Of a stretch of 54,461 bases of DNA, positions 1 to 54,461 are shown one piece after another (within the stretch, counting starts at the first letter, position 1; the number at the start of each line of letters is the position of its first letter). Source of the DNA: Parcubacteria group bacterium (GTDB lineage Bacteria > Patescibacteriota > Minisyncoccia > UBA6257 > JACRHW01); contig JACRHW010000004.1 in assembly GCA_016217555.1 (NCBI GenBank), positions 1-54,461 on the forward strand, read 5' to 3'. The notes under the pieces are model-generated. The model was not told where the DNA came from and ran no database searches. It was given only the letters and a program-made list of their open reading frames with translations. The position numbers were made by a program, and so were the translations under genes.

Positions 1-131
1 TAAAACTGTTCTGTTTGAGTTCGATGTTGTAATCGAACGAGTTAACTGTTTTACGCGGACACCCTATCCTTTTGTGCCTCACGCGAAGTTCAGGAGTGAA
101 TACGTGTGGGGGTTTTGTGGATGTTCTAGTT

Positions 132-158
132 CTGGATTCCCGCCTGCGCGAGAATGAC
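132..158. repeat. short palindromic repeat (CTGGATTCCCGCC..GCG.GAATGAC family)
   Basis: Same word recurs at about 16085, 26496, 26813, 30100, 33233, 35037, 35362 and 45950. Confidence 0.8.
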
Positions 159-247
159 AAGAAATAAAAACCTTGACTATTTTCGCAAAACGTACCACAG
201 TGAAGATAGTTCCTTGTGAACTATTGTAGGGTTGGGAGGTAAAAGCT

Positions 248-1177
248 ATGCCGATAACACTCTGTGTGGAACCAAATACACCACCCATGTCTTGGAAGGA
301 TTTTCGCAAGAAAAAACCACCCTTTTCTATGGCACTTGATGGATATGTAAAAGGTGGACCACGATTTAGCTCAAAAGAAGGGTTGCGTCGAAATTTTAAC
401 CATCATGAAGGCGTCGACCGACTCACAACACGTGCAACATGCGGTCAAGTTTTTATAGAGACACAACAGGGTCTGTTTTCATACTTTCAAAAAAATGGAG
501 AACCCGAAGCATTGGTGTATGTAAACGATTGTGATCAAGATGTTTGTTCCTCGTGGATGATTCTTGATCATCCGGAGATGGTCCGTGAACCTATTAATCC
601 ACGTCTCAACCGACTTATACGACTTGTCGACAAACTTGATACCACAAGCGGACTCTGTGAACTCCCTATCAAACTCCCCATATTTGGAGAGCTTGCGTGG
701 ATATTCGACCCCTATCTTCAATTTCGCCTTAGTGGCAATATCGACAACCGAAATGCATTTGAATTCGAACGCACGATACGCGAGGTGGAACGCCGAATCC
801 TAGATCATGTAGCTGGGGTTGGTGAAAGCATTCTTGTGAGTGTTGAATATGAAGTGTTGGGTGGTAAAGACCACTGGGCGATGATTAGAGAAATCGGTTC
901 CCAGGCACGAAGCGCCGCTTTTTCAAAAGGAATTCATGCACTCGTTACAGTACGCGATAGAGCTGATGGAAAATTTAACTACACGTTTTGCAGAGCTGGT
1001 CTGTTTGTCCCTTTCGATATCCCCCTCATTCTCACAACCCTCAATAGCATTGAAGGTCTTACGGGAAAAGCAGATTGCCACGGAGGATGTGATATGACAG
1101 GAGGCACCTCACGAATACTTGGATGTGCTATCCCGCCAAAAGAGCTAGAATGTATTATTAATTCTTTGCATAAGTAA
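248..1177 (+). CDS. conserved hypothetical protein (motif NHHEGVDRLTTRATCGQV; possibly DHH-phosphoesterase-like)
   Basis: 309 aa complete ORF followed by a bidirectional terminator; family assignment weak. Confidence 0.75.
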   Translation: MPITLCVEPNTPPMSWKDFRKKKPPFSMALDGYVKGGPRFSSKEGLRRNFNHHEGVDRLTTRATCGQVFIETQQGLFSYFQKNGEPEALVYVNDCDQDVCSSWMILDHPEMVREPINPRLNRLIRLVDKLDTTSGLCELPIKLPIFGELAWIFDPYLQFRLSGNIDNRNAFEFERTIREVERRILDHVAGVGESILVSVEYEVLGGKDHWAMIREIGSQARSAAFSKGIHALVTVRDRADGKFNYTFCRAGLFVPFDIPLILTTLNSIEGLTGKADCHGGCDMTGGTSRILGCAIPPKELECIINSLHK

Positions 1178-1185
1178 TAAAAAAC

Positions 1186-1213
1186 AAAAATCCGCCCAAT
1201 AAGGCGGATTTTT
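1186..1213. terminator. bidirectional terminator hairpin AAAAATCCGCC-CAATAA-GGCGGATTTTT
   Basis: Perfect inverted repeat with A/T tails between convergent genes. Confidence 0.85.
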
Positions 1214-1224
1214 CTTCAAAAGAA

Positions 1225-2442
1225 TTATGCACCAAAATGAATCTTATAGAAATACCTCTTTCCTACATTGATTATCTTACCCCCCATCTCAGAATTAAAT
1301 ATAAATTGTGGATCAGTAAGTGTTTCACCATCGAGTCGGACTCCCTTTTCCTCAATAAGACGGCGCGCCTCTGCATTTGAATCTGCGCGCCCCACCTCAC
1401 GCAAGAATTCTATAATAGTGGTACCAGTTACCACGTTAATTTCCTGAGCACCAGCAGATGCATCTTTTTTCTGAAACATGCGTACAAAATCCTGTTCAGC
1501 TTTCTCCGCCTCCTCTTCTCCGTGATACAAGGCAACAACATCTTTAGCGAGCTTCATTTTAATATCACGCGGATTAATACCTGTAGCAAGTTGCGTTTCA
1601 TATTCTTTAATTTCTCGAGGATCGACAAACGTATATACCTTGTAGTAGGCAATAATAAGATTGTCAGGAAGCGTCATAATTTTTCCATATTTATCTTCTG
1701 GCGTATCAGTGATTGCCACGAAATTACCAAGAGATTTTGATTGCTTTTCTTTTCCATCCAACCCAGGAGTAATTACTGTCGTCATAATAGACTGCGGAGC
1801 TTGATCGAAAAGAGACTGGTAATGTCGCCCCATCATTTCATTAAAAAGCTGATCAGAACCAATAATGGTAAGATCTGTCTCTAACACATACGAATCATAT
1901 CCCTGTAAAATAGGGTAGAGCATCTCGTGCATATAAATCTCGCTCCCCTCCTTGATACGTTTCTGAAACATATCGCGCTCAATAAGCCTGGCGTGCGTTA
2001 TGTTTCTACAGAGCTTAAGAAATTCGTTGAGGGACATTTTGTCATACCACTCTGAATTTCGACGCACCTCAAACACCCGACTGTCGTCGAGAAGAATTTT
2101 TGTAACTTGCTCTTGGTACAAGACGGCATCTGCTTCAATTTCTTCCAAAGAACGCTCGGGACGTGTTTTGCTTTTTCCTGTAGGGTCTCCAATACGTGTC
2201 GTAAAATCCCCAATGAGAAACACCACCTTGTGCCCCATTTCCTGAAACTCACGCATCTTCCAAAGACTCACTGCGTGCCCAAGATGAATAAGTGGATTCG
2301 TCACATCCACGCCAAACTTAATACGCAACTGCTTTCCTGAAGCAATACGTTCACGCAACTCCCCATCAGTAATAACTCGCTCTACATTATGCGAAAGCGC
2401 ATGCTCAATCCAATTTTTCTTCTCAAATAAATGTTTTTTCAT
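1225..2442 (-). CDS. tyrS: tyrosyl-tRNA synthetase
   Basis: HLGH signature, KQSKSLGN (KMSKS-like) and C-terminal S4-like domain; start chosen at MKKHLFEKK rather than the ORF start at 2475. Confidence 0.93.
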   Translation of the reverse strand: MKKHLFEKKNWIEHALSHNVERVITDGELRERIASGKQLRIKFGVDVTNPLIHLGHAVSLWKMREFQEMGHKVVFLIGDFTTRIGDPTGKSKTRPERSLEEIEADAVLYQEQVTKILLDDSRVFEVRRNSEWYDKMSLNEFLKLCRNITHARLIERDMFQKRIKEGSEIYMHEMLYPILQGYDSYVLETDLTIIGSDQLFNEMMGRHYQSLFDQAPQSIMTTVITPGLDGKEKQSKSLGNFVAITDTPEDKYGKIMTLPDNLIIAYYKVYTFVDPREIKEYETQLATGINPRDIKMKLAKDVVALYHGEEEAEKAEQDFVRMFQKKDASAGAQEINVVTGTTIIEFLREVGRADSNAEARRLIEEKGVRLDGETLTDPQFIFNSEMGGKIINVGKRYFYKIHFGA

Positions 2443-2491
2443 GAATAAATAGTATGCTTTATCATAAAACACCATTTCATGATACGCAACT

Positions 2492-2520
2492 AAAAACCCT
2501 CACGTTTTGTGAGGGTTTTT
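2492..2520. terminator. terminator hairpin AAAAACCCTCAC..GTGAGGGTTTTT
   Basis: Perfect inverted repeat with T tract. Confidence 0.85.
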
Positions 2521-2528
2521 ATATGAAA

Positions 2529-4112
2529 TTATTTAACCTTGCTTAACCCTAAAAAGTCTTTTGGTAACTTACCGGGACCGAGAGGATTATAGCCATTTTT
2601 AACTTCATCGCCATCCTTGTGCCCGTCACCATCGGTGTCGGGATTTTTGGGATTGGTACCATATAGTAACTCCTGGTCATCAGTGAGACCATCATGATCT
2701 GAGTCAATTGCCTTACCAGGTCCGCGTGGATTATAGCCATTTTTTACTTCATCAAAATCGCTGTGTCCATCACCGTCGGTGTCTGAGTTGTTTGGGTTGG
2801 TGCCAAGTAACGTCTCTTGCGCATTTGTAAGCCCATCACCATCAGTATCATCGCTTGACCCGCTGATTACAAGAGGTTGTGCGCCAGCACCAGAGAGAAG
2901 TTCTTCAAAATTTTTTGCATCAGGAGGAATATTAATGGTAACTGGTTCGTTGATATTTTTTATCACCTCCCTAAGAGTGGCGGTTACTTTTATCTTTGAA
3001 TTTGAAGTAACAATCGCCTGTATCTGGTGTAGAGCGTGATCTGATTTTCCAATCCATAATTCCCCCCTTACATCAATACCCTCCAAAAAGGCATCAATGC
3101 CCTGCAAATCGGCCTCGGTAATTTCTGTTCCATTAATCGCGGGAGAAAGTTCTTTTAGGGTGTTTTTAACTCCATTCTTATCCATAGTAAAAGCGTAATG
3201 ATATGAAGCGATTCCCTCAATTTTCTCATCAGTTAAATGTTGCCCCACCTTAATAAACATCGCCTTCGCAAGAATCATTTTTATCGCATCTGTCTTTTCC
3301 TTTGAAAGACTAAGCCCTGCCTGAAGCCCCATCGATTGGTCTCCATATCCTGATTGTTGAAGTTGTGCCAAGGTAGCTGCAGAATCAAATTTTATCCACT
3401 GATTTTTGAAGGAATCGAAGCTTTGTGTGCCAGGAATACCAAGATTGTTTAATTTAAAATAGAGCGCTTTGTCTATAACACGTACATCAAATCCAAGAAG
3501 TGATCCGCTAAGAGGAAGAATATCTGTTCCAAGAGTAAATGTACCTAAAAGTTTTGGGTTACTTAATTCAGACGAATCCATTGATCCTCCAAATTTCATT
3601 GTAATGCTCCCCTCCCCTGATTTTATTGAAGCGCTATCTCCCCCCGATGGAGGAAGAAATCCTGAAAAATCTTGAGTATTTACGGTTACTTTAATATCAC
3701 CCGAAAAACTATCCGTCTTCACCGCAAGCATTGTTTTAACCATACCCTGAACGATTTGTTCCGGAGTTTGGCTAAAATAAGTATAAGCAAAGACCCCGCC
3801 CCCAACAAGAAGTACTCCTATAACTGAAATAAGAACAATAAGCTTTTTGCTAAATCGTGGTGCGGAACCAGAACGCTCCTCAAACGAGGTAGCACTCTCC
3901 GGCAAGGTCTTCTCTGCCTGAGTACTCACGGGCGAAGAGATAGACGACGAAGCAGTAGGAGAAGAAGCTGGAGAAACAACAAAAGACTTAAGCGCCTCAT
4001 CCACGTCAGCAACCTGCCACCCACTTGATACAAGCGTATTCTTGATAGCCTCCTGAGCCACCCCCTGCTCAAGCTGTGCCTTTATATAGGTAACTAATTC
4101 TTGATGAATCAT
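2529..4112 (-). CDS. membrane-anchored protein with C-terminal thrombospondin type-3-like DxDxDG calcium-binding repeats
   Basis: TM segment LIVLISVIGVLLVGGGVFAYTYF; repeats DTDGDGLTNAQE, DTDGDGHSDFDE, DSDHDGLTDDQE, DTDGDGHKDGDE. Confidence 0.85.
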   Translation of the reverse strand: MIHQELVTYIKAQLEQGVAQEAIKNTLVSSGWQVADVDEALKSFVVSPASSPTASSSISSPVSTQAEKTLPESATSFEERSGSAPRFSKKLIVLISVIGVLLVGGGVFAYTYFSQTPEQIVQGMVKTMLAVKTDSFSGDIKVTVNTQDFSGFLPPSGGDSASIKSGEGSITMKFGGSMDSSELSNPKLLGTFTLGTDILPLSGSLLGFDVRVIDKALYFKLNNLGIPGTQSFDSFKNQWIKFDSAATLAQLQQSGYGDQSMGLQAGLSLSKEKTDAIKMILAKAMFIKVGQHLTDEKIEGIASYHYAFTMDKNGVKNTLKELSPAINGTEITEADLQGIDAFLEGIDVRGELWIGKSDHALHQIQAIVTSNSKIKVTATLREVIKNINEPVTINIPPDAKNFEELLSGAGAQPLVISGSSDDTDGDGLTNAQETLLGTNPNNSDTDGDGHSDFDEVKNGYNPRGPGKAIDSDHDGLTDDQELLYGTNPKNPDTDGDGHKDGDEVKNGYNPLGPGKLPKDFLGLSKVK

Positions 4113-4216
4113 ATAAAATAATAAGATTAGATGACCTTCTTATTATACTGTACATCAAAAAACAACGCTTGTGTACAAATAAAAAACGGCGAGATAATAT
4201 CAGGCCGCTTATTTTT

Positions 4217-5410
4217 TTATTTTCGCGTTTTACCAAAGAGAATGAGTGTAGAGCAAACAAGAACCGCCCCCGACATTATCCATGCAACAGGAATCGAATA
4301 GTGCTGGGCGACTACGCCACTTACCAAAAGACCAATCATTCCACCGATATGATGCGAAACTGCCTCAAACGATATAAGAGTAGCTCTTTCGTGAGAAGGG
4401 ATATTGTCATTAAGATAAACGTCTTTGAGCGGTACAAACAATCCTCTCGCAACCTCATGAATGAGAAAAATAGAAATTGCGGGAAGAAATTGCTGAAACA
4501 ACACCGTTGTACATATTCCCACACCAATGACGCACTGTGATATGGTTAACGCAACCCTTTCATCTACAATCTTCCTTAGAAACCACGGAGCAAGTGCCGA
4601 ACCAATTATCAAGGCAATAGAAATCCCAGCGAATATGAATCCAAAACTAGTTTTGTTAGGAAGAAATTGTCCAAAAAACGGTTGCCACTGCATATTTGGT
4701 GCCTGAACAGCAAAAAACTGCACAACTCCTAACACAAGGATGAATCTCACGGCGTTGTTGTTTACCCCATAATGAACACTCTTACCTATGGTATTGCCCA
4801 TATGAAGGATTCCCTCTCGAAATGAGAAACTTTTTCTCTCAAACTCATCTTCTCGTATATAGATCACGGCGAGTATCCCTGCAACAAACATAATACATCC
4901 ACCAACAATCCAAGGAAGAGCAATATTCTTACTTGCTAGATAGGCACCAAGTACCGCCGCTATAATTGCGACGGCACTTTTAAGCTGCTGCTCCCTTGCA
5001 AATATCGGTCCCATAGACCCCTCATATCCCTGAAGTTTTAAGTGTTCTATAAGCCACGCCTGAAAAGCGCCACTTGCAAAGGTGCTTCCAATCGCAGCAA
5101 TTACTTCGGCAAGAACAAAAAACCAAAAAGTTGTTGCAGAAGCATACACAAAAAGACCCGTCGACATTAAGAAGCATGAGATCACAAATGACAACTTCCT
5201 TCCAAACACGTCAGCAAAAGCTCCTGTTGGAATTTCACAAATAAACAGTGTCGTAAAAAAGAAAAAATTCACAAGATTTACTTCCAACAGATTAAGACCT
5301 TTTGCCATCAAAAACATTACGTAAACTCCAGCAAAAAGATGTACTCCAAAAGAAGAGGTGCTACGTAATAACAAATATGTTGAAATTGTGTTTCTCGTTT
5401 CTCTGTCCAT
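4217..5410 (-). CDS. MFS transporter
   Basis: 397 aa, about 12 hydrophobic segments, MFS-like motif ADVFGRKLSF. Confidence 0.85.
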   Translation of the reverse strand: MDRETRNTISTYLLLRSTSSFGVHLFAGVYVMFLMAKGLNLLEVNLVNFFFFTTLFICEIPTGAFADVFGRKLSFVISCFLMSTGLFVYASATTFWFFVLAEVIAAIGSTFASGAFQAWLIEHLKLQGYEGSMGPIFAREQQLKSAVAIIAAVLGAYLASKNIALPWIVGGCIMFVAGILAVIYIREDEFERKSFSFREGILHMGNTIGKSVHYGVNNNAVRFILVLGVVQFFAVQAPNMQWQPFFGQFLPNKTSFGFIFAGISIALIIGSALAPWFLRKIVDERVALTISQCVIGVGICTTVLFQQFLPAISIFLIHEVARGLFVPLKDVYLNDNIPSHERATLISFEAVSHHIGGMIGLLVSGVVAQHYSIPVAWIMSGAVLVCSTLILFGKTRK

Positions 5411-5467
5411 TTTCCTTCCCTCCCTTTCAAGGTGCTATTTAGATAGATCAAAAACAAAACGCCCCGA

Positions 5468-5540
5468 TCTATCTAACCAAGGCGCTCTTAAGCAATAACA
5501 TTAAAAAATACTATCAGGTTAACATCGCCTTGGTTAGATA
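5468..5540. promoter_or_regulatory. long stem-loop (TCTATCTAACCAAGGCG ... CGCCTTGGTTAGATA)
   Basis: 15+ nt inverted repeat upstream of the MFS gene. Confidence 0.5.
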
Positions 5541-5657
5541 AATAAAACCACAAAGACCCCACACGTGCGTGGAGGCAATAAAAGTATTATTCATCTGGCG
5601 ATTTTCTTTTTTCATAGTAAATTTAATATAACACAATAGCACATAAACATCAATATG

Positions 5658-5728
5658 AGCGGGATACCAGAATCGAACTGGCGCCTTGACCTTGGCAAGG
5701 TCGCGTACTACCACTATACTAATCCCGC
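5658..5728 (-). tRNA. tRNA-Gly(GCC)
   Basis: Reverse complement GCGGGATTAGTATAGTGGTAGTACGCGACCTTGCCAAGGTC...GGTTCGATTC-type T arm; 7-bp acceptor; anticodon GCC. Confidence 0.93.
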
Positions 5729-5801
5729 TTCTTTGTTAGTATTAATCCCCCAAAGGGGGATATATACAAGATACCAAATACTAAATACTAAATACAAGAG
5801 A

Positions 5802-6389
5802 CTACTTTTTTGTGGATTTAATAATGTCGTCTATAAGACCATATTTTTTAGCTTCTTCTGGAGAGAGGTAAAAATCTCGATCGGTATCTTTTTCAACTTT
5901 AGAAACAGGCTGCCCGGTATGTTTTGCGAGTATCTGATTAAGCTGTCCTTTCATTTTAATAATTTGGCGCGCGGTGATCTCTATCTCTGAAGCTTGTCCC
6001 TCAGCACCCCCCATTATTTGATGGAGCAAAATTTCTGCATTAGGAAGAGTGTAACGCTTCCCCTTCTTGCCTGCACCAAGTAAAACGGCACCCATAGAGG
6101 CAGCAATACCCACGCAAATAGTTGAAACATCTGGCTTAATCGCTTGCATAGTGTCATAGATAGCAAGACCTGCTGTTACCATTCCCCCAGGAGAATTGAT
6201 ATAAAAATGAATGTCTTTTTTAGGGTCGGTGTGCTCAAGATAAAGCATTTGTGCGACGATAGTATTTGCAACCATGTCGTTTATAGGGCCTCCAAGAAAA
6301 ATAATACGCTCCTCAAGAAGACGAGAATAAATGTCATAGGCGCGCTCTCCAAAGTTTGATTTTTCGATTACGGTAGGAATTAAATTCAT
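5802..6389 (-). CDS. clpP: ATP-dependent Clp protease proteolytic subunit
   Basis: [27 protein letters not shown] active-site region; YINSPGG. Confidence 0.96.
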
Positions 6390-6397
6390 AAGTTTAA

Positions 6398-6497
6398 CAT
6401 ACTAATATACGAATGTTACGAATAAAACGAATCACTACAAATACCGTACGTATTAGTATCCATTAGTATCATTTGCATAATTCGTATATTGGTATAA
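6398..6497 (-). repeat. family-A intergenic palindromic repeat, copy 1
   Basis: catactaatatacgaatgttacgaat...cataattcgtatattggtata; between tig stop and clpP start. Confidence 0.9.
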
Positions 6498-6505
6498 TTT
6501 ATTTT

Positions 6506-7468
6506 TTATTGTTGTTCTAAAAAGGTTAATACCTTCTCTGTCGCCAGCATATTCTTAACATAGAGACGCATTGATGGCAAATCCTCATCTTGAATCTTTT
6601 CTTCAGGATTTTCTTGCCCTGAGCTTGTCGAAGGGTATTTTTTAAGTTCCTCTATTTTCCCCTCTACCTCACTCTCTTCAACAACAATTTTTTCCTCAAC
6701 CGCAATACGCCCCAAAAGAAGCGCGATTGTAATGTTACGTTCCGCCTCGGGTCTCAACTCTTTTTTAAAATCTTCCTCTGTCTTATTAAACTGTGCAAGA
6801 TAGTTAAGAACATTTGCCTGAGCGGGTCCTCCTCTCTTAAATTCGTTGAACACGCGCTCGACTTCTTTCGTAATCATTTCTTCTTCTATATCAGCTTTTG
6901 TTTCCTTGGCGAGCGCATCGAGAAGAAGAAGTCGCAAGCGATGTATTTCACGATCATTTTGTTCGAGACTTAAACCCCTTCGAATATTATCTTCGATATC
7001 CTTACTATCCTTAAATCCCCCTAGTGTCTTTGCAAACTCTTCATTAAAATCTGGAAGTACCTCTTTTTGTATGTTGTTCATCGTAACAGAAAAATGAAGG
7101 GACTTCCCGCATAAATCGGTAAGCCAATAATCCTCTGGTACTGCTACATCAAATGCACGTTTCTCACCTATTTGCATACCAGTTATACGTTCCTCAAATC
7201 CAGGCACAAATTTACCCTTTCCAAGCATAAAGAGATATTTTCTTCCTGCCCCACCCTCGAGGGGAATAAGACCAACGGTGGTATCAAAATCAATATCGGC
7301 GACATCACCAACTTCAATGGGACGATTGAGTGCGATGTATTGTGCGCGCGACCTACGAAGCCAAAGAATTGCCTCCTCGAACTTTGCTTCAGGAACATCA
7401 AGGTTTTTTGTATTCTCCTTATAAAACTTTTTAGCAATGATTTTATAGTCGGGAAGTGTAATTTTCAT
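6506..7468 (-). CDS. tig: trigger factor-like PPIase/chaperone lacking the N-terminal ribosome-binding domain
   Basis: FKBP-like PPIase segment VGDVADIDFD...GKGKFVPGFEERITGMQIGEK and trigger-factor C domain; start at MKITLPDYK. Confidence 0.85.
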   Translation of the reverse strand: MKITLPDYKIIAKKFYKENTKNLDVPEAKFEEAILWLRRSRAQYIALNRPIEVGDVADIDFDTTVGLIPLEGGAGRKYLFMLGKGKFVPGFEERITGMQIGEKRAFDVAVPEDYWLTDLCGKSLHFSVTMNNIQKEVLPDFNEEFAKTLGGFKDSKDIEDNIRRGLSLEQNDREIHRLRLLLLDALAKETKADIEEEMITKEVERVFNEFKRGGPAQANVLNYLAQFNKTEEDFKKELRPEAERNITIALLLGRIAVEEKIVVEESEVEGKIEELKKYPSTSSGQENPEEKIQDEDLPSMRLYVKNMLATEKVLTFLEQQ

Positions 7469-7480
7469 AAAAAAATAAAT

Positions 7481-7566
7481 ATACCAATATACAAATGTTA
7501 CGAATAAAACGAATCCCAACGAATACATACTACCAAGACCCTTTTCTTATTCGTATATTTGTATGA
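7481..7566 (-). repeat. family-A intergenic palindromic repeat, copy 2
   Basis: ataccaatatacaaatgttacgaat...ttcgtatatttgtatg; between nusA stop and tig start. Confidence 0.88.
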
Positions 7567-8766
7567 TTATTCTTTAGCCTTTTCTGAACCCTCTGGTCTC
7601 TTCTCCTCTCCGGCAGCAGCGACACCCCCTTCTACGGCCTCCTCTGGCTTATCCATCGAACGCACATCAATCTTCCCATTAGTAAGTCGCGCGGCGAGGC
7701 GCACGTTTTGACCACTCTTTCCAATAGCAAGACTAATTTGATCTGGTAGTACATATACAATAGCCTCTCGTCGAGAATTCACCTCGATCTTCTGCACCTT
7801 AGCAGGCGAAAGTGCATTCATAATAAACTGCGAAGTGTCCTCAGACCATGCAATAATATCAATCTTCTCTCCTCCAAGTTCATTCATAACCGCCATAACA
7901 CGTGTACCTTTTTGTCCCACACATGAACCGATGGGGTCTATCATCTCAACGTTTGAGGCAACGGCAATTTTCGTTCTACTTCCCGCCTCACGCGCGATTT
8001 CTTTAATTTCCACCACCTTGTCATTGATTTCTGGCACCTCGATCTCAAAAAGCTTAGCAACAAACTGAGGATGAGCCCGAGAGAGAATCACTGCGGGTCC
8101 TTTATAATCTTCCTGCACCGCGAGAATATAGAAACGCCTTCGTTCTCCTATACGATATCGTTCTCCGTAGATCGTTTCATTCGGATACATAATTCCAATT
8201 GCCTTTCCGAGCTCAACATAAATAGCACGCCCCTCCACTCGCTGAATAATACCGCTAATTAATGTTCCCTCTTTTTGTTTAAACTCCTGATACACTGTTG
8301 TTTTTTCAGCTTCACGAATTTTTTGTAATACCACCTGCTTTGCGGCTTGTGCTGCAATGCGACCAAAGTCGGCTCGTGCCTCAAGAGGAAAGGTTACCTC
8401 ATCCCCTGGCTGAATACCTGCTTTCATTTTTTCCGCCTCTTCGAGCATGATATGGTGCTCCTCATTAAATACATAACGCTTTATCTCCCCTTCAGCGAGA
8501 GGAGAAACTTCTTGAGCAGCCTCCTCTTCCGCCTCTTCAGGAGTCTTAATCATGCTTTCATCGAGTACTGTTTTTACCTGCCAAAACAAAAACTCACCCG
8601 TTTCAGGATCTAGTTTTGCCTTGATGTGTTCGCCCTTGCTCCCATACTCTTTTCGATACGCAGTAGCAACAGCCGTTTCAATAGCTTCGATAATAGCCTC
8701 TTTACTAATATTTCGTTCCTCTGCTATCTGTTCAATCGCAGAAGAAAAATTTTTTAAATCAAACAT
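7567..8766 (-). CDS. nusA: transcription termination/antitermination factor NusA
   Basis: NusA N-terminal, S1 and KH domains (GSCVGQKGTRVMAVMNELGGEKIDII). Confidence 0.96.
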   Translation of the reverse strand: MFDLKNFSSAIEQIAEERNISKEAIIEAIETAVATAYRKEYGSKGEHIKAKLDPETGEFLFWQVKTVLDESMIKTPEEAEEEAAQEVSPLAEGEIKRYVFNEEHHIMLEEAEKMKAGIQPGDEVTFPLEARADFGRIAAQAAKQVVLQKIREAEKTTVYQEFKQKEGTLISGIIQRVEGRAIYVELGKAIGIMYPNETIYGERYRIGERRRFYILAVQEDYKGPAVILSRAHPQFVAKLFEIEVPEINDKVVEIKEIAREAGSRTKIAVASNVEMIDPIGSCVGQKGTRVMAVMNELGGEKIDIIAWSEDTSQFIMNALSPAKVQKIEVNSRREAIVYVLPDQISLAIGKSGQNVRLAARLTNGKIDVRSMDKPEEAVEGGVAAAGEEKRPEGSEKAKE

Positions 8767-8807
8767 GGTTTTAGTAATTAGTTTATTAGTGGTTAGTAAA
8801 TTTTGTT

Positions 8808-8931
8808 AGAAATACATTCTTTTGGATGCAGTACAAGGAAAACGCGAGGAACGGAGTAAGCTGTACACAAGAAGTACTGCGTTGAGTACCGGAGCGTTTG
8901 ACGAAGTAATGCGCCGAAAGAATGTATTTCT
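8808..8931 (+). repeat. family-K structured repeat, copy 1
   Basis: Terminal inverted repeats AGAAATACATTCTTT/AAAGAATGTATTTCT; internal 52-mer homologous to 17713-17764 (reverse strand). Confidence 0.85.
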
Positions 8932-8941
8932 CTAAAGAAAA

Positions 8942-8959
8942 TCCGCCCCTCGGGCGGAC
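8942..8959 (-). terminator. hairpin TCCGCCC-CTC-GGGCGGA
   Basis: Perfect stem downstream of the minus-strand 9052-9990 gene. Confidence 0.6.
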
Positions 8960-9051
8960 ATAAACATCCATAACGCTTTCAATCCGAAATCCAATCGTAT
9001 TTAGATAATAGCAAAATTTCCTTTGTTTGTCAAATTTTTCATTTTCTGTTG

Positions 9052-9990
9052 CTAGGACTTACTATCGATTTCATGATATTCAAGATGTTTACAAGAAAAA
9101 TACTCTCTTGATAGAGCTTCTAATTGAGAGAAAAAAGTTGCCTCCTTAAGCGCATTTTTTACCTGTGATGCATGATAAATATGCATTCGTTCAAATGAAC
9201 ATCTGTAGTGTCTGAGACGATCCAAAAGACGAAGGAGATGTGCCTCGTAATAGTAAGGATCGCTAAAAAGGGATTCATTCGCTGTGGCATTTTGAAAAAC
9301 ATATGGTTTTGGCCGCCAACGCAGCGGTAACTCACCATGTTCATCTCTTAACGTACATCCCTCGACACAAAGAATAGGTTTTATAATGGGGCCCGATTCT
9401 TGAGGTAATGTAGACCACATCCATCTAAAAAGATCCCTAAGAATGGTTGAGGAAAGAACCGGCGTGTCAAAAAAACAAGCTTGTGGCTGCATAACAAGAT
9501 CGGTGCGCACACTCCCCCAAGAATACATCGAATCCTTATTTTCTATTCTTTCTTTTTTAACATGAAAGAGAGGACGCCCGGGAAGCATCATTGCCTCTAA
9601 ATTATCCCACTCCTGTTTCATAACACCTTTCGAAAAATCAATACGTGCATTACGTTGTTGCACATAAGGAAGAGGAATAGGTGCATAACGATTTCTTACT
9701 ACTTCACCATCCACGATAAGACCCATAAGTGACATAAAAGATCCGTACGTATCACCACATATCATAACAATACCAACGTCTCTTGTGTTTAAAATAGTTC
9801 TTATGATACGCCTAAAAATATCATATATTTTTCTTGCACGTTCAAAACGATACATCCACGGCTGAAGGATTTTAATTTCCTGCTCATTTTTCTTCATTTC
9901 ATTACGAACACCCGCAATAAGCATACTAAGCGCCTCTTGGGTAATAAGCGGTATCGGTCTTCCATCGTGAAAGACAATATGTACTTGCAC
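9052..9990 (-). CDS. hypothetical protein
   Basis: 312 aa intact ORF with a purine-rich region (aaggagggg) upstream of the start; no family recognised. Confidence 0.75.
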   Translation of the reverse strand: MQVHIVFHDGRPIPLITQEALSMLIAGVRNEMKKNEQEIKILQPWMYRFERARKIYDIFRRIIRTILNTRDVGIVMICGDTYGSFMSLMGLIVDGEVVRNRYAPIPLPYVQQRNARIDFSKGVMKQEWDNLEAMMLPGRPLFHVKKERIENKDSMYSWGSVRTDLVMQPQACFFDTPVLSSTILRDLFRWMWSTLPQESGPIIKPILCVEGCTLRDEHGELPLRWRPKPYVFQNATANESLFSDPYYYEAHLLRLLDRLRHYRCSFERMHIYHASQVKNALKEATFFSQLEALSREYFSCKHLEYHEIDSKS

Positions 9991-10146
9991 AGTAACCCCT
10001 CCTTTCTTAAATTTACAAGGTACTTTTGTTTGTCCTATCTACCCATATTTTTAAGATAAAAGCAATACATTTATCCTACTTGACATGGCTTGCAGAAATA
10101 ATAGAATACGAACAAATTATCAAAGGTCGTATAAAAAAGCATTGTT

Positions 10147-10314
10147 ATGATTACACTCAAATCGTCTTTATTTATGGTCAACAGTACAAAAAAGCACAAT
10201 GATGACGACGAAGAGAAGTGGTTCGAAGATGGAGAGGAGGGACTCGACCTTGAAGAGGAGGAGGAAGATGGTGGAGAAAAAGAAGATTCTGAAAAAGAAG
10301 AAAGTTCTGAATAA
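10147..10314 (+). CDS. small acidic protein (55 aa), absent from the ORF track
   Basis: MITLKSSLFMVNSTKKHNDDDEEKWFEDGEEGLDLEEEEEDGGEKEDSEKEESSE*; followed by a terminator hairpin. Confidence 0.55.
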   Translation: MITLKSSLFMVNSTKKHNDDDEEKWFEDGEEGLDLEEEEEDGGEKEDSEKEESSE

Positions 10315-10348
10315 ATGCACGTCTTTGTCTCTTTAGATACAAACCCTT

Positions 10349-10377
10349 GATCCCATAAGAATTCTCTTGTGGGATTT
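10349..10377 (+). terminator. terminator ATCCCATAAGA-ATTC-TCTTGTGGGATTTT
   Basis: Inverted repeat plus T-rich tail. Confidence 0.8.
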
Positions 10378-10460
10378 TAATTTATTGCTCAAAAGCTTAA
10401 AATGATGTACAATAATTAAAGGTGTAGTTTCTGTGAAAATAATATAGCTATCTCTATAAA

Positions 10461-12905
10461 ATGAAAAAGAAGAAAAAAATACTACATTCGTTTCTCCTCT
10501 GGGGTCTTTTTTTATTGTTTGTAATTATCAGTGTAGGAAGTATTACCGTACTGTATATTTCTCTCGATCTTCCGCAAGTTGAACATTTCAGTGAGCGCCC
10601 CGTTCCCCAAACAACAAAGATATACGATAGAACGGGTCAGGTACTTTTGTATGATCTCTATGGAGACCAAAAAAGAACAACTATTTCTTTAAAAGAAGTT
10701 CCTCTTTATGTGCAACGTGCCACCCTCGCCTTAGAAGATAAAGATTTTTATAATCACTCCGCCTTTAGCATAAAAGGTATTGCTCGTTCATTACTCGTGA
10801 ATGTACGCGGAGGAGAGGCCCTTCAAGGTGGATCCACAATAACACAACAATTGGTTAAAAATGCCCTCCTTGATCCACAAAAAACAATTTCGAGAAAGAT
10901 AAAAGAGCTAATCCTTGCTTACAAACTTGAACAACAATATTCAAAGGATCAAATCCTTGAACTTTATCTCAACGAAATTCCTTATGGAGGAAACGCGTAC
11001 GGGATTGAGGTAGCAAGCCAAACGTATTTTGATAAATCAACAAAAGATCTTACCCTTGCAGAAGCGGCCACCCTTGCAGCACTCCCTAAGGCACCCACCT
11101 ACTACTCCCCTTATGGAAGTAATACAAAGAAATTATTTGAACGAGAACGTTATGGACTCAAAACAATGAAAGATCTCGGATGGATCACCGATGAAGAATA
11201 TAATAATGCCATTGCCGAAAAAATTACCTTCGTTCCTCAAAAAGTAGCTATTCGCGCCCCTCATTTTGTAATGATGGTTATTAACTATCTTAACACTCAG
11301 TATGGAGAAGATTTTGTACGAAATGCAGGATTAAAAGTAACAACCACGCTTGATTGGCCAACACAACAAATTGCTGAAGACGTTGTTAAAAAAGGGGCGG
11401 AACGTAATACTGAACTTTATAAAGGAACAAACGCTGCTTTACTTAGTGAAGATCCAAAAACAGGTCAGATTATCAGTCTTGTAGGATCTCGAGATTATTT
11501 TGATACAGCTCATGAAGGTAATTTTGATGTAACAACCCAAGGGTTACGCCAACCAGGTTCTTCATTTAAACCTATTGCCTATATTGCCGCCTTCAAAAAG
11601 GGATATTCTCCACAAACTGTTTTATTTGATCTTAAAACAGAGTTCGATACTACAAATGATCCTAATAATAGTTATCAACCAGAAAATTATGATCATATCT
11701 ATGGCGGTCCTGTAACACTCAAACGTGCTCTTGCAAATAGTTTAAACGTCCCAGCAGTAAAGGTGCTTTATCTTGCTGGAATGCAAAATGTAATAGACAC
11801 GGCCAAATCGTTTGGTATCACCACCTTAGGAGATTATCGACGCTATGGTCTCTCCCTTGTTCTCGGAGGAGGTGAGGTACACCTCATCGAAATGGTACAC
11901 GCCTATTCTGTCTTTTCACAGGAGGGTAATCAGCATAAACAACAATTTATTCTCAAGGTTGAATCAAAAGAGGAAAAAACACTCGAAGAATATCAGGATG
12001 AACAACACCAAGTAATAGAACCTGTATATACACAAGAAATCAATGATATTCTATCGGATGATGATGCACGTTCACGATTATTTACCTACCATGGCCCACT
12101 TTATTTTGATGGGTATGATGTTGCTGCAAAAACAGGAACAACCAACGATTATCGAGATGCATGGGTTATTGGATACACTCCAAATATTGTAACCGGTATT
12201 TGGGCAGGAAATAACGACAATACTCCTATGCAAAAAAATGCAGGCAGTATTCTTGCCGCAGTGCCTATTCTTCATGATTTTTATACACAAGTTCTCCCAA
12301 CACGTCCTAAAGAATTTTTTACAAAACCAACTCCCGTCTACAGTAATAAACCGATGTTAAATGGAGAATATATTACCGAAATATCCTCTCCCGATGGATC
12401 AATGCATAACGAAGTACATGATATTCTTTATTATGTAGATAGAAACAACCCACAAGGAGCAGAACCACTCAACCCTAATAGTGATGCACAATTTAAAAAT
12501 TGGGAGGAACCAGTTTTTGCATGGGTCGCACAAAACAATATCCAAATTAAAAAAACGAAAACATCCCCTATTATATCTCCTTTACCACCCTCCTCTCTTT
12601 TTGATGCTATTCAAAAACCTCCTGTCATTATTTCTCTTCCCATCACACTAGAAATAACAAATCCAGAAAATGGAGGTTATATTTATCTTCCTTTTGATGG
12701 AGATGTTTCCTTTAACCAAACTCCACAAAACGTAAAAATATTTTTTAATGATACACTTGTTCAAGACAATACTTCTCCACACATCACAGAACACTTTACT
12801 ATTTCAAGAGGAGAACTTTATATGCAAAACTCTCTTCGTATTGAGGCAACAAACGCTTCAGGAAAAACAACTTCAAAAGAAATAATCTTGTTTGGTAAAA
12901 ACTAG
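10461..12905 (+). CDS. class A penicillin-binding protein (glycosyltransferase GT51 + transpeptidase)
   Basis: EDKDFYNHSAFSIKGIARSLLVN, GGSTITQQLVKN, RQPGSSFKPIAYIAA (SxxK), AAKTGTTNDYRDAW (KTG). Confidence 0.95.
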   Translation: MKKKKKILHSFLLWGLFLLFVIISVGSITVLYISLDLPQVEHFSERPVPQTTKIYDRTGQVLLYDLYGDQKRTTISLKEVPLYVQRATLALEDKDFYNHSAFSIKGIARSLLVNVRGGEALQGGSTITQQLVKNALLDPQKTISRKIKELILAYKLEQQYSKDQILELYLNEIPYGGNAYGIEVASQTYFDKSTKDLTLAEAATLAALPKAPTYYSPYGSNTKKLFERERYGLKTMKDLGWITDEEYNNAIAEKITFVPQKVAIRAPHFVMMVINYLNTQYGEDFVRNAGLKVTTTLDWPTQQIAEDVVKKGAERNTELYKGTNAALLSEDPKTGQIISLVGSRDYFDTAHEGNFDVTTQGLRQPGSSFKPIAYIAAFKKGYSPQTVLFDLKTEFDTTNDPNNSYQPENYDHIYGGPVTLKRALANSLNVPAVKVLYLAGMQNVIDTAKSFGITTLGDYRRYGLSLVLGGGEVHLIEMVHAYSVFSQEGNQHKQQFILKVESKEEKTLEEYQDEQHQVIEPVYTQEINDILSDDDARSRLFTYHGPLYFDGYDVAAKTGTTNDYRDAWVIGYTPNIVTGIWAGNNDNTPMQKNAGSILAAVPILHDFYTQVLPTRPKEFFTKPTPVYSNKPMLNGEYITEISSPDGSMHNEVHDILYYVDRNNPQGAEPLNPNSDAQFKNWEEPVFAWVAQNNIQIKKTKTSPIISPLPPSSLFDAIQKPPVIISLPITLEITNPENGGYIYLPFDGDVSFNQTPQNVKIFFNDTLVQDNTSPHITEHFTISRGELYMQNSLRIEATNASGKTTSKEIILFGKN

Positions 12906-13017
12906 GAATGTATCTGATATACCCTTTTAAACAAATTTATAAAAAATTAACTGTCTTTCAAACTTATTCTTATTATCTTGACATCCATCAAAACACCCAA
13001 TTATGCAATACTAGATA

Positions 13018-14127
13018 CTAGATTTTAATAGGCATCACAATATAATAGGCACTTTTATCTATAAGAGATTCTATTTTAATAGGCTTTTCTCCATTGACGA
13101 TACTTATTTTAAGATTTGCATCATCTATTGCTTTAGCTCCATCCTGAATATAACGAGCATTCATCCTTAAAAATTGTTCTATTCCCTTCACTTGTCCCGG
13201 AACATTTATTTCTCCTGCACCAAATACAGTGTTTGAAGATTTTATTTTAACAACTCCCTCGTCAGGTGCTATATGCATAGTGATATCATTAAGTTTTGAA
13301 CTAAAAACACTTGAAAGACGAACAGCATCAGTAAGACCACTTTTACTTACTAAAAGTTCGGTTTCAAACTCTTTCGGAACAAAATGTTCGTAAGAAGGAT
13401 AAGTACCATCGACAAGATTCGAAATAAGAACAAATCCATCAAGTATAAATACACTCTGATGTGCTTCTATTATTATTTTTAATACTCCTGTCGGTGAAGT
13501 ATCAAGCATGCGCCCAAGAAGTTGTAATGTTTTTGTAGGAATAATACAAGAGATAGCTTCTACCTCACTCTTAAGTATATCTATCTGTTTTTCTGCAAGT
13601 CGAAATCCATCACTTCCTGCAAGTATTAATTTTTTCTTACTCTCATGCATACTCACATACATTCCATTAAGCTCAGGACGAATGGTATTAAAAGATATTG
13701 CAAGAAACACTGTATCTATTCCCTTTTTAAATTGCTTCGCTTCTACCTCAACGTAGGTGGTTTCCTGAATTTTTGGAATAAGAGGAAAATCTGAAATAGA
13801 TACCGTTACTAACTCCCCCTGAAACATATCGGTATGTATCTGTAATTGATTATCTTTTGTACTACATTCTATTTTTTCATCTTTGATATTGTTTATTACC
13901 TGAAATAGTAGAGAACCTGAAACAGCAACCTCCCCCTCCTCTTCTATTTTTCCTGGAATGGTTGCAATAAGAGCTGTTTCTAAATTGGTTGCAATAAGTT
14001 GAATCTTACCCGATTGTGCTTTAATAAGAATATTTTTTAAAATAGGCATTATCTCATTAGTACCTAATGATTTTTCTACAATACTTAATGCATTATTTAA
14101 ATGGTCTCTTAATAAAATACATTTCAT
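13018..14127 (-). CDS. dnaN: DNA polymerase III subunit beta
   Basis: Full-length sliding clamp; N-term MKCILLRDHLNNALSIVEKSLGTNEIMPILKNILI, C-term ...YYIVMPIKI. Confidence 0.95.
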   Translation of the reverse strand: MKCILLRDHLNNALSIVEKSLGTNEIMPILKNILIKAQSGKIQLIATNLETALIATIPGKIEEEGEVAVSGSLLFQVINNIKDEKIECSTKDNQLQIHTDMFQGELVTVSISDFPLIPKIQETTYVEVEAKQFKKGIDTVFLAISFNTIRPELNGMYVSMHESKKKLILAGSDGFRLAEKQIDILKSEVEAISCIIPTKTLQLLGRMLDTSPTGVLKIIIEAHQSVFILDGFVLISNLVDGTYPSYEHFVPKEFETELLVSKSGLTDAVRLSSVFSSKLNDITMHIAPDEGVVKIKSSNTVFGAGEINVPGQVKGIEQFLRMNARYIQDGAKAIDDANLKISIVNGEKPIKIESLIDKSAYYIVMPIKI

Positions 14128-14159
14128 ACCGTAACGTTATTATTTAATATATTAAATTA

Positions 14160-14400
14160 GTAGTTATAGTAATAAAGAAAAGAAATTCTGTGGAAGAAAA
14201 CATTTTTTAAGAAATAGTCTCAAAAAAGTATTCACACTACTATGTGTATAAAAGAGGGATAGATGGAGTATATATATGTGAATAACTTTTCGTTTAAAAA
14301 ATCTTTCTGAAACTTTGTTTTTTATTCCCGTTTTATGCACACACCTTTCCACTACTTATACCCCTCCTTATCCCTACCTTATCCACAATACGAATGTATA
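14160..14400. other. candidate replication origin (oriC) with DnaA boxes
   Basis: TTATNCACA boxes: 14243-14251 (-), 14277-14285 (-), 14333-14341 (+), 14379-14387 (+, perfect TTATCCACA); AT-rich; between dnaN and dnaA. Confidence 0.75.
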
Positions 14401-14401
14401 A

Positions 14402-14500
14402 AATACTAATATACAAATGTTGCGAATGATACTAATCGTACGAATTTTTTTACGTATTCGTACTCATTCGTATCATTTGCATGATTCGTATATTGGTATA
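14402..14500 (-). repeat. family-A intergenic palindromic repeat, copy 3
   Basis: aatactaatatacaaatgttgcgaat...cgtatattggtata directly after dnaA stop. Confidence 0.88.
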
Positions 14501-14505
14501 GTTTA

Positions 14506-15876
14506 TCAACTATTATGTATTCTTTCTATAATCTCTGAGATCATTCTATTGAGATTTGTGCTTTTTATAATTTCTCTCTCTATTTTGTTATATGCGTGAA
14601 TAGCGGTGGTATGATCTCTGTTTCCAAATTTTGCTCCAATGAAAGGATACGAAGCCTTGAGTTCCTTTCGTAAAAGATACATTGCCACCTGACGAGGGAG
14701 AACTATTTCTTTTTTTCGGTCGTGCCCCATTATTTCCTTTTCATTAATTTCAAAGAAATCAGCAGTCGTCTTGATAATTTTAAGAGGCGATATCATTTTA
14801 ATAGGATTATCAAGATATGCCTGTAAAATACGCTCCATTTCTACCACTTCTGGAGGCACCCCGCGCTGTCGGGTAAGGAAAATGGCCTTCGTAAGCATCC
14901 CTTCAAGCTCTCTTATGTTTTTTTGTACCTTTGTGGCAATGAGGTTGATAATTTCATCAGGAAGTTCCAAATTTTTTTCTATAAGTTTGTTACGTAAAAT
15001 TGCTACACGCATTTCGTATTCGGGAAATTGAATATCCGCAATCATTCCTCCCTCAAAACGAGATTTTAAGCGTTCTTCAAGGGTTGGTAGGGCTCGCGGG
15101 GGGCGGTCAGAAGACAGAATAATCTGCTTATTATTATTAAAGAGTGCGTTAAACGTATGAAAGAATTCCTCCTCGGTACGCTCCCTCCCTCCAATAAACT
15201 GAATATCATCAATGATAAGTACATCAACATCTCTATATTTGTGTTTCATCGCTTCAATTCTCTCGAGGCTTTTATTTTGGAGAGCGGTAACAACATCGTT
15301 CGTAAATTTTTCTGAGGTAACATAAAGTACCTTCACTTTATTGTGATATTGTTTCATTATTTCGTTTCCTGTTGCCTGAAGAAGGTGAGTTTTTCCTACA
15401 CCAACCGTTCCATAAATAAAGAGCGGATTATATTTTTTTCCAATAGCATCACGAATTGCAAAACATGCCGCTGCAGCAAGCTCGTTAGTAGGGCCGACTA
15501 CAAAATGATCAAAGGTGTATCGTGGGTTAAGGCCGGTAGAAGGATCGACCCCTTGTTCTGCAATTTCAAGTTGGAATTCTTCTGTTGGTAGTTGTGTATG
15601 TCTAAGAGGTGTCGCAGTTGCCGTGGTACTTGTGGAAAGGATGACGTACTCGGCATTTTTAATAGAGCTGTCATGGGTGTGAAGGAGACGAATAATTTGC
15701 TTATGGTATTTATTTTCCACCCACTCTTTTGCGAAATTCGATTTTAATGATATTTTTGCAGTTCCTTGATCAACACCAGAGAGGCTACTATGTTTTAACC
15801 ACGTAATAAAATTTGCTTTTGAAATTTGTAATTCTAATTCCCCTAAAATTCGTTGCCACAATTCGTCGAAATTCAT
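14506..15876 (-). CDS. dnaA: chromosomal replication initiator protein DnaA
   Basis: Walker A GTVGVGKTHLLQA, Walker B VLIIDDIQF, signature HDRKKEIVLPRQVAMYL...GNRDHTTAIHA. Confidence 0.97.
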   Translation of the reverse strand: MNFDELWQRILGELELQISKANFITWLKHSSLSGVDQGTAKISLKSNFAKEWVENKYHKQIIRLLHTHDSSIKNAEYVILSTSTTATATPLRHTQLPTEEFQLEIAEQGVDPSTGLNPRYTFDHFVVGPTNELAAAACFAIRDAIGKKYNPLFIYGTVGVGKTHLLQATGNEIMKQYHNKVKVLYVTSEKFTNDVVTALQNKSLERIEAMKHKYRDVDVLIIDDIQFIGGRERTEEEFFHTFNALFNNNKQIILSSDRPPRALPTLEERLKSRFEGGMIADIQFPEYEMRVAILRNKLIEKNLELPDEIINLIATKVQKNIRELEGMLTKAIFLTRQRGVPPEVVEMERILQAYLDNPIKMISPLKIIKTTADFFEINEKEIMGHDRKKEIVLPRQVAMYLLRKELKASYPFIGAKFGNRDHTTAIHAYNKIEREIIKSTNLNRMISEIIERIHNS

Positions 15877-16144
15877 GAGAAAAAGAATAAAAAATTATTT
15901 GATACCCGAATTATAGCACCACCTATACCCTAAGCAAGTCTTGACCAACGAAGAAATTGTGAAGAAATTGTGAACAACTTTATTTTTTGAAATTATGTTG
16001 AAATTTACTCATTTATTGGTGAGTGAATATACAAAACAAAATTAAAATTACACCACACAAATTGTTTTTCTTCTTTTTTTCTTTGTCATTCCCGCGATTT
16101 ATGGTGAGCTTAGTCGAACCAAGGCGGGAATCCAGAATTCTTCT

Positions 16145-16250
16145 CCACCCAAACCAAAAACTCATCGTAAAGCGGGGTGACCGTTATAGTCCCCCTATTA
16201 TAGCGATACAACCTGACTCCCCCTTGAGGATTCGTTTTTGGTCTGGGTGG
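16145..16250. repeat. long stem-loop upstream of rpmH (CCACCCAAACCAAAAACTCA ... TCGTTTTTGGTCTGGGTGG)
   Basis: About 19-nt imperfect inverted repeat with internal paired segments. Confidence 0.6.
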
Positions 16251-16301
16251 GGGGGGTGGGAGTTATTGAAAAATTAAGAAGAATGTGCATAATACATATA
16301 T

Positions 16302-16439
16302 ATGCCAAAACGAACCTATCAACCAAAAAAGAAGAAGCGCGCACGAACACACGGGTTTCTTAAACGTTCAGCCACTCCAGGGGGAAGTAAGGTGTTGCAG
16401 AATCGTCGTAGGAAGGGGCGCAAATCTTTGAGTGTATAA
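16302..16439 (+). CDS. rpmH: 50S ribosomal protein L34 (45 aa), absent from the ORF track
   Basis: [45 protein letters not shown]; upstream of rnpA. Confidence 0.97.
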
Positions 16440-16450
16440 AATTCCTTCTT

Positions 16451-16531
16451 GTCATCCTGAACGTAGTGAAGGATCTCCTTCTACTGCACTGGTTATGAAA
16501 TCAAGAGATTTCTCGGCAGGCTCGGAATGAC
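16451..16531. repeat. GTCATCCTGAACGTAGTGAAGGATCT...GGAATGAC repeat (family M)
   Basis: Related copies at 21972, 22907, 27138, 36423 and flanking 18343-18624. Confidence 0.85.
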
Positions 16532-16543
16532 GGAGAGAAATAT

Positions 16544-16888
16544 ATGCTTACCAAACCACACCGGCTTCTTCGGACTCATAATTTTGAGGAGGTGTTTAAA
16601 AAAGGGAAAAAGGCGACGACGCCCTTTTTTGTTGTATATGCAAGAGAGAATGGATTGTCTCTCTCTCGGTTTGCGATTGTAGTATCCCTGAAGGTAAGCA
16701 AAAAGGCAGTGGAACGAAATCTCGTTAAGCGGAGAATACGATCTTTTATACATATTAAGCTGGCTTCTTTTAAAAAAGGGTATGATGTGATAATAAGGGT
16801 ACAGGGCGGTGCGGTGGTTACGCTCCCCTATCAAGAATTAGAAAAGGAACTTATCGAAGTATTTAGTAAGGCACATTTATTTAATTAA
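16544..16888 (+). CDS. rnpA: ribonuclease P protein component
   Basis: RLLRTHNFEEVFKKGKKATTPFFVVY...SKKAVERNLVKRRIR; context rpmH-rnpA-yidC. Confidence 0.93.
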   Translation: MLTKPHRLLRTHNFEEVFKKGKKATTPFFVVYARENGLSLSRFAIVVSLKVSKKAVERNLVKRRIRSFIHIKLASFKKGYDVIIRVQGGAVVTLPYQELEKELIEVFSKAHLFN

Positions 16889-16987
16889 AAACTCAAAACG
16901 CAAAAGTCAAAACTGCAACTAAAAACGTAAAACTTTTGATTTTTGAGTTAAAGTTTTGCGTTTTGACCTTTAAGTTTTGAATTTTTA
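16889..16987. repeat. family-Q AT-rich palindrome (AAAAGTCAAAACTGCAACTAAAAA...)
   Basis: Large inverted repeat exactly filling the gap between rnpA stop and yidC start. Confidence 0.85.
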
Positions 16988-16989
16988 CT

Positions 16990-17679
16990 ATGTCATTTCT
17001 CTACAACGAATTTATTTTTCGTCCCCTCATAAATCTTTTATTTTTTGTGTACAACACAATCGCTTTTTCTGATGCGGGTGTTGCTATTCTTTTGTTTACG
17101 ATTATTGTTCGCGTGCTTATCTTCCCCCTCTTCTATAAGAACATGCGCTACCAGCTTGTGATGCAAAAATTACAACCCGAAGTTGTTTGTATCCAAAAAG
17201 AGCTTAAAGATGAGAAGGAAAAGCAGGTGAAGGCGATGATTGATGTATATGCAAAACATAAAATCAATCCTTTTTCTGGATTCGTGTTTATTATCGTACA
17301 AGTTACACTTCTTATTGCACTCTATCAAATTAGCATGACAGCGTTTGATCCTAAAATCGCTTTTTCATACCCCTACTCATTTGTCCACATTGCACTTCCT
17401 CTGGGGCACACCTTTCTTGGTTTTTTTGACATAAGTGTCCCCTATCTTGGCGTAGCTATTCTTGCGGGAATACTACAATTTTTACAGTCACGTTATTTTA
17501 TGCCGCAAACAGCCACAGGAGATGCTGCGCAGATGATGAAGACGATGAATTTCATCTTCCCTTTACTCACGCTTACAATTTTGGTAAAACTACCAGCAGT
17601 GGTAGGGTTGTACTGGGTGGCGAGCTCATTGTTTTCGATGGGAGAGTATATTGTCACTAAAAAACTAATGAAAGAATAG
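16990..17679 (+). CDS. yidC: membrane protein insertase YidC/Oxa1 family
   Basis: AVLFTIIVRVLIFPL-type motif, five TM segments, genomic context. Confidence 0.93.
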   Translation: MSFLYNEFIFRPLINLLFFVYNTIAFSDAGVAILLFTIIVRVLIFPLFYKNMRYQLVMQKLQPEVVCIQKELKDEKEKQVKAMIDVYAKHKINPFSGFVFIIVQVTLLIALYQISMTAFDPKIAFSYPYSFVHIALPLGHTFLGFFDISVPYLGVAILAGILQFLQSRYFMPQTATGDAAQMMKTMNFIFPLLTLTILVKLPAVVGLYWVASSLFSMGEYIVTKKLMKE

Positions 17680-17799
17680 AACCTACATTTTTGGTGTATT
17701 TCTTCGTCAAAAGCTCCGATGCTCGACACGATATCTCTTTAATATCGCTTACTCCACTTCTCGCTTTTTCCTTGAACTACGCTCAAATATGTAAGTTCT
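17678..17799 (-). repeat. family-K structured repeat, copy 2
   Basis: Terminal inverted repeats AGAACCTACATTT/AAATATGTAAGTTCT; starts at yidC stop. Confidence 0.85.
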
Positions 17800-17821
17800 G
17801 ACCATGACGATATAAAATATT

Positions 17822-18262
17822 ATGGAACAACTCAAAGGACTTATTGAAGAATTTTTGCATAACATGGGTATTAGAAACCCTGGTGTTTCAATTGCTCAGG
17901 GGGGTATGCAGACTAAGGTAAGTATTTCGCTTGATGATGCGGGATACATGATTGGAAAAGAAGGTGAAAACATTCATGATATTGAGAAAATGTTGAAATT
18001 ACTTGCAAAACGAAAGGGGTTCGAGGGAATGTTTTCGATTGACATCAATAACTATCGAGGTGAAAGAGAGACAAAACTCAAGGACTATATTCGCAAGGTA
18101 GCGCGCCAAGTAGTAATGACAAAAAAAGAGATAAAACTTCCTCCTATGAGACCTTTTGAACGCAGAGTAATTCATCTTGAGCTAGCCACCCACCCCGATA
18201 TCGTTACCGAAAGCATCGGTAATGGTGATGAGAGATATGTGGTGGTGAAACCATACCCATAA
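17822..18262 (+). CDS. jag: Jag/KhpB-like RNA-binding protein (KH + R3H)
   Basis: GYMIGKEGENIHDIEKMLKLLAKR KH; R3H-like LPPMRPFERRVIHLELATHPDIVTESIGNGDERYVVVKP. Confidence 0.92.
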   Translation: MEQLKGLIEEFLHNMGIRNPGVSIAQGGMQTKVSISLDDAGYMIGKEGENIHDIEKMLKLLAKRKGFEGMFSIDINNYRGERETKLKDYIRKVARQVVMTKKEIKLPPMRPFERRVIHLELATHPDIVTESIGNGDERYVVVKPYP

Positions 18263-18306
18263 CGGAATTTTTAATTACTAATATCTAATTTTCAACAAAA
18301 ATTTTC

Positions 18307-18652
18307 GTCATCCTGAGGTTTTAGCCGAAGGATCCCTCGTTTATGAAGAAAGAGTATTATGACTACATAGCGATGAATAAGGGAGGGAGTGTTCTTTATA
18401 CAGGCGTCACTAATAATTTGGAGCGACGTATGTATGAACATACACATAAACTGGTTTCTGGATTTACTGCACAGTACAATGTAAACAAACTCGTGTATTA
18501 TGAACTATTCAATAGTCCAGAAGAAGCAATTGTGGCGGAAAAGAAAACAAAAGGGTGGTTACGAAAGAGGAAGATTGAATTAATTCAACAAATAAATCCA
18601 GAAATGAAAGATCTTCTTTTATAGAGAGATCCTTCACTTCATTCAGGATGAC
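18307..18652. mobile_element. candidate GIY-YIG element bounded by inverted family-M repeat halves
   Basis: GTCATCCTGAGG...CGAAGGATCCCTCG (18307-18339) and GAGATCCTTCACTTCATTCAGGATGAC (18626-18652) flank the ORF. Confidence 0.55.
18343..18624 (+). CDS. GIY-YIG nuclease family protein
   Basis: YYDYIAMNKGGSVLYTGVTNNLERRMYEH; 93 aa. Confidence 0.9.
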   Translation: MKKEYYDYIAMNKGGSVLYTGVTNNLERRMYEHTHKLVSGFTAQYNVNKLVYYELFNSPEEAIVAEKKTKGWLRKRKIELIQQINPEMKDLLL

Positions 18653-18676
18653 AGTGGTTTTTAGAAAGTAGAAATT

Positions 18677-19873
18677 TTATTGAGCTAGTGGTAACACTAG
18701 CGAATATATATAACCATCTTTTCTGTTTTTGAAGTAGAGTCTTGAGTTGTCTTCGCTTACAGAGGGAAAGATGGCGTCTTCGATTCTTGCATTGGGTGTT
18801 ATCTCATCCGCCGTAAAGGTGATAAGATCTATCCTATATATTTTTTCAGTAAAATCTGTTGCCTGTTTATAATAGTCGTCGGGGAGGTTAAGTCCAGGCA
18901 TGTTTTTGCTCCACTCCATAGGGACGGCGCAATAAAGATATGTTCCCCTATTGTCGATCGTACATTTTTCGGGAATGGTAGTGATATTTAATGTGTGGGT
19001 GATTTTTCCTGATTCGTTAAGGAGGACGAGATTGTAGAGGTTATTAAGGTCTTCGTCTTTTGGGTTTTGAACAAAGGCAAGTACCCTATTTTCTCCTACA
19101 ACAGAGAGGGAGGCACCGAGGAAGTTCGAGAAGTAATCTTTGAGTTCTTTTGTCTGAAGGTTGAGGGAGAGGATGAGGTTTGTGAATCCATTTGTTGGTT
19201 TTTCTGCGATCATTAGGAGGTTTTTATTGATGAGGCGTATGTGAATGTCGAGCGGAGAGAGGGATTTTATAAGACGCTCTTTTTTCTTTGCAATGTCGTA
19301 AATAAAAATACCTGTGGTCGCAAAAGAATCTTTATAGTAGACAAGTTCGGCGTCGCTTAAGAAACGTGCCTCACGCACTCCCTGGGGCAATAATGCCGTG
19401 CTATTTGTTTTAGGGTTGATGAGGGAGAACTTTTTCTGTGCACTTACTGCTCCTTCGCCCACGAGAAGAGTTCCATTGGGAGAGCTAAACATGGCGTTTG
19501 CATCTTGTACAGTAAAGGTGCCTATGCGGACAGGGGTTCCCATTGATGAAGATTCTGTGCTTGATGCTGAGGGCAATAATGCCGTGGTCTCCCCCATCTG
19601 TTTTTCCCATAGTGCACCCGCCTCATCAATAAAATAGAGAACATTATTGCGATAAGTAGATACAGAGACGGGATTTTCTGTCTCTTGTGTAAAAACAACC
19701 TCTGACGGAGGAGAGGTGTCTATCTGCGTCGTTTGATCGCCACTCGTATTAGTGGAGGTGTCTTGTGGTGTGCCAGTAGTCTTTCTGTTGAGAAGGAGGT
19801 AAATAAACACGCCTAACACAAGAAGCAGAAAGGAGGATATGCTCAGTACAATTATTTTTTGTCGTTGTGTCAT
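18677..19873 (-). CDS. membrane-anchored hypothetical protein, probable beta-propeller
   Basis: N-terminal TM plus repetitive beta-rich ectodomain (STYRNNVLYFID..., LYFKNRKDGYIYSLVLP). Confidence 0.75.
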   Translation of the reverse strand: MTQRQKIIVLSISSFLLLVLGVFIYLLLNRKTTGTPQDTSTNTSGDQTTQIDTSPPSEVVFTQETENPVSVSTYRNNVLYFIDEAGALWEKQMGETTALLPSASSTESSSMGTPVRIGTFTVQDANAMFSSPNGTLLVGEGAVSAQKKFSLINPKTNSTALLPQGVREARFLSDAELVYYKDSFATTGIFIYDIAKKKERLIKSLSPLDIHIRLINKNLLMIAEKPTNGFTNLILSLNLQTKELKDYFSNFLGASLSVVGENRVLAFVQNPKDEDLNNLYNLVLLNESGKITHTLNITTIPEKCTIDNRGTYLYCAVPMEWSKNMPGLNLPDDYYKQATDFTEKIYRIDLITFTADEITPNARIEDAIFPSVSEDNSRLYFKNRKDGYIYSLVLPLAQ

Positions 19874-19920
19874 GTAATTAATAATAACATTTTAGAGCAA
19901 AGATGTTATTCACAGATAAA

Positions 19921-20692
19921 GGGGACAGCCACCATTGTTTTATATTTTATGTGGTATAATACATTATAATTTTAGAATTTCTTTGGTCTGCCTGGATTAC
20001 GCAAGGTCGATTCAAGGTGAAACTTTGTAATCATCTGGTGGACCCATTTTTCTTTCCCAAATGGCGCACCCTTCTGAAGAGAAGTGCGAATAAGAGAAAG
20101 ATCGCCTATCTTGTCCGGCGTATTTATCCAATTTTTGTAATCATAGGGAAGGAGCGTAGGTAGTGAATCAATGAGCCTCTCTTCTTTCTTTTCTCCATGT
20201 ACCCGCCTCCAAGCACTTCCCCATCGCCAGTCTTCGCATTGCCCCACAAGTTTTGCTCTAACAGGATTGCGTTCGACATATTTAATAAGCGTGAGCAGAT
20301 AGGTATCAGTATCAACGAGAAATGATTTATAGCGACCTTGATAGAGATGTCCGGAACCATTTGTTCGTGTTTTTGCATGCACTTTCCTTGTGTGTGCGTT
20401 TGAAACGCGGTGCATAAACATTCCAAGATCTCCATCGTTTTGTGGACGAAGTACTAAATGCCAGTGATTTGGCATTACAACATACGCAAAAATGCGCATA
20501 TCAACGACATCTTTCGTTTCAAGCAAAAGCTGTTCGAATAACGCATAGTCTTCGGGCTCATCGAATATTCCCAAGCGACCATTCGCACGATTAATGACGT
20601 GATAGATTTCTCCACCAACATCAATTCTAGCAGTTCGAGGCATACTATCTATATTACATCACGCAAAAGATTAAACAATGGTGGCTGTCCCC
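19921..20692 (-). mobile_element. REP-associated tyrosine transposase (RAYT) unit with terminal inverted repeats
   Basis: GGGGACAGCCACCATTGTTT (19921-19940) and AAACAATGGTGGCTGTCCCC (20673-20692). Confidence 0.85.
19972..20643 (-). CDS. REP-associated tyrosine transposase (Y1_Tnp, HUH family)
   Basis: MPRTARIDVGGEIYHVINRANGR..., VVMPNHWHLVLRPQ (HUH), YVERNPVRAKLV. Confidence 0.95.
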   Translation of the reverse strand: MPRTARIDVGGEIYHVINRANGRLGIFDEPEDYALFEQLLLETKDVVDMRIFAYVVMPNHWHLVLRPQNDGDLGMFMHRVSNAHTRKVHAKTRTNGSGHLYQGRYKSFLVDTDTYLLTLIKYVERNPVRAKLVGQCEDWRWGSAWRRVHGEKKEERLIDSLPTLLPYDYKNWINTPDKIGDLSLIRTSLQKGAPFGKEKWVHQMITKFHLESTLRNPGRPKKF

Positions 20693-20725
20693 GTTACCCC
20701 GTTACGACCCGTTACCCGTTATTGC

Positions 20726-21976
20726 TTATTTTTTGTTTTTTTGTGTTTGTAGATCAAGCTTTTCTTGATTTAATTTTGATTGTGCGGTTCGCATATATGC
20801 TATTTGTCGTTTAGTTCCGTCAACTAACTTGTTCATGTTTGCCCATTGTGTTTTTATTGGTTGGTATACCCTTGAATTAAAATAATTTACACTACCACCA
20901 TTGACCCCAGCATTATTATTTCCGTCTAATATTACAGGCTGCGTAAGCGAAGAGATGTGATACCATGTGGAGCCTTGTTTCTCTATATGTCCCCCATCTT
21001 TAACGTCTTTGAGTGCATTATTGATTACTGTGGCTTGAGCGTCCGTTATCGATGTTGCAACATTGGAATCATTAAGCAATGGGTCAAGTTGCCTTTTAAG
21101 GGTAGTAAGTTCAGCCGCTTTTATTTCAAAGCTTTTTTGGAGGCTTTCTTGTTCAGCTATTCTAGTTCTAAGCGTTTCAATAGTAGCATTTTTTTGTTCT
21201 ATTGTTTTTGCCTCATTGACTAGCTTATCAACACTTGCTTTATTTGCTGCTACAGCGTCATTGACTTGCGTATTGGTTTGATTTCTTTGATCTGCATTGG
21301 CTTGGTTTACTGAATTATCTGCCGATGGTTGGCTTGGATTTACTTGTACTTTTGATTCTGTGAACTTTGGGAGGGGGCAGAGGGAGTTTTTTGCTGCCGC
21401 TTCCGGGTTATTTAGTTGCCCGGTATCTTTACAATCCCCCTTACCATTTACGCCGCCTAGTATCTTTGGATTTATGGTGCGGAGGAGAAGAAAACTACTA
21501 AGGAGGATAATAACACCAACGATAGCATTAAAAATTTTGTCATTTCCTGCTTGTACACTTCCGATACTTGCTCCCGCCGCCATGCGTTGGAGGCCACCGA
21601 GCGCAATACCAAAGACAGCGATAATCCCCCCAATACCGAAGAGAGTATTAAAAAAGGGTTTAATAAACTTTTCCTGAAGATTTTGGATTGATGAGACGTC
21701 AAGCTCTTTTTGGTCATTATTTACACCAGGGATTATATAGTTTAGGTGGACATTGGGGATGAAGTTGACGCCTCTTCCGTTGCTATCGGCTGGCGCAGCT
21801 ACGCTCGGAGGTATTGGGGACTGATTTGTTGGAAGACTGTTTTGTATCATCTCCCCAGGACTCGGTGCTGGACTATCACCAACCGCAAACGCAAGAGGTG
21901 TTATTTGAAATACAAAAAAGCCGAGTAGGAGGAGGGCTGCGAGAATTGAAGAAGCACTAACTCCCTTAGATGTCAT
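20726..21976 (-). CDS. T4SS pilin-like (VirB2/TrbC-like) secreted membrane protein with coiled-coil C-terminus
   Basis: Signal peptide then FFNTLFGIGGIIAVFGIALGGLQRMAAGASIGSVQAGNDKIFNAIVGVIILLSSFLLLRTINP; start trimmed to MTSKGVSASS because the upstream extension is repeat-derived. Confidence 0.7.
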   Translation of the reverse strand: MTSKGVSASSILAALLLLGFFVFQITPLAFAVGDSPAPSPGEMIQNSLPTNQSPIPPSVAAPADSNGRGVNFIPNVHLNYIIPGVNNDQKELDVSSIQNLQEKFIKPFFNTLFGIGGIIAVFGIALGGLQRMAAGASIGSVQAGNDKIFNAIVGVIILLSSFLLLRTINPKILGGVNGKGDCKDTGQLNNPEAAAKNSLCPLPKFTESKVQVNPSQPSADNSVNQANADQRNQTNTQVNDAVAANKASVDKLVNEAKTIEQKNATIETLRTRIAEQESLQKSFEIKAAELTTLKRQLDPLLNDSNVATSITDAQATVINNALKDVKDGGHIEKQGSTWYHISSLTQPVILDGNNNAGVNGGSVNYFNSRVYQPIKTQWANMNKLVDGTKRQIAYMRTAQSKLNQEKLDLQTQKNKK

Positions 21977-22055
21977 CCTGAACGTAGTGAAGGATATCTT
22001 TATTACTACTTGTTTTGAAAGCGAGAGATTCTTCGGATGATGCCTCAGAATGACA
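21972..22055. repeat. family-M repeat
   Basis: GTCATCCTGAACGTAGTGAAGGATATC...CTCAGAATGAC. Confidence 0.85.
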
Positions 22056-22105
22056 ACGGTATTTTTGGGTTTTAAGTTGTAGTTTTGCATTTTGACTTTT
22101 GAGTT

Positions 22106-22834
22106 CTACAATGTCGTAATGGTTAGCGACTGTGCTGCTTGTTCGCGGGCGTTGCGGAGATTTTGTACGAGTGCGGAGACGATGTTTTGAGAGTAGGCGG
22201 GGGCGTTGCTGGGGATGGTAATAGTGGCATTATCGGGCTTTTCTGGCGATTCATTACTAATCGTGTCGCCTATTTTCCATGCAAAACCTAGTTCAAGAAG
22301 TGAGGTGACATTAAAAAAGAAGGGAAGGGCGTGGAGGTTGAGTGTTTTGGGCGATGTTTTTATCTCGCCACCTTTTAGGAAACTGGTACTTTCCACGAAA
22401 AACACCTCTGGGGCAACTACCTTTACGGGGGCGGTGATGGTCTCTGGAGATCCATCGGGGTAGCGCAAAAAGACCTTTGCGGTATAGATGCCCGGTTTTT
22501 GGCGCACGGTGGTTTGGAGGGTGGGTTTATCCATGCCTTCAAAGAGTTTTACATCGTCGAGGTACCATGCAAAGAAGACATTGGAGAAGGATTCGGAGGG
22601 ATTCAAGGTTACGAGGTTTAGGGTAAGTGTAGACCCTTTTGTAGGAAGTGATCTTCCGAGGTACCCGGGTGGGGCGTAGGTGTTTGCCCTCCATGTAAGG
22701 ATGTGGCTATTTTGAGCATAGGTTAGGTGCCCTATACTTAACCCCACCATTGCCACCAACAGTAAGGTAGCCCTTCGACTTCGCTCAGGGAATATTACGT
22801 CTGTGAATAGCTTTATAAATAGTTGACGCATCAT
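22106..22834 (-). CDS. secreted hypothetical protein (PKD/Ig-like beta domains) in T4SS locus
   Basis: Signal peptide interrupted by FPERSRRA; LNPSESFSNVFFAWYLDDVKLFEG. Confidence 0.7.
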   Translation of the reverse strand: MMRQLFIKLFTDVIFPERSRRATLLLVAMVGLSIGHLTYAQNSHILTWRANTYAPPGYLGRSLPTKGSTLTLNLVTLNPSESFSNVFFAWYLDDVKLFEGMDKPTLQTTVRQKPGIYTAKVFLRYPDGSPETITAPVKVVAPEVFFVESTSFLKGGEIKTSPKTLNLHALPFFFNVTSLLELGFAWKIGDTISNESPEKPDNATITIPSNAPAYSQNIVSALVQNLRNAREQAAQSLTITTL

Positions 22835-22852
22835 TATAAGTATAACATTAAC

Positions 22853-23043
22853 TTAAAATTCAAAAGTCAAAACTGCAAGTAAAAACTTAAAACTAGTAAC
22901 ACCATTGTCATTCCGAGCTTGTCGAGGAGTCTCTGGGTGGTGCACAAGCGAGGGATTCTTCGTAGGTTTGCCCAATATGGCGGTAGAATGACAACGATAT
23001 TTTTGAATTTTAAGTTGAAGTTTTGCATTTTGCGTTTTGACTT
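22853..23043. repeat. nested repeat: family-Q arms (22853-22898, 23000-23043) enclosing a family-M repeat (22907-22992)
   Basis: CTTAAAATTCAAAAGTCAAAACTGCAAG... / ...TTGAATTTTAAGTTGAAGTTTTGCATTTTGCGTTTTGAC. Confidence 0.8.
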
Positions 23044-23044
23044 T

Positions 23045-24835
23045 TTATTGTGCTTCTTTTGCTTTTGCTAACATTTCTTCTGGTTTCGTGGTGGCAAGCT
23101 TGTTTTCTGTATAGGAGGCGATGACGTGGATGGCGGCGTGGCGGAGTCCTGCAAAGAGTATTCCCTCTCCTACGCCCGCCTCGAGAAGAATCATTTTTTC
23201 GGCTTCGGTGATGTTGAATGTCGTACCAATTACATCAATCGTGGCGGGAGATTGTTTGAGGAGGAGCTGGAGAGAGGAGTTTGTTACGATAGGCATACCA
23301 AAGGGTGAACGTAAAAAGTCGTTGATGTCCTGTGTAATGGTGGTGATACCGAGATAATATTTTCTTCCGCGTTTTGCCATGCCGAAGAGGAAGTTTGCCC
23401 CGTCAGCGTATTTCATAAGTACCCACGCCTCATCAACGATGAGAAGACGTTTTTTGAACTCTGCTCGAATGAGGCTCCACATGAAGTTGAGGATCATATA
23501 CATAGCAATAGGGCGAAGCTCTTCTTCGAGGTCGCGAATGTTGAAGACGGTAAGACGGTTGCGAATAGAGACGTTCGAGGGGCTGTTGAGGAAACCCGCA
23601 TACGTACCCCGTGTATATTTTTCGAGACGTTTTGCAATATCTGCTCCCCCCTCGATACTCTCAAGCACTGTTTGTAGGTCGCCGAGAAGGGGCGGAGTTT
23701 TTCCTGCAAAGTCGCTGGTCGGAGTGATTTCACGCGCGGCGTATGTTTCAAGAAGGGCTTGGTCGAGAAGTGCCTCCTCGGTTGGTGTGATTTCCCCGAG
23801 CATAATTTTGAGAAGTCCTGTGACGCTAAGGACGTGGGATTTGAGGACGTCGGATGGTGCTTCATCAGGCGGAATGGGAGGGAGATCAAAGGGGTTGACG
23901 CGGTGTTCTGATGAGAGTGAAATTTTAAAATATCCTCCTCCAACTGCCTCCGCAAGAGCCTGGTATTCGTTTTCTGGATCGATAATTAGCACGTCTACGC
24001 CCATCATGAGGCTTCGTAAAATTTCGAGTTTTGTAAAGTATGATTTTCCTGAACCTGATTTTGCAAAGACCACCATGTTGGCATTTTCAAGTGAGAAACG
24101 ATCAAAAATGATAAGCCCATTATTGTGCATGTTGATACCGTAGAGAATGCCTTTGTCTGAGGTAAGTTCTGCGGAGTCGAAAGGAAAGATGGTGGAGATG
24201 GGAAGGGTGTTCATGGGGTTGTAGACCTGTATCTTGTCTATGGCTAGAGGAAGGGTGGTTTGAAACCCCTCAAGGTGTTGGAAGAGAGTTGGTTTTATAT
24301 AGATCATTCTTCCCTCAAGCATTCCAGAGAGTTCGTTTTCATATTTTTCGAGTGATTTTACGTCGGGTGCATAGAGGGTCATATATACTCCAAAATGGAA
24401 GAGCCGTTCTTGTGCTTGCTGAAGCTGATCGCGGAGTTCCTCGATATTTTTATAGGATGATTCGAGGAGGGGGTCGCGTACCAATCCTTTTTCTTGTTGT
24501 TCCATGAGTTGGGACTCGATTTGTGCTACTTTTTTTCGAAGGTTTTTGAGCGCCATTGCGGTGTCGATGGGGTCAAGGTACATTGCGATATCGAACCCCT
24601 TATCGAGATTTACCACAGGAGAGAACCAACCACTCGAAAGAGTATTGGGATAGGAGAAGATAAAAAGAGTTTTTGTATAGAGGGAACCTATCTTGAGGTA
24701 ATCGTTTGATACCTCTATTCCTGGTGGGGCAAGGAGATCCTGAAGAGACTCGGCAGCAAAGGCATGCTGTGAAGGGAGCGCACCAAAAGACTCTGGCTCT
24801 TTTTCTTCTTTTTTTCCAAAAAATGGGAAATTCAT
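23045..24835 (-). CDS. virB4: VirB4/TraC-family T4SS ATPase
   Basis: Walker A FAKSGSGKSYFTKLEILRS; Walker B RLLIVDEAWVLM; GITTITQDINDFL. Confidence 0.95.
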   Translation of the reverse strand: MNFPFFGKKEEKEPESFGALPSQHAFAAESLQDLLAPPGIEVSNDYLKIGSLYTKTLFIFSYPNTLSSGWFSPVVNLDKGFDIAMYLDPIDTAMALKNLRKKVAQIESQLMEQQEKGLVRDPLLESSYKNIEELRDQLQQAQERLFHFGVYMTLYAPDVKSLEKYENELSGMLEGRMIYIKPTLFQHLEGFQTTLPLAIDKIQVYNPMNTLPISTIFPFDSAELTSDKGILYGINMHNNGLIIFDRFSLENANMVVFAKSGSGKSYFTKLEILRSLMMGVDVLIIDPENEYQALAEAVGGGYFKISLSSEHRVNPFDLPPIPPDEAPSDVLKSHVLSVTGLLKIMLGEITPTEEALLDQALLETYAAREITPTSDFAGKTPPLLGDLQTVLESIEGGADIAKRLEKYTRGTYAGFLNSPSNVSIRNRLTVFNIRDLEEELRPIAMYMILNFMWSLIRAEFKKRLLIVDEAWVLMKYADGANFLFGMAKRGRKYYLGITTITQDINDFLRSPFGMPIVTNSSLQLLLKQSPATIDVIGTTFNITEAEKMILLEAGVGEGILFAGLRHAAIHVIASYTENKLATTKPEEMLAKAKEAQ

Positions 24836-24840
24836 AAGGT

Positions 24841-24948
24841 TAATATACCAATATACAAATGTTACGAATTGTACGAATCACTACAAATACCGTACGTATT
24901 AGTATCCATTAGTATCATTCGCATAATTCGTATATTTGTATGTTAATC
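24841..24948 (-). repeat. family-A intergenic palindromic repeat, copy 4
   Basis: About 108 bp apparently identical to 25591-25698. Confidence 0.95.
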
Positions 24949-25585
24949 ATGTCAATGATAGTCGTTTTGCGATATCGATGTTGACCTTTTCTGTCTCTTG
25001 TGGATTGTAGAAGTTGTAGAAGAGCTCTACGAGTTCCTCGGTGCCTAGGCGTACTGCATTTACGCCGATGCGTTGTAGTCCCCCCATCACCACATCAGTC
25101 CTCTGGTCGAGCTGGTATTTTTTTGTCTCAAAATCTTCTGAAAGTTCTTCTTTTGATTTTGATTTACCAAAGAGTCCCCCCCCACCAGAAACAGAGATAA
25201 CATCATAAGGCACGGTGACATAAAATCGTTTCGACATAATAGTCGAAGTACTTACCAAATCTCGTATGAAGGCGATATATTCTTCGATTTGAGTATGAAG
25301 AAGGTCGTCTGTTTCTTTTTCTTTTTGCGCATTTACAAGATCAAGGTATTTCACAATATTTAACTTTCTAGAATGGATGACAATTTCTATAGGAAAATCG
25401 AGGGCATTTAAAAATTCTTGGAAGGCTCCTACAATTGCATTTTGTTCGGTCTCTGTTTTGAGGTACACGTTAACACCTTGCACCATCACAATAGCACGCA
25501 GACTTCCATTTTTAAGGATTACCGTTCCATCTCGGAAGGTATCTATTTCAACAAATTGTTGTGTAGGTGATGATTCTTTAGCCAT
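24947..25585 (-). CDS. TraC-like N-terminal-domain protein of T4SS
   Basis: FVEIDTFRDGTVILKNGSLRAIVMVQGVNVYLKTETEQNAIVGAFQEFLNALDFPIEIVIHSRKLN. Confidence 0.8.
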   Translation of the reverse strand: MAKESSPTQQFVEIDTFRDGTVILKNGSLRAIVMVQGVNVYLKTETEQNAIVGAFQEFLNALDFPIEIVIHSRKLNIVKYLDLVNAQKEKETDDLLHTQIEEYIAFIRDLVSTSTIMSKRFYVTVPYDVISVSGGGGLFGKSKSKEELSEDFETKKYQLDQRTDVVMGGLQRIGVNAVRLGTEELVELFYNFYNPQETEKVNIDIAKRLSLT

Positions 25586-25590
25586 AAATT

Positions 25591-25698
25591 TAATATACCA
25601 ATATACAAATGTTACGAATTGTACGAATCACTACAAATACCGTACGTATTAGTATCCATTAGTATCATTCGCATAATTCGTATATTTGTATGTTAATC
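25591..25698 (-). repeat. family-A intergenic palindromic repeat, copy 5
   Basis: Apparently identical to copy 4. Confidence 0.95.
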
Positions 25699-26096
25699 TA
25701 TTGTTTTCCTCTTGCGTCGAGGAGATGTGCTATTTGTTCTAGGCGTTCTTCGGATGTTCGTTCTTGTATTGGTTTTTTTTCTTCGATGACCTGTTTTGTT
25801 TCTTTTTTCTCTACGACAAATCCTCGTTGGTAAATATAGAGATGTGGATTCCAGATGTATTTAAACCATGCAAAAAGGATTGTTGAGAACGATCTGCCAT
25901 TTATTTTTATAAACCCGAATGCTGCACTTACTCCCATAATTGCTGCGCTTATCACCATCCATGGTGTCGTTTCGAGAAAGGGATAGAGCATTGCGCACAT
26001 GGCACCCGCAACCACAAACATAAAGAACTGCTTCATTGTGAGAAATGGTGTGATCTTGTCCTCTACATCAATAAATTGTGGCACCATCGCCTGCAT
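25698..26096 (-). CDS. PrgI-family T4SS protein
   Basis: VPQFIDVEDKITPFLTMKQFFMFVVAGAMCAMLY..., two TMs, adjacent to virB4. Confidence 0.88.
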   Translation of the reverse strand: MQAMVPQFIDVEDKITPFLTMKQFFMFVVAGAMCAMLYPFLETTPWMVISAAIMGVSAAFGFIKINGRSFSTILFAWFKYIWNPHLYIYQRGFVVEKKETKQVIEEKKPIQERTSEERLEQIAHLLDARGKQ

Positions 26097-26104
26097 AAAT
26101 TTAA

Positions 26105-26217
26105 TATACCAATATACAAATGTTACGAATGATACGAATCACTACGAATACGTATCATTCGATTCTGTTTCTCATTCGTATCCATTAGTATCATTCGCAT
26201 AATTCGTATATTGGTAT
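26105..26217 (-). repeat. family-A intergenic palindromic repeat, copy 6
   Basis: aataccaatatacaaatgttacgaat-type left arm and gcataattcgtatattggtatgtt right arm; longer centre. Confidence 0.9.
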
Positions 26218-26218
26218 G

Positions 26219-27637
26219 TTAATCTTTTAAGTTTAACATATTCCCACTTTGAACTATATCACCTGCCGTGTTTGTTGTAGCTCCTGAGGGCGAAGGTTTG
26301 GCAGGAGACGCAGGAAGTCCGACTTCCCCAAATTGACGTCGTACCGAAGGGTCGGTATGATACTCCTCTAAATCCATCACCCGGTGTTCTGTAGGAAGAG
26401 CGTTTTCATGTTCCACTGGTGTTTTATGGAAGGTGTCTCTAGGTAGAGGTTGAACCTCCTTTGGAAGTTCAACCTCTTTAAGTTGAACGTTTCCCTGGAT
26501 TCCCGCCTTAGTTCGACTAAGCTCACTACTAGTCGCGGGAATGAAAGGAGGAATTATATTCCCTGAGCTTGTCGAAGGGGCGTTTTGTGGTTGGTCGGAA
26601 GTCGAACTTCCGGACATTGGAGCGTCGGGAATGACAGGAGGCGTCGTCGGTGCAACTGGCTTGGGGGTTAGTGGTGTGGGCGTTGAGGGCTGGATACTAG
26701 AATTTGGTACTTGCGTCATCGTAGGTGGTTCAGGATGAACATACTTAAACATCACGTGTGGTGTTTGATCGACGGTCGTAGGAAGTCCGACTTCCCCAAG
26801 TTGAACGTTACTCTGGATTCCCGCCTGCGCAGGAATGACAGGGGGGGTGGTAGAAGTTTGACCTCCCAAGTATTGACGTTCGTTTGTTTGTTGGAAGTCG
26901 GACTTCTTTGTATTGATCGGTGGCACACTCTGCGTCTCATACTCCCCAACAGGTGCTTGCGGCGCGCGTCGTATGTCGTCTGTGCCTCGTTGGACTTCGA
27001 GAATTGAGGGGCGTGAGCCTAGCGGTCGTGCAACCTGAAGCGGTGGCGGCGCAATAGGGCGAAACGTTTTCTTGTCATCCTCGGGCTTGCCGCCCATAGC
27101 GAGCCTCGCCTCGACGGGAGGAGTCTTTTTTTCTTCTGTCATCCTGAGGCTTGTGCCGAAGGATCTCTCATCTACCGCTGGTGCTGGAGGCGGGAGATTC
27201 TTCGCCTGCGGACTCAGAATGACTGGCGTGGTCGTCGTTGGTGCGATGGGCTTAATTGTCGGAGCTGGGGTGGTAGCAGTTGGCATCTCTAACCATTCTT
27301 TTTTAGGTGGGTAGGTCAAAAGCACTTCAGTAATCGATTTTTTGTGAGGTATAAAAAGTTCGTGGTTTAGGTCTCCAGCAATTGCAGTGGCAACTATCAT
27401 ACTTACGCCAAGGTCTTTTACAAAAATGTCTTTAAGAATGTCTGGATGAATAAAACCCATAAACACCCAGGAGGTATTTTCCCGAAGTCTGTCGGCTTGT
27501 TTTTCGCTAAGCGAGTATTTTGTGATTATTTTATTTAATACTTCTTGAGTTTCGGCAGAAAAAATTGCCTTTCGAAGATCGTCAGGAATGAGATCAAGGC
27601 GTTCGCGAAATTGTTGTTGAGAAATATTGATTTGCAT
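26219..27637 (-). CDS. proline-rich, largely disordered protein in T4SS locus, studded with repeat-derived peptides
   Basis: Ordered N-terminus then Pro/Thr-rich region with recurring NVQLGEVGLP, PVIPAQAGIQ, PSTSSGN segments. Confidence 0.75.
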   Translation of the reverse strand: MQINISQQQFRERLDLIPDDLRKAIFSAETQEVLNKIITKYSLSEKQADRLRENTSWVFMGFIHPDILKDIFVKDLGVSMIVATAIAGDLNHELFIPHKKSITEVLLTYPPKKEWLEMPTATTPAPTIKPIAPTTTTPVILSPQAKNLPPPAPAVDERSFGTSLRMTEEKKTPPVEARLAMGGKPEDDKKTFRPIAPPPLQVARPLGSRPSILEVQRGTDDIRRAPQAPVGEYETQSVPPINTKKSDFQQTNERQYLGGQTSTTPPVIPAQAGIQSNVQLGEVGLPTTVDQTPHVMFKYVHPEPPTMTQVPNSSIQPSTPTPLTPKPVAPTTPPVIPDAPMSGSSTSDQPQNAPSTSSGNIIPPFIPATSSELSRTKAGIQGNVQLKEVELPKEVQPLPRDTFHKTPVEHENALPTEHRVMDLEEYHTDPSVRRQFGEVGLPASPAKPSPSGATTNTAGDIVQSGNMLNLKD

Positions 27638-27670
27638 TTGGTTTGTGTTCCAGATTTTTATAGTGGCTTC

Positions 27671-30187
27671 TTATTTTCTACTATTTCGTGGTATTACTAT
27701 TCCCCCGCTTGTTTGTTGCCATCCTTGTGGTACAGGAGCCGTATTTTTTGCTTTTTGTGCTTCGGCGAGATCTCTTTGGGCTTGTGCAAGATCTTGTTGT
27801 GTCTTGATTGTCTCTTGGTGCCGACGTTCGGAGGTAGCCATTTGTTCAGCGCGTTGTTCATCCTTTTCTGTTCGAAGTGCTAGCAGATCTGTTTTGAGCG
27901 ATTCGTTATCGCCGGCCATTTTAGCATACATGTGTTTGTTTGCTACGATATCTTGATAAAATTGAGAATTAACTTTTTTAAGTTGTGCAAATCCATCCTT
28001 ACTACTATGTATGTCAGTAAGTATTCTTTCTGCGTATTGAGAGCCTCCTTGTCTACTTGAGGCGTTACTTAATATTGCTGCTCCACGGCTCGATTCTCGT
28101 ATGGCGGCAAGGCGTTCGCGAGAACCATTTCCTGTTGTTAGGTGTTCCATATTTAGGGATGCAAGTGCTGTAGGGCTCATACCATCGACAACAACTTTCA
28201 TGGCTTGTTGTTTTTCCTCGGATGTTGTTGCCGCGAGGACGCTTTCATGATAATCGGGATGAGATGTTACTAGAGCCTTAAACGTATCGGGCGACTCGTT
28301 TTGTAATTGGGTTCGCACCTCCCTGTTGCCGAGATCTACAGACGCGAGAGTTTTTTCATCTAACCTCCCCTCTTTGTTAAAATGGTCAGCGAGTTTTCCC
28401 TTAGTTACCACATCTCCTGCAATGGCACCCTTGGGCTGCATACTCTTCTTGAGTGCATTTTCGTCAAATTGGCCGGCATGTTTAACAAACCATTCCATGT
28501 TTTCCTTCTTTTTGTCTTTATCCTTTTCTGCACTTGCTGCACGGTAGATAGCTTCTGTTTCTTCTGGCTCAAACTTTTTTCCCTCTTTTACCAGATTTTC
28601 TGCGTGTTTCACATCTAATTTATGCATGGTATCTAGGTCGTGTGTATTCGGGTTTTGTTTTTTCTGATAATTCTTACGCATCTCACCTATTGTCGTACTA
28701 TCTGCTACCTTAAGTCTTTCATCAGTATCGTCGAGCTTGCCTACGCCTGTTTGTATTCCTTTTCCTGCTTTCATTAGTTTACCGCCTATGAATCCTCCTC
28801 GTTTTGCCCCCTCTTGCATTAACTTTCCCCCCATACCTTTTGCTGCCATGCCGAGACCTGACTTTGCAATAGCACCAGCACCTCCTGTTGCGACAGCCAT
28901 AGCTATGTCTAGAACGAATGACGCAAGCTTGTCGAGTCCTTTCCATGCTGCGGCCACCGCAGACATAAGGAGTGTCCCGAGAAGTATCGCAGTGATAGTG
29001 AAGTTTACAAGTGGGGAGGTGATGCCGGCTCCTGGTTTGAAGATTGAACTATACATTGGGCCATAAATTGCAAAAGCAAGATAGATAAAGAAGAGCGATA
29101 CGGTAGGCATAAAACACCAGGTAAGAAATTCTTTCCACCATTTTTGCCAGTCTGCTTTTTTAAAAATAAGGTGAAGCCATATAAGTGGTGAAAGGACGGT
29201 GTATTGAATGAGGTAGACGATGCGGGCAATCATAGGGATAAGAATAACTAAAAAAACAATGATGATGAAAAGTATAAAACCGGGCATTGCCATAAGGGTG
29301 AGGAGTGGTACCCCATTAGTATCTTTTTCTGCAATGCTTGTAATGTTTGATGTGTTAAGAATAAGACCAGCAAGATTTTGTTCTGTGCTCATCTGATTTA
29401 ACATAAACGAGGAGGAGATCGCATTCATATCGAGAAAAAAACCAATAAAAACAAGACTGAAGTTGATAAGGAGTGCCCCCAGAATGACGTCTAAGAAGAG
29501 CTTTCGGTAGGTGTATTGGGTAACATTAAGCATCGTCGCAAACGCCATAAGGATCATCGCGAGGACGAAGCAGAGGTTTACCAAATCTCTTAAAAATTGC
29601 CATGCGACAATGACAGCCGAGAGATCGAGGATAGGGTACTGTATCACCCACTGCATAAACGCGGCAATGACGTTTAACACAACGAGTTCGGCATTAATGA
29701 ATACTATGGCTATAAATCCGGGAAGTTCACACGCAAGCGGGTCAGAAATCCAACTAAAAAACCATGCAAACCAAGAGTCGCTTTTACCACAGTTAACTTT
29801 TAGTCCAACTTTGGCAGTATTCGCTTTATCTATATTGGGCCCATCCCCCGCCGCCGTTGAGCGTGGGGCAGTGTCTGGGGTTTCACCTGCTGCCCTTAAT
29901 TCAGCATCTTGCCTTGCCATATCTGTTCTAGCTAAATCGTCTTGTTGTTGTTGTGTCAGCACTTCTTCACCCTGACCTACAGCCGAAATTCCTGCAAACA
30001 CGGAAGGTGTTGTGGTTTGTACAAAAAATCCAACTAAAAGAAACACCACCAACATTGCTGTCATCCCCGGCTTGATCGGGGATCCAGGAAACGTTGATTC
30101 TGGATTTCCGCCTTCGCGGGAATGACAGAAAGAGGGCCAAGAATGACAGGTTGAATTACTTTTGATGTTTGAGTTATAGTTTTGCAT
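27671..30187 (-). CDS. VirB6/TrbL-like polytopic T4SS membrane protein
   Basis: Multiple TMs (WVIQYPILDLSAVIVAWQFLRDLVNLCFVLAMILMAFATMLN...), soluble C-terminal tail; first ~40 aa repeat-derived so true start probably internal. Confidence 0.8.
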   Translation of the reverse strand: MQNYNSNIKSNSTCHSWPSFCHSREGGNPESTFPGSPIKPGMTAMLVVFLLVGFFVQTTTPSVFAGISAVGQGEEVLTQQQQDDLARTDMARQDAELRAAGETPDTAPRSTAAGDGPNIDKANTAKVGLKVNCGKSDSWFAWFFSWISDPLACELPGFIAIVFINAELVVLNVIAAFMQWVIQYPILDLSAVIVAWQFLRDLVNLCFVLAMILMAFATMLNVTQYTYRKLFLDVILGALLINFSLVFIGFFLDMNAISSSFMLNQMSTEQNLAGLILNTSNITSIAEKDTNGVPLLTLMAMPGFILFIIIVFLVILIPMIARIVYLIQYTVLSPLIWLHLIFKKADWQKWWKEFLTWCFMPTVSLFFIYLAFAIYGPMYSSIFKPGAGITSPLVNFTITAILLGTLLMSAVAAAWKGLDKLASFVLDIAMAVATGGAGAIAKSGLGMAAKGMGGKLMQEGAKRGGFIGGKLMKAGKGIQTGVGKLDDTDERLKVADSTTIGEMRKNYQKKQNPNTHDLDTMHKLDVKHAENLVKEGKKFEPEETEAIYRAASAEKDKDKKKENMEWFVKHAGQFDENALKKSMQPKGAIAGDVVTKGKLADHFNKEGRLDEKTLASVDLGNREVRTQLQNESPDTFKALVTSHPDYHESVLAATTSEEKQQAMKVVVDGMSPTALASLNMEHLTTGNGSRERLAAIRESSRGAAILSNASSRQGGSQYAERILTDIHSSKDGFAQLKKVNSQFYQDIVANKHMYAKMAGDNESLKTDLLALRTEKDEQRAEQMATSERRHQETIKTQQDLAQAQRDLAEAQKAKNTAPVPQGWQQTSGGIVIPRNSRK

Positions 30188-30196
30188 TTCTACTAC

Positions 30197-33190
30197 TTAT
30201 CTAAAAATTCCATAAGAGGCTTGGCACCATAGTTGGTTGTTTTGTGGCGTACATGACTGATTTTGTTGTATGGTGCAAGAGAGTCTATTGAGCTGACCGC
30301 TTACACAGGGGCGATTTGTTTGATTATCGCAGTAGGTTATTCCATCGGGTAATCTGTTATTTACACACAGCGTGTTATCGCAGATTGATCTGTCGAGATG
30401 TCTGTTTTCAAAACAGGTGTCGGCGGGTTTTGTCGTGTAGTTAATAGCTATCGTTTGGTTATTTTGAAGGACGAGATTTTGGAATTCTGTCGATGAGGCG
30501 TTGTTTACAAACATAGTGATGTCGTGGAAGGGATCCACCTTGTAGCTAAGGACCTGAGTGTTATTGAGTGTTTCTGGCCATGCGGTAAACAAATCTCCAA
30601 GAGTGTATGCTTTTTGTGCGAGTGATTGGATGAAAATGTCGCCCGAGGCATCAACGGTGTGAAGAGGGTTAAAACACCCCTGTCCTGTTGCCCCGATATT
30701 TGCGGGAGGTTTTGTTGTCGCTTTTATCGCGCCGGTATTTTCTACGGCGTTAATTTCTAGGTGGGATTTGATACTTACTACTTGTGCGAGTAGTGCATTT
30801 ACAAAACGTGAGCGTTCGGGGATGCTTTGTTCTACCGCTTTAATCTCTGTATCGACACTGGTAAGGAACTGGCTTTCGAGTTGCATGGAGGGTTCGAGTT
30901 GTTGTGGTTTGCTTTGTGAATCTTTGGCGTTGTCTATCCACGCCTGTTCATCGTTGAGTGTCGCTTTGTTATCATCATTATCGACGATGCGTGTTGCAAT
31001 GTTGGGAAGGGCATCGCTTGCAATCTGTCGATTGTCAGAAGGACATCGTGCAATATCTTCATAAATTGTTTTTGCTTGCTGAAGCTTTTGATCAATGACC
31101 CTAAGTTGCTCATTCGCGATCTGTATACGATTTGGTAGGTCGAGATTATTTATCGCGTCTGAATTATATTCTTGTTGTATATCTTGTCCTGTGTTAAATA
31201 GACCGGCTGCTGTTTCGCAATCTGCCTGTGCTGATTTAGGGAGAACGCTACAATCAATTCCCTGTGCTGAGCCTCCTGTGTTGTCTCCAATTGTCATGCC
31301 AGCAAGTCCTCCTCCGCTACCTCCAGAATATCCTCCCCCACTACTGCCGCCACCATTTGAGCTTCCGCCAAACATCCCATCCAACGATCCATTCTGCGAG
31401 ACGAATTGTTCGATAAAATCTTTTGCTGGGTTGTTGCTATCAAGTGAATTACCATATTGTGAGAGTTGTCCAAGAGCATTTTTTTTCAAGATGTCGCCAA
31501 TGTTTGCTGTTTTTCCTCCTTTTTTACCCGTCAACTTGTTAATAATGGAGTTGTCGAGGAAGCTGTTCATCCACTCTTCGATGGTGTTGTTAAGCATCTG
31601 CTTAATATCGATCCCCATAAGTTCGTTCTCTACCTTGTCGTGTGTAGCACCACGAGTTTTTGGCTCCCACCCACACCCATAAGTGCTAAGACCAATACAA
31701 GCATCTTGTGTTTTTGCACCATTACAGACGTCCGCATCTGTCATAAATTCATCATTCGGATCAAGTTGGGTTGTGTTTTGTACAGTCTCTTGAACGTTCG
31801 CAGCACTTTCTATCGCCGTTGCGTGGGAGCCATCGGAGGCACCATCAGTGCTGCCTGTGCCTGTGTTTCCTATTATGGCGGTTTTGCTCAGAACGTATGG
31901 TTCCAAGAGTCGTGCATTTGAGGCGAATTGTTGTGAGGGGTTGTAAAGAAATGCAGCAGTGCCTCTGGCGCCGGTGGGTTTTGTTATTGAATTAGTGTCG
32001 ATGATATTAGGTGAGGTTTTTCCACTGGTGCTACCTGTAAAAGTACCACTTCCAGAGTCCCCAGGGGTAGAATTATTACCAGTAAACACGCAATCCCCAT
32101 CACCAACCATTCCATTTTCCGCAGCGTCTAATCTGGCTACTGCTTTTTCTGCATTTTCTCCGGCATCTGTCCCTGCTTTCCTTGCACGTAAAGGCCCAAG
32201 GGCTTCTATACTAGCAAGGATGTTATAGTTGTTCTTTAGGAGCTGTGCAAGTATCGCTACTGGTTCGTCAGGTTTTGTACTTGGTATGCCATACACTCGA
32301 ACAGATGGAAAATTTTTAACTCTCTGACGGGCTTGTTCGAGCCCCCGTTCTTCTTGTAAATATACTTGCTGATACGTGTTTTGATACGCGTTGAAGTAGG
32401 TGTTGGCGTAGCGGGTGCCCCAGTTGGTGATCCAGCGAGGGGCGCCGTTGTTTTGGAGCAGGCCAAGCATTTTGCTTTTGATCGTCTCCGTCAAAGCAAG
32501 CTTCAACCGTTCAGTAATCTTCTTCAAAATTCCATCAAATTGTATCAACTGCCTTTGTTTTTTGTCTTCCTCGGCAGCCTTCCTTGTATTAGTTGTTATT
32601 TCCTGCTGTTTTACGAGATCTTGCAGTGTGTGTATTTTGATTGAAATTTGATCTAGTGAAGCCGTCACCTTGGCGAGTAGCCCTTCTGCTTCAGCATTGG
32701 CTGCTTGATATTTAGCACAAGCGGGGTCCGTACCCCAGAAGTCACATATTGGTGACCACACTTGCGTTTCAGCCAAGGCAACGGTATACAAGCCAATATT
32801 GGTACTTACTTCTGCTAAGCTGACTGAAATCTCCTGGCAGCTTACTAAGATATCCTTTGTATCTTTTCCAAGCTCTTTTTTATTAAAAGCATCTCGAATC
32901 AGATCAAAAGGTGCATTAAAAATGGTTGTAAAGAGGTCCCCCTTTTTTTCTTTTACTGCAAAGCCGGCTGCTTGTAATGCGGCATCGCTAACGCCTTCCG
33001 CGGATACTATATTACGTAATGAGTCGGTTGAACAAATATCCAATCCCTTGGCTACGTCATTTACTTTTGCCGCATCTACGGGGATTTCTTTTAAAGCACC
33101 CAATATTCCGGCGAGGGCATTTGTTGTGCCTGGTTGGCTCACAAAAAGAACAAAAACGATAAGGACGGTGCACCCAATTTTTTTATACAT
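30197..33190 (-). CDS. large secreted T4SS-associated hypothetical protein
   Basis: Signal peptide MYKKIGCTVLIVFVLFVSQPGTTNALA; Cys-rich C-terminus; start trimmed from 33322. Confidence 0.75.
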   Translation of the reverse strand: MYKKIGCTVLIVFVLFVSQPGTTNALAGILGALKEIPVDAAKVNDVAKGLDICSTDSLRNIVSAEGVSDAALQAAGFAVKEKKGDLFTTIFNAPFDLIRDAFNKKELGKDTKDILVSCQEISVSLAEVSTNIGLYTVALAETQVWSPICDFWGTDPACAKYQAANAEAEGLLAKVTASLDQISIKIHTLQDLVKQQEITTNTRKAAEEDKKQRQLIQFDGILKKITERLKLALTETIKSKMLGLLQNNGAPRWITNWGTRYANTYFNAYQNTYQQVYLQEERGLEQARQRVKNFPSVRVYGIPSTKPDEPVAILAQLLKNNYNILASIEALGPLRARKAGTDAGENAEKAVARLDAAENGMVGDGDCVFTGNNSTPGDSGSGTFTGSTSGKTSPNIIDTNSITKPTGARGTAAFLYNPSQQFASNARLLEPYVLSKTAIIGNTGTGSTDGASDGSHATAIESAANVQETVQNTTQLDPNDEFMTDADVCNGAKTQDACIGLSTYGCGWEPKTRGATHDKVENELMGIDIKQMLNNTIEEWMNSFLDNSIINKLTGKKGGKTANIGDILKKNALGQLSQYGNSLDSNNPAKDFIEQFVSQNGSLDGMFGGSSNGGGSSGGGYSGGSGGGLAGMTIGDNTGGSAQGIDCSVLPKSAQADCETAAGLFNTGQDIQQEYNSDAINNLDLPNRIQIANEQLRVIDQKLQQAKTIYEDIARCPSDNRQIASDALPNIATRIVDNDDNKATLNDEQAWIDNAKDSQSKPQQLEPSMQLESQFLTSVDTEIKAVEQSIPERSRFVNALLAQVVSIKSHLEINAVENTGAIKATTKPPANIGATGQGCFNPLHTVDASGDIFIQSLAQKAYTLGDLFTAWPETLNNTQVLSYKVDPFHDITMFVNNASSTEFQNLVLQNNQTIAINYTTKPADTCFENRHLDRSICDNTLCVNNRLPDGITYCDNQTNRPCVSGQLNRLSCTIQQNQSCTPQNNQLWCQASYGIFR

Positions 33191-33194
33191 TAAT

Positions 33195-33215
33195 GGGGAC
33201 AGCCACCATTGTTTT
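33195..33215. repeat. solo copy of the RAYT terminal repeat GGGGACAGCCACCATTGTTTT
   Basis: 21 bp identical to 19921-19941. Confidence 0.95.
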
Positions 33216-33331
33216 GGAGATATTGATTCTGGATTCCCGCTTTCGCGGGAATGACAAATAGGGCGTCGGGAAGGACAAACAGTTTTGATTTTTGGGTTGC
33301 AGTTTTGCATTTGGGATTTCATAAGTTATAC

Positions 33332-33419
33332 ATACCAATATACAAATGTTACGAATTGTACGAATCACTACAAATCCTGTACGTATTAGTATCCATTCGT
33401 ATCATTCGCATATTTGTAT
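33332..33419 (-). repeat. family-A intergenic palindromic repeat, copy 7
   Basis: ataccaatatacaaatgttacgaattgtacgaatcactacaaat...tcattcgcatatttgtat. Confidence 0.9.
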
Positions 33420-33422
33420 TCT

Positions 33423-34175
33423 TTAATGCATTAAAGCTAGTTTCTGTGTAAGCACTTGTGTCGTAAGTGCAAACTGTGGTTCTGTTTGTATAAGGAGTTT
33501 AAGCATGAGGGCGGACTTAACAGGATCAGCATCGGTGTTTGCAATGGCGTTATAGGCAAGAGCTCGTGTTTTTGTAATACGAACAAGTTCGTGATGAATA
33601 GGATAGTATTCGGTGGGTACGGAGAGCGCCTCTAGTTTCTTTGCAAGCTCGGTATAAAATTGTGTTGCTTGTGCGGACTCCGCATTTGCATCAAAGCCAG
33701 GAAGCTCTTTTGCGTTTAAGAGTGCTGTCGTTGCCTTAAGGTATGCTTTTTTTTCTTGTGCGGTTGCATTGGATTTCATGCGGGTACGTACGCGTACGGT
33801 TTTTGCAATATCTTGTTTTAAATCTTGCTGGTAGTTATCAGCACTTTCATTTAAATACTTTTGTACAAAGCCAGTAAATTCTTCCGGGCTACTAAATTTT
33901 ATGTCGTCGGGGTTTTGTGCCGAGGTAATTTTTTCTACCACCTTATCGCTAAGCCGATCCCCAAGATCGTCGGTAAGCGAGGAGGCGAGAGTTACCGGAG
34001 TTCTTTTGGTGTTGTTGGAAGTAACGTCTATACCAAAAGGTTTGTACTCTGAAGAATTTGTCTTTCGAAAAAAGAAAAACAGCGCAAAAAGAAGGAAAAG
34101 CGCAACAACACCGATGCTCAAAAACGAAAGCAATTTAGATTTGCCTTGAATTCGATGAAGTAATGTTTTCATCAC
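33423..34175 (-). CDS. membrane-anchored hypothetical protein
   Basis: N-terminal TM; alpha-helical ectodomain. Confidence 0.7.
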   Translation of the reverse strand: MMKTLLHRIQGKSKLLSFLSIGVVALFLLFALFFFFRKTNSSEYKPFGIDVTSNNTKRTPVTLASSLTDDLGDRLSDKVVEKITSAQNPDDIKFSSPEEFTGFVQKYLNESADNYQQDLKQDIAKTVRVRTRMKSNATAQEKKAYLKATTALLNAKELPGFDANAESAQATQFYTELAKKLEALSVPTEYYPIHHELVRITKTRALAYNAIANTDADPVKSALMLKLLIQTEPQFALTTQVLTQKLALMH

Positions 34176-34269
34176 CTTTTAGTATACCAATAAAAACCCG
34201 TGGAAAACCTGTGGATAAGCTGTAGATAGGACGAATTGCTATTATCTAATTCCTAATTTCTAACAAATG

Positions 34270-34301
34270 GCACAAAATCCGCATTTTTGCGGATTTTGTG
34301 C
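34270..34301 (-). terminator. perfect hairpin GCACAAAATCCGCA...TGCGGATTTTGTGC
   Basis: 14-bp stem downstream of hicA. Confidence 0.75.
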
Positions 34302-34328
34302 ACATTCTTCTCAAAAAGTTTTTTGGGG

Positions 34329-34556
34329 TTATAGTAAATTTTCTAATGTCTCAATAGTACAACTAGCATCTCGGAGAATGTATTTTAAAATTTTTGGGTG
34401 CAATATTTTCTTGCCGTGAAAGGGTACTGTTGTACGTTTTCCATCTGGATGTTTATAAATTCTGTGACTTCCGCTTGCACGAGAAAAAACAAAACCAAGT
34501 CGCTCAAGAATTGTGATTATTTGTTTCGCGGTAAGCCGAGGCAATTTATCGGGCAT
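34329..34556 (-). CDS. hicA: HicA-family mRNA interferase toxin
   Basis: LTAKQIITILERLGFVFSRASGSHRIYKHPDGKRTTVPFHGKKILHPKILKYILRD. Confidence 0.92.
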   Translation of the reverse strand: MPDKLPRLTAKQIITILERLGFVFSRASGSHRIYKHPDGKRTTVPFHGKKILHPKILKYILRDASCTIETLENLL

Positions 34557-34560
34557 ACTC

Positions 34561-34785
34561 CTATACTGCTACTTCGACAGATGAAAGACTTATTGATGTC
34601 AACTCGCCTATCTTTTCACGGGTGGCAATTCTATCTTCGAGATGAAGTTTGATAGCGTCTTTGATATTTTCTATGGATTCTTCGTATGTATTTCCTTGTG
34701 AGTAGCAACCCTGTAATTCCGGGCACACTACAAAAAATCCGTCTCCATCCTGTTCTATAATAATTGAAAAATGGTAGTTTTTCAT
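34561..34785 (-). CDS. hicB: HicB-family antitoxin
   Basis: IIEQDGDGFFVVCPELQGCYSQGNTYEESIENIKDAIKLHLED. Confidence 0.93.
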   Translation of the reverse strand: MKNYHFSIIIEQDGDGFFVVCPELQGCYSQGNTYEESIENIKDAIKLHLEDRIATREKIGELTSISLSSVEVAV

Positions 34786-34819
34786 ATATGCATTTATAGC
34801 ATAGTTAAGCGTTAATTTC

Positions 34820-34848
34820 CAACTATGGTAGTCGAACTACCATAGTTG
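34820..34848. repeat. perfect palindrome CAACTATGGTAGT-CGA-ACTACCATAGTTG overlapping ksgA stop
   Basis: 13-bp perfect stem; stop codon lies inside the left arm. Confidence 0.85.
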
Positions 34849-35695
34849 AGAGGAGGGCGTGCCATTGAGGGAGGGAGAGTTCCTGGGCGCGGGCGAAGGG
34901 GGTGATCCCCTCTTTTTTGAATGCTTGTTCTAGGATTGGTTTTTCGATAGCGAGGCCTTCGGAGAGATTGTTGATGAGGAGTTTGCGGGGATGAGAGAAA
35001 CCGGCCTTGATGAGGGTGAAGAAGTGTTGATTTTCTAGATTCCCGCCTTCGCGGGAATGACAGACTGGGGTGATTTTTATGGTGGCTGAGTCGATTTTTG
35101 GGGGCGGGTCGAAGTCGGATTTCGGGATGGTGAAGAGAAATTCGGGTGTGCCGAAATATTGGACGGAGACGGCCAGGAGATTCATATGAGGGGGTTTTGC
35201 AACGATACGTTCAGCAACTTCTTTTTGGATGGTGAAGACTATTTCTTGTGGGGGGTGTTCGAGCTCAAGCAATATTCGTATAAGAAAGCCAGTGAGGTAG
35301 TAGGGAATGTTGCCGACGACTTTGTAGTTTAGTAGCTTATTAGCGAGATTAAGTGATACTGGATTCCCGCCTTCGCGGGAGTGACAAATAGATGGAATAA
35401 CTTTTAGTGCATCGCCCGGTATAACTTCAATATTTTTATTATCTTTGTATTTTTCTTTGAGGGCTTCGGCGAGGCTTTCGTCTTTTTCAATTAAAATAAG
35501 TTTGGAAAAAGGTAGGCCTTCGACAGGCTCAGGCACTATTTGTCGTTTGTAGTTTAGGATTGCATCGGTGAGTTCTCCGTGTCCAGGACCAATTTCAATA
35601 ATCGTATCCCCTATTTGAGGATTAATGGCAGATGCGATACGTTCCAATATGTTTTTATTGGTGAGAAAGTGTTGACCTAAACGTTGTGTGTTCAT
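34823..35695 (-). CDS. rsmA: 16S rRNA (adenine1518/1519-N6)-dimethyltransferase with repeat-derived in-frame insertions
   Basis: RLGQHFLTNKNILERIASAI, IEIGPGHGELT, VVGNIPYYLTG; insertions VPEPVEGLP, CHSREGGNPVS, CHSREGGNLEN. Confidence 0.95.
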   Translation of the reverse strand: MNTQRLGQHFLTNKNILERIASAINPQIGDTIIEIGPGHGELTDAILNYKRQIVPEPVEGLPFSKLILIEKDESLAEALKEKYKDNKNIEVIPGDALKVIPSICHSREGGNPVSLNLANKLLNYKVVGNIPYYLTGFLIRILLELEHPPQEIVFTIQKEVAERIVAKPPHMNLLAVSVQYFGTPEFLFTIPKSDFDPPPKIDSATIKITPVCHSREGGNLENQHFFTLIKAGFSHPRKLLINNLSEGLAIEKPILEQAFKKEGITPFARAQELSLPQWHALLSTMVVRLP

Positions 35696-35762
35696 ATTAT
35701 GTTATAAACCTGCTCCAGAAGGTTATATACAAGATACCAGATACAAAATACTAAATACACGT

Positions 35763-37736
35763 TTAGTTGTATTCTATAAAGTCTTCGTCGATATGGGTGT
35801 GGCTCGTGGTGGCGTTAGTGTATTCGATGAGATGTTCTGGTATTTCTGCAATAAAGCGGGAGGGTGGATTCATTTTAAGAGCACCAAATACCTTGCGTTG
35901 GCGCGCGAAGGAGAGATAGAGTGCCTTCTTGGCGCGTGTGAGGGCGACGTAAGCTAAACGACGCTCCTCTTCAAGCGCAATGTCCTCGGACAGGCTTCGT
36001 TCGTGAGGAAGTACTCCTTCTTCGAGGCCAACAACAAATACGATTTCAAACTCTAGGCCCTTTGCGGCATGGATGGTCATAAGTTTGATACCCCTTAGGG
36101 CATCTTTTTCCTGATCGGCATCTTGATAAAGATTTGCTGTTTCGAGGAAGGCGGAGAGATTGTCCATTCTGTCGCCTCCGCGCGCATCGTACTGTGAGGC
36201 GGCATTTATGAGTTCTTGCACATTTTCCCAGCGGCGTATCCCCTCCTCCGTTTTTGGATCGAGATACTCCCTAAATTTTATTTCCCGAATGAGATAGCTG
36301 ATGGTTTCGGTGAGCGTTGATTCGTTTGCTTTTGCACGAAGCATTTCGAGAAATTTGAGAAATTCAAGGAGGGCTGTCTTGTTACGGTACTTGCTGTGTA
36401 AGATGTTATTGGTCTGAGGTGAGTCGAGAGATTCTTCGACTGTTGTCTCAGAATGACGGAAAAGTTTTATTGCTTCTTTGCCAAGCCCACGGGCAGGGAC
36501 GTTGATGATGCGTTCAAGACTAAGAATATCTTTCGGATTGATAATAAGTTTGAGATAGGCAAGGATGTCTTTTACCTCTTTTCTGTCATAAAAACGTGTG
36601 CCACCAATTACTTGGTAAGCAAGACGTGCTTGTATACACATCTCTTCCAAGATGCGTGATTGAGCATTGGTGCGATAAAGAATAGCAATGCGATCGATAT
36701 GAGCGAGTTTGTTTTTAATAAGACCGAGAATAGTATCAATACAAATACGTGCTTCGTGTGAATCACTATCGGATTCTACAAGATAAATAGGAGGACCCGC
36801 TTCATTTTTGGTGAAGAGGTTTTTTTCTTTTCCTACGCTATTGTTTGCAATCACTGCGTTTGCGGCAGAGAGGATGTTTTGTGTAGAGCGATAATTTTCT
36901 TCGAGAAGGATGGTGGTTGCTTCAGGCCAATCCTTTTCGAAATCAAGGAAGATGGTAAAGTCTGCTCCTCGCCAGCTGTAAATGGATTGCGCATCATCCC
37001 CTACCGCACAGATGTTTCTGTGGTCTTGTGCGAGAAGCTTCATGAGGAGATATTGCGAGGGATTAATGTCTTGATATTCGTCGATCAAGATGTAGCGCCA
37101 TCGGGAGGCGTGCTTTTTCAAAATATCTTCGTTGTGTAAAAAGAGAAGCCCTGGTTTTAGAATAAGATCATCAAAATCGAAGGCGTTCATTGTTTCAAGT
37201 CGTTCTTCGTATTTGGTTTGGATGTTGCTTATCACCGATTCATAGAAGTTGTGTTCACTCCGTTCTTTTTCAGGATTATTTTTTCTTATTCCAATAGATG
37301 CGAGGATTTGTTGTGGGGGAAACTTTTCTTTATCAAGATTAAGTTCTTTGGTAATTGTTTTAATGATAGAGAGGGCGTCATTTTCGTCTGCAATAGTAAA
37401 ATAAGGCGTTCTTTTAAATTGTGTCGCCTCCTCGCGAAGGAGTTTTGCGCCAAGACTATGAAAGGTGCCTATAAACGAATTTCCAATTTCCAATTTCCAA
37501 TTTCCAATTAACGAATCTATGCGGTTGCGCATTTCGGCGGCGGCTTTATTGGTGAAGGTTACGGCAAGGATTTGAGAGGGTGGAACCCCTTGTGCAATAA
37601 GGTGGGCAACGCGGTGTGTGAGCGTTTTTGTTTTTCCCGATCCTGCGCCCGCAATAATAAGAAGAGGACCATCGGTTGTTTGTACCGCCCTACGCTGTGA
37701 TGGGTTAAGATTGTCTAGATGGTTGTTGAGGTTCAT
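35763..37736 (-). CDS. pcrA: UvrD/PcrA-like superfamily I DNA helicase
   Basis: LNPSQRRAVQTTDGPLLIIAGAGSGKTKTLTHRV, DDAQSIYSWRGAD, TIHAAKGLEF, VALTRAKK; start trimmed from 37775. Confidence 0.95.
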   Translation of the reverse strand: MNLNNHLDNLNPSQRRAVQTTDGPLLIIAGAGSGKTKTLTHRVAHLIAQGVPPSQILAVTFTNKAAAEMRNRIDSLIGNWKLEIGNSFIGTFHSLGAKLLREEATQFKRTPYFTIADENDALSIIKTITKELNLDKEKFPPQQILASIGIRKNNPEKERSEHNFYESVISNIQTKYEERLETMNAFDFDDLILKPGLLFLHNEDILKKHASRWRYILIDEYQDINPSQYLLMKLLAQDHRNICAVGDDAQSIYSWRGADFTIFLDFEKDWPEATTILLEENYRSTQNILSAANAVIANNSVGKEKNLFTKNEAGPPIYLVESDSDSHEARICIDTILGLIKNKLAHIDRIAILYRTNAQSRILEEMCIQARLAYQVIGGTRFYDRKEVKDILAYLKLIINPKDILSLERIINVPARGLGKEAIKLFRHSETTVEESLDSPQTNNILHSKYRNKTALLEFLKFLEMLRAKANESTLTETISYLIREIKFREYLDPKTEEGIRRWENVQELINAASQYDARGGDRMDNLSAFLETANLYQDADQEKDALRGIKLMTIHAAKGLEFEIVFVVGLEEGVLPHERSLSEDIALEEERRLAYVALTRAKKALYLSFARQRKVFGALKMNPPSRFIAEIPEHLIEYTNATTSHTHIDEDFIEYN

Positions 37737-37742
37737 ATATAG

Positions 37743-37860
37743 CATTAAGTCAAAAGTCAAAACGCAAAACTTCAACTAAAAACTTAAAAATGATTTTGAA
37801 TTTTGAAAGAGTTTTAAATTTTGCGTTGTAGTTTTGATTTTTGGTTTTTGAGTTTTGTTG
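37743..37860. repeat. family-Q AT-rich palindrome
   Basis: AAGTCAAAAGTCAAAACGCAAAACTTCAACTAAAAACTTAAAA.../...TTTTGCGTTGTAGTTTTGATTTTTGG. Confidence 0.85.
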
Positions 37861-37923
37861 GTGTATTGTAGCAGACTATGATAGACTTAAAAAGACATCG
37901 CGAGGGGTATTTGCCTAATAGCT

Positions 37924-39036
37924 ATGAATGAGACGCGACTACAATCTATAGGTGCTCGATTATGGGGGCTCTTTAAGAAGGAGTCTTTTCCTCTTTTTGT
38001 ACGCATGAGGGCATTTTTGTTGTCATTTTGCAGAAAGTGTCTTACCTTATATCCCGAAGAAGTTTTTTTAAGCACGATAGCGGTTCTCGCTATCGGTTTT
38101 TATTTCTTGCACACCGATACGTTTGATCAAAAGAATCTTACCACGGAGTTGGTGCAATCAGTATTTGCTTATGATTCGAATGATACCTCAGAACAATCCG
38201 CTTTTCTTGGTACCGCAAGTCCGCTAAACCCAGAATATTATGATTCCTCGGGTGAGGATGATTCGGCGCTTCAGACCGAAATTATCGACGACGCCTTGAA
38301 GGCAAATACCGCACCTGTGATGGCAACCACTGACAAAGATGGAGTGAAGGTGTACACCGTACGTAAAGGCGACACCATTGCAGAGATTGCTACGTATTTT
38401 GGAGTAAGTGCCGACACTATTGTTTGGGAAAACAATCTTGCTCGTCGTCAAAAATTACAACAAGGCCAGCATCTCACTATTCTTCCTGTAAGTGGTGTTC
38501 GACACGAGGTGGCAAAAGGAGAGACCCTTGAGAGTATTGCTACACAGTTTGGCGTCGAAGTAGGAGAGATAATTACTTATAACAAGCTTATGCACGGTAC
38601 CATAAAGGAGGGTGATGTTCTTATTCTTCCTGACGGGACGATGCCTTATGTAAAGCAGAACATTTCATCTTCTAAAAATCTTGTAAATATACGAGGATAC
38701 TTTGGAGCACCGACGGTGGGATATAATCAGGGGGTGTTGCATGCGACAAATGCAGTTGATATTGCAAATGCATGTGGTACCAATGTCGTCGCTGCAGCAG
38801 AAGGATTGGTTGTTGAGGCGAAAAGTGGATGGAATGGAGGATATGGAAATTATATAAAGATAGAACACCCCAACGGAGTGTTTACAAAATATGCACATCT
38901 TGCGAGTCTCGTTGCTGGGTATGGGGACTATGTAGCGAAAGGACAGGTGGTGGGGTTGATGGGGAATACGGGCAAGGCTACGGGGTGCCATCTCCACTTT
39001 GAAGTTCTTGGCGCAAAAAACCCATTTACTAAATAA
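37924..39036 (+). CDS. LysM-domain M23 (lysostaphin-like) metallopeptidase
   Basis: Two LysM motifs (YTVRKGDTIAEIATYFGVSADTIVWENN; HEVAKGETLESIATQFGVEVGEIITYN), M23 GNYIKIEHPNGVFTKYAHL...GCHLHFEV. Confidence 0.95.
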   Translation: MNETRLQSIGARLWGLFKKESFPLFVRMRAFLLSFCRKCLTLYPEEVFLSTIAVLAIGFYFLHTDTFDQKNLTTELVQSVFAYDSNDTSEQSAFLGTASPLNPEYYDSSGEDDSALQTEIIDDALKANTAPVMATTDKDGVKVYTVRKGDTIAEIATYFGVSADTIVWENNLARRQKLQQGQHLTILPVSGVRHEVAKGETLESIATQFGVEVGEIITYNKLMHGTIKEGDVLILPDGTMPYVKQNISSSKNLVNIRGYFGAPTVGYNQGVLHATNAVDIANACGTNVVAAAEGLVVEAKSGWNGGYGNYIKIEHPNGVFTKYAHLASLVAGYGDYVAKGQVVGLMGNTGKATGCHLHFEVLGAKNPFTK

Positions 39037-39038
39037 TT

Positions 39039-39200
39039 TTGAATCACAAAACGTATATTTCTCACACGTGAAAATACCCAGCGGTATTTTCACTCTCTCC
39101 GCAAGCGCTTCGTTGTCAATCCAGCTCGTTTCGACTCGGGATTGACAACACCCTGCTCCGCGCTTGCGGAATGGTTCGAAATATGTATTTTGTGATTCAA
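39039..39200. repeat. family-H structured repeat, copy 1
   Basis: Closing stem TTGAATCACAAAA/TTTTGTGATTCAA; hairpin GTGAAAATACC-CAGC-GGTATTTTCAC; TTGTCAATCC/GGATTGACAA. Confidence 0.93.
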
Positions 39201-39228
39201 GGTAAATAAAGATATTCATTAAATACTG

Positions 39229-39930
39229 ATGACTACTAATCACATGGCACCAAATAAGGGGAAACGGTTAGAAATTAACGTGGGGGGAAATTTGTATTTA
39301 CGATTCCCTATCAAAACACATATTATTGTATCGGGCGATGATGTTTTGGAAGTGGTTAAAAAATATGTGATACCACACGCAAAGGATGGCGATTTTATTT
39401 TTATAAGTGAAAAGATTGTTGCTATCTCGCAAGGGCGCGCATTTCCGATTCGTGATATTAAGGCATCACGGCTTGCGCAGTTTTTAGTACGATTTGTGCA
39501 CAAGTCACCTTATGGTATTGGTCTCGGAAGTCCTTGGACGATGGAGCTTGCTATTCGAGAAGTTGGCGCCATACGAATACTTTTTGCTGCGGGCGTTGCG
39601 GCGGTTACAAAACCTTTTGGAATAAGGGGGTTATTCTATAAAATTTGTGGCAAAGAGGTAGCAGCGATTGATGACCCTTGTGCCTATACATTGCCACCCT
39701 ATAATGAATATGCAAAATTGGGGCCAAGGAATCCTAATGGTGTTGCGTGCGAGCTACAAAAGAAATTACACCATGAGGTTGTCGTTATCGACGCAAACGA
39801 CTTAGGAGTTTCTGTGTTAGGAAAGTCTGATCGTACTATGAGCGATACATTTATCGAAGCGGTATTTAAGGATAATCCGCTAGGTCAATCAAGTGAACAA
39901 ACACCGCTCTGTCTTGTGAGAAAGGTCTAG
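39229..39930 (+). CDS. coenzyme F420-0:L-glutamate ligase-like protein (CofE/FbiB family)
   Basis: THIIVSGDDVLEVVKKYVIPHAKDGDFIFISEKIVAISQGR; start may be MAPNKGK at 39244. Confidence 0.8.
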   Translation: MTTNHMAPNKGKRLEINVGGNLYLRFPIKTHIIVSGDDVLEVVKKYVIPHAKDGDFIFISEKIVAISQGRAFPIRDIKASRLAQFLVRFVHKSPYGIGLGSPWTMELAIREVGAIRILFAAGVAAVTKPFGIRGLFYKICGKEVAAIDDPCAYTLPPYNEYAKLGPRNPNGVACELQKKLHHEVVVIDANDLGVSVLGKSDRTMSDTFIEAVFKDNPLGQSSEQTPLCLVRKV

Positions 39931-39934
39931 TACC

Positions 39935-40009
39935 TTGAATTACGAAACACGTATTTCTCACACGTGAAAATACCCAGCGGTATTTTTACTCTCTCCGCAA
40001 GCGCTTCGT
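39935..40009. repeat. family-H structured repeat, copy 2 (3' truncated)
   Basis: Left arm + hairpin A + CTCTCCGCAAGCGCTTCGT then family-L repeat. Confidence 0.88.
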
Positions 40010-40020
40010 CGGTATCTCCC

Positions 40021-40143
40021 CACAACTCTAAGTAAGTCGGTGTTTATCTATAGTCCCTGAGCAACGTCGAAGGGTTTCCTTATGGTAGGCCTTCGACAGG
40101 CTCAGGCACTATCTTATTTTTCACTCAGGGTTGTGAGTTAATA
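40021..40143. repeat. family-L composite palindrome, copy 1
   Basis: CACAACTCTAAGTAAG...CCCTGAGCAACGTCGAAGGGTTTCCTTATGGTAGGCCTTCGACAGGCTCAGG...TTGTGAGTT; matches 45768-45890. Confidence 0.9.
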
Positions 40144-40178
40144 CATCTGTACAGCCCGTATAGGTCATCGCTACGTAG

Positions 40179-41534
40179 TTAGTAATTATTTTTTATCCAG
40201 TCGTAAAGCGTGCGTACATCAGTTGCATTGTCTTTTGAGTCTAAGATGATAATGGCGATTGGGCGTTTTTTGTCTCCTTTGGGCATTTCAAAGACGGCAA
40301 GCATCGTTTCACCCGCTGATTCTGTTTTACCCACTTTCCCTCCTACAAACTCGGGGTCATCTGAAAAGAGGTTGAAATTTTGGAGATCATCAAAGATGGG
40401 TGCGCCATACGTTGCAGAGCGTAATTTTCCTGTTGTAAATTTTAAAATGAAGCTTCTGTTGTGATAGAGATATTTTGCAAGATTAAAAAGGTCTTCAGCA
40501 GAGGCGGTATTGTCTTTACTAATCCCCGCGGCGTCCACAAAATGTGCGTGTTCCATGCCAATCGCTTTTGCTTTTTGATCCATGAGACTCGTAAAATAAC
40601 TATTTCCCAGAGAGGAGCTTATGGTAAGTGCTGCCTCGTTCGAGGACTCAAGGAGAAGCGGATAGAGAAGCTGAAAAAGTGAGATGTGCTCTCCCGTCTT
40701 AAGCCTTGGTTTTGACGTATATACAAGAGATTGTTTCGGTACGGTCATCACCTTCTCGATATTAATATATTCTGTGGCGACAAGAGCGGTAATGAGTTTG
40801 GTAATAGAGGCGATGGGAATGACTTCTTTTGGAAGATGTTCCGTAAAAACGAAGTTATTATCAAGATCCACCGCAAGGTAGTGAGATGCTGATAATTGTG
40901 GGGGTTCTTTATGATAAGAAAATTGGTCGTTCTCAAATGATTTTTCAAAGACAAGCACGGGGGTTCCTACGCTTGCGAGGTTATATATTTGTTCTGCATC
41001 TCCGGTTGAAAGACGAATACAGCCACCAGAGTAGCTGGATGCTACGGGGGTGCCATCGGGATAATAGGGCCATCCATGGATAAAAAAGTTGCCTTGAAAT
41101 ACCATACTCCACGGTTGATACACCTTTCCAAATCCTGAAAAATGATTTTTCTTTTTTAGCTCTACCTTATAAAGCCCTGCTGGAGTCTCCCACCACGATC
41201 CTTCTCGTCCTTTTGCAAGGATGGGAACCTGAAGTTTTTGGACTCCGTTTTCATAAAATGTAATTTGCATGGCAGAGAGATTTGCTTCGATAAAGGTCGT
41301 GCGATTATCTATAAATTTTTTATGAACATTTTGAAAAAAATCTGCATTTCCAAGGTCAGGCCAACTCCCAAAATTTAAATCAGTATGGTTTCCACCTGCC
41401 GGCCTTGTGTCAAAGGGAAGCCGATAGAGTTCCCTATCATTTTGTGAATACCAGGCATAAAAAAATATACCTCCAGTGAGAAGCGTGAGAATGAGGATGA
41501 CTATATAAAGAGGAATGGGGGTGCGGAGAGTCAT
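40179..41534 (-). CDS. fusion of L,D-transpeptidase (YkuD) and D-Ala-D-Ala carboxypeptidase-like domain
   Basis: YkuD HGWPYYPDGTPVASSYSGGCIRLS; DD-peptidase SITK, SSN, KVG motifs. Confidence 0.9.
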   Translation of the reverse strand: MTLRTPIPLYIVILILTLLTGGIFFYAWYSQNDRELYRLPFDTRPAGGNHTDLNFGSWPDLGNADFFQNVHKKFIDNRTTFIEANLSAMQITFYENGVQKLQVPILAKGREGSWWETPAGLYKVELKKKNHFSGFGKVYQPWSMVFQGNFFIHGWPYYPDGTPVASSYSGGCIRLSTGDAEQIYNLASVGTPVLVFEKSFENDQFSYHKEPPQLSASHYLAVDLDNNFVFTEHLPKEVIPIASITKLITALVATEYINIEKVMTVPKQSLVYTSKPRLKTGEHISLFQLLYPLLLESSNEAALTISSSLGNSYFTSLMDQKAKAIGMEHAHFVDAAGISKDNTASAEDLFNLAKYLYHNRSFILKFTTGKLRSATYGAPIFDDLQNFNLFSDDPEFVGGKVGKTESAGETMLAVFEMPKGDKKRPIAIIILDSKDNATDVRTLYDWIKNNY

Positions 41535-41538
41535 AATA

Positions 41539-41610
41539 AAAATTCAAAACTTAAAAGTCAAAATGCAAAACTACAACTCAAAAATCAAAAATTTTACGTT
41601 TTGAGTTTTT
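41539..41610. repeat. family-Q AT-rich palindrome
   Basis: AAATTCAAAACTTAAAAGTCAAAATGCAAAACTACAACTCAAAAATCAAAAATTTTACGTTTTGAG fills gap between genes. Confidence 0.85.
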
Positions 41611-41613
41611 ATT

Positions 41614-43152
41614 TTAATGGGCTGTTTCTATTCTATATTGTAACGCTTCGGTGATGTGTAGAGAAGTTACTGATTCATTTTGTGCCAAGTCTGCTATCGT
41701 ACGTGCAACTTTTAAAATACGATAATAACTTCGTGGGGAGAGGTGATATTTTTTTACTGCAATTTTTAAGATATCTTCCCCTTTTTTATCGATGGGTATG
41801 GTGCGGTCAATGTGAGATGAAGGAATCCCGCTATTTGTAGATATGTTTGTATGTTCGAATCTTTTTTGTTGCAATGCGCGCGCTTTGTGTACACGTGTTG
41901 CGATAGAGGAGGAGGATTCTTGTGGAGTGTCGCTTTTTAGGTCTTCGTAGGAGATGCGAGGAACGAATACTTGGAGATCAATACGGTCAAGGATGGGACC
42001 GGAGAGCTTTCGTTTGTATTTCGTAATATCTCCGCTCGTGCAGGTACAGGGAATTTCCGCATCGTTTAGAAATCCACAAGGGCATGGGTTTGTCGCTGCT
42101 ACAAAAATGAAGCGTGCAGGAAAGGTAAGGGCACCTTTCGAGCGGGATATGGTAACCACACCATCTTCAAGCGGTTGCCTGAGGGATTCAACCACGTTGC
42201 GTTGAAATTCGGTAAATTCATCAAGAAAAAGTACTCCACGGTGTGCGAGGGTGATCTCTCCTGGTTTGGGAGTTTGGCCACCCCCCACAAGTGAGGGAGC
42301 TGATGCGGTGTGATGGGGGGCGCGAAAAGGGCGTTCCGTCATAAGGTGTGCCCCCTCCTTAAGCAGTCCGCTTGCACTATAAATTTCGGTAACTTCAAGC
42401 GCTTCGTTGTATGCAAGTGGAGGGAGGATTGAGGCAAGTGCTCGTGCCGCCATTGTCTTTCCTGTTCCAGGTGGACCAATAAGGAGTACATTGTGTCCCC
42501 CGCTTGCTGCTATTTCGAGTGCTCGTTTTACTGCATACTGACCTTTGAGATAGGAAAAGTCGTGTTCGTCGTGATGATTTTTTGCAACGCTTGTGTAGGG
42601 TACATGGGCCAAGGGGGTGATTACTTTTTTCCCTTCAAGGTGTTCAATAAGCTCTCTGAGATGTGTAATGGGATATATGCTAAGTTCATCAACAACAGTC
42701 GCCTCCTTTGCGTTTTGGTGTGGCACAAAAATTTCATTACATCCCTTTTGTTTCATCGCGAGAGCGATAGGGAGTACCCCTGAGACAGGACGTATGTCGC
42801 CATTTAAGGCGAGCTCACCAATAATTATTTTCTTATCGAGATCAAAAGCTTTGATTTGTTCTGTAGCAACGAGGTAGCCAATACTCATGGCAACATCAAG
42901 ATGCGTCCCCTCTTTTTTGATATCCGCGGGGGCAAGGTTTACTACCACCTTTCTTGTTTGTTTGTTGGGGGGAAGAACACCGCTGTTTTTTAGGGCGAGT
43001 GTAACACGATCTTTTGCTTCATTTACTGCCTTGTCCCCCAACCCAACAATATTAAAACTATAGAGCCCCGGTGCGGTATCTACCTCGACCGTAACAGGAA
43101 TGGCCTTTAATCCAACAATTGTCGCAGAATATATTTTTGCAGTAGTAGACAT
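41614..43152 (-). CDS. comM: ComM-like Mg-chelatase-family AAA+ ATPase
   Basis: GPPGTGKTMAARALASILPP, RPFRAPHHTASAPSLVGGG, ATNPCPCGF; start trimmed from 43284, which lies in a repeat. Confidence 0.94.
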   Translation of the reverse strand: MSTTAKIYSATIVGLKAIPVTVEVDTAPGLYSFNIVGLGDKAVNEAKDRVTLALKNSGVLPPNKQTRKVVVNLAPADIKKEGTHLDVAMSIGYLVATEQIKAFDLDKKIIIGELALNGDIRPVSGVLPIALAMKQKGCNEIFVPHQNAKEATVVDELSIYPITHLRELIEHLEGKKVITPLAHVPYTSVAKNHHDEHDFSYLKGQYAVKRALEIAASGGHNVLLIGPPGTGKTMAARALASILPPLAYNEALEVTEIYSASGLLKEGAHLMTERPFRAPHHTASAPSLVGGGQTPKPGEITLAHRGVLFLDEFTEFQRNVVESLRQPLEDGVVTISRSKGALTFPARFIFVAATNPCPCGFLNDAEIPCTCTSGDITKYKRKLSGPILDRIDLQVFVPRISYEDLKSDTPQESSSSIATRVHKARALQQKRFEHTNISTNSGIPSSHIDRTIPIDKKGEDILKIAVKKYHLSPRSYYRILKVARTIADLAQNESVTSLHITEALQYRIETAH

Positions 43153-43164
43153 ACTATAAAAAAT

Positions 43165-43315
43165 TACGAAACGTATATTCCTCACACACAAGAATGCCCA
43201 GCGGCATTCTTGTTCTCTCCGCAGACGCTTCGTTGTCAACCCAATCCGCTCGAAGCGGAGGGTTGACAACACCCTGCTTCGCATCTGCGGAATGGTTCTG
43301 AATATACGTTTCGTA
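43165..43315. repeat. family-H structured repeat, copy 3
   Basis: TACGAAACGTATATTC/GAATATACGTTTCGTA; AATGCC-CAGC-GGCATT; TTGTCAACCC/GGGTTGACAA. Confidence 0.93.
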
Positions 43316-43340
43316 TCTTTTGGCAGTACATAGTATTAGT

Positions 43341-43357
43341 CCGCCAAAGGCGGACAC
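43341..43357 (-). terminator. hairpin GTCCGCC-AAA-GGCGGAC
   Basis: Perfect 7-bp stem downstream of the dksA-like gene. Confidence 0.5.
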
Positions 43358-43391
43358 GTATCAGATACTAAATACACGATACGAGATATAA

Positions 43392-43748
43392 TTATTCTCC
43401 GCAATCTCTACAGTGAGGGCGTGCAGGGTCGATCTCCAAATCACGTTCAGTGATCTGCTTTTTGCATTTCTCACAAATACCGTAACTATCTTGTTCGATT
43501 TTGCGTAGGGCTGATTCGACGTGATTAAGTCGAGCTTCAAGGACGTTTTGCACGGCAAGTGAGGCACCTAGTGCTTCGGATTCATCAGCTTCTTCGCTCT
43601 CAGGGTCTTCCGTATCTGAACCAAAATCAGGAACCTTTAGTTCATAGCCCGCCTCTGTTTTTGTACTTATTTGACCAAGCTCATGTTCGAGCTCATCCTT
43701 CTCAAATTGTAATTTTTTTATGAGGGTTTCAACAAGTTCTTTGTTCAT
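43392..43748 (-). CDS. DksA/TraR C4-type zinc-finger protein
   Basis: YGICEKCKKQITERDLEIDPARPHCRDCG. Confidence 0.92.
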   Translation of the reverse strand: MNKELVETLIKKLQFEKDELEHELGQISTKTEAGYELKVPDFGSDTEDPESEEADESEALGASLAVQNVLEARLNHVESALRKIEQDSYGICEKCKKQITERDLEIDPARPHCRDCGE

Positions 43749-43791
43749 ATGTTCCTGTTATACACATAATTTTTAAGATTAGCAAGGGATG

Positions 43792-45144
43792 TTATTGGAG
43801 CCGTACGATGGTTTCTTTAAGTGCCTGGTATGAAGTGGCAATGATGAGTTTATCTCCAAGCCAACCATAATCGAGGGCGACACCGTTTTCAAACGTTCGA
43901 TAGCGAATTTCCGCTGGGCTATTGGGTACCTTTCCGTCAATAAAGTTTGAGGTTGGGGCGCCAGGATCTGCAGTAAATAATTGTGTAATAGAGGTTTGGC
44001 TATCTTGTTCAATAGTTCGCTTGATATTTGCTTTAGTAAGAATAAGATTCTGGTTTTCTGCGTTTGGCCTTAGTTTAAAGATAACTACTGGCCATACTCC
44101 TTTTGTGTCGTGATAAGTGAGTAATGTAAAATCGTCTAGAAAGAGATCGAATGGAAATGAGGTGAGGAAGAGTGCACTAAAATCTTTAAGGGGAATGTTT
44201 TTTGTATTTACATTGGGTACTACTTCATCAAGTGTTCCCTGTTCTTCTTTGGTGAGGGGGGTGGCGAGTGCTTTAATATTTTCAATGGCGAGGGATCCAA
44301 TATCACCAGAGAATACTTTGTTGGCGGGTTTTGCGAGGAAGCTGGTGTGGGTCATCGGGGGTTGTATAACAGCAGTTGACGTGGGTTGTATCACGACTTT
44401 TTCTTCTCGTGGTGGTGTGGGTTGTGGGATGGGAAGAGTTGCCTTGCTTATAAAAAGTGGCGCAATCGTATCATATCCAAAATAAACAACAGCACCGAGA
44501 ATTACGAGAACGAGAACAATCCCTATAAGAAGTTTAGGTGTAGAGCCTTTTGTTGTTGGTACTGTGGATATAGCTGGTTGTGTAGGTGGTGTAAGGGGTT
44601 GTCTCATTTGTGTGGGTGTCTCTGCGACATGTTTTTGTGGAGTTTTCTTTGCATCCTGTATATCCGACTCCATTGTATGAACAACGATGTGAGGCGCCAT
44701 CGGCAAGGCTGGTGTACGTGGAGTTCGTGGTACCCCGCCTTGTGCTGGCATGACGGGCGGATGAATAGGTTGCGTAACAGGAAGAGTAATTGGTGCTGAA
44801 ATGGGTGCGGAATTTTCTGTTTTTGTTGGTTCGGAAATAGGTACAACAGGTTGTATTGATGGTGTGGGTGTTTGTGCCGGTACTCCTGTCGGAGTAGGCG
44901 TCACTTGTGGCGATGCTGTATTAACTTGGGACGGGTTCGCCGTTGCAGTAGATGCTGCTGGCATTGCGGTAGTTGCCTGTGGTGCTGTGCCAGCCGTAGC
45001 CCCTAAGGGCGAAGGCTGGGAGCTTGTTGAATTCAGCGGTGGAGTCGTGTTTTGAACAATCGACTGGGGTGTCGGTGATGCCTCTCCTGGAAGAGTACTT
45101 GGTGTGTCAAGTGACAAATGAAATGGTTTTTGATCGTCAGGCAT
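43792..45144 (-). CDS. hypothetical protein, Pro/Thr-rich N-terminus, TM, globular C-terminus
   Basis: LLIGIVLVLVILGAVVYFGYD TM; start trimmed from 45243 (repeat-derived). Confidence 0.75.
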   Translation of the reverse strand: MPDDQKPFHLSLDTPSTLPGEASPTPQSIVQNTTPPLNSTSSQPSPLGATAGTAPQATTAMPAASTATANPSQVNTASPQVTPTPTGVPAQTPTPSIQPVVPISEPTKTENSAPISAPITLPVTQPIHPPVMPAQGGVPRTPRTPALPMAPHIVVHTMESDIQDAKKTPQKHVAETPTQMRQPLTPPTQPAISTVPTTKGSTPKLLIGIVLVLVILGAVVYFGYDTIAPLFISKATLPIPQPTPPREEKVVIQPTSTAVIQPPMTHTSFLAKPANKVFSGDIGSLAIENIKALATPLTKEEQGTLDEVVPNVNTKNIPLKDFSALFLTSFPFDLFLDDFTLLTYHDTKGVWPVVIFKLRPNAENQNLILTKANIKRTIEQDSQTSITQLFTADPGAPTSNFIDGKVPNSPAEIRYRTFENGVALDYGWLGDKLIIATSYQALKETIVRLQ

Positions 45145-45186
45145 TGTGAAAGGGTTTAGGAAGCTTAATAATAAAAACTTGATATA

Positions 45187-45353
45187 CTTTGAATTACGAA
45201 ATATTTCTTCCTCACACGTGAAAATACCCAGCGGTATTTTCACTTTCTCCGCAAGCGCTTCATTGTCAATCCAATTCGCCTAAGGCGAAGGATTGACAAC
45301 ACCCTGCTCCGCGCTTGCGGGATGGTTCGGAATATACATTTCGTAATTCAAAG
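45187..45353. repeat. family-H structured repeat, copy 4
   Basis: CTTTGAATTACGAAAT/ATTTCGTAATTCAAAG; same internal stems. Confidence 0.93.
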
Positions 45354-45428
45354 ATATCTAGTTTTATTGTAACTCATATCGCATGTGCGCAACAATGGGA
45401 TAACTTCGTCGAGATACTTCGGAAATAA

Positions 45429-45449
45429 AAAAGCCCAGACGATGCTGGG
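45429..45449 (-). terminator. hairpin GCCCAGACGATGCTGGGTC
   Basis: Stem-loop with A-rich left flank (U-rich on minus strand), downstream of 45468-45692. Confidence 0.6.
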
Positions 45450-45467
45450 TCGTAATGTACTATATTG

Positions 45468-45692
45468 TTAATTCCTTTTTACGAAGAAGAGAAGGATAGT
45501 TCCTGCAATTGCCACTCCTGTCACTGCGATACCACCACCGATAGTTATTGAATCGCTGAACCATAGCGTCCATAGTAACATCGTAATCATTCCAGGAAGG
45601 GGAGAATGAACTGGTTGTCCATAATATCCCCCAATATATGCTGCGACTACTATAAACGTGAGAAGCCCTAGAAAGAACAATCCTACTGTCAT
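45468..45692 (-). CDS. small two-TM membrane protein
   Basis: 74 aa, two hydrophobic segments, terminator follows. Confidence 0.55.
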   Translation of the reverse strand: MTVGLFFLGLLTFIVVAAYIGGYYGQPVHSPLPGMITMLLWTLWFSDSITIGGGIAVTGVAIAGTILLFFVKRN

Positions 45693-45767
45693 CGCCTTAA
45701 TCCCCTTTGATTAATGAACTAAAGCAAAAATAGCATGGATTGTATTATTTGTATAGATCACGTTCTA

Positions 45768-45890
45768 GCTCACAACTCTGAGTAAGCTAGTCTTTATCTA
45801 TAATCCCTGAGCGAAGTCGAAGGGTTTCCTTATGGTAGGCCTTCGACAAGCTCAGGCACTATCTTATTTTTCCACTCAGTCTTGTGAGCT
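45768..45890. repeat. family-L composite palindrome, copy 2
   Basis: AGCTCACAACTCTGAGTAAG...CAGTCTTGTGAGCT; matches 40021-40143. Confidence 0.9.
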
Positions 45891-45947
45891 GATACCAAGT
45901 TGGTGGGTAATATGAAAGACAGTTTGTGAATTAGAATAATGAAAGAA

Positions 45948-46000
45948 CTGGATTCCCGCCTTAGTTCGACCAAGCTCACTACAAGTCGCGGGAATGACAC
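45948..46000. repeat. CTGGATTCCCGCC..GCGGGAATGAC repeat with GTTCGACCAAGCTCACTACAAGTC inserted in loop
   Basis: Same composite form at 26496-26546 and 16085-16132 (reverse). Confidence 0.85.
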
Positions 46001-46013
46001 AAAAAGAAACAAA

Positions 46014-46031
46014 AACTGCCGGGTGGGCAGT
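46014..46031 (-). terminator. pnp terminator ACTGCCCACCCGGCAGTTTTTG
   Basis: Hairpin + U tract on minus strand after pnp stop. Confidence 0.8.
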
Positions 46032-46054
46032 CTTTGTGGGTCAGGATTTTCTAT

Positions 46055-48175
46055 TTATTTTGGTTGGTCTTGGGTGGTGGCTGGAAGAGTGGCTTTGATG
46101 GAGAGGCCGATTTTGCCGTCAGGATCAATACGAAGTACTTTTACGCGTACTATGTCGCCGAGATTAACAATGTCGGTTACTTTTTCCACGCGCTTGTTTG
46201 CCATCTCTGAAATATGCACCATCCCCTCCTTTCCGGGCGATACTTCAACGAGGGCCCCAAAGTCGAAGAGTCTTGTGACTGGCCCTTCTACGATTTCACC
46301 TACAGTAAGTTTCTTCGTGATATTGTTGATGATGGCGACTGCTTGCTCTGCCTGCGCGGCATTTAAGCCAGTAATAAAGATCGTGCCATCGTCTTCTATA
46401 TCAATACTTGTGTTTGTTTTTGCAATAATCTCATTAATTACCTTTCCTCCGCTTCCAATAACATCTCTAATATTCTCTGGGTCAATATGAAGGGTAAAGA
46501 TACGTGGTGCAAAAGGCGAAAGCTCTTCACGGGGTTTGCTGAGCACTTTTTCCATTTCTCCTAAGATATGGAGACGCGCCTTTTTGGTTTGTGCAAGTGT
46601 CTCTTCAATCATCTGTAGGGTAAGCCCGTCAATTTTTACATCAAGCTGAATGGCATTTACGCCATTTTTTGTTCCAGAAACCTTGAAGTCCATATCACCA
46701 TAGTGGTCTTCTGGACCCTGAATATCGGTAAGGATTTTATACTGTCCTGTGGTTGGATCAGACATAAGCCCCATTGCGACTCCCCCAACAAGTTCTTTGA
46801 TAGGTACCCCAGCGTCCATGAGAGCGAGCGCCACGCCACACGTAGAAGCCATGGATGAAGAACCATTTGAGGAGAGAATTTCTGAGACAGCACGGATGGT
46901 GTAAGGAAATATCTCCTTATCAGGAATCATTCTGTGTAATCCTTTTGTTGCGAGGGCGCCGTGTCCGATCTCTCGTCTTCCGGGACCACGAAAAGGACCT
47001 GTCTCCCCCACTGAATATGATGGAAAGTTGTAATGAAGCATGAAGCGACGTTTTGATGAGGATTCCATTCCTTCTACGATCTGTTCGTCACCCGGTGCAC
47101 CTAAGGTTATAGTACAAAGCGCCTGTGTGCTTCCTCGCATGAAGATGGCAGAGCCATGAATACGTGGGAGTACGCCTGCATATATTTCGAGATTTCGTAC
47201 TTCATCAGTTGCCCGGCCATCAGGGCGCTTTTCTTTGGTGATTATGTTTGTGTGCACAACACTATCAATCTCTTCTTCAAGAATATGATTTGCACTTTTG
47301 ATAAGATCTTCTGTAAAACCTTTTTCAGTGAGATGGGAGATAAGGTCTTTTTTAACCTGATTGAGATTATCCTCTTGTTTTGGCTTGTCTTTTTCATAAA
47401 TAGCAGCTTCAAGTCGTGGGGCAACAAACTCTTTTACTGCAGAGAGAAGAGTGGCATCGAATTCCTTAAGAAGTACATCTGCTTTTTTGCCCCCCCTTTC
47501 GTTAATAATTGTAGTTTGAAAATCGATAAGGCGTTTAAGCTCTTTTTCCCCGAGAGAGATGGCTTGCATAAGGTCCTGTTCGGGTGCTTCTTTTCCTTCT
47601 CCATCGATCATGTTTATCTTCCCCTTTGCGAATGAAAGAAAGAGATCAATATCTGCAGTGGCACGTTCCGCGAGAGTAGGGTTCACAATGTACTTGTCTC
47701 CTAGTTTTGCGACACGTACTGCCGCAGCGGGACCCTCCCATGGGATATTTGAACATGCGAGCGAAAGCGAGGCGGCATTAAGCCCAAGCATGTCGGGATC
47801 GTTTGCGCCATCAAAAACAAGTGCGGTGTTTACTACTTGTACATCTCTTCGGAGGCGGTGATTGAAGAGGGGGCGAATGGAACGATCAATCATGCGACCC
47901 GTAAGTACTGCTTCTTCAGAGGGTCTCCCCTCTCGTCGTACAAATCTGCTTCCTAAAATTTTTCCCGTTGCATAAAATTTTTCTTCGTATTCCACCATGA
48001 GGGGAAAATAATCGAGTTCGAGACGATCCTTCTTTCCCATCACCGCAGTACTAAGAAGCACAGTGTCTCCATAACGAATTAATACGGAGCCACTTGCCTG
48101 TTCGGCGAGACGGCTAAATGAAACTTTAAGTTCTCTCCCCCCAATTTCTATTGAATAATCTTTTGTTGGTAACAT
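46055..48175 (-). CDS. pnp: polyribonucleotide nucleotidyltransferase
   Basis: Two RNase PH domains, KH (IRDVIGSGGKVINEI), S1 (GEIVEGPVTRLFDFGALVEVSPGKEGMVHIS); start trimmed from 48238. Confidence 0.97.
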   Translation of the reverse strand: MLPTKDYSIEIGGRELKVSFSRLAEQASGSVLIRYGDTVLLSTAVMGKKDRLELDYFPLMVEYEEKFYATGKILGSRFVRREGRPSEEAVLTGRMIDRSIRPLFNHRLRRDVQVVNTALVFDGANDPDMLGLNAASLSLACSNIPWEGPAAAVRVAKLGDKYIVNPTLAERATADIDLFLSFAKGKINMIDGEGKEAPEQDLMQAISLGEKELKRLIDFQTTIINERGGKKADVLLKEFDATLLSAVKEFVAPRLEAAIYEKDKPKQEDNLNQVKKDLISHLTEKGFTEDLIKSANHILEEEIDSVVHTNIITKEKRPDGRATDEVRNLEIYAGVLPRIHGSAIFMRGSTQALCTITLGAPGDEQIVEGMESSSKRRFMLHYNFPSYSVGETGPFRGPGRREIGHGALATKGLHRMIPDKEIFPYTIRAVSEILSSNGSSSMASTCGVALALMDAGVPIKELVGGVAMGLMSDPTTGQYKILTDIQGPEDHYGDMDFKVSGTKNGVNAIQLDVKIDGLTLQMIEETLAQTKKARLHILGEMEKVLSKPREELSPFAPRIFTLHIDPENIRDVIGSGGKVINEIIAKTNTSIDIEDDGTIFITGLNAAQAEQAVAIINNITKKLTVGEIVEGPVTRLFDFGALVEVSPGKEGMVHISEMANKRVEKVTDIVNLGDIVRVKVLRIDPDGKIGLSIKATLPATTQDQPK

Positions 48176-48188
48176 GGTGTATTGGTGA

Positions 48189-48340
48189 TTTTGGTAATTG
48201 TTATTCCGACTCGTTCGGATACCCAGCGGTATCTTCACTCATCCGCAGACGTTTCGTTGTCAACCCAACTCATTCTGATTCGGGGTTGACAACACCCTGC
48301 TACGTGTTTGCGGAATGGTCGTCATAACAATTACCAAAAC
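48189..48340. repeat. family-H structured repeat, copy 5
   Basis: TTTTGGTAATTGTTAT/ATAACAATTACCAAAA; GGATACC-CAGC-GGTATCTTC; TTGTCAACCC..GGGTTGACAA. Confidence 0.92.
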
Positions 48341-48354
48341 CACTCGTTTTTAAT

Positions 48355-48900
48355 TTATGATTGTTGTGCTGGATACCGTTTTGCTTTTTTTCTGATGTTT
48401 AAAAGGAGTTGATCGGCGTGTTCCCCAATATCTACAAATTCATCTGCGGTCTCTTTGAGTTTACCCGAAGAGCTTTTTCCAAAGGCAATTACTTCGACTT
48501 GTTTGCCGATATTTTTGAGATATTCTACAAGAGGGACAAAATCGCCGTCTCCTGTCGCGAGAACGATAGCATCGAGTGAAGGAGCAAGACGGATGGCGTC
48601 AACCGCCATACCGACGTCCCAATCTGCCTTTTTTGCCCCCCCGGGAAATACTTGGAGATCTTTCATTTTGAGTTCGAAGCCTGATTTTTCAAGTGCCTCA
48701 AAAAACGAAGCCTCCCCTGCTGGGATTTCGCTTTTCACCACATAGACAAAAGCACGCACAAGACGTCGTCCTGCCGTTGCTGAGTCGAGTAACTCTTTGA
48801 AATTCACTCGTGCGTTGTATAAATTTTTTGCGGAGTGGTAGAGATTTTGTACGTCAATAAGCACTCCCACGCGCTGGTCACTATATTTAATAACACCCAT
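48355..48900 (-). CDS. NYN-domain (LabA/DUF88-like) protein, putative RNase
   Basis: GVLIDVQNLYHSAK, KADWDVGMAVDAI, DAIVLATGDGDFVPLVEYLKNIGKQVEVIAF. Confidence 0.9.
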   Translation of the reverse strand: MGVIKYSDQRVGVLIDVQNLYHSAKNLYNARVNFKELLDSATAGRRLVRAFVYVVKSEIPAGEASFFEALEKSGFELKMKDLQVFPGGAKKADWDVGMAVDAIRLAPSLDAIVLATGDGDFVPLVEYLKNIGKQVEVIAFGKSSSGKLKETADEFVDIGEHADQLLLNIRKKAKRYPAQQS

Positions 48901-48981
48901 ATATACAATAGAGTCCTTTGAATAGGTGTCGAGTTTTCGATTATCTTACGTTTGATAATCGAGAGAGTATGCCACAAGTAA

Positions 48982-49049
48982 GAAATTTCTAATTTTAAAT
49001 TACTAATTTCTAAACAAATCTAGAATGAGAAACTTAAAATTAGAAATTT
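48982..49049. repeat. AT-rich stem-loop AAATTTCTAATTTTAA...TTAAAATTAGAAATTT
   Basis: Related half copies at about 18266-18297 and 34235-34262. Confidence 0.7.
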
Positions 49050-49114
49050 GAGGCTTTAATGTTACTTCCCGATTTTCGCGTATACTAGTCCTCCTATTTT
49101 AAGACCCTAATACA

Positions 49115-49378
49115 TTATTTTAGACCTAATTTTTTAACTACTTTATTATAACTTCTCTTGTTTGTTTCTCCAAGATAGGTAAGAAGCTTTTTTCTTTTTG
49201 AAACCATGCGCAAAAGACCTCTGCGCGAGCTGTTGTCTTTTGGGTTTGTCTTGAGATGTTTCGTAAGGCTTTCAATTTCCTTTGAAAACAACACCACCTG
49301 CACCTCTGCAGACCCTGTGTCTGTCGCATGTGCGCTATGATCCTTAAATACGTTTTCTTTTTGTCGTTTGGTTAACAT
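49115..49378 (-). CDS. rpsO: 30S ribosomal protein S15
   Basis: DTGSAEVQVVLFSKEIESLTKHLKTNPKDNSSRRGLLRMVSKRKKLLTYL. Confidence 0.96.
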   Translation of the reverse strand: MLTKRQKENVFKDHSAHATDTGSAEVQVVLFSKEIESLTKHLKTNPKDNSSRRGLLRMVSKRKKLLTYLGETNKRSYNKVVKKLGLK

Positions 49379-49417
49379 GGTGTAATGGTAGCATAATAAC
49401 GAGAAGAATGCAAGAGA

Positions 49418-49852
49418 TTAGGTATTTTTTATAGGTTTCGAGTGGTGTTTGAGCCACGAGGCGATAGCTTCAATATCAAGTCTTTTTTCTATAATTTCCA
49501 AAGCACCTTTTTCTATTTCCCCACGTTCTGCTGTGCTTTTGTAGCCATTATTTTTGAGAAACACAAAAGCCGCCGTCATGCCCGTGCGTTTATTACCATC
49601 TAAAAAGGGATGGTTTTGGATAATTGTTCGGGCATATACTGCTGCTTTGTCGTGTAATGTTGGATAGAGTTCTTTACCAAACACATGTTGTTTGGGTGCA
49701 TTCTCGAGTCCGGCGAGGATACTATGTTCTCGAATACCATGAAGACCCCCTATCTCATCGATGAGCATAGAGTGGATGAGGAGCATGTTGGTTATGGTAA
49801 GGTATCGAACAGAAGCTTGGTTATTCTTTTGCGAGTGCCTCAAGGTCATCAC
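49418..49852 (-). CDS. doc: Doc/Fic-family toxin (death-on-curing-like)
   Basis: HPFLDGNKRTGMTAAFVFL. Confidence 0.92.
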   Translation of the reverse strand: MMTLRHSQKNNQASVRYLTITNMLLIHSMLIDEIGGLHGIREHSILAGLENAPKQHVFGKELYPTLHDKAAVYARTIIQNHPFLDGNKRTGMTAAFVFLKNNGYKSTAERGEIEKGALEIIEKRLDIEAIASWLKHHSKPIKNT

Positions 49853-50057
49853 GGTATCGGTTAATAAAATTCATGGTGAGTCCGGCTATCTTTTCATCCT
49901 CTTTTGATAGATGTTGAGGGATAATTTGTACCACTTTTTTATGGACATCAATTTCCACGGCGACATTATCTCCAATTCTAAGCCCAAGCTCTTCGAGAGA
50001 CTTTTTGGGGATGGTTACTGCGGCGGATGACCCTACTTTTAACACTTTTTGTATCAT
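49821..50057 (-). CDS. AbrB/MazE-type antitoxin
   Basis: VLKVGSSAAVTIPKKSLEELGLRIGDNVAVEI; overlaps toxin start. Confidence 0.88.
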   Translation of the reverse strand: MIQKVLKVGSSAAVTIPKKSLEELGLRIGDNVAVEIDVHKKVVQIIPQHLSKEDEKIAGLTMNFINRYRDDLEALAKE

Positions 50058-50149
50058 AGGTTTTGATTATAATATTATTATAATCAGTCTTCAGTACATG
50101 TCAAGATATTTTTTGGTATACTGGTAATGTACATTGTGCGACACATCAT

Positions 50150-51061
50150 ATGACACACATAGAACAGTTAATTAAGGATTATCTTGATTATTTGGAGATC
50201 GAGAAGAATCGGTCGATAAAAACACGGGATAATTACGAACGTTATCTAGAGCGTTTTTTGGTGTTTTCGAAGATTATAACTCCTGAGGGTATTACGCAGG
50301 AACATGTACGTCAGTTTCGGTTGTGGTTAAATCGGGTGGCTGACGAACATGGAAAAACACTCAAAAGGAATACGCAAAACTATTATGTCATTGCTCTTCG
50401 TAATTTTTTGAAATATTGTGCGAAGCGTGATGTAAAAACTCTTTCGGCTGATAAAATAGAACTTGGGAAGATGCCAGACAGGGACATCGACATTATTGAT
50501 GCAAAAGATTTGGAGCGTATGACCTCTATTAAGGAGACAGATATAAAATCGTTGCGGGATAAGGCTATTTTGGAATTGTTGTTTTCCACAGGACTTCGTG
50601 TTTCTGAACTGTGTGCTCTAAATCGCGATTCCATTGATCTTACGCGCGACGAATTTTCGGTGCGAGGTAAGGGGGGTAAGGTGCGGGTAGTATTTCTTTC
50701 TTCGACAGCAAGAGATGCCCTTAAAGAGTATAAGGGTAGGCGTGATGATATTGAGGATTCGCTCTTTATTTCATTCACCCATTCCGATCCCCCACGAGCA
50801 CGTCATCGTCTTACGACAAGGAGCGTGCAACGCATTGTGCATCACTACGCAGTAAAGGCGGGTATTGCAAAACAGACTACCCCACACAAGTTACGTCACC
50901 TCTTTGCGACTGATTTACTTATGAATGGCGCAGATTTGCGTTCCGTTCAGATGCTTCTTGGTCATGCCAATATTTCAACGACGCAGGTGTATACGCATAT
51001 CACGAATAAAGAACTTAAAGAAATTCATAGGGCATTTCATGGGAAGCGACGAGGGGGGTAA
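50150..51061 (+). CDS. tyrosine recombinase XerC/XerD family
   Basis: LLFSTGLRVSELCAL; HKLRHLFATDLL; LLGHANISTTQVYTHI. Confidence 0.95.
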   Translation: MTHIEQLIKDYLDYLEIEKNRSIKTRDNYERYLERFLVFSKIITPEGITQEHVRQFRLWLNRVADEHGKTLKRNTQNYYVIALRNFLKYCAKRDVKTLSADKIELGKMPDRDIDIIDAKDLERMTSIKETDIKSLRDKAILELLFSTGLRVSELCALNRDSIDLTRDEFSVRGKGGKVRVVFLSSTARDALKEYKGRRDDIEDSLFISFTHSDPPRARHRLTTRSVQRIVHHYAVKAGIAKQTTPHKLRHLFATDLLMNGADLRSVQMLLGHANISTTQVYTHITNKELKEIHRAFHGKRRGG

Positions 51062-51111
51062 TTGTTCACTTGAGTTCGTGTCTTATATGGTATATGATTG
51101 GAGGTACGGAT

Positions 51112-51861
51112 ATGGGAAAGAACTATGTACAATTAAAAAAAGAAGCGGTACGATTGCGAAGGCGTGGTTTGAGTTATAATGTGATTAGAAAGAACGTTGG
51201 GGTTTCAAAAAGTACCTTGAGTGTTTGGTTAAAACAAATTTTGTTAAAACCAGAACAACAAAAGCGTTTATATACCAAACAAATCCAGATACTTTCGAGA
51301 GGTTCCAAAAGTCAAAAAGAAAGACGGGCTCGTGAGGTAGAAGGTATTTTACAAAAAGCGATACTGGAAATTTCTACCCCTCTTTCTCAAGACACCTATC
51401 GTCTCATGGGAGCAGCTTTGTATTGGGGTGAGGGAAGCAAAGGAAAGCGTTTTCAATTAACCAATTCTGATCCAGCCATGATAGTATTTATGGTGCATTG
51501 GATTAAGGAGGTGCTCGGTATTCCCCCAGCCTCTCTTAAGGCACGGCTTAACATCTATCCTCAACAAAGCGAAAAAGCGATAAAACGGTTCTGGTCTGAT
51601 CTTACGCACATTCCCCTTGAAAATTTTGGGAAAAGTTATATAAAGCCTTTAAGTACGGGATATAAAAAGAATAATCTCTATTACGGAACGATGCGTGTAG
51701 AAATTCCAAAGAGCGCAGATTTGCAACATAGAATACAGGGATGGATTCGGGCTGCGCTTAAAGAGGTGGTACATGAGATAGAGCATGTAGAATTAAAATG
51801 GCGTATACTCAAAGATGTAGCGCGCCCCGTAAATATAAAAAACAATCCCCCCATAGCTTAG
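51112..51861 (+). CDS. HTH + LAGLIDADG-like homing-endonuclease-related protein
   Basis: HTH YNVIRKNVGVSKSTLSVWLKQ; LMGAALYWGEGSKGKRFQLTNSDPAMIVFMVHWI; 3' end overlaps tRNA-Lys. Confidence 0.7.
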   Translation: MGKNYVQLKKEAVRLRRRGLSYNVIRKNVGVSKSTLSVWLKQILLKPEQQKRLYTKQIQILSRGSKSQKERRAREVEGILQKAILEISTPLSQDTYRLMGAALYWGEGSKGKRFQLTNSDPAMIVFMVHWIKEVLGIPPASLKARLNIYPQQSEKAIKRFWSDLTHIPLENFGKSYIKPLSTGYKKNNLYYGTMRVEIPKSADLQHRIQGWIRAALKEVVHEIEHVELKWRILKDVARPVNIKNNPPIA

Positions 51862-51917
51862 TGGTAAAGCACTCGCCTCTTAAGCGATGTACCTAGGTCC
51901 GATTCCTGGTGGGGGGA
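51847..51917 (+). tRNA. tRNA-Lys(CTT)
   Basis: CCCCCCA...TGGGGGG acceptor; D arm GCTTAGTGGTAAAGC; anticodon loop CTCTTAA. Confidence 0.88.
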
Positions 51918-51925
51918 CAGTATAT

Positions 51926-52010
51926 GCCCGGGTGGCGAAACTGGTATACGCACAGCATTTAAGACGCTGCGCCGAAAGGCATGCGGGTTCGACCCCCGCC
52001 TCGGGCACCA
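51926..52010 (+). tRNA. tRNA-Leu(TAA)
   Basis: GCCCGGG...CTCGGGC ACCA; variable arm GCCGAAAGGC; anticodon loop TTTAAGA. Confidence 0.92.
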
Positions 52011-52056
52011 AGAAAATAAGCTGGTTCGAGTCCGACCGGCGGTACTCTCATCTGTT

Positions 52057-52425
52057 ATGAAAAAAATAATTTTTGGAATTTTTCTCTCTGTGGTGGCTGT
52101 TGTTATACCAACATTTTTTGCCTATTCCTATCTCAAGGGGTTTCCCTTTTTTTGGAATACACAATCTGTGTGGAGTGTTGTTTTGGCATTGTGTTGGGTC
52201 CTTGTTGCTGCGGGATATTATCACCAGGGGTGGCTCGTCCATAAGGAACACACATCGAAGGATGTTTCGCTTATACTTCCCTGCACCGTTTTTATAGTAC
52301 AATGTATTTTATTCGTAAAAGGTATTCACTACCAAGACTGGTCTCTTGTGTTTGGTGCTCTTATCGTGAATTCGGGAGTACTATTTAGTATTTATAACAT
52401 TGCTAAGACAAAAAAGTTTTTTTAA
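52057..52425 (+). CDS. small four-TM hypothetical protein
   Basis: 122 aa hydrophobic, intact ORF. Confidence 0.6.
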   Translation: MKKIIFGIFLSVVAVVIPTFFAYSYLKGFPFFWNTQSVWSVVLALCWVLVAAGYYHQGWLVHKEHTSKDVSLILPCTVFIVQCILFVKGIHYQDWSLVFGALIVNSGVLFSIYNIAKTKKFF

Positions 52426-52526
52426 AAATGAAATTTTATGCTTCTTGTGAAAACAAAAATTGGGCTGAGTAGTATAAGATGAAAGACAGACCTCAATTTT
52501 TTTAGGACACCATTTTATATATTAGT

Positions 52527-52549
52527 AACCTACACAATGTGGGTTTTTT
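52527..52549 (+). terminator. AACCTACA-CAA-TGTGGGTTTTTT
   Basis: Hairpin + T run. Confidence 0.7.
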
Positions 52550-52580
52550 CTTTTTATATAACTTCTGTTATAATAGTGAT

Positions 52581-53585
52581 ATGGCTGAATTAAATATATC
52601 TAAAAATATACAACGAGTTTATTTTGGGAGAGGTCGACAGGAAGAATTTCTAAATAGTATAAAGATAAGGCTTTGTATATCATGGGGTGCGTTTGCAAGA
52701 TCCTTGAATATCAATGCGAAGACATTGCAAACCTGGCGTGAAGAAAAATTTTGCATGACGCTAGAAGCTGTAAAATATCTTTGTAAAGAAGCAAAAATAG
52801 ATTTTCCTGAAAATATAGAGGTACGAGAGCCTTTTTGGTATGTGAAAAAGGCGGCACAGCTTGGAGGAATTGCGGTATATAAAAAATATGGAATTATAGG
52901 TGGTAACCCGGAGTATCGTAAGCAACAATGGCATGCATGGTGGAATAGGGTAGGTAAGCCTAAGAACCGTCATCTACCTATTCAATATCCGTTGCGATCT
53001 TCTCTATTGGCTGAATGGGTCGGTATCATGCTTGGCGATGGTGGTGTTAGTAAGATGCAAGTTACTATCACACTTCATCGCAGAGACGATCGGGAATATA
53101 TATATTTTGTCACTAAACTTATTCGTGAACTTTTTGGAGTGATTCCTGGTCTTTATAACAAAAAAGGTGATGCTGCGATGGATATTGTGGTGTCCAGGGT
53201 GTCTCTTGTTGAATTTTGTACAAAACGACTTGGTTTAGTAAGGGGTAGTAAGACGAGGCAACAGGTGGATATTCCTTATTGGGTTAAAAAGGAAAGGCAA
53301 TATTATGTAAGTTGTGTGCGTGGTCTAATCGATACAGACGGATCTGTTTTTACCCATCGTTATAAGGTAAAAAATAAAGAATATCAATATAAAAAAATAA
53401 TTTTTACAAATCGTTCAGCCCCCCTACTTCAATCGGTGTTTCTTATCCTCAAAAAAGAGGGGTTACATCCACGGAAAACAAATCAAGCCGTTTATATTGA
53501 ATCGCAACATGACGTAAGCTACTATATGAAATCAATTGGTTCCCATAATCCAAAACATTTGCAAAGGTACCAAACATCATTATAA
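52581..53585 (+). CDS. free-standing LAGLIDADG homing endonuclease with N-terminal HTH
   Basis: LAEWVGIMLGDGGVS and VRGLIDTDGSVF dodecapeptide motifs. Confidence 0.88.
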   Translation: MAELNISKNIQRVYFGRGRQEEFLNSIKIRLCISWGAFARSLNINAKTLQTWREEKFCMTLEAVKYLCKEAKIDFPENIEVREPFWYVKKAAQLGGIAVYKKYGIIGGNPEYRKQQWHAWWNRVGKPKNRHLPIQYPLRSSLLAEWVGIMLGDGGVSKMQVTITLHRRDDREYIYFVTKLIRELFGVIPGLYNKKGDAAMDIVVSRVSLVEFCTKRLGLVRGSKTRQQVDIPYWVKKERQYYVSCVRGLIDTDGSVFTHRYKVKNKEYQYKKIIFTNRSAPLLQSVFLILKKEGLHPRKTNQAVYIESQHDVSYYMKSIGSHNPKHLQRYQTSL

Positions 53586-54461
53586 GATGAATAAACCTTT
53601 GGAGAGGTGCCGGAGCGGTTTAACGGAGCATCCTGCTAAGATGTTGACCCTGTAAGGGGTCCGAGGGTTCGAATCCCTCCCTCTCCGCCAAGTTTTACAT
53701 TCAGCGAAATCGTAAGATGTTGCCTCGGTGCGTTGCGCCTCGACATGGTATTTTTCCGCAATTTTGAAGGCATTTTTGAAATCGCACGCCAGCGTGCGGT
53801 CGGCAATGCGGAAGTTCGAACCAATCTTTTTGAGAAAATCCCGAATCCTTTCGGGATTTTCTTGTTGAGCGTATTTTTCGGCTTGGTTGACCTCTTTTAG
53901 AAAGGCAATCATAAGTTCGAACCGATTATTGCTCTCTCGCCCAAAAGCGGATATTTTTTCTTCCAAATCCTTTTTAGCGAGAATGAGCTTGTGCTTTTTA
54001 GCGGCATATTCCGTTTGCGACAAATTGCCGTCCAGTTGTAGATCAAGCAGACGATCAAGTTTTGTTTCTATCTCCACAAGCTCATTTCTCGCTTTTTTGG
54101 CGAAAGAGCTTTCCGCTTGGGCAAGTTTCATTTTTTCTTTTTCAAAATATGCGATTGAAGCATTTGCCCAAGCGGAAGACAAAGAAACTTTTTTGATTTC
54201 CTCTTTTATTTGAGAAGTGATGGCGTCCTCTCTCGCATACCTTTGCGAACAAGGATTTTTCCGTTTGGTGCATCGTAAATAGTTATTCCCTTTTTGTGTT
54301 TCGGTGGTGATGAAACATCCACACTCCCCGCAACGGAAAAATCCTCTATACACATAAGGTTTCAGTTTTGGCGATTTTGGTTTGCTCTTGTTCGCCATCA
54401 CTTCTTGAACAGAATCAAAAAGTTTATTTGTGATAATCGGTTCATGCTTTCCGTCATATAA
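53580..54461 (-). CDS. C-terminal part of a large serine recombinase (zinc beta-ribbon + coiled coil), 5' end outside the window
   Basis: YDGKHEPIITNKLFDSVQEVMANK frame continues to window edge; GFFRCGECGCFITTETQKGNNYLRCTKRKNPCSQ; last ~37 codons are antisense tRNA-Ser. Confidence 0.88.
   Translation of the reverse strand, partial: LYDGKHEPIITNKLFDSVQEVMANKSKPKSPKLKPYVYRGFFRCGECGCFITTETQKGNNYLRCTKRKNPCSQRYAREDAITSQIKEEIKKVSLSSAWANASIAYFEKEKMKLAQAESSFAKKARNELVEIETKLDRLLDLQLDGNLSQTEYAAKKHKLILAKKDLEEKISAFGRESNNRFELMIAFLKEVNQAEKYAQQENPERIRDFLKKIGSNFRIADRTLACDFKNAFKIAEKYHVEAQRTEATSYDFAECKTWRRGRDSNPRTPYRVNILAGCSVKPLRHLSKGLFIL
53601..53690 (+). tRNA. tRNA-Ser(GCT)
   Basis: GGAGAGG...CCTCTCC GCCA; long variable arm; anticodon GCT. 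Confidence 0.93.

Follow-up and report, generated by a model that had tools for sequence, protein, structure and literature searches.

The question raised by rsmA/ksgA in an ultra-small, uncultured Parcubacteria group bacterium (contig JACRHW010000004.1) is how a conserved rRNA dimethyltransferase gene comes to encode short peptides that recur elsewhere in the same genome. The window, that is, the whole stretch of DNA that was analysed, is 54,461 nucleotides long. A previous sequence-only reading had claimed three in-frame repeat-derived peptides in one intact open reading frame (ORF) of this gene, and this was borne out: VPEPVEG, CHSREGGNP, and CHSREGGNL are all encoded in a complete ORF of 290 aa. 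These peptides are very probably the translated remains of dispersed palindromic repeats, of the type of REPs or of Rickettsia palindromic elements (RPEs), which inserted into rsmA, being mobile and filtered by selection, and which are most likely neutral. The features are listed in Table 1.

Table 1. Positions in the window of rsmA, of its repeat elements, and of the other features considered
Feature	Position	Strand	Description
RAYT-like transposase	19972..20643	-	PF01797; NF047646 75.2 bits, cut-off 80
Fourth element, palindrome CAACTATGGTAGTTCGACTACCATAGTTG	34820..34848	-	29 nt, 13-bp stem, z -8.9; codes C-terminal TMVVRLP + TAG stop of rsmA
rsmA/ksgA, 16S rRNA (A1518/A1519) dimethyltransferase	34823..35695	-	Intact, single copy; TIGR00755, PF00398, structure
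Site 3, element A copy	35036..35062	-	TGTC-ATTCCCGC-GAAG-GCGGGAAT-CTA, 27 nt = codons 212-220, CHSREGGNL
Site 2, element A (CGTC-1/RPE-6-type REP by layout)	35360..35386	-	TGTC-ACTCCCGC-GAAG-GCGGGAAT-CCA, 27 nt = codons 104-112, CHSREGGNP
Site 1, element B copy	35511..35539	-	Codons 53-62, IVPEPVEGLP; +11 aa net vs same-genus orthologue
Neighbouring PcrA/UvrD-type helicase	35763..37775	-	Repeat-derived peptides in two loops: NWKLEIGN; HSETTVEESLDS from repeat D18 at 36421-36457
Intergenic element B copy, identical to site-1 insert	40084..40112	+	Sequence match

Element A (GGATTCCCGCCTTCGCGGGAATGAC) was found in 20 places of the 818-kb genome, and element B (GGCCTTCGACAGGCTCAGGCA) also in 20 (both with at most 3 mismatches), while the reversed-pattern controls gave 0 for each, so that neither family is due to chance. 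The copies of both are mostly intergenic in the genome, with E = 5e-8 to 1e-11 for the matches between the inserts in rsmA and such copies. The 29-nt element B segment of site 1 recurs exactly in the intergenic copy and at 97% identity at 45834-45862; the identity with the intergenic copy had been reported before, with coordinates one position off (40085-40113 for 40084-40112). In addition to the three elements of the sequence-only reading, the C-terminus of rsmA is encoded by a 29-nt palindrome. Judged from these matches, the gene holds four repeat elements, belonging to at least three families, and its reading frame is kept.

The product was identified as RsmA/KsgA by TIGR00755 (189.5 bits against a cut-off of 171) and PF00398 (E = 4e-42), and its best bacterial PDB matches are KsgA. 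The genome comprises 817,659 bases in 24 contigs and is 99.99% complete; RsmA is present in single copy, and no paralogue was found across the 818 kb. Both the SAM motif (E34/G36/G38) and the NIPY motif (N129-P131-Y132) are invariant in comparison with relatives, and the dN/dS of about 0.16 between two genus members indicates purifying selection. Among named relatives, the nearest is a 'Parcubacteria group bacterium' MAG (L047, contig JACRHX010000015.1), and the same-genus orthologue (genome G001) is 72% identical over the aligned residues. An AlphaFold2 model, with the window protein and ten relatives as input, reaches a mean pLDDT of 87.7, and its best structural match is KsgA (TM 0.86); lower pLDDT values, of 48-70, are found mostly at the N-terminus and in the inserts (residues 51-60, 70; residues 101-120, 67 and 48; residues 211-220, 67). 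As the sequence-only reading had supposed in placing the inserts in loops, the model puts all three between secondary-structure elements, that is, in low-confidence loops of a confidently predicted KsgA fold. Following the usual Rossmann topology, inserts 1 and 2 presumably lie in helix-to-strand loops that face away from the SAM site, and insert 3 at the junction with the C-terminal domain. Since it is single copy, keeps its catalytic motifs, has a dN/dS of about 0.16, and has a confident predicted fold, rsmA is judged to be a working gene and no relic.

On the coding strand, element A reads TGTC-ATTCCCGC-GAAG-GCGGGAAT-CCA and is made of a 4-nt tag, an 8-nt stem arm, a 4-nt loop, another 8-nt arm, and a 3-nt tail, giving a unit of 27 nt or 9 codons. 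Both rsmA copies start with the TGTC tag, and the copies in the phylum with TGTC or CGTC; the tail is CCA at 35360-35362 and in most other copies, and CTA at 35036-35038. The copy at site 3 has an 8-bp stem and a 4-nt loop, and in the copy at site 2 a C.A mismatch at the second stem pair leaves 6 bp. The hairpins of the two copies are stable when single-stranded (-8.9 and -7.1 kcal/mol; z -4.2 and -2.9).

The CGTC-1 REPs, equated with Neisseria dRS3 and Rickettsia conorii RPE-6, have been described with a CGTC tag (often TGTC or CCTC), an 8-bp stem led by A/T pairs, a 4-nt loop, and a mostly-CCA unpaired tail (PMC3733652). By this published verbal layout, rather than by sequence alignment, element A is assigned to the CGTC-1 REPs (dRS3/RPE-6), which it resembles in tag, stem, loop, and tail, as well as in being mostly intergenic with some copies in frame in genes. 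The parallel with the Rickettsia RPEs that had been drawn from the sequence alone is thus closer than was claimed (PMC3733652). The host differs, with Patescibacteria being absent from the five phyla that PMC3733652 lists for CGTC repeats. According to the same source, CGTC-1 REPs are without a dedicated transposase and occur predominantly as head-to-head dimers; no transposase attached to element A was found in the genome studied here, in which single copies dominate and close inverted pairs occur at C3:191/236 and C15:2490/2535. The two CGTC classes reported inside R. conorii genes are CGTC-1 and CGTC-4 (RPE-4), the latter with a 9-bp stem and a 5-nt loop (PMC3733652). The same arithmetic gives 30 nt for the CGTC-4 unit, also a multiple of three, and a frame-neutral unit length (27, 30 nt) may help CGTC REPs to persist in genes.

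A long variant of element A was also observed (window 16085-16133 and 45950-45998; C21:98485-98533), in which about 28 nt with a second palindrome (GGTTCGACTAAGCTCACC), like the core of element B, take the place of the 4-nt loop, forming a REP nested in a REP. Additionally, two copies of element A, including one of the long nested kind, are found together with a B-type PSTSSG stretch in a 472-aa ORF at window 26219-27637 that has no Pfam match; this ORF is possibly a gene or pseudogene largely made of repeats.

The likeness of element B to a known class is looser. GTAG REPs have been described with a GTAG tag plus a 6-13-bp stem (PMC3733652, PMC2817692); by inspection, GTAG is present in about 12 of the 20 element B copies, often at one end, and the predicted stem is weak (4 bp, -3.2 kcal/mol). 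More convincing is the likeness of the fourth element, which flanks a RAYT-like gene and supplies rsmA with its TAG stop, as GTAG REPs often do for neighbouring genes (PMC3733652). It has few copies, and its GTAG lies within the stem and not in an unpaired tag, so its placement among the families of GTAG REPs is tentative. The RAYT-like gene concerned (C4:16130-16637; NF047646 42.1 bits, below the cut-off of 80) has the palindrome on both sides (at about C4:16140 and 16684). Another RAYT-like gene, in the window itself (Table 1), is flanked by inverted repeats (19917-19961 and 20652-20696) and is a candidate mobiliser of REP-type repeats. No sign was seen of either RAYT-like gene moving elements A or B. 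The inverted repeats around the gene in the window (19917-20696) contain GGTGGCTGTCCCC, and a copy of this type of repeat codes for PKQWWLSP near the N-terminus of a 1041-aa ORF (30197-33322), beside an element A copy.

The rsmA loops were compared with those of same-genus and more distant genomes, a comparison too coarse to delimit insertion ends or target duplications. Site 1 is a clean 33-nt gain with respect to the same-genus orthologue. At site 2, this relative has DTRYKILDT, whose DNA is matched 15 more times in the sampled part of its genome, and a genome of the same order (G003) has yet another repeat family (11 matches, E = 6e-7). At site 3, where element A is found in the window, the same-genus relative carries element B (VPEPVEG). 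Therefore, with different families occupying the same loops, rsmA is unlikely to be a target-specific hot spot of one element. The regions of sites 1 to 3 are 33, 45, and 31 residues long in the window and typically about 22, 35, and 29 in relatives. Compared with typical relatives, sites 1 and 2 have thus gained about 10-11 residues net, whereas the loop at site 3 (31 aa against a typical 25-32) brings no net gain in length; the equally long unrelated loops which the sequence-only reading had allowed for in homologues are found in part, and at site 3 only. Because this loop would be shorter than any relative's without its 11 residues, the element most likely replaced an older loop or was trimmed along with one. 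In the sampled stretches of two further genomes (G026 and G025), the matches that would point to RsmA loops of repeat origin were all weak or at the level of chance. The peptides IPTGRQG and CRRPPEGREVIISVPAGHLPKGD at site 1 of their RsmA (L073 in G025, L063 in G026) look repeat-derived.

The genome-wide pattern was obtained from 438 kb of the 818-kb genome and 371 kb of the about 700 kb of G001, as MAG stretches with simple ORF calls. Repeat DNA makes up 0.33% of coding against 8.4% of non-coding DNA in the former and 0.41% against 6.0% in the latter, being 15-25 times rarer in coding DNA, the pattern that the loss of most insertions into genes would leave. In conserved genes, repeat segments coincide with alignment insertions in 5 cases against 1.28 expected in the one genome and in 4 against 0.56 in the other (simulated p = 0.002 for each genome). 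Many N-terminal repeat matches, which are probably start-site artefacts of the simple ORF calling, were not taken as insertions. Frameshift junctions near repeats (2/3 and 2/6), mostly short matches, are too few for a precise in-frame bias.

Similar cases were found in other genes of the genome. The same-genus orthologue of the PcrA/UvrD-type helicase has other repeats in both of the loops that carry repeat-derived peptides here. GatB contains PSTSSG, which is another frame of element B and is absent in G001, and cysteine desulfurase has the related HPVRSREGSQRVFASNG and HPVRGRGALRALATSNG in both genomes, probably from one old insertion; these two proteins were named from conserved sequence and not by family search. 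As is characteristic of RPEs, the elements are in frame in conserved genes and differ in orthologues, with site 1 being absent, other repeats being present at sites 2 and 3, and GatB behaving likewise. Across the phylum, element A (at most 1 mismatch) was present in 69 and the exact element B core in 75 of the 287 Patescibacteria genomes sampled. Among the few loci examined, in-frame copies of element B occur in UvrB, SSB, and the ribosomal proteins S6 and L19, for the most part in linkers or tails. Copies of element A fall within ORFs for MPG, HolA, and CysS, and for MPG and CysS the alignments show clear gaps. Loci of other Patescibacteria with repeat-derived peptides in HolA, MPG, CysS, and UvrB genes include L237, L236, L252, and L217. 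For UvrB, the helicase, and the tRNA synthetase, there are parallels in the list of REP-tagged genes given in PMC3733652. The repeat inventory also includes a 116-nt AT-rich palindromic family, D1/D2 (ATTCGTATATTGGTAT...), with at least six copies (window 6387-6502, 24833-24948, 25583-25698, and others), some of them at ORF starts, and a second large family of intergenic repeats (GTGAAAATACCCAGCGGTATTTTCAC ... TTGACAACACCCTGC; window 39038-39175, 43158-43315, 45188-45345, and 48204-48319).

Most likely, then, the elements are mobile REPs filtered by selection. The repeats would move by transposition or copying, with RAYT-like enzymes as the candidate mobiliser for the GTAG-type elements, and would land more or less anywhere, after which selection would weed out the gene-breaking copies; those that survive would be intergenic, or else in frame, stop-free, and in length-tolerant loops. 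Element A would be especially survivable because its 27-nt unit provides nine codons (CHSREGGNP) that are open in that frame. The same permissive loops would afterwards be entered again or overwritten by different families, and sister species would therefore have unrelated repeats there. The repeat-derived peptides themselves would most likely be neutral passengers.

Another explanation is that the repeat-derived loops are functional and kept by positive or purifying selection, either tuning RsmA (for example, in 30S docking) or slowing translation as mRNA hairpins. With 3 of the about 43 element A and B copies, from two families, in one gene that makes up about 0.1% of the genome, and with the same loops filled by other repeats in relatives, rsmA does appear as a hot spot, and the stability of the element A hairpins given above would suit such a role. 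However, sister species share no conserved sequence at any site, and unrelated families take each other's place there, an argument against a sequence-specific role; the relative lacks site 1, and the reported effect of an RPE insert in the Rickettsia guanylate kinase ranged from neutral to slightly detrimental (Abergel 2006, as cited in PMC2229807). Functional loops are hence considered quite unlikely.

The motifs might also be DNA-uptake or other genome-wide signals read by the host machinery, given that they are short, occur in both orientations, and are frequently found in genes for repair, namely PcrA/UvrD in this genome and UvrB and MPG in relatives. Uptake sequences, too, occur in frame in repair genes, but the known ones have 1000-2000 copies, against only about 20 per family per genome here, where many unrelated families are found together and the motifs are palindromic and strongly depleted from coding DNA; on the grounds of copy number and coding depletion this idea was rejected as extremely improbable. 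That rsmA is decaying or mis-assembled, with the repeats marking a pseudogene or a chimeric contig, has in its favour that the assembly consists of 24 contigs and that repeats can cause misassembly. Against it stand the intact ORF, the full set of catalytic motifs, the TIGR00755 score above cut-off, the lack of a paralogue in the genome, and the purifying selection, along with repeat-filled loops found independently in a different assembly, that of G001; it is very improbable, and a decaying pseudogene accompanied by a paralogue, which the sequence-only reading had named as one way in which it might fail, was rejected on the same evidence. The neutral, selection-filtered REPs thus remain the preferred explanation.

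Ogata, in 2000 and 2002, reportedly described RPEs (RPE-1 and others) in frame in protein genes. Classical RPEs of the RPE-1 type are about 100-150 bp long and encode 30-50 aa. The elements described here are like the Rickettsia RPEs in being palindromes in frame in conserved protein genes, in loop tolerance, and in having several families per genome, but they are shorter than RPE-1 (20-35 nt, or 7-12 aa), a size, also put at 27-33 nt, that fits the small RPE-6 class; unlike classical RPEs, several elements of at least three families are together in one gene, rsmA. In-frame intragenic palindromes are known as RPEs in Rickettsia and as GTAG/CGTC REPs in many phyla (PMC3733652, PMC2229807), and the Wolbachia WPE and the Methanocaldococcus coding palindromes are also protein-coding palindromic repeats, with different sequences and hosts (cited in PMC2229807 and PMC3733652). 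In Xanthomonas recB, too, distinct REPs had been observed close to one and the same site (PMC3733652). Intragenic REPs of such kind were described between 2000 and 2013, and the phenomenon itself is known; the earlier suggestion that it is under-described stands for this lineage, as no report of intragenic REPs in Patescibacteria was found in a literature search, but not elsewhere, where it is well described. What is new is that such elements are seen in this phylum, that one gene holds four of them, and that unrelated repeats turn over in the same loops, making this an unusually clear case in a new host phylum of a kind of element that is not itself new.

A more far-reaching proposal, that Patescibacteria remodel conserved enzymes by recurrent, family-independent loop turnover of REP-like repeats, co-opted in some proteins (for example, to alter the activity of RsmA or of a DNA-repair enzyme), is regarded as unlikely. 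The observations extend the phenomenon of coding REPs and RPEs to the Patescibacteria (CPR), and the replacements in the same loops between sister species constitute a natural experiment on the tolerance of proteins to new peptides. The 27-nt unit of nine codons suggests a simple reason for which a class of REPs survives in genes. Furthermore, when met in CPR proteins, peptides like CHSREGGNP, VPEPVEG, and PSTSSG derive from repeats, and their masking is advised in phylogenies and annotation.
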